NCBI GenBank assembly: GCA_008933995.1
Contig: WARS01000015.1
Location: 11,297,861 to 11,361,860 of the forward strand
Direction: 5' to 3'
Source of the DNA: Datnioides undecimradiatus
Taxonomy: Eukaryota > Chordata > Actinopteri > Lobotiformes > Datnioididae
DNA: 64,000 bases
Numbering within the stretch: position 1 is the first letter of the stretch; each line of letters starts with the position of its first letter. Shown one piece after another: positions 1 through 64,000 of this stretch. Below the pieces are notes generated by a model, which was given only the letters and a program-made list of their open reading frames with translations, was not told the DNA's origin and did no database searches. Position numbers and translations under genes: made by a program.

Positions 1-1937
1 GCTGGCTCTTCCAAACCATTTTTGCATTTTGCTTCATTGAAAGTTAATGAAGTGGAGTAAATATGATCTTTCATGCTGAGATGCCTCTTCTTAGATGCAC
101 CGGCCAGACAAAATATGAAGATCATTCCAGATGACAAATACCTTTTACCGTATTCGGCATGCTGTCAAGGGACGCACGCATGTCATTTCTTTTGTGAGAC
201 TTCGATATGTCTAGTGTTGTGTGCCTTTCAGGAGAAAATGGGGCGTGTAAAGAGAGACAGGTCGCCTGTGAAGACTCTCTTCGTGCTGCGATTACAACAT
301 GTTTTGTATGTGGACTATACTGTGATTGATTGTACTTTGATGCAAATTACATTCATTGTGAACAGTTTTAAAATTTCAATATGATATTTCTTACTTGTAA
401 TCAACCCCCACTAAAATGAATATGGTCCACCGCACAGTGTCAAATTTGAAGTTTTTATCTAACCTATAGAGGTGATGATGACTAAAAGTGATGCCTAATG
501 TAGTGAACAATATTTTTTAAAACAATTATTGAGAGATTTCAGACACAGAAACACATTTATTACATTTTTGTTGTTAGTCACAACAATAAATACTGGTTAA
601 ATAAAATTCAGACCATTGAAACAGTTGTTATTACTTTTATTTTCTTTACTAGCAAAAAGACCAGTCCATTTACAGCAGATAATAAAAAAGCGCATTTCCT
701 CAAGTTTTTGCTGCAGTATATCTGTTTTGAGTCTTTCTCTTAATAGTTTCATTTGATCTATTCATTGGAAACCCTGAGTTTCAAACATATAAGCCTCTAC
801 ACCAACCAAAGATACAGCAACACAATGGCATACTGCAGTACTGAAATTCTCATGTGTCAAGCTCTACTTACCAGATGGCAGAGTCCACTGCTCTGGTAAC
901 TTTACTGGGACAGATCTTTGTTCCCCGAGTTTTATTACATTTTGTGTGTTAAATTGACCATCTGGTTAAACAGCATTTCAGTGTTAGGAGTGGCATGAGT
1001 GGCATCATGAGCGTTGAAAAGGAGGCCTTAGCACTGAGAAATGCCTCTGAACGACTTTGGAAAAACTAGAATTATGAGTCAGTTCTGAAGTTTTATAATA
1101 AATGTATTTTATATGTTTAAAAAAATCAGACCAAAAAAATAAAAGATACAGTTCAGATGGATTATATGGATACTAACCTGACAGAGAGTAGCCAAAAAGT
1201 TGTCTGGTCCTGAAACTATTGACTCTCACTTTACTCGTAAGACTATTACCAATGACTGCTGCACAGAGGAGGAAGTCTTGGGGCCTGGATATCTGTGATA
1301 GAGAGGCAAACGCCACTTGCCTTTCAGTGTGCCTCACGGATCTGATGGCTTCACTGGAAGACCTAAAACACTGGTTATTGCCCAAAATGATAGCTGATGG
1401 GTTTCAGTATTACATGCATACACTATGTCATGTGGATGTCTGAGGCTTATGTAGGCAGAATGAATCCAGAATAGGAAGGGCAGACTCAACCACTACCAAT
1501 AAAACTATATAGGGTCTATATTTTATGGGGGGTGTAAGGGCCTAAAAACACTCAAAAAGCACCCAAACAAATCAAAACCATGGACACTTAGGAAGGTCCA
1601 CAGATTTCAAAGCTCCTCAATCGCCAGAAACAATCCAAAAGAAATTTAATCAATGAAGTTACAACCCAAAGACAAGACAAAGAGAACTGTGTATCTTCAG
1701 CATGATTCAGTGATGTATTACATTGCATGTGTTGTGTTAAATGTTTGGTCACAATTCAGAATGTGTGTGAAGTATTGAAATGCAGGTCTTGCATGACTGT
1801 GATGGATAAGATCGACCATGATGCGACATTTCCAAGAAGAATATGAGACGCAGTAAAAGTTTGGTAGCCCTTTTCCAGGAGGAAAGGAGAGAGCCAGTGA
1901 GAGTGGAAGTGAGAGATGAGAAGAAAGATGATGAAAA

Positions 1938-1978
1938 GTGTGTGTGTGTGTGTGAGAGAGAGAGAGAAAGAGAGAGAG
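1938..1978. repeat. (TG)n(GA)n compound microsatellite
   Basis: A short TG tract is followed directly by a GA tract with one interruption. It produces spurious Arg/Glu-rich and Thr/His-rich open frames on the two strands. Confidence 0.9.
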
Positions 1979-3421
1979 CAGTACACCAAAGAGAGAAAGA
2001 CACCGGTGTAGAGAAGAGAAAGACAAACATTCAGGGAAAAAAGGGAAACTTATATAAAAGTGCTGTAAGGAGCTTATCGCTCATATGATAATCATCATTC
2101 AATTTGATCGGTTGGCAGATAGAAGGTCAAGAAGGCAGCTAGTCATAATTGTGCCTCCCAGCTCGGCCCGACTGAGTCATTTCAGGTATTGGGTATCGTG
2201 TGCATCTATATGTGTGTTTGCGTGTACTTCTATCTCTGTGAGGACCAATTTGAATTGTAGACCTTGACAGCAAGGACATCTTTTGAAATGTGGGGACATT
2301 TTGGATCTAGGTTTGGTTAGTTGTGGGGTTATATGAGGTCCTCAAGTGTAAAGGTAAAAACATGTATGTGTGTCTATGTGTGCGAGTGAGAGAGAGATAG
2401 AGATAAATAAAAAGATAACGTTTAAAACAAATGAGATTATATCCAAGTCCACGCTAAGCTGTAGTTGACATTATCATGGATAAAATAAATCATGTCTGTG
2501 CGTATGCAAATTTTATGGAACAGTACCTTTTGTCATCAGTTATACATGTCCATAACAAAGCCACATTTCTTTGTGATATTTGGAGTTAAACCCAGCCAAA
2601 GGCTCACCTGTTGTCTTTGAAATGGATGTTTCTGTCTTTAAAGTGTTTCTGGGCTAGTCAGCATCGTTCAACCTGCATTTTGAGACTATGAGGTAAAATC
2701 TTCATATGGCCAAAGTCATCAAGTCACCTCTGGGTGCACCTGGTGATAATAATAATGAACTGCAGAGGGTTATGTGTCACAACTGTTATTAACAGTCAGT
2801 TACTTATTTTGTTTGTACTTTGTTTGTAGGTTTATATTTCATAAACATCTCACAGTCAATAAAATACAATGAAAGGATGTAAAGGTACTGACATGTCCTG
2901 CCCATTTGTGTCAAATTTAGATCAGTGGACTGTACCGGCCACATAGCAAGGGTCTTCAGCAGTGGGAATTAATTGGCTCTAGTATACACACAAAACAAGT
3001 CTTACATGAGAACCTAAGACAGGCGGGTTAAAAAGTCCTAGGGAATTGTATCCTGCTGCTGTCTTTCTGTAGGAGGTCATGTAATTGTTACTGTCCTTCG
3101 ACAATGACAAAACTAAGGTTTGGCAGTTTTCATCAACTTGTTTTTTTTTCAGAATTAATGTTAATTCTCTAAGAAAACAACAGTATGATTTGTGATTTCA
3201 TATTGTCACCATTATACACATATACACATATAAAAAACACTTTGTCACTATGTCCACAATCAGTAAGAAGCTTCATTTGTCATCACTCTCTAAAGGTTAA
3301 GTCCAACTACTTTGCTTTATTTCTTTACAATGTATGCTATCTAAAGAGATTTATGTTCTCTTTTGCATTATTTGCTAAACTGAACAATGAACTGCAGGTA
3401 ATGACTTTTTTCTTAGTTAGG

Positions 3422-3424
<3 letters not shown>

Positions 3425-3458
<34 letters not shown>
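3425..3458. repeat. (TG)n microsatellite
   Basis: About 17 TG units, followed by degenerate TG/CATG repeats to about 3486. The tract explains the Cys/Val open frames in this interval. Confidence 0.9.
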
Positions 3459-3463
<5 letters not shown>

Positions 3464-4856
3464 CATGTGTGCATGCATGTGTGTGTTTGGCTAGGAGAGA
3501 GGAAGAGGCGCAGGTGGTGCGTTTCAGGCATGGAAAGGCTTTGGAGACTCTGTTCAAACCACCAGGGACCAAAAGAAAAACATTTTTACCTCAGTTCTTC
3601 GTATTTTCCTGTCTCGTTTTTCTCTTTTTCTCATGCTCTTTTCCTCTTTGCTCTATGTTCTTTTTTTCCTTTTTGTACTCCTTCCCTCTCAGAGTTCCTC
3701 TTTATGAAAGTTGTGTACACATAGCTCCATCTAGTGGCTAATTACAGACAGGAGTTTCAGTCATCTTCTCACAGTGGTGGATCGTAAAGAGGTATATTAT
3801 TGTTACTAGTCAGAAAACCACTGACCTGCGATTTGACACATTTCAGACTTGGGCAGTATTTTAACACATCATATACCATATATCATAATACCTTTGCAGT
3901 ATTAAAGTTTTCCTGTCATATGAACATGAATGTAAATATATTCTTTTAAAGGAATTTAGTTATTTTGTATGGTTTGTGCTAAAGCTAAACTCACAGGCTG
4001 CTGGCTATAGCCTCACAATTAGCCTACAGATGTGAGATTATTATCAATCAGCTCTTCTTACTCATGGAAAGAATGTATTGAAGTATTACTTAGTGATTGT
4101 TTAATGTCATAAACAGACATCTACATATGCATGATCTTTAGAAAAGGAACAAGATTTTTATCAGAAGTATTCTGGTTTCTGTTTTGTGTTTCTGTGAAAG
4201 CAAAAGCATTAGCTCTGACTGTTCAGCAACAAATTGCAGATAAAAACACAGCATTCTGCAGTAGCCAAAAATATGGATTAGCATATTATGCATCTTAAGG
4301 CAACTACCCATGTTGTCATTCTCTCAGTTAGTGGCACTACAAAAGTATGAGGTTTAGAGTAATTGATTACAGTGAAGTTCTTTGGACCTTGTAATTTGGC
4401 ACAAGAAAGAAATTATTAGGTTGTTTTGATCACATAAAGATGCAAAAAAACAGTGAATAACATCTCATCTAACAACTCTCTGTTAAAGATATTCCTCCCC
4501 TCCCAACTTCCTTTTCTTTTACAGACCCACCCTTGTTTTCTGTTCTGCTCTTTCTCACGGTTCCTCCACTTGTTCTTCTTCCTCTGTCTCCCTCCCTTGC
4601 TTTCGTTTCCTCCCTGCCCTGCCTCTCACTCTCTTATTGTCTCATTTTTCTCCCTCCACCTCCTCTCTCTGCCGTGGGCAACCCGGCTGTGATGCTGTTT
4701 TAGATCCACTGGAGGGATAAGTGTTGGAGCAGAACAGACTCTGCTGTTCCTGTATGAGAGAGAGAGAGGGAGTGTGTACATGTGCATGCATTTGTCTGAG
4801 TGGGATGTGTGTGCATGAGTGCCAAACACCTGAGGACGTTCTTAAGATATTTTCTC

Positions 4857-4858
<2 letters not shown>

Positions 4859-4923
<65 letters not shown>

Positions 4924-4934
4924 CAGCAGCAGCA
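4859..4934. repeat. (TG)n microsatellite with short (CAG)n tail
   Basis: An uninterrupted TG tract of about 30 units is followed by four CAG units. It is the longest simple repeat in the window and likely to be length-polymorphic. Confidence 0.95.
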
Positions 4935-7079
4935 AAGACAAGCGTCACCTGAACACCCCAGGACTCTCCTAATGTGTTTATTCGTCACACTGTGTGTGAG
5001 TATCAGGTGTTTGCCCACGGGTTTCACCAAGGGATACAAATGTTTGCCTTGCAGCAGCTCTTGATCTATCTATATAGCTAACTAGCTAGCTTAAGGAAAA
5101 TCTTAATGCTACAAACAAAGCAATGTCTACATGTGAATCCTTCCCCAGTATCTTGGCTGTGATCGCTTCTATGAATTAATTTTCCTGTGTATTTTTAACC
5201 ATCAGTTGCACAAGACGTGGCAATGTCCATCCACAACTTTGGTCCAGACTACAATGTCTCAACAACTATCAAGTCTGTTGTCATGAACATCTTTACAGAC
5301 ATTCTCGGTCCCTGCAGGATGAATCCTTCAGACTATGGTGACCCTCATACTTTTCCTTTTCTGCCAGTAGGGAGTTAGTGTTTTCACACTAAAAACCTGC
5401 TGAACATCAGCATATTAGCATTGCACTGCAAGAGTGTTACCGTGCTGCTGTTATATCTTTTAACTCAAAGAGCTGCTGAAATTAAGCAAACAGTGGGTTA
5501 TGATAAGTGGACCTCTTTGTCCAGGAGAGGTAGCAGCAATACCTAAAAAACGTACCATGACACTGCCACAAGACTCAGCATACTTACTTCTCAAAACCTT
5601 ACTCTTTTCTCTTTGTCTAACCACTACATCACCAATCTATCTGATTTCGCCTCCAGACCAGTCCTAACCATAATGATTATTGCAAAAAACAAGCAAACAA
5701 ACAAAAACACTTGATTGACCCATGATCAACTAGCATCTACTTACAGTGCTTGGTCTGTATTTAATCATGTGAAGACAATTTAGAAATAAGTGTTTAAAAA
5801 TGGTAAACTGAAATGATAAGCCATCATCAAAATACATATAGGTGACAAATTAAATTAATATTTAATTATATTTAATATGAAATGTATAATGAATATGTTC
5901 ATTAACAATACATATGACATATGAAACATCATTATTGTTCTATATGATATTTCATATTCAAATGGTAAATATTTAGTGTTCTGTCTGCTCCCTTTGTGCC
6001 ACTGTGCTGTCATCTGTGCAACTTGTGGTTCATAGTAGTTTCGATGGGTGAATGATGGTTAGATTGTTGGTTTGTCAAGCCGTGGGGTTGGTTCAGTGCG
6101 AAGATGTTGCCTTTGGAGACCCCTTGTTACCTCCAAATCCCCAGAACCAAAGTTGTATAATAAGTTATCAGGCATAAATATAATGAATCAAACTATATAT
6201 GTGCAATGTATAGAAAGTAGAACCACAAAATATGATCTGACCTGGGAGAAACCATTTATAATTAATTAATAATTTCTGAACACCTCCAACTACCGTATTT
6301 TTTTATGTGTATATTCATTAGAAGTTGAAGTAGTTGACTTGATAGATTAAGTCTGAACAGAAATCTGACAAAACCAAAACAGTATAGACAGACAAAAAAT
6401 AAATAATAATGATATGAACATAGTCTAAGGTGATCGTTTTATAAACTATAGTTTTGGGGGGGCTGTAGTTTTTGTTGACATAAAATTACAAGTAGAAGGA
6501 ATGCTGGCTGCCATCACTTCAAAAAGCAATACTAACTGGTTAAATATTCTGCTGTTGACATGAACAACTGGCCTTTTTTGTCTGTTTTGTAATGATGACA
6601 TTTACGACAGTACCTGAAGGCATCATTAGTGTGGTGGGAGAGGCTGGTTTGTTGACTGGTTGACTGACTCAGAGCTTCGTTTCTATTATAGCTGCAACAG
6701 GCAAGCGAGCTAGCTGACCCATCAAGAGTTAAAGCTATTCATTTGATCAGATGTCAATAATGTAACTCTGGTAGTCCAGTTGATGCCGCAGGTTTCGGCA
6801 CAAGGAGATGTTTGCCTGCAGATGAATTTCTAGCTATCAGACCATTGTTTAACGGACGCGGTTTTAGCTAGCATTAGCTTAAGTTAAGATTGACAGATAG
6901 ACGCCTGAAGTTCCTCCGGAGTGAGATGGGCAACACCAGGCTGACCAGAGGTAGCTTATGTAGCAGGTTAGCCAGCTGAGTACGACGTGGAAATAACGCT
7001 TCCAGATGGATTTCAAGCATAAAAGACATTGCTATTCACTCGGAAAGTTGTTTAAGTATTGATCTTAAAGATCTGAAGC

Positions 7080-7193
7080 AGCAGTGTCGCAGGGCGTAGC
7101 TGTCAAACTCTCGCCCGTCCTGGCTGCAGCACTGGCCTAAGCGAGCTAGCAGCAAGCTAGCGAGCTAGCTGCACGTCTGGCTCCTCTTCCCAA
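7080..7193 (+). other. jak2: Candidate JAK2 non-coding first exon and promoter region
   Basis: The sequence is more CpG-rich than its surroundings, contains repeated AGCTAG words, and ends at a strong donor (CAA|GTAAGT, intron starting at 7194). It lies 2.3 kb upstream of the first JAK2 coding exon, which has its own acceptor near 9531. Vertebrate JAK2 genes commonly start translation in exon 2 after a non-coding exon 1, so this is a plausible transcription start region. The 5' boundary is not visible in the sequence. Without transcript data the exon is inference. Confidence 0.45.
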
Positions 7194-9546
7194 GTAAGTC
7201 TTTACTCTACATTAATAACTTGTTGACGGCTTTATACAGTTTATTATTTCAAAGTGCACACACATACACGTGAGCCACTCAGTTCAATTCATTTGCGTAT
7301 TCTGTTGTGTATGGCAGTCCACGTTAACTCATACAGAGTTGCGTTTGTGAGGCTGCTAGCCCTAAGTTAATCTACTGAAGCTAATGGTAGCGCAAAAGAT
7401 CACGGCCTTCATGAGTTTGTTGAGCTGCTAAGTTTTCTGATATTAGGTCGGATATATCCGCTTTAACCGTGGATTTGCAGTTTGCTATGTGACATAACAT
7501 CCTTTAGGTGAGCACTGAACATGCCATAGCATCAAACAGCGTCCAGGCACTTGAGCATTTCTTCCTTTAGTTTTCTCTCACTCAGGCTTGAATTAACCTT
7601 GTTACATTTGTCCATTGCCCAAAATTAAATCCCACTACGTAGGTTTTTTTTACATTTTAAACATGGTTTTGTGCTTATTTTCCTGCCCCTGAATTTGCTC
7701 ATTTTGGATCTTCAATGTAAAACCCTGTCTAAAATAATGGGAGGTGTCTTGTCAGGCATCCTTTGTGCGTTTTGCAGAAGTTTAAACAATACACCAAATC
7801 CACTAATGTCAGAGGTGCCACATCCTCTTTCAGCTTCTCTGTGGGAAATGTCATTACACCTAACTGCATGCTGGAGGTTTCAGTTAAGCCTTGCTCTGCT
7901 CACAGACCTGCATAAGTGAATCAATTCGTTGATGGAAGGAGTAATTGATTGACACAAAATCATCAATTTTGATGATCAGCTGACAGTTTGTCACTTGCCA
8001 ACTGATACGCTGAGCATGCAACATTTTCACTTCCTCAAATGTAAGGATGTGCTGATTTTCTCTGTCCTGTTTTGTTGTAAATTGAATCTCTTTAGACTGT
8101 TAAAATTTCCTTGGAATCCTGCAGGATCTGAGAAATTAGGATGGAGATTTGCAGTTGTATACACTAATTCAACTGTAGATTAAGGGAAAAAATTACAGCA
8201 AAAGAAAATAATCAGACTCACCTTTAACTGCTCAGTTGCATTTAGATATTTTACAATTTTGAATCAAGGTGAATGTGGTTTAACTTTTACGGACACGGAT
8301 TGACTGAAAAGATTTATGAATATCAAGATGAAAACAAATCTACAAATTTATTTAAACATTACAAGAATATAAAAAGCATCATAATTAAGAGGATGAGTAT
8401 TCACCAAGTCCCAAAGTCAAGATTATAGCCACAGCTTAGCACATCTGGACGCCGTGCTTTTCTTTTTGCCGTTGTCCCACAAAGGTGCAACAGTTTGTTG
8501 TTTGCACTCCCATCTCGGCCGTAGAAACCTGGACTCTTCAGAGTTGCCATAGACCTGTTGGTGTCCGTCCTCACAAAAGTACTCTATTTTAGAGGACGTC
8601 TGCTCAAGGCAGACCCGAACAATAACCTGTTTTGTTATTTTTTTTTTCTAAATTGTGTTGCATTTATTTTCACATGCAGAAAAACACAGCAGAAAAAAGC
8701 CTAACTACAACTGCTGTAATTTAGTGTTGTGAAACATAAAATGGGGGTTTATTACCGCAACAAAATTCATGATTTTCATGATTGTTAGGGTGTCATCTTA
8801 TTGCAGTATATCTCTAACCTGCCATTTCAGTTTTTTCAATGCTATTTCATGTTTATGCTACTGGAAGAAGGAATGTAGGGAAATTTTCGATACCTTACCA
8901 GTCTGATAAGTAGTTTTTAATTGACGTGAGCTGCACTTATATGTAAAAGTGAGGATGGGACCAGTGCAATGACTAAGCTGATGTATTCTCAATTACATGT
9001 GTGGAAGAAATACAACACCCGTAATTCAGCTCTCAGTTTGATATAATACTCTCTTTGTGGCAGGAGACGTAGGGATGGGCTGAATAGCAGCTTTTTGAAT
9101 GAGGGAATTTGATTACACTGCTTTGCGTCTGCTAAGTACAAAATGTTTACATCTCCCTGTAAGAATTGTGTGTGTATAGACTCTGATCCAAGTAAGCCCA
9201 AGTAATTATAGAGAAAATTTGAAAATGCAGACAACGTCTTGCAGCAGGGTTAAAAATCCCAATAGTTTCACAGTGAAGCTTCTGTGACTGTGTTTGATAA
9301 GTCTCGCTAAGACTAGGCCTATTTTTGAATTAGATTTACGGATTTTATAACCTTTCCAGACAATGGGTCCTCTGCACTGCAGCTTTATATAACACTTGAA
9401 TCTTGATAACAGTTTATGCAACAGTTGAGAGCATGTACCATCACTGATGACGATATTTAATTCATCACACTTTGCTGAAAAGATAAAAGCCGTCATTCTG
9501 TCTCTTGACTTTTTGTATCTCACTTATTGAAGGTTGCGTGTTGTTA

Positions 9547-25850
<16,304 letters not shown>

Positions 25851-27908
25851 AGAGGAAAATCACCCAAAGTGCCGTGCTCCTCTTCAACCGAGTCGCTCTT
25901 AATGTTGTTGCCCTGTTTGTGGCCAAAAGGACAAAGGCCAAATGGAGGTCTTTCTCATGCTGTGTGCCAGCACATGGCAAAGCAGATTGTGACTGAAAGA
26001 GTTGTGGTTCCGAAAAAAAGACCAGCTTAAAAACTACTGCCAAGGTGCCTTTAAAGCAAGGCACTCAACCCCCGTTTCTTCAGTGGAGCGGCTTAGTGGC
26101 CGGCAGCAGGATGGAAATGTAAGCTTGGATTCAAGGAACTGAGGAAGATGATGTCGCTGGGGAAAAAAAAGCAAAGTGTCCAGTCACACATCCCGGATGA
26201 GGTTTTAAAAGAAGAGTTCAAGAGTTTGTGAAGACTGTGAGTAGATATTTTCCAGGCCTGAAGCTAGAGAAGCTTGTGTCAAACAAGTTCTTTGTGTGTA
26301 TGCGCATGTGTGAGAGACAGAGAGATAAAGAGTGTGTGTTGCGTCCGTACAAACAGCTAGCAGGGCTAGCTCTCGCCATCCCCATTTCCCTTCACCTAAA
26401 GAAAAATGGACTTAGTGTTTTCTATGTAAGTGTGTACAGTATATACCAACAGTACATTTGTGTACATATGTCCAGAAAATTTTTTTTATAATTTTATAAA
26501 ATGGAAAATATAGTAAATACTATATTTGAAATGCCAGCAATGTGTCAGTGTAAATTAAGTACATACAAAGGTGATTTAAAAATCTGTTGTTTTATGTTTT
26601 CATTGTGAGAGGTGGTGTGAAAATTAAAGAGCACATTAATTCAACAGTGTACGCGTTAAGCAAATTCTTGTTGCCTGTCGTCTGCCTTCGTCATTTCCAC
26701 AGAATTCCACATGAATTCATGGGCAGTTGAAACAGCACATTGTATACTATGAACAGTGTTTTGAAATTAAGAAAAAAATGAGAAGAAATTACACAATTAA
26801 CAGCAGAATAGAGAAGATTTATCATTAGAAACACGTGCTGTATGTGTCTTAAAATGCATTAAAATCTGAAGCATGTCCGACTTTGATTTTGTTGTTGAGG
26901 GCTGGAAAATGATACAGATGGGGTTAATGTAGCATGCTCAAGATACCTGTATTGTTGACAAGTAGTGTACCTCTTTCATCATGAATGCTTTACTTCTGGA
27001 GTAAACTGGATTAAAGGGAACTTGGAGATTAGTTTACAGTGAGTCCAGTGTATATGCTCCAAACTGTAAGAGTGCCTCTTACAAAGAACTTAAGTTGAGC
27101 ATCAAGTTAACGCAAGCTGAATTATCCAGCTCCCGATTCAAAACAGGTGTTCTTTTACCTCCACACTGTACAAATACCTTTGGGCATATCAGCGTCTTCA
27201 CTAATTTCAGAAATGTTGTCCAGTAAGTTGAGTCTCGTTGCCTTAAAAGGTTGCGACCAGACAGACTTCAGGCAATTATCAAAGTACTGAGGGATTTGAG
27301 GTCTTTCTTATTGTTACAGGTGTGTAGTTGAAGCTGTTGTCCAAACAACACTGTGGAGCACAGGGAAACCATTTGAAACATCTCCATTTGCATTTGTTGA
27401 AAAAAAAAAAATTCTGTCCCCTAGGGGGGCATGACAGAAAATAATTGAGAGCCACTGAATTATAGAGACCATGGGTTAGGGGCATGTGAAGGGGTTTTCA
27501 CCCGATGTTAGAAAGAAATTATGAAAAGATATCTAGCAATAAATACAACAATGACTATTTTTAAATCAAAAACTAAAATTAAATCTGTAACTTCAATCTG
27601 CAGTGGAAAATAAAGGAACGGCACTACTCAGTACGAAACCAAATACTGGGAATAATTTATTTAATGTTACATGATGCTCCTACTCTATTACATTTCACTT
27701 TTATACTTTTCAGTGATCTTTCCACTCCAGTATAAAAAAAACCATCAAATTTCTTTCCATGTTAATATTACTTGTAGGTAAGTTAAGTGTTTTTTTTCTG
27801 TAAATCAAAATTATAAGATGGTAAATGAAAAGTATTCAAATTTAGAGACAATAAGTAGAAATCGTGACAAATTATTTTTTAACAAAAACATTTACTTTTG
27901 GCTATTAA

Positions 27909-27961
<53 letters not shown>

Positions 27962-28200
27962 TACTCTCTATATATGTGTATGTATATTGATTTTCTTCTG
28001 GTTTCAAGTAGAAAGCTGCAAAAATCAATCCAGCTATAAAAACACAGTCTGATCTCTTCATAAACAAACGTTGTCTTTTTTTCAGTATTATCAATTCGTT
28101 TTTTGCCCATATGAGAAGACCTTTATTTTTGTAATTAGCTTACTCTTGGTATAAAGGCAATAATTGATATATGGATAGAAATAACAACCAGCGACGTTTT
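25851..28200 (+). other. JAK2 3' UTR and JAK2-SLC16 intergenic region
   Basis: JAK2 3' UTR sequence follows the stop at 25848-25850. A possible ATTAAA poly(A) signal lies at 26622-26627. The remainder is AT-rich and contains the (TA)n microsatellite. I looked for the relaxin/INSL genes that flank JAK2 in mammals and saw none. Confidence 0.5.
27911..27958. repeat. (TA)n microsatellite
   Basis: About 24 uninterrupted TA units between JAK2 and the SLC16 gene. The tract is self-complementary and can form a cruciform. Confidence 0.95.
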
Positions 28201-28554
28201 ATTCTGAAACCCGGAAGTTGCGTATGCTGCGGATCAGCTGCAGCTTAATGAAAGCCAAGGGTGTCTGACCGGTGGTGAACGTCGGCATCTCTGATCACCG
28301 TTAATAGTTCACAGCTGGTGAATGAGTCCAGCTGAGTGCTGTCAGGCTTGTTTGTTAAATGTAGAGAAAAGGCGCAGAGATACCGCAAACGTCCCCGTTC
28401 GTTCTCCTTTATTTGATGTCGATAGCGATTTTTACCTTAAACTTCAGAATAAGAGCGCGGTATGAATCCAGTGCGAAGTCACCGCAGTACAGAAGGACCA
28501 GGGAGCTCGTAGCAGAGACCCAGATACTATGCTGAGGACGACAGGAGCCGGGCG
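28200..28554 (+). other. Candidate SLC16 promoter and non-coding first exon
   Basis: A locally GC- and CpG-enriched block ends at a GT donor (GGGCG|GTAAAG, intron starting at 28555). It is upstream of the coding exon that begins after an acceptor near 29102. It contains no convincing coding sequence, so I read it as a 5' UTR exon. The start of transcription is not determinable from sequence. Confidence 0.4.
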
Positions 28555-29136
28555 GTAAAGGAACAAAAACGTGAGCTTGAAATTTCTATAACTTTTATAT
28601 ATATACTTTTGCTGTTTAGCATAGCTTGTTGAGTTAGCCAGGACGATATTTTTTAATCTGAGCGAACAGTTGTGCGGGTCAACGTTTCGTGCAGAGAAAC
28701 GGAGAAAGATCATTTGAAATGTCCCACCTTTCTCTCGGTGTTCACTTATGTTTATTCCATTTTTAGAGTAGCAAAACTGCATTTTATAGTACTACTGGGG
28801 TTGGACTGGTTATTGTAATATTTATTCTCTTGTTCTACATGTACAGAACAAATATTGTTCATACATGGAGAAACAAATATTGAATAAAATGACGGACATA
28901 TAACTGAGCTGTCACTGTGCAAGTCCAGTCTCACCAAATGCCAAACAACACAGCTTTATATTGTCTGAATTACAAGAAAAGTATGGTTATCAGTTTAATC
29001 TGTCTGACACAGTTTCTCAATGCTGCTAGTTCATGTATGTATGAACAATTTGCATGTTCGTTTCCATGAGCCCTGCCCTGCCCGTTCATGTCATTCAACA
29101 CAGGCAGGAGAGCAGCCTGCAGAGAAGCTGGTGAAG

Positions 29137-31771
29137 ATGAAGTCCAGGACAGCCGGACCTCCAGACGGGGGCTACGGCTGGGTGGTGGTCATGTCAGCCT
29201 TTTTTATCGTGGGCCTCACTGCCGCCGTCCTCAAGAATTTCGGCCTGTTCTTCTTGGACATCCAGAGTCACTTTGGGGTCCCAACCAGCACCACATCTTG
29301 GGTCACCTCCACTACGATTGCCATGTTTCACCTTGGAGGTAAAGGGATTTCTTTCAGCTTGAAGTTACCTGTTGTTTTGAAATTTGAAATGCTTTTATAG
29401 TGGTGTTTTCATTTTTTCCTTTCAGCTCCAGTGGCCAGTGTGCTGACCTCGGAGTTTTCTCAGAGAGTGGTAATTATAGTTGGGGGCCTGCTCGCTGCCT
29501 CGAGGATGTTGCTGTCTCTGGACCTCAGCCTCCCCTGGTTCTACCTCGCCATGGGCTTCCTGCAAGGTAGCACATGGAGCCAGCATCCTCACATCCAGGA
29601 AGCATTGCCAGTGTTCTTACCTTTAACTAATCTTTCTGTTTTTCTTGCTGGAGATGCTCCCAACAGTTATTTAAATGAAAAAGTCTGAAGTTCAGAGAAT
29701 TTTGAGCCTGCTTCATTTAATGGGCGAAAAAGTTGCTCCCATCCAAGGAAAGCAGGTGTTTGGCCTGAACACCCCTTACTTGTGAATTTGTTGCCATTTT
29801 CATGTGTTTTTTAATATGTGCTGACATATGTTTTCTGATTATCAAATAGAAGACCTGAAGTTGGTCTGTTATTGAGTTTTGGGGTGTAGGAGTCCTCTTT
29901 TAGGAAGAGGAGCCACATGTGACACACAAGTGCCAGTAAAGGAGAAGATAATTTGACTGTTTGGACTATTTGAAAAGACTAGCATGTGCAAACCAGACTG
30001 TTGTTGAGATGACAAAGTGGTCTGAGTCTTGAACTTAAAGGTACAGATGCAGACGGTTTCAGCTGGTTTATGACATTTTGCAAATTGTAATGGGCATTTT
30101 TTGGACTGTTGCCAGTTTGTACACAAGAGATGAATCAGCAGATTAATCAACAATGACAATAATCATTAGTCAGGGCTTCTAACCTCGACAAAAATCAGTT
30201 CTTCTGCACAAATACTTCCAAAATAGATTAAATGGTTAAAGCTTTCTATCCTCTATTTCCAGGTTTAGGCATATCCTTCTCGTGGATCCCTGCCAACAGT
30301 ATGGTGAACCATTACTTTGTACAGTGGCGTCCCATTGCCTATGCCATCGCCAGCTCAGGAGAGTGTGTCTTCGCTGTTCTGTTCAGCCCCTTCTTCCAGT
30401 GGCTCATTGAGATGTACAGCTGGCAGGGCACTTTGCTCATCATTGGAGGCCTTCAGCTCAACCTGTGTGTGTGCGGCGCTCTCATGAGACCCCTGGAGAC
30501 GATCCAAAGCTCAGTGCAGGAAACCAAAGATGGAGGAGAGGGCGATGCAGCTGTCTGTCTCCCCCACCAAAGAGGAAGCTCATCTTCTAGTGCTCCCTGA
30601 TTAGAAAACCTGAACTTTTCCTCTACATCCTGTTCGCCATCTTTGCAGCAGCAGGGTTTTTCATCCCACCTCTCTTCCTGGTGCCCTTTGCCAGCAGTTT
30701 GGGGATGGATAAGTACTGTGGCTTCAAATACTCTGTCCTGGCATTGGCAGACCTGGCGGGGAGGCTGATTTGTGGCTGGATCGCCAACATGAGGCTGCTG
30801 AGGAACCTACAGCTGCTCACCATGGTGGTCACTATGCTTGGGGTGGTGCTCCTGCTGCTGCCCATCAGCCACAACTACTGGGCAATCCTGGTCTTTGCCT
30901 CACTCTATGGCTTCCTGTTCGGCTGCGTGGTGGCCATTCACGTCACCTCCATCGTGGACATCGTGACCCTGGAGGGATTTGACAATGCGCTGGGGCTCTT
31001 CATGCTTTTCAGAAGCATCGGTGGCTTCGTTGGTCCACCTGCTGCAGGTGAGCAGTCTGTGTTTGCATCATCAGAGAGAAAAGGATGAATACACAGTTTA
31101 AAGAAATGAAAAAAGATTGTTACAGAAGGTTTACACACATATACACGTCATTTTAAAAGTTACAACATGGGTGATACTATGATAGCAAAACAATGCTTTG
31201 TTTAATAATACACTGGGGGAATCTAAACAAAATTTAACCCATACAAAATGGTGGAGTCCAAGAAAGAAATCTTGTTCAAAATTTTTTTTTGATTTTGACA
31301 AAACATAAATATCAATAGACAACATTTAAATTTTTAACCCAGTAAACATTCATTATTCTTTTAAAGGACAATTAGTTCTCTTCAGTTTCTCCTGAAAACA
31401 GTTCTGTTATGAATGTGAGGTAAATCGAAAACTGGATGTAACATATTTAATTATATTCATGTGATAGACTCTGTTGGTACAGGTAACTCCTGACATGGCA
31501 CTGCAGGTCTGGACTGCTGAAGGAACTGATGCATCTGTTCATTTATTCATCAGCCCTGGCACAATGTGATCTTCTGTGTTTACATGCAGGCTGGCTGGTG
31601 GACGAGACCCACGACTACAGCGCCGCCTTCTACCTCTCAGGCCTCTGCCTCATATCGTCAGCAGCATTTGTTGTCGTCGTCGACCGCATTGTTCAGCGGA
31701 GGAAATCCATGGAGGCTGAAAGTCATCAGGCGATCACTCAGGAGAGCTGGGAAGCAGGAAAACTCAAGTGA
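29137..31771 (+). CDS. Monocarboxylate transporter of the SLC16 family (MCT7/SLC16A6-like)
   Basis: Twelve-TM major facilitator that moves monocarboxylates or related small solutes across the plasma membrane. Coding exons are 29137-29338, 29426-29566, 30263-31047 and 31590-31771, all GT-AG. The N-terminus has the SLC16 signature PPDGGYGWVVV before TM1. SSGEC and GGLQLNLCVCGALMRP match TM5-TM6, and GFFIPPLFL begins TM7. The SGEC motif recalls human SLC16A6, but SLC16A12/A13 share much of the rest, so I leave the symbol open. The large third exon is 785 nt, one short of a frame-preserving length. The frame before about 30588 ends at a TGA (30598-30600), while the TM7-TM12 half is open only in the -1 frame. 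The slip lies in the variable cytosolic loop between TM6 and TM7. A third frame also looks protein-like there (ending LLVLPD), so more than one indel is possible. A poly(A) signal is listed separately. Confidence 0.85.
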
Positions 31772-32507
31772 GGCTCTGTTTCATAAGGATTTTTACTGTG
31801 AGTCAACTTTAGGTGCCAGAAAGACTCCCTTGTTGTTCATCAGTTGATCCCATGCTAACTGCTGCATGGTTTGACCTCGTCAGTCCCAGAAGAACGGCGG
31901 CATCCTGTCCTCTGTTTAAATGAGGTTTTCACACAAATGATCGCTCAGCAGCTCGTCAATAACCCTGGTTCTGAGGAGCAAAACAGGTTCTCATGCCTTA
32001 TTGTAACCACTCAAAGTGTGGGGGTTAGCAGTTGGTTGTGTCTCATTGGAGGACGCTGTAAATGAAGTGTTGCTTCTGATATTTATTGGTTATGTTGCTT
32101 TTATAAGTAATTTATATCGTATTAGTTGAATCTAATGAGACAGATTTTTTTTGTGCTTCTTCCATTTGTCAGCCTTTGTCATCACTGTGTCATAACATTG
32201 TAAATGTGACTTTAAAACACCTTTTTAGGTATTTTTTAAAATTATTTTATGTTTTTATTTGGTAACCATAGAAACAAAACACACCAAAGAAACTGAGCTG
32301 ACACAAAACACTGTTAAAATGATGGTAATGTTTAACAAATCCCATGAAAAGATGGAAACAAACACTGTTGGGCCATCTCTCAATACTGTCTTTTCAGGTC
32401 TTTGATGTTTTTTCAATAATAATGCAGCTGCAGGGCACAGGAGAATAAGCTGTATCTATGAAAACAGTTTATTATTATTTTTGGTCTTTGAATTGTTCAT
32501 TGGCAAT

Positions 32508-32513
32508 AATAAA
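32508..32513 (+). terminator. Poly(A) signal of the SLC16 gene
   Basis: AATAAA about 740 nt after the SLC16 stop codon, followed by an AT-rich stretch. It is the best candidate for the end of this transcript. Confidence 0.55.
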
Positions 32514-33559
32514 ACTTTTTTGGCATATTAATCTTTTTTTATTTTGGCCCTTGAGTAATATGTATTTTTTAAATGTATGTATATAAAGTAAAAGCCAAAA
32601 TATCATCAATTTCTCTGAGGATACAGCAGTCCTGTATGTGATCAGTAAACCACATGTGGGTCAGGCCATGGTGGTAGTATTAACAGATTTTTGTTTCAGT
32701 TTACTTCTGTAGCTTTTTTTTTTAAATGTCTTATTGAAATAGAGATGGGTTTTTCCTTCTCAAGCTATTGTAACAATTACATTTTAAAAAATTAAATTAC
32801 TGTGCTGTTCACTTTAAATGCCCGACTCTCCTGTCTGACCTCTCCTGCTCTCGACTGTTTGTATATTGTTTGTGAAATGTTTGACTCTCCTGAAGGTAAA
32901 GGCAGATCTCACACAGTGTGCTCAGCCTCTCAGGGGCTGCCCACCATAACGTGAAACTGATACCCAGGATGAGGATAAATTGTAGTGCTCTTTTGGAATG
33001 TAATTATGTGCTGTACCGTCGCTCTGGAGTTAAAGTACAGTTATGCAACCTCATAATCGAGTCAGTTTCAGCCTCACTCTGAGCTTGACCTGGTGCTGAG
33101 CACTTTAAAATGAATCTGCCACTATTTTGTTTGTTAAGCCTTCTGCCAACAATTCACTGCTTCCTGCTTTTCAATGTGAACAATTTTATGATCAACTTTG
33201 GGCTTTGAACTGTTGGTCAGACAAAAGTAAAATATTATCAACTTGGGTTTTTGGAAATTTAGAGGGGCCTTTTTTTCTTTTTCTTTTTTTTGTGGCATTT
33301 TATGGACCAAATGTCTCAATTAAGTAAACAAAATTTAAAAAAATATATTAATCACAGCCTTAAATTGGGAGTTGCAGCCTTAGTAGTGGCACAATCATTT
33401 ACCTTAATGAATTTATGAAATGTCAGAAAATTGTAAATATTGATCCATCACAGTTCACCAAAGCTCAGGTTTATGTAATACATTGCATGAGTTTTCATTT
33501 AAAAACCCTATAGACTCCAGGAGCGACGCGGCGTCTCCATGGATGGTTGCCTCTGTGGT

Positions 33560-33812
33560 GGTCTCACTGTGTAGAGAATTTTGCATGTTCACGCTGTGTC
33601 AGTGTAGGTTCCCTCCAGGCACTCTAGCTTCAGCCACCACCCAAAAACACACATGATGGGGGAAGTGGGAACTCTAAACTGACCGTAGGAGTGCATGTGA
33701 GTGTGCATGAGTTTGTCTGGCTATATGTGTCAGCCCAGCAACAGACTGGTGACCTGACCTGGGTGTACCTTGCCTCCCATCCAATGACTGCTGGGATAGG
33801 CTTTTATTTATA
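33560..33812 (+). repeat. Teleost dispersed repeat (LINE-associated 3' block)
   Basis: The block contains degenerate versions of phrases from a very common fish repeat: 'gcatgttc..ctgtgt', 'aactctaaactgaccgtag', 'tgtgtcagcccagcaacagac', 'tggtgacctgacctgggtgt' and 'gctgggataggc'. I recognise it as a high-copy interspersed sequence, probably tied to an L2-clade (Maui-like) LINE, but the family assignment is from memory. Divergence is substantial, suggesting an old insertion. Confidence 0.55.
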
Positions 33813-33960
33813 TTCTGATGCTGATAGCTAATGTGTGAATAAAGGTATAAATTTATCAAAATGGTTGAAACAAACTCTGGATAGATGACCTGATTAGGGT
33901 CAATGTAATACTGACTAGTTGTCCTTGAATCCGTTTGATTTAAACGTGATCCACCAGTGA

Positions 33961-33974
33961 CCACTGGGTGGCAC
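33961..33974 (+). promoter_or_regulatory. CTCF-like core motif between convergent genes
   Basis: CCACTGGGTGGCAC matches the CTCF core with one mismatch. It lies between the 3' ends of the SLC16 gene and GLDC, a position where insulator sites are plausible. Confidence 0.25.
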
Positions 33975-34932
33975 TGTTTTGCTTCAGTGAGAACTTGAAC
34001 TCAAAATATGCACACACTCAACGACAAAATGTTTAATACAGACATCTTTTTCTCTACAGACAAAACAGTTTAGATTAGAAAATAATGAATTTAAAATTAA
34101 GATATGCTATTGTCAAGAAATGTCAAGACACATTAACACAACAGATGCATATTAACAAAAACCTACCATAAACTACCCTCTACGTTTTGTCAGGTATTTG
34201 AAAAACTGAAAATGGGAATGTCAAAAACAGCTATTTTACACACAACAGAAATTGAGGCAGCAAGGGTTTTCTTCTTTTTATAGATGTCGGGAGTCTAAAA
34301 ATGAACTGTACTAAACTAAAAGTACAGTATTTCAGAGGTGTGTTATGTTAGGGTGCACTTATTTTGCGACCTGGAAACGTAAAAGTTGCACCTTTGGTCC
34401 ACTGTAAAAGTTCGAGAGGGTGAAAACCCGACGAGCCCCACAAAAGGGGTGCACACAGACAAAGTCCAGTCCCAATGTCTATCTCACAGACTTTAACACC
34501 CAGCGCCTAAGGGCTCAGACTCAAATGTGAAATTACAAGTGTTGAAAGTCCTCTTGAATCTTTTTGCTCTGCTTACTACAGAAATTAACCACAATTCCTC
34601 AGGCCCAAAGGTCTGACATTATTTTAAAAATATACTAACTTAACAAGAAAACAAGAGCATCACATGTGGGGTTGTGTCATGAAGAGTCTGGGAGAATAGA
34701 TTTGTTTTTATCTAATTTGAGACGAGTATTGCGAGGAAAAAGTCACTAAATTTTACCACATTTGAAATATAAGCATCACATTTAACTTGCTTCTGCCCCA
34801 GCAAACTTGATTTCACCGCGTAGTGTAGCCCGCACACCGTCCTGCTCTCACATTTTCACTGAGAAAACAGGTGTGAAGTCTGTGATGTTTTCGAGCTCCG
34901 GTTGGACATTGGGACTGGACCACAGGGAGCAT

Positions 34933-51038
<16,106 letters not shown>

Positions 51039-54000
51039 CTCTAAATCACTTTGCAAGACAGGTCTGCAAAAACTGTGGCCGCCTTGTCCTCCCCTCGCTC
51101 AGCGACAGAGATTCCCCCCACTCAGACTGATGCGATCCCTGCAGGAGACTCTGCCAACTCCTTCAAAACTGCGGAGTTTATACAACTGCACAGTTGCACA
51201 AGAGCGGGCCAATCGGAGCGGAGATGCTGCGTGACGCTGCGAGGAGCCCCGGTCAAACAGCTGCTAAACTTTCTCACGTGCCCACCCATTCATTGACCAA
51301 GGAGGGGAAAAAATAGTAGAAGTATCACTCTGGAGATATTTCAGGAACAAGGTACGAAGTCCACCCTGAACAGTGAGCCCTCGATGGCTTTAATAGATGT
51401 GCAGGTGTGCTCAGTGATAGTAGGTGAGCGCTAGAAAACAGACAGGAACAACCGGACCTCCTCAGCATTTACCGAGTGACCAATAAAGACACATACGTGG
51501 TGCTTATTCCAATTTTATATTTGAAACAGTAAATGCATCACACTAACTCAGACGTTGAGATCTTTCAAGGGCAAACCACACACACCCCGTCTTTTATGAA
51601 TCATAGATATTTGCATAATATAAATATGCATGAAATTGGTAAAACCTATGCAGAGAGCCCTCAAGCAAGGGCGGCTTTCCATAGACTTGGCTTTTGTGCC
51701 TTCACGTACCCGTAGGAAATAAGGAGTGCTGTTGTTGATGTTGATGTTCTGCCATTCTGCCATTTGTGTTCTGGATCACAATTAAATTAAACCTTATTTT
51801 GTGGTTTTTCCTTCGATGTTCTTTGGCTGTTGTGCTTCTGTGACATGCACAGTTGTCTGATGGACAGATAGCTCTGCCTTTTTCTAAAGTAACAAATAAC
51901 TGATCCTAGGCTGGGATTCAACACCGTAAAAATGGACAGGGGCCAATTTGACAACAGGAAAAACAGTACTCGTTTTGTCTTCTTTAGTTTTTTGTTTGTT
52001 TTTTGACAGGTATAACTCCTGAAACCCTGCAGGTGACACACTGTGTACCTGGCTTAGGCTTCTGAACACTGCTAATGCCAACCTCCTTCTTACTCATTTC
52101 TCCTGTCCCTTGGGTGTGTGCTAAAGCCTCTATACAACAGTAAAGTACAGTGTGCAAATGTTCCTTCACTTCACAGGAGAAGAGGCGTCAAAGTATCTAA
52201 GATGGGTGAGACAAAATAGAGCTTCTGGAGAGACATCAAACAGGTGCTCCATCCATAGCTGACTGTTGAGGCAGTAGTTTCCCCATGTGCCAAAGGCAAA
52301 GTACCTTTCTGTGCCTTAATCAGGACTGTTGGCAGATAAAACTTGGTAACAAAGGCTCAAAGGTGTTCACCCCCATAGCAAGGTACAAATTCCAATGTCT
52401 GAAATCATAAGAAGTGTTTCAGAGAGTTATCATGCAGAACACTGAAGGTCTAGACAGTTTTGTGAATGTCATTGATGATTTGCTTGACAGAAAAGCATTA
52501 ACATATTCTTAAGAAGTTGTTAAAGAGAGCAAGGGAGTATAACCTGAAACTTGTGTGTTATCAGGACAAAAGCACAGCGAATCACAGCCCTAATACACAC
52601 CACTGGAAAGTGCCGGATTATCAACAAAACTGCCAAACTCCATCTCCCTGCTATTCCAGAGGGGAACACTCCAGGTGTGCTGGCAGTTGAGAGAAAAGAA
52701 GAGCAAGCACAAACTCTGCTTATACAGGCAAACATGGAGTCTATCTGACCTGCAAGTTGAGGAAAATGTCAGGGTGCAAACGGAAGTGACATGGTAGCCT
52801 GCCATGTTCCTGAACAATTAGGTGTTACCAGGAGGGAGACTGTAGATGAGATACAAGAAAGTATCTGGAGAATATAGATGAGAAAAAACATTTCAATCTA
52901 CACATGGGAACTCTACAAACAGGATATTTATCTAAACACCAGGATCCAGTCACTAATGCTACATCCACAGTAAGAGTTCAGGGAGGCATGTGTCCAAGCA
53001 ATGGCTACATAGAGAAAGTAAATAGATCAGTGTCTGCACTGGAGGACTGTGCCAAGACAGTTTATTTTTATTTAATCAAACTCACCTGATGCCCTTTAGG
53101 TTTTGTACCAAGGTAAATGAGCCACTGAAATTGCTTTTCTAGCAGATCTGGTGTATTTGTTCCATTTAGCTTTTTGTAGGCTCAACTACTTTGGGAGAGT
53201 GAGATAGCAAAAGAATATATTGTATCACAATTCAAGTTCAAGACAGGGATGTAAAGTGCAGTGGAGGAGCTTGTTTGCTGATGGCTCTGACTCCCATTCT
53301 ACTTTTGGAGACTGACGTTTCTGATCGTTAAGGTCTTATAATCTAAAAATCATCATGTCAGCTGAGAAGCCAGGTCAAGACTGGATTTCTCACCAAAATC
53401 TAAACAAACCACTCTACCAAAATTCCTACATTTTTGCTGTTAGGGATTAGACTGCTAAACATTCAAAGACCTCATCTGACAGGTGGAAATTCCTAGGAGA
53501 GAGATATCATTCGTGTCTAAACTGAACACGTGGGAAAGGATTTGAATACCACTGTGACATATTCATAGTATTGTAAAGTTCATCAAGTTGCTGCTAGTTT
53601 TTTGGCAGCAGTTAAACCAGGAACAATATTGTGTCACTGAGAAAATTGTACTATGTACTAAATCTAAAAGAGATAAGAACATAAATGCTACACTAATACT
53701 GAATAAACACTAACACAAACATATGCAGACAACAAGGAATACCATTTTAAGGTAAAGCTAACAGTACCGCTCTAGATATGACTAGGTCAGTTGGTCACCA
53801 AGTTGGCTCAGATTGAAAATCTCAACAACTGTCACATGGATTTCTCAGAAGTTTTGCCCAGACATCCTTGATTCCCAAATGAAGGATCCTACTTATTTTC
53901 CTTTGACCTTTCTCTGACACTAGTGCGAGGTTTTTTTTGTTTTTGAGTGTAATGTAAAGGGATTGCTGTGAAGTTTGACGCACACATTTAATCATGATGG

Positions 54001-56347
54001 TGTCATGATGGTGGTCAATACTTTTGTAAGCGGTACTATATATTTAACTAAAATTGATAATTATCATGCAAGTCTTTAGCTCAAAGCATTGCATGTCTTA
54101 ACAGACTGACAGAGCAACACCAGGAGCGGCCGTTGATTCTTTTCTATACACACTTCAACTACTGCCATTAATCCAGTTGTAATTATAAAATGACAAACTG
54201 TGCAGTGTTAGTGTGTCTTTACTTATCAGAGGCAACAGCTGGAGGAGTCCTGAAAAAAAGCGATGGATATACATGATACATACATATATATGTGATTATT
54301 GACATGTGCTGTCTCATAGCATCAAATGAACCATGAGAGCTCAACAGCTCCCATCACAAACCCTGAAATATCATGACTTTTTTTCTATTACCCATCCTTT
54401 CTCTTCTCAGAATTTGTGAACCGTAGACGGATTACAGTGAAGTTACAGGGTTTCCTAGAAAGGGATTTTGTTCTGGCTCCCTTAAATCATTGCTGTTGAC
54501 AGTTATTGTGTTGCAGCTGCATTCATACATGAGTCAGACACCATTCCAGGGTACAGGAAATTAGTTAATCCTCAGAGAAGATCAGGCAAGTACTGATAGG
54601 TTGTGCTACATTCGAACATGTTTGTTTCAGTGGTGCCCCTTGGAACAAACATATTGCATAACAAGTCAGACCTGTTTGGTCATTTCTTAAGGGCAGTTCA
54701 AAACATCCTACTCCAGCCTATTGTACCTACCTCTATCAGTTATAATTTCCACCTTAGTATTGTACCAATAGTTTACTAATCGGATTGTAAACATATGATT
54801 CAGATGACATCCAGATAGTCAAAAATATAGTTTAGTGTCAAAGTGAAGTGACCTGTATGCTGCGTGGATGAAATCTGTTTTTAAATGCTGTGTTATTCTT
54901 TACTTTTACATTCCTCTCAAATACAAACATCGTTTGATATCTAAAATAAGAGAAGCATGCCGTGGCTCAGAACCTGCCACTATTTTAAAAGATTAATTAC
55001 ATATATGATTGTTTGTTTGTTACTAATACCAACAAGCAGTGACAAACCAGTTTGCATGTGAATAAAACCTTGAATGAGATTGAAAGAGTTGATGAGACCT
55101 GTTCTTGTTTTTGATTAAGTGGGGAGAAGGCTCACTTGCATTTGTTGTATGTTGTATTAATGCTTTGTTCATGTGCAATTACACTGTAAAGTGTTAAAGT
55201 TTCAGTAACTTAAAGGGTATAAAACATCAGAGTGCAAGTGCTTGACCTACCTTTCTATCTCTATCTCTTTCTTTGTTTACTCTGATTGCAGATTGTTGTT
55301 TTGCAACACAAACAAAGCATTACTGTTGGCTGTTTCTAATTTTTGTCATTTCAGAAACAGTTCCTAATAATGCTAACAGCTACAAGACTAAAAGCCTCAG
55401 ATATGAAAAACAAAATACCTGCTTGCTGACTAAAGCCACCAAGAAAGGACAGAGCTGATTAAGCAGCTCTACAATCAGTGGTGGGGGTACTGTGGTCTTT
55501 AATTAGGCACTACAGTAAAAATACTGTGTAGCATAAATGATGCTACTTAAAAGTAGACATTTTATCAGGATAAGTATAAGAATAATAGTTCTATTATAAC
55601 TATTGGATTCTTTATACTGATACAACATTGTGTCAGTAGTATTATACTGTTATAGCTGCTTGAGGTGGAACCAGTTTAACTGCTTTATGTGCGGTCAGTC
55701 AGTTAGTATAGTCCAGTGGTGCCTAATAAAGAGCCACAACTACACACTGGCTTTTGTACGAGGTAGAAAAATGTTCTGTGACACTGGTTCATTCTTTAAC
55801 AATGCATGGTAAAAAGTACAATAGTTCCCTCTAATATGCTGCCGAGTATAATGTATCATTGATTTAAAATACTCAAGTAAAGCACCTTAAAGCTGTACTA
55901 AATTACAGTATTTGATTGAATGTACTTTGTTGATTTTCATAATTGCCTATAACACATATTAAGATCAGGTTTGAGAGAAAACTAAATACATGATGAATAA
56001 TCAAAAAAAAAACAGAATTCCTGTTTGATTTGGGGAAATAAAAACTGAACAGAGTAAGAAAACACAAAACAACAGGCTGCTTGTGGTCGTTAGAGTTACT
56101 GAAATATGGACCAACAAAATGCTTTTGTATCCCACACCACAGATATTGTTAAATAAAGAGAATAACTATTATCAGTACTGCACAATAGCAAATATGAGAA
56201 AGTACTTTAATGCAGACCACAAGTGGAATGGCAAAGAGAGTCGGTCTGGTTAAAATAAACATTTCACCCTTTAATGAGACAATCTACATCAAACATCTGC
56301 TGTCAGAGGCTTTATCCAGTCTGTGACTTTCACCCAGAGACTCAGAT
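51039..56347. other. Intergenic region, GLDC 5' flank to MBOAT4
   Basis: The first 250 bp upstream of the GLDC start are GC-rich and probably hold its promoter and 5' UTR. Beyond about 51.4 kb the sequence is AT-rich and I find no host gene. The only recognisable item is the Ty3/gypsy-like fossil near 52.4 kb. Remaining open frames are short and unrecognised. Confidence 0.55.
52385..52560 (+). mobile_element. Ty3/gypsy-like LTR retrotransposon fossil, reverse transcriptase fragment
   Basis: A short stretch is related to the reverse-transcriptase palm region of fish Ty3/gypsy elements, including a Phe-Gln-Arg-Val segment and a following Asp-Asp pair in the usual spacing. Loose similarity may continue some way to either side. 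I see no LTRs, no target-site duplication and no complete domain. The copy is an old, broken remnant with several breaks over this short length. Confidence 0.55.
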
Positions 56348-59300
56348 ATGGCTTCGATGAACTGGCTGTGGGAACATCATCTGTTGTTAATGCATCAATG
56401 TTTTTCACTTCCATTCTCCTTTTTGTTTTATTTTCTTGCTTCACGAGGATATCTCTCCTTGACATACAGGTAAGTGAATACAAAATGATTTTTATTTATT
56501 TATTCCAATGCACTGTTACTTTGGCAGCCTTATTACTCTAAAATAAGTCACATTCTTCAGTAAAGGTATTTTTTAATATTTTTAAATAGTGGAGTTTGAC
56601 TTGTACAAGTGGAACACAAGAAAATAAAAGTCAGTTAGTTAGTTACTGACAAAGAACATTTTCAGTATTTTATCTATGTTTGTGTTTCTTTCTAGAAACA
56701 ACTTCCTAGATATTTGTTTTGCGTTTTATATATATGTTCTTTAAATACAATGACTTGACAAATTCACCGCCTGAGTGAGGAGACCATAGAACAGCTGACA
56801 AAAATATGAAGGCTCCTGGGTTCCCCTGCTTCACACAATACTACTGGGCATGTATCATTCAGAAAATATATATGGATGCATAATCTGGTGTGATTAACAC
56901 CATTTTGGGGCTCAAATGAAACAGTTATCTGCACACTTGTACTTGTTGTTATATACTCTTAACTGCCACTGTCTCCTACCTTCAGTGATGCACGGGCCTT
57001 CCACTCATGCTTCTCTTTTAATGATTTTATGTTCAACCTTCATTGACAGACAGTACTTCTGGTATTCAGTTTAACAGGGCATTAAAGAACATGGATGATC
57101 TTGGTGGTCACAGATTATCAATATATTTAGCTTAGCCTTTCACTTGGCATCCACCGTGTTTTTTCAAATTAGACATTTTTGTACAAAACAGTTTCCTCAA
57201 AACCCCAGACCCTCTTCGCCAAAGCGCCACTATATATTTTTTGTGAAGTCTAGTAAAAACTCTTCATCGCCTCTATCTTTATCCAAACTGACTCTTTTAA
57301 TTAAGGGATTCTTGCAGAAAATTGATGGGAGATGGTGCTGGTTACTGAGCTACCACAGGAAAAGTGGAATCACATTCTTGATCAGATCCACTCATCCTTA
57401 ATTTGTGCAACACATGACCTACAGTCCAGTACAACCACCTTTAAATATTCTGCATATAATCCACTGTTCGAATGCTGGATTAGCAAAAGATGTGCTCTAG
57501 TGCTAGTGAGGCCTGTGATATGTGCATCACTCGGAGAACCTAGAAATCAAAAAAGCTCAGAGAGAACTGACCAACTGATTCGTTGTTGCAGGTCTAGCAG
57601 TCACCATGATTTCTGTCTACAGGTACCTGTATGTTTTGGTTGGAGGCTGTCTCCTGGCAGTCATCACGATGGGCATCTACAGTGCAATTCTGTTTACCTC
57701 CAGTTTTGTCTTTATCCTGCTTGTGTGCACTGTGGATCCTAGCTGTATCCATGCCTGGGTGTTTGCTATCCAGATGTTATGGCAAACCTCCTGGCACCTG
57801 CTTATACAGTACAGAGAGTACTACCTGCAGGAGCCTATCTGCATCAGGTACGGACCTTAGTTGAGCACATCTGTATGTAAGCTGACAGCTACATGCTTTG
57901 CATTTTAGCAGTCAATGGTTAATTTTAAAGGTGCGACATTGAATCAGCTCTACTAACAATTTTCACCTGATACATTTTTTTTTAAAAAACTATACACATC
58001 AGTATCAACATGGATTCACCAGCTAATATTTTCCATTCTTATAAGGATTGTGCACTATAGTTTATTCATTCATCAATACCTCATAAATCATCCTGTTGCT
58101 TGCAAATACTCAAAAGATAACTAAAAAGGAACTTCATCATCCTATTTGGATAACAATTGGCAAAAACTGCAGTGCCCATGTAGTTTATGTAATTATTTCA
58201 ATTTAATTATAGTTTTTTGGCACGTTCTCAGTAGAATCAAGTCATGGCAGGAGAGAACCACAAGCAAATTCTGAAAGTCTGAAACTACTGAGACGGACTA
58301 AAATGTTGTTGGTTCTGGTGTTTTTACAAGATCTGTTGATAGAAACAAAACAAAATATAAATAATAATAATCCCTGTCCTTTAAGATGCATTGATCGTGC
58401 CTAAAGTACTAAAACATCTGCTGGAAAAGAATTTGCTTTCAGAATGTAAACCTTTGCTGTCCATCAGCTGTTTTTAATCTTACAGACCTTGGCTGTCCTG
58501 GAGCTTAAAAAACCATTAAGGATGAACTTTAAACCAAGGTTGTTAAATGCTATTATGCTGTCTGCTCCAGGGGGTCTAACAGGTAATACCTGTTTCTTTA
58601 ACTTGTGTTTCCAGATTGTTTTTGGCTGTTTCCTCTTTGATGCTTCTAACTCAGAGAATCACCTCAGTGTCCATGGACCTCCAGGAGAAACAAGTCATTC
58701 TAGTTAACTCTTCCTCCAAAACCACGGGTTGTGTGATGCTTCTCTCTCTTAGCAGCTACATCCTAAATTTCACCACACAGCTTGGTGGTCCTTTGTGCTC
58801 CTACAGCCGATTTGTGTCTCTCATGACAGAAATCAGACCGAAGCCTCCACCTAATCCACTGGGTGTGGTCTTCCTGAAGCTGCTGCAGGTGTTATTGTTG
58901 GAGTGTTTAAGGTATTGTCTTGTATTTTTTCTGAAATATAACACCTATAACCCTTCTAATTGTGTCATTCTCTATGGCGTCCTGAAGGTTTGGGGTCTAG
59001 CTTTGGTTTTAAGGATCCAGTATTATTCTCACTGGAGGATCAGTGAATGCCTCAATAATGCAGCTGGGTTTGGCTTTTGGGAAAATTCATCAGGAGCCTC
59101 CACAGACTGGGGTGGACTATCAGATGGGGATATCTGGACCACTGAGGCATCGAGCCGCATATCAGAGTTTGCCCGTCGATGGAACACCACAACAGCCTTG
59201 TGGCTGCGCAGAGTGGTGTATATGAGGTGCAAACGCTTCCAATTATTCATGACTTTTAGTTTTCTCTGTGGTGCTTGCACTTAGGTCACTTTGTGGGATT

Positions 59301-59562
59301 TTACACCTGGGCAGCAATGGTGAAAGCAGATTATTATATCCACAAGCACATGTGCCTTAAACTTTCACCAACATGGAGGAAAATACACACTGTGTTAAGC
59401 TGGATAAACACTCAAATGATAGTTTCTTGTATTGTTATAGCAGTAGAAATAAGAAATATGTCTGGTTTGAGACTTTTGTCCACAACATACATAGGTCTGT
59501 TTCCACTTCTTAATGTCATGCTTCTTTTTATCTTGCAGAAACTCAACACCAACCTAATGTAG
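56348..59562 (+). CDS. mboat4: Ghrelin O-acyltransferase (MBOAT4/GOAT), catalytic-site region damaged
   Basis: ER multi-pass acyltransferase that octanoylates ghrelin at Ser3. Three exons as in human: 56348-56469, 57623-57847 and 58615-59562, with GT-AG junctions and matching phases. Exon 1 encodes MASMNWLWEHH and aligns with human MEWLWLFFLHP. Exon 2 has YLYVLVGGC and YREYYLQEP. Exon 3 has SSLMLLTQRITS, YYSHWRISECLNNAAGFGF, SDGDIWTTE and RRWNTTTALWLRRVVY. The proposed catalytic Asn of MBOAT enzymes is present (codon 59183-59185). The second catalytic residue, His in the WWHGLH motif, should lie near 59264-59280, but the bases there give only Trp-Cys-Leu-His in one frame. Several bases are missing, the frame drops by one, and the upstream frame stops at 59282-59284. 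The C-terminal part is open again to TAG at 59562 and matches GOAT well. Without the lesion the protein would be about 432 residues (human 435). Either an assembly deletion or true inactivation. Confidence 0.88.
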
Positions 59563-59742
59563 CTATGTAAACAGACACACCTACAGATTTGATATATAAA
59601 GGCATTATGTCATTAAGATTGATGAATGAATTTTCTATTAGTCTCAATATGGGGAATCTGCAATCATCAAAGTGTATTTCTGTATTTGTTTTCTTTGTCG
59701 CTGTTTTTTCTGACTCTTTGAATTTTGTTTGCATAGGGGAAA

Positions 59743-59748
59743 AATAAA
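59743..59748 (+). terminator. mboat4: Poly(A) signal of MBOAT4
   Basis: AATAAA 180 nt downstream of the MBOAT4 stop, the first such hexamer after the CDS. Confidence 0.6.
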
Positions 59749-60347
59749 TGATTTATTGATTTGAGAAGTCTTACAAGCAAATGGAAATGATGCTCTGTTT
59801 TAGTGGCTACTTTGTGAAATGAACTGGTCTTAGGTGTTTGAGGAAGGGTTTGTCTCTGCTTGCAGGAACTGAAGATAGGTTTTATAATTTTAGTCTACAT
59901 TAAATCACATATTCTATTCATTACAACATAGATGAGCACCAAACTAAGAAACAGCTACAGCATCATCCTCTTTAATTACTCTTTTGATTGTGCAACCTGC
60001 ATATGTCTTGCATGGTTGACTGTGACTCATGTCCCACTGCATTTGTTTTTTGTAAAACAAGCTCAGAGACCTGAGTGTACATTACCCACCAGAGAGCTGA
60101 AGCTAACCAGTGACTTGTGTAAAAAATATCAAGCAAAAGTCCCAGATATTGGTAAAAAAAAGACCAGTCTATACTTTGTAAGGTGGCCACTGTTTTGGGA
60201 TCATTCTGCTCCCTAGTGGTAAAAATTACTTAATGCAGCTTAGAGGTCTATTAAGCAACAATATTACAACAATTTCCCAATATCGTGCATGTTTATTATG
60301 ACACAATGTTCCTGAAGAGAAAAATGTTTGTCTTTACTAGGAAGTAT

Positions 60348-60353
60348 TTTATT
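60348..60353 (-). terminator. coq2: Poly(A) signal of COQ2
   Basis: TTTATT on the + strand, which is AATAAA on the minus strand, about 160 nt beyond the COQ2 stop. Confidence 0.5.
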
Positions 60354-60513
60354 TATCAATTTATTGTCCGCTTAAAATGGATTTTTACAAACAGCATATA
60401 AGAATCTTTTGTTGCTTTTGTTCAGAGTAAAAATCCCCAAAGATATCATGCAATGCTGTAGTATGCAATTTACTGTACATGTAATACAATAACATTTGTG
60501 CTGATTGTCTCAC

Positions 60514-63500
60514 TTATCTGAATTCTTCCCTCATTTGCAGCAAAGTCTCTCTTCTTTCTTTCCATAAATTCCCGGCAACAATGCCTAAGAATAACAACAG
60601 TCCAAGGTTTCTGTTTGAGACGAACTTCTTCCAGCAGTCCTCTGGGTTATTAATGTCCAAAGTGTAAATCTAAGGATAAGCAAACACCACATATTAATGA
60701 AAACTCTTGTTTGTGGTTAGAATAATAGCTAAAATGACCTGTTACACATGATATTCATTTACATATTTACGTGAAAAATTGTGGAATAAATTATACGTAA
60801 TAATTAACCCTTTGTTAGCAAGCATTTAGACTACACTGTATAACACCACGTCCCTCACCTGATGCGTTAGGTGAATGGCCACTGTGGACAATACAGCATA
60901 GTAAGGGACAGTCTATTCAGCACTGACTCCGGCTGCAACCAGTCCTGATATCATGGCCACCGTGAAGCCACTCAGCCAAGGTTTGGTTTGCTCCCCAAAC
61001 CTCAGTGCAGTAGATTTGACTCCTACCTTGACGTCATCCTCCTTATCCTAGTTATCAAGGAAGACCAGAGTTCTCCAGTCAGTGTTATCCTGCTTTAAAA
61101 TGTGAGGCATTCAGCTTTCGTTCTACTTAAGAGTGAAAATGAGAATGTTACACCCCTAGGAGAAACTTGAGCATAACATAAAAGTGGCTCCCCTTTTACC
61201 CAACTCCCAAGGATGACCCAATAAAAACAGTAATCTGAAAACCCTAGATTGCAATTGTATGACATTAAACATTTACTATACTTAATTTAGTAAACCTTAT
61301 TTATCGCAGTGGCATGTGTCAGTTTCACTGCTGCAGTTCTCTTTTCATAATAGGCATCAGCTTCACATTGAACCCACAGTTCAACACAACATTGCAACAC
61401 TGCAGTGTGACATGGACAAGACATTCTCATCACCCCTTTTTTAATTTCATGAGTGTAACTGCATATAATAATCATCATTTGTCTTTTTCTATGGATATCA
61501 TATGAATGTATTTGCAGATCGAACAAGATCTCCAGACCAAACACTGAGTTTACTCACAGTTAGACATCTAAACATCTGTTAGATTCCAGCTAAACATGTT
61601 CATAAAATGCTGCTTAAGCCACCAGCTGCTGGAGCTGTGTGCTGAGTAAAAACGGATGATTGGATAATTTGGTAAATATAGAATACTGACTGATATACTG
61701 ATTAAATTATTAATCAGTAGTTAATAATTTAATCAGTAGTCAGTAGATAATTTCAATCATAAATGATGAAAAGCAACTTTCTATGATGTTTCTTTAGATA
61801 GAATACTTTACAGAAAGCACAGATAACTGTGGAGAAACTGTGGAAACTGTGGAGTCTCCTACTTTACCTGATGTGCATATATAGTGTCATATATAAGCAT
61901 CCTCATCACTCCTGAGAAATACAGTGGAAGACACACCGACCAATCACAGGAGCCCTTGACAGCAGACCAGCCAAGCAATGCCCCCCAGTTGAAAGTGAGG
62001 CCTAAATAGAAGTTCCAGAGGGAACATGAGACCAACTTCAGCTTTAATGATGGGGGAAAGTACACAGGATAATCTTAAAGAGTTCATACCCAAAATAAAC
62101 TGTGGCCAGTAAGTAATCCTCTTCATCAGTGGGTAGGTGATGACAAGAGATAATGAAGCAGCACCCAAAGCTATGCTGAAAAGAACATTATAAAAACCGT
62201 AACTCTTCATTAGGTAATTTTAAAAGTCAGTTGGTAAACTGTTTGATCCAGTGTATATTCAGAGGACAAATCCTTAAGACAACAGTTACATGCCAAATGA
62301 ACAGTGGTCATTCTTCCTGCTTTTGTTATTACTCCTGTTCACACTGGCCATTAAATGTGTTTGCAGTGTAAGTGATGGCTGGTAAAATTAAGAGTCCTTG
62401 TGTTGCGAATAACATATTCAAAAGTTTATCTGAAGCTAATAGAAGGCTAGGAGAGACAAATCAAATTAGTATCTTCCACTGTTACAGTTCTGCTATGTGT
62501 TTCTCTAAACAGTGTCTCCACGTTGAGCTGCAAGAAGAGGAGCAGCAACAAAAACATAGAAGATTCTGAACCTGTTCTTTTAGTACCATTATTGTATCCC
62601 TCAGGGGTATTAAACCCCAAATTATGGCAGTGTTACCAACACTATTTGGTTAATCTTCTCTAAATCAGATATAATGAAAACATTAAGATCACCTATAATA
62701 GTTGAGACACAAGAGAACCCCGAGTGCCAGAGAGAGCTGTCCTCCTAGGAAGACAGTGCCTGCATCTGTGAAATCTGTCCCGATGCAATGGGTCGAGTGG
62801 CTGTCCTGGACACCTGCACCAAAACATCATCATATTAGATATTTATAATTCTTGTGCTGATATAGTAATATGGTCTGTGTTGACAGTGACTCTGTGAGGG
62901 ATAGTGATGCAGGTAAAGTAAAGACACAGCTTAAAACATGATTCAGCATGTTAATAAGTATCATTCTTTGTAAATACTAATGGGTGAATGGTTTGCGTCA
63001 TTTACCTTTTTGTCAAAGTCTTTATCCCACATGTCATTGATGGTGCAGCCAGCTCCTCTCATCAGAAGAGCACCTGTACCAAACAGGGTAAGCATGCCCA
63101 AATGTGGGAGACATCCTGGGTCGGAAGCCAGAGCAATGCTCCACATACATGGGAGGTAGAGCAGCCATCCTACAGCACACAGACACACTATAACTGAAGT
63201 GAACTGAACTGGAGATTAGCATCTAAACAAAGGTATGAAGAAGTTTACTTCACCTTTACTTTAGTTAATAATTTTAGACTTTCATACACACACACACACA
63301 CTTTCATGTATATTATATCCATATACAGTACAAATGAATGTACAAACCAATAGGTTTGTCCAGCCTCATCAATCGGGGTATGGCTGGACAAAGACGCTGG
63401 TGCTGAATTCACAATTGTAGCAGCTGACAAACTGAATGATCTTCTCCCATATTGCTGGGTTTCACTTAGTTTAAGTGATGGGCGGATTGCACTCTGGCTG

Positions 63501-63673
63501 TAAACACTCTTCCAACACACTGGAATCTCTGAGTACAGACCAGCCCTACTCCTTTCTCCTTCTGTGCGTAGGAGGCAGCTTGACAGGGAGTAGATACAAG
63601 GATAATAAGTTCCATGATGAATCCTCCACAGGGCATTCAGAGTTAACTGGCTGGTCAGCTTAGCAGGTAGCAT
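60514..63673 (-). CDS. coq2: 4-hydroxybenzoate polyprenyltransferase, mitochondrial (COQ2), with frame lesions
   Basis: Inner-membrane UbiA-family prenyltransferase that joins the polyprenyl tail to 4-hydroxybenzoate in ubiquinone synthesis. Seven exons as in human, 5' to 3': 63673-63348, 63169-63006, 62813-62693, 62175-62090, 62001-61868, 61047-60859, 60669-60514. The N-terminus is a Ser/Arg-rich mitochondrial presequence ending [14 protein letters not shown]. Exon 2 has the first Asp-rich prenyl-diphosphate motif, [15 protein letters not shown]. Exon 5 has [19 protein letters not shown] and [10 protein letters not shown], and exon 6 begins DKEDDV, the second Asp-rich motif. Lesions: exon 1 lacks two single bases around VQPY and [10 protein letters not shown]. 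Exon 3 lacks one G before the [11 protein letters not shown] segment, producing an in-frame TAG. Exon 6 has TAG at 60915-60913 where the family has Gln (one C-to-T change). Splice sites are all canonical. COQ2 is essential in animals, so a real null here would need another copy; assembly error is likelier. Confidence 0.9.
61696..61738. repeat. Perfect 18-bp inverted repeat (hairpin) in COQ2 intron
   Basis: The left arm 61696-61713 (TACTGATTAAATTATTAA) and right arm 61721-61738 are exact reverse complements around a 7-base loop. The stem is AT-rich and lies in the intron between COQ2 exons 6 and 5. The pairing is not followed by a T-run on either strand that would suggest a terminator. It may be a small cruciform or a palindromic MITE core. 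Confidence 0.85.
63286..63301. repeat. (AC)n microsatellite in COQ2 intron 1
   Basis: Eight AC units, 47 bp downstream of COQ2 exon 1 on the transcribed strand. Confidence 0.8.
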
Positions 63674-64000
63674 GGTGTTTCCCTGAGGTCAGACTGACAT
63701 TATCTGTTTTTCCCACAGAAAGCGTCACCCTGAGCACAAAAATAATCACACACACACACACACAATGCTTTGTCACTGCGGTTTTCACAGAAGAGGACTG
63801 ATTTGCTGCAACAGGCATTCCTTTTGTACCAGTATGAATCGGCTGCACAATGACTGAGATATTCATGTGCGTGTAGCGTAGCTATAGAAGTAAGTACAAC
63901 ACTCTGTGAGGTTATATTAGCTGGTGCTGGGAAAACGTTTGAAAAATGTGTGAGCTTGTCGGTAGATACAGTCACATAGAAAACAGCACACGTATTATTC
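63674..64000 (-). promoter_or_regulatory. coq2: COQ2 5' flank
   Basis: Upstream of the COQ2 start codon. It holds a (CA)n tract at 63747-63764 and no coding sequence on either strand that I can support. The COQ2 promoter should lie here or just beyond the window edge; no TATA box or CpG block is evident. Confidence 0.35.

What the first reader, a model, noticed from the sequence alone, without database searches (positions are those of the whole stretch)
29137..63673. All four genes right of 29 kb carry frame lesions while JAK2 beside them is flawless
JAK2 reads without a single slip over 3363 coding bases. The next four genes (SLC16, GLDC, MBOAT4, COQ2) each contain frame slips, and GLDC and COQ2 also contain substitution stops, all inside well conserved exons with canonical splice sites. 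Most slips are one-base losses, many in short G or C runs, which fits residual long-read error. A shared real cause would be more exciting, for example decay of a linked non-recombining block (young Y or W haplotype) whose edge lies near 26-30 kb.
Basis: partly seen in the sequence, partly recalled or inferred. Interest (0 to 1): 0.75.

Follow-up and report, generated by a model that had tools for sequence, protein, structure and literature searches.

The report
Assembly errors over a duplicated contig
The broken genes are almost certainly an assembly artefact: the same genome assembly holds a second, intact version of this exact stretch on a small contig, and the version in the window looks like a badly corrected form of it rather than decaying DNA.

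Summary
A spliced aligner finds 0 frame events in JAK2 (23 exons, 3,333 bp) and slips or stops in SLC16, GLDC, MBOAT4 and COQ2. The window lies in a 19.8-Mb contig (C328) of a 581-Mb assembly. A second contig, C89 (53,786 bp), matches C328 end to end from window 27,948 to 81,662 (17.7 kb past the window), 98.8% identical, longest indel 9 bases. The modelled exons of all four genes are open in C89, as are a ZNF462 exon and another frame broken on C328. Beyond both ends JAK2 and SECISBP2 are clean. Differences are error-like: 281 substitutions to 240 indels, 304 of 521 events in short bursts (64 expected at random), equally dense in coding and noncoding DNA, with no sign of selection. Rhie et al. 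2021 describe such a failure: a cleaner copy attracts the reads and the primary locus stays unpolished and frameshifted. No reads could be checked.

The parts
27948..64000 (+). window part of the error-rich stretch of contig C328, matched by contig C89 1-36119 (the whole stretch runs to window coordinate 81662 = C89 53786)
   Evidence: one collinear match, 98.8% identity, 281 mismatches and 240 gap openings over the whole stretch
27912..27958 (.). TA repeat (23.5 copies) in which C89 begins: left edge of the affected stretch
9563..25836 (+). JAK2 coding exons, clean control outside the duplicated stretch
   Evidence: 0 events in 23 exons; 18,000-26,000 searched: one near-identical place; the other 58 listed matches are at most 97% over short pieces, JAK-family-like or repeat
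29158..31767 (+). SLC16-type (MFS_1) transporter, broken in window; open over the part kept in C89 (1211-3815)
35675..47399 (-). GLDC (glycine decarboxylase), modelled from human residue 112 on; broken in window, open in C89
56357..59541 (+). MBOAT4-like acyltransferase; indels at 59,263 and 59,272 in window, open in C89
60550..63442 (-). COQ2 (UbiA prenyltransferase); slips and a stop in window, open in C89 over the exons kept
29698..29848 (.). largest error burst, between SLC16 exons: 22 events
33505..33579 (.). error burst outside modelled exons: 19 events
35927..36031 (.). error burst inside GLDC exon 24: 20 events

Best explanation
The window's version from 27,948 on is a poorly corrected stretch of long-read sequence in the main contig, and contig C89 is a clean second version of the same locus left in the assembly. 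Shown: C89 is fully contained and collinear, is open in every coding exon modelled, and covers the stretch in which genes are broken, while the genes tested on either side are clean. Inferred: the assembly step. Either reads used for polishing went to the cleaner duplicate and left the main copy raw, or a gap in the main scaffold between two clean contigs was filled with a weak long read while the clean contig (C89, both ends in simple repeats) stayed unplaced. On this reading no gene is inactivated in the animal.
For: C89 aligns end to end (1-53786) to window coordinates 27,948-81,662. Its models for SLC16, GLDC, MBOAT4 and COQ2 have 0 stops, as have a 1,741-aa frame (ZNF462 by Pfam in its first 580 aa) and a 433-aa frame; on C328 these six are broken, with 55 indels (51 frame-breaking) and 5 stop substitutions in 12,552 coding bp. 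Outside: JAK2 0 events in 3,333 bp, SECISBP2 0 events in 649 bp; the DNA searched there (window 18,000-26,000 and 88,000-94,000) has one full-length place each. Spectrum: 281 substitutions to 240 indels, 179 of 240 indels 1 bp, longest 9 bp. Clusters of 3 or more events hold 304 of 521 events; 1,000 random placements give a mean of 64 and a maximum of 100. Coding indel density 4.4/kb, all 4.5/kb; coding substitutions 12 synonymous, 56 missense, 5 stop. Both C89 ends lie in simple repeats. Precedent: Rhie et al. 2021, PMC8081667, section 13 and legend of Extended Data Fig. 11a.
Against: No reads were available, so depth and read support are untested. No second case of the same kind was confirmed in this assembly: of five small contigs fetched two were searched (C100, C90) and both began in repeats; C200 was sent twice and never answered; C150 and C60 were not searched. 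Homopolymer lengths left and right of 28.5 kb do not differ in 7 of 8 tests; C/G runs of 6 or more are 9 left and 2 right (Fisher P 0.012, uncorrected). Outside the stretch only frame events can be seen, so in-frame or cancelling errors in JAK2 are not excluded, and part of the JAK2 gene (left of 18,000) was not searched for a second copy.
Confidence: 0.96

Rival explanations
1. The window is a genuinely decayed haplotype (young Y/W or another non-recombining block) and C89 is the intact partner.
For: Six neighbouring coding models are all broken and coding substitutions show no purifying selection; the edge is sharp.
Against: The block has exactly the length of one small contig, with clean genes on both sides. 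No indel over 9 bases, hence no mobile-element insertion difference, in 53.7 kb. Indels nearly as common as substitutions; events packed into bursts far beyond random beside identical runs of up to 1,894 bases. In GLDC 15 of 21 modelled exons hold no indel while exon 24 holds about 20 events.
Confidence: 0.02
2. C89 and the window stretch are a real recent duplication, one copy turning into pseudogenes.
For: Two copies exist in the assembly.
Against: C89 is a separate small contig wholly contained in the other copy, with no unique flanking sequence and both ends in simple repeats; the burst pattern argues against mutation.
Confidence: 0.015
3. Within the artefact reading: C89 is the other haplotype (heterotype duplication) rather than a second version of the same haplotype (homotype duplication, or a contig displaced by gap filling).
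For: Isolated differences are substitution-rich (111 substitutions to 24 indels), as allelic differences would be.
Against: Isolated coding substitutions are mostly nonsynonymous (26 against 9 synonymous) and not rarer in coding than in noncoding DNA (2.8 against 1.8 per kb), as expected of errors rather than of standing variants.
Confidence: 0.35

Closest known systems
Unpolished primary locus opposite a higher-quality alternate sequence: Rhie et al. 2021, PMC8081667, legend of Extended Data Fig. 11a, TLK1 in Anna's hummingbird (section 13 read in full; other passages by term search; author name recalled)
   Same: A cleaner second version of the locus attracts the reads and the primary keeps frameshift errors; section 13 says false duplications have similar effects.
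   Different: Here the two versions sit in one assembly as held, and the affected stretch covers at least six coding models; read mapping could not be seen.
Heterotype and homotype false duplications: PMC9516828, 'Widespread false gene gains caused by duplication errors in genome assemblies' (passages by term search only)
   Same: A falsely retained second contig of one locus, with sequencing errors named as a minor cause.
   Different: That paper measures false gene gains; the word frameshift does not occur in its main text as held. Haploid read depth was not testable here.

Membership tests
False duplication with unpolished copy | Second collinear copy of the locus in the same assembly, contained end to end | tested here: met
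   C89 1-53786 against window coordinates 27,948-81,662
False duplication with unpolished copy | One copy carries short-indel frameshifts, the other reads open | tested here: met
   6 of 6 coding models broken on C328, 0 stops in the C89 models; parts left out are listed in Tried and rejected
False duplication with unpolished copy | Errors limited to the duplicated stretch | tested here: met
   0 frame events in JAK2 (3,333 bp) and SECISBP2 (649 bp); noncoding DNA outside could not be judged; the pieces searched there have one full-length place each
False duplication with unpolished copy | Haploid or lower read depth, or erroneous k-mers in the bad copy | not testable with these tools
   no reads available
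Decaying sex-linked (Y/W) haplotype | Structural divergence and mobile-element accumulation between the haplotypes | tested here: not met
   longest indel 9 bp over 53.7 kb
Decaying sex-linked (Y/W) haplotype | Lesions spread as mutations, substitutions well ahead of indels | tested here: not met
   281 substitutions to 240 indels; 304 of 521 events in clusters against 64 expected at random
Decaying sex-linked (Y/W) haplotype | Linkage to sex | not testable with these tools
   one unnamed assembly, no sex data

The most novel reading that the evidence does not exclude
The window stretch is a real haplotype with six linked broken coding models, including the mitochondrial enzymes GLDC and COQ2, kept heterozygous against an intact partner (C89).
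Probability: 0.02. Interest if true: 0.7.

Novelty: not a real feature. Interest (0 to 1): 0.05.

Why it matters
It does not matter as biology if this reading is right. As a caution, a gene-loss or pseudogene call for GLDC, COQ2, MBOAT4, this SLC16 gene or ZNF462 taken from the main contig of this assembly would be false; intact versions sit on the small contig.

Tried and rejected
Homopolymer run lengths left and right of 28.5 kb as a test for long-read error: 7 of 8 tests show no difference. Other small contigs as controls: C100 and C90 began in repeats and told nothing; C200 did not complete; C150 and C60 were fetched but not searched. The loci from C374 and C368 are identical over 3,588 bp, so gave no error pattern to compare. 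E. coli gcvP (L001) was fetched as a spare reference and not used. A paper search on gap closing gave only a listing; none of those papers was opened. The first script on C89 failed on a file name and was redone. Codon phases for GLDC and COQ2 were wrong; corrected counts are.

Left out before the counts: four 3-10-bp end pieces of the JAK2 alignment; a 20-bp last piece of SECISBP2; GLDC before human residue 112 (no credible exons in either copy); the 5' part of COQ2 exon 1, where the aligner puts a slip in C89 at 35,561 but the two copies do not differ between C89 35,508 and 35,620; the SLC16 tail after C89 3,815, where the aligner puts a slip in both copies and they do not differ. Event density inside clusters is inflated by the way clusters are defined, so the test used is the comparison with random placement.

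Full report
What is there. JAK2 gives 23 exons (9,563-25,836, 3,333 bp) bounded by AG and GT, with no slip or stop. GLDC, SLC16, MBOAT4 and COQ2 each give slips, and SLC16, GLDC and COQ2 stops too: 10 slips and 3 stops at 9 places, one further SLC16 slip dropped as an artefact of the tail; the bases were inspected. GLDC identity was confirmed by PDB search (human glycine decarboxylase chains); the class of SLC16, MBOAT4 and COQ2 by Pfam MFS_1, MBOAT and UbiA. The exact family-member names rest on recalled sequences. The organism was not identified; it looks like a fish, which is inference.

A second copy. The window is C328:11,297,861-11,361,860 in an assembly of 581 Mb and 497 contigs; C328 is 19.8 Mb. 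Searches with three pieces of the right-hand part each returned one further near-identical full-length place, on contig C89 (one search also lists 14 short matches of 86 bp or less). C89 is 53,786 bp. All of it aligns in one piece to C328 from window coordinate 27,948 to 81,662, 98.8% identical, with 281 mismatches and 240 gap openings; the longest indel is 9 bp. C89 starts within a TA repeat and ends at an AAT-rich repeat.

Which copy is broken. Gene models on C89 are open for the exons kept: 0 stops in SLC16, GLDC, MBOAT4 and COQ2. Two coding stretches beyond the window but inside C89 agree: a 1,741-aa open frame on C89, ZNF462 by Pfam in its first 580 aa, is split into six frames on C328, and a 433-aa frame is split too. 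Over 12,552 coding bp C328 has 55 indels against C89, 51 frame-breaking, and 12 synonymous, 56 missense and 5 stop substitutions. In these models the broken copy is C328 each time. Where the aligner puts a slip in C89 (COQ2 5' part, SLC16 tail) the two copies do not differ and homology to the human protein is too low to judge.

Where the errors end. Left of 27,948 JAK2 shows no frame event; of its DNA, 18,000-26,000 was searched and has one full-length place, the rest being JAK-family-like and repeat matches. Right of 81,662 four SECISBP2 exons are clean over 649 bp; window coordinates 88,000-94,000 have one full-length place. Like for like, by the aligner alone, 9 lesion places in 6,030 bp predict about 5.9 in these 3,982 bp; 0 were seen, P about 0.003 (hand arithmetic). 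The two-copy count gives 6.7 expected and P about 0.0012, but is more sensitive inside than outside. Noncoding DNA outside could not be judged.

What the differences look like. Of 521 events, 304 fall in clusters of three or more (gaps of at most 25 bp); random placement gives 64 on average and never more than 100 in 1,000 trials. The largest hold 22, 20 and 19 events in about 160, 105 and 80 bp, while 61% of 100-bp tiles show no difference and runs of identity reach 1,894 bp. Indels are as dense in coding (4.4 per kb) as overall (4.5 per kb). Isolated substitutions are also mostly nonsynonymous (26 against 9), which speaks for errors rather than allelic variants. Mutational decay would be expected to give more substitutions than indels, longer indels and no such bursts; patches of uncorrected long-read sequence fit (raw read error rates are recalled, not from a call). 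Homopolymer lengths did not separate the two sides in 7 of 8 tests.

Mechanism. Rhie et al. 2021 (section 13 read in full; legend of Extended Data Fig. [quoted passage not shown] That accounts for the present case. A variant, filling of a scaffold gap by a weak long read while the clean contig stayed unplaced, explains the containment and the repeat-bounded ends of C89 equally well; reads or the assembly's methods are needed to choose.

Verdict. Ordinary artefact, low interest.

Noticed in passing
contigs C368/C374, C275/C276, C296/C297, C473/C474, C471/C472 of the same assembly: Several contig pairs gave matches at the same or nearly the same coordinates with equal scores; the 3,588-bp loci from C374 and C368 are identical. 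Further duplicated contigs may remain, some at megabase coordinates.
   Followed up: partly
window coordinates 66,206-71,368 and 74,835-76,131 (right of the window, C328): A ZNF462 giant exon and a further open frame are also broken on C328 and open on C89.
   Followed up: yes
window 24,000-25,060: A repeat element between JAK2 exons with many copies in the genome, mostly 74-90% identical.
   Followed up: no
window 47,400-50,500: No credible first exons of GLDC (before human residue 112) were found in either copy.
   Followed up: no
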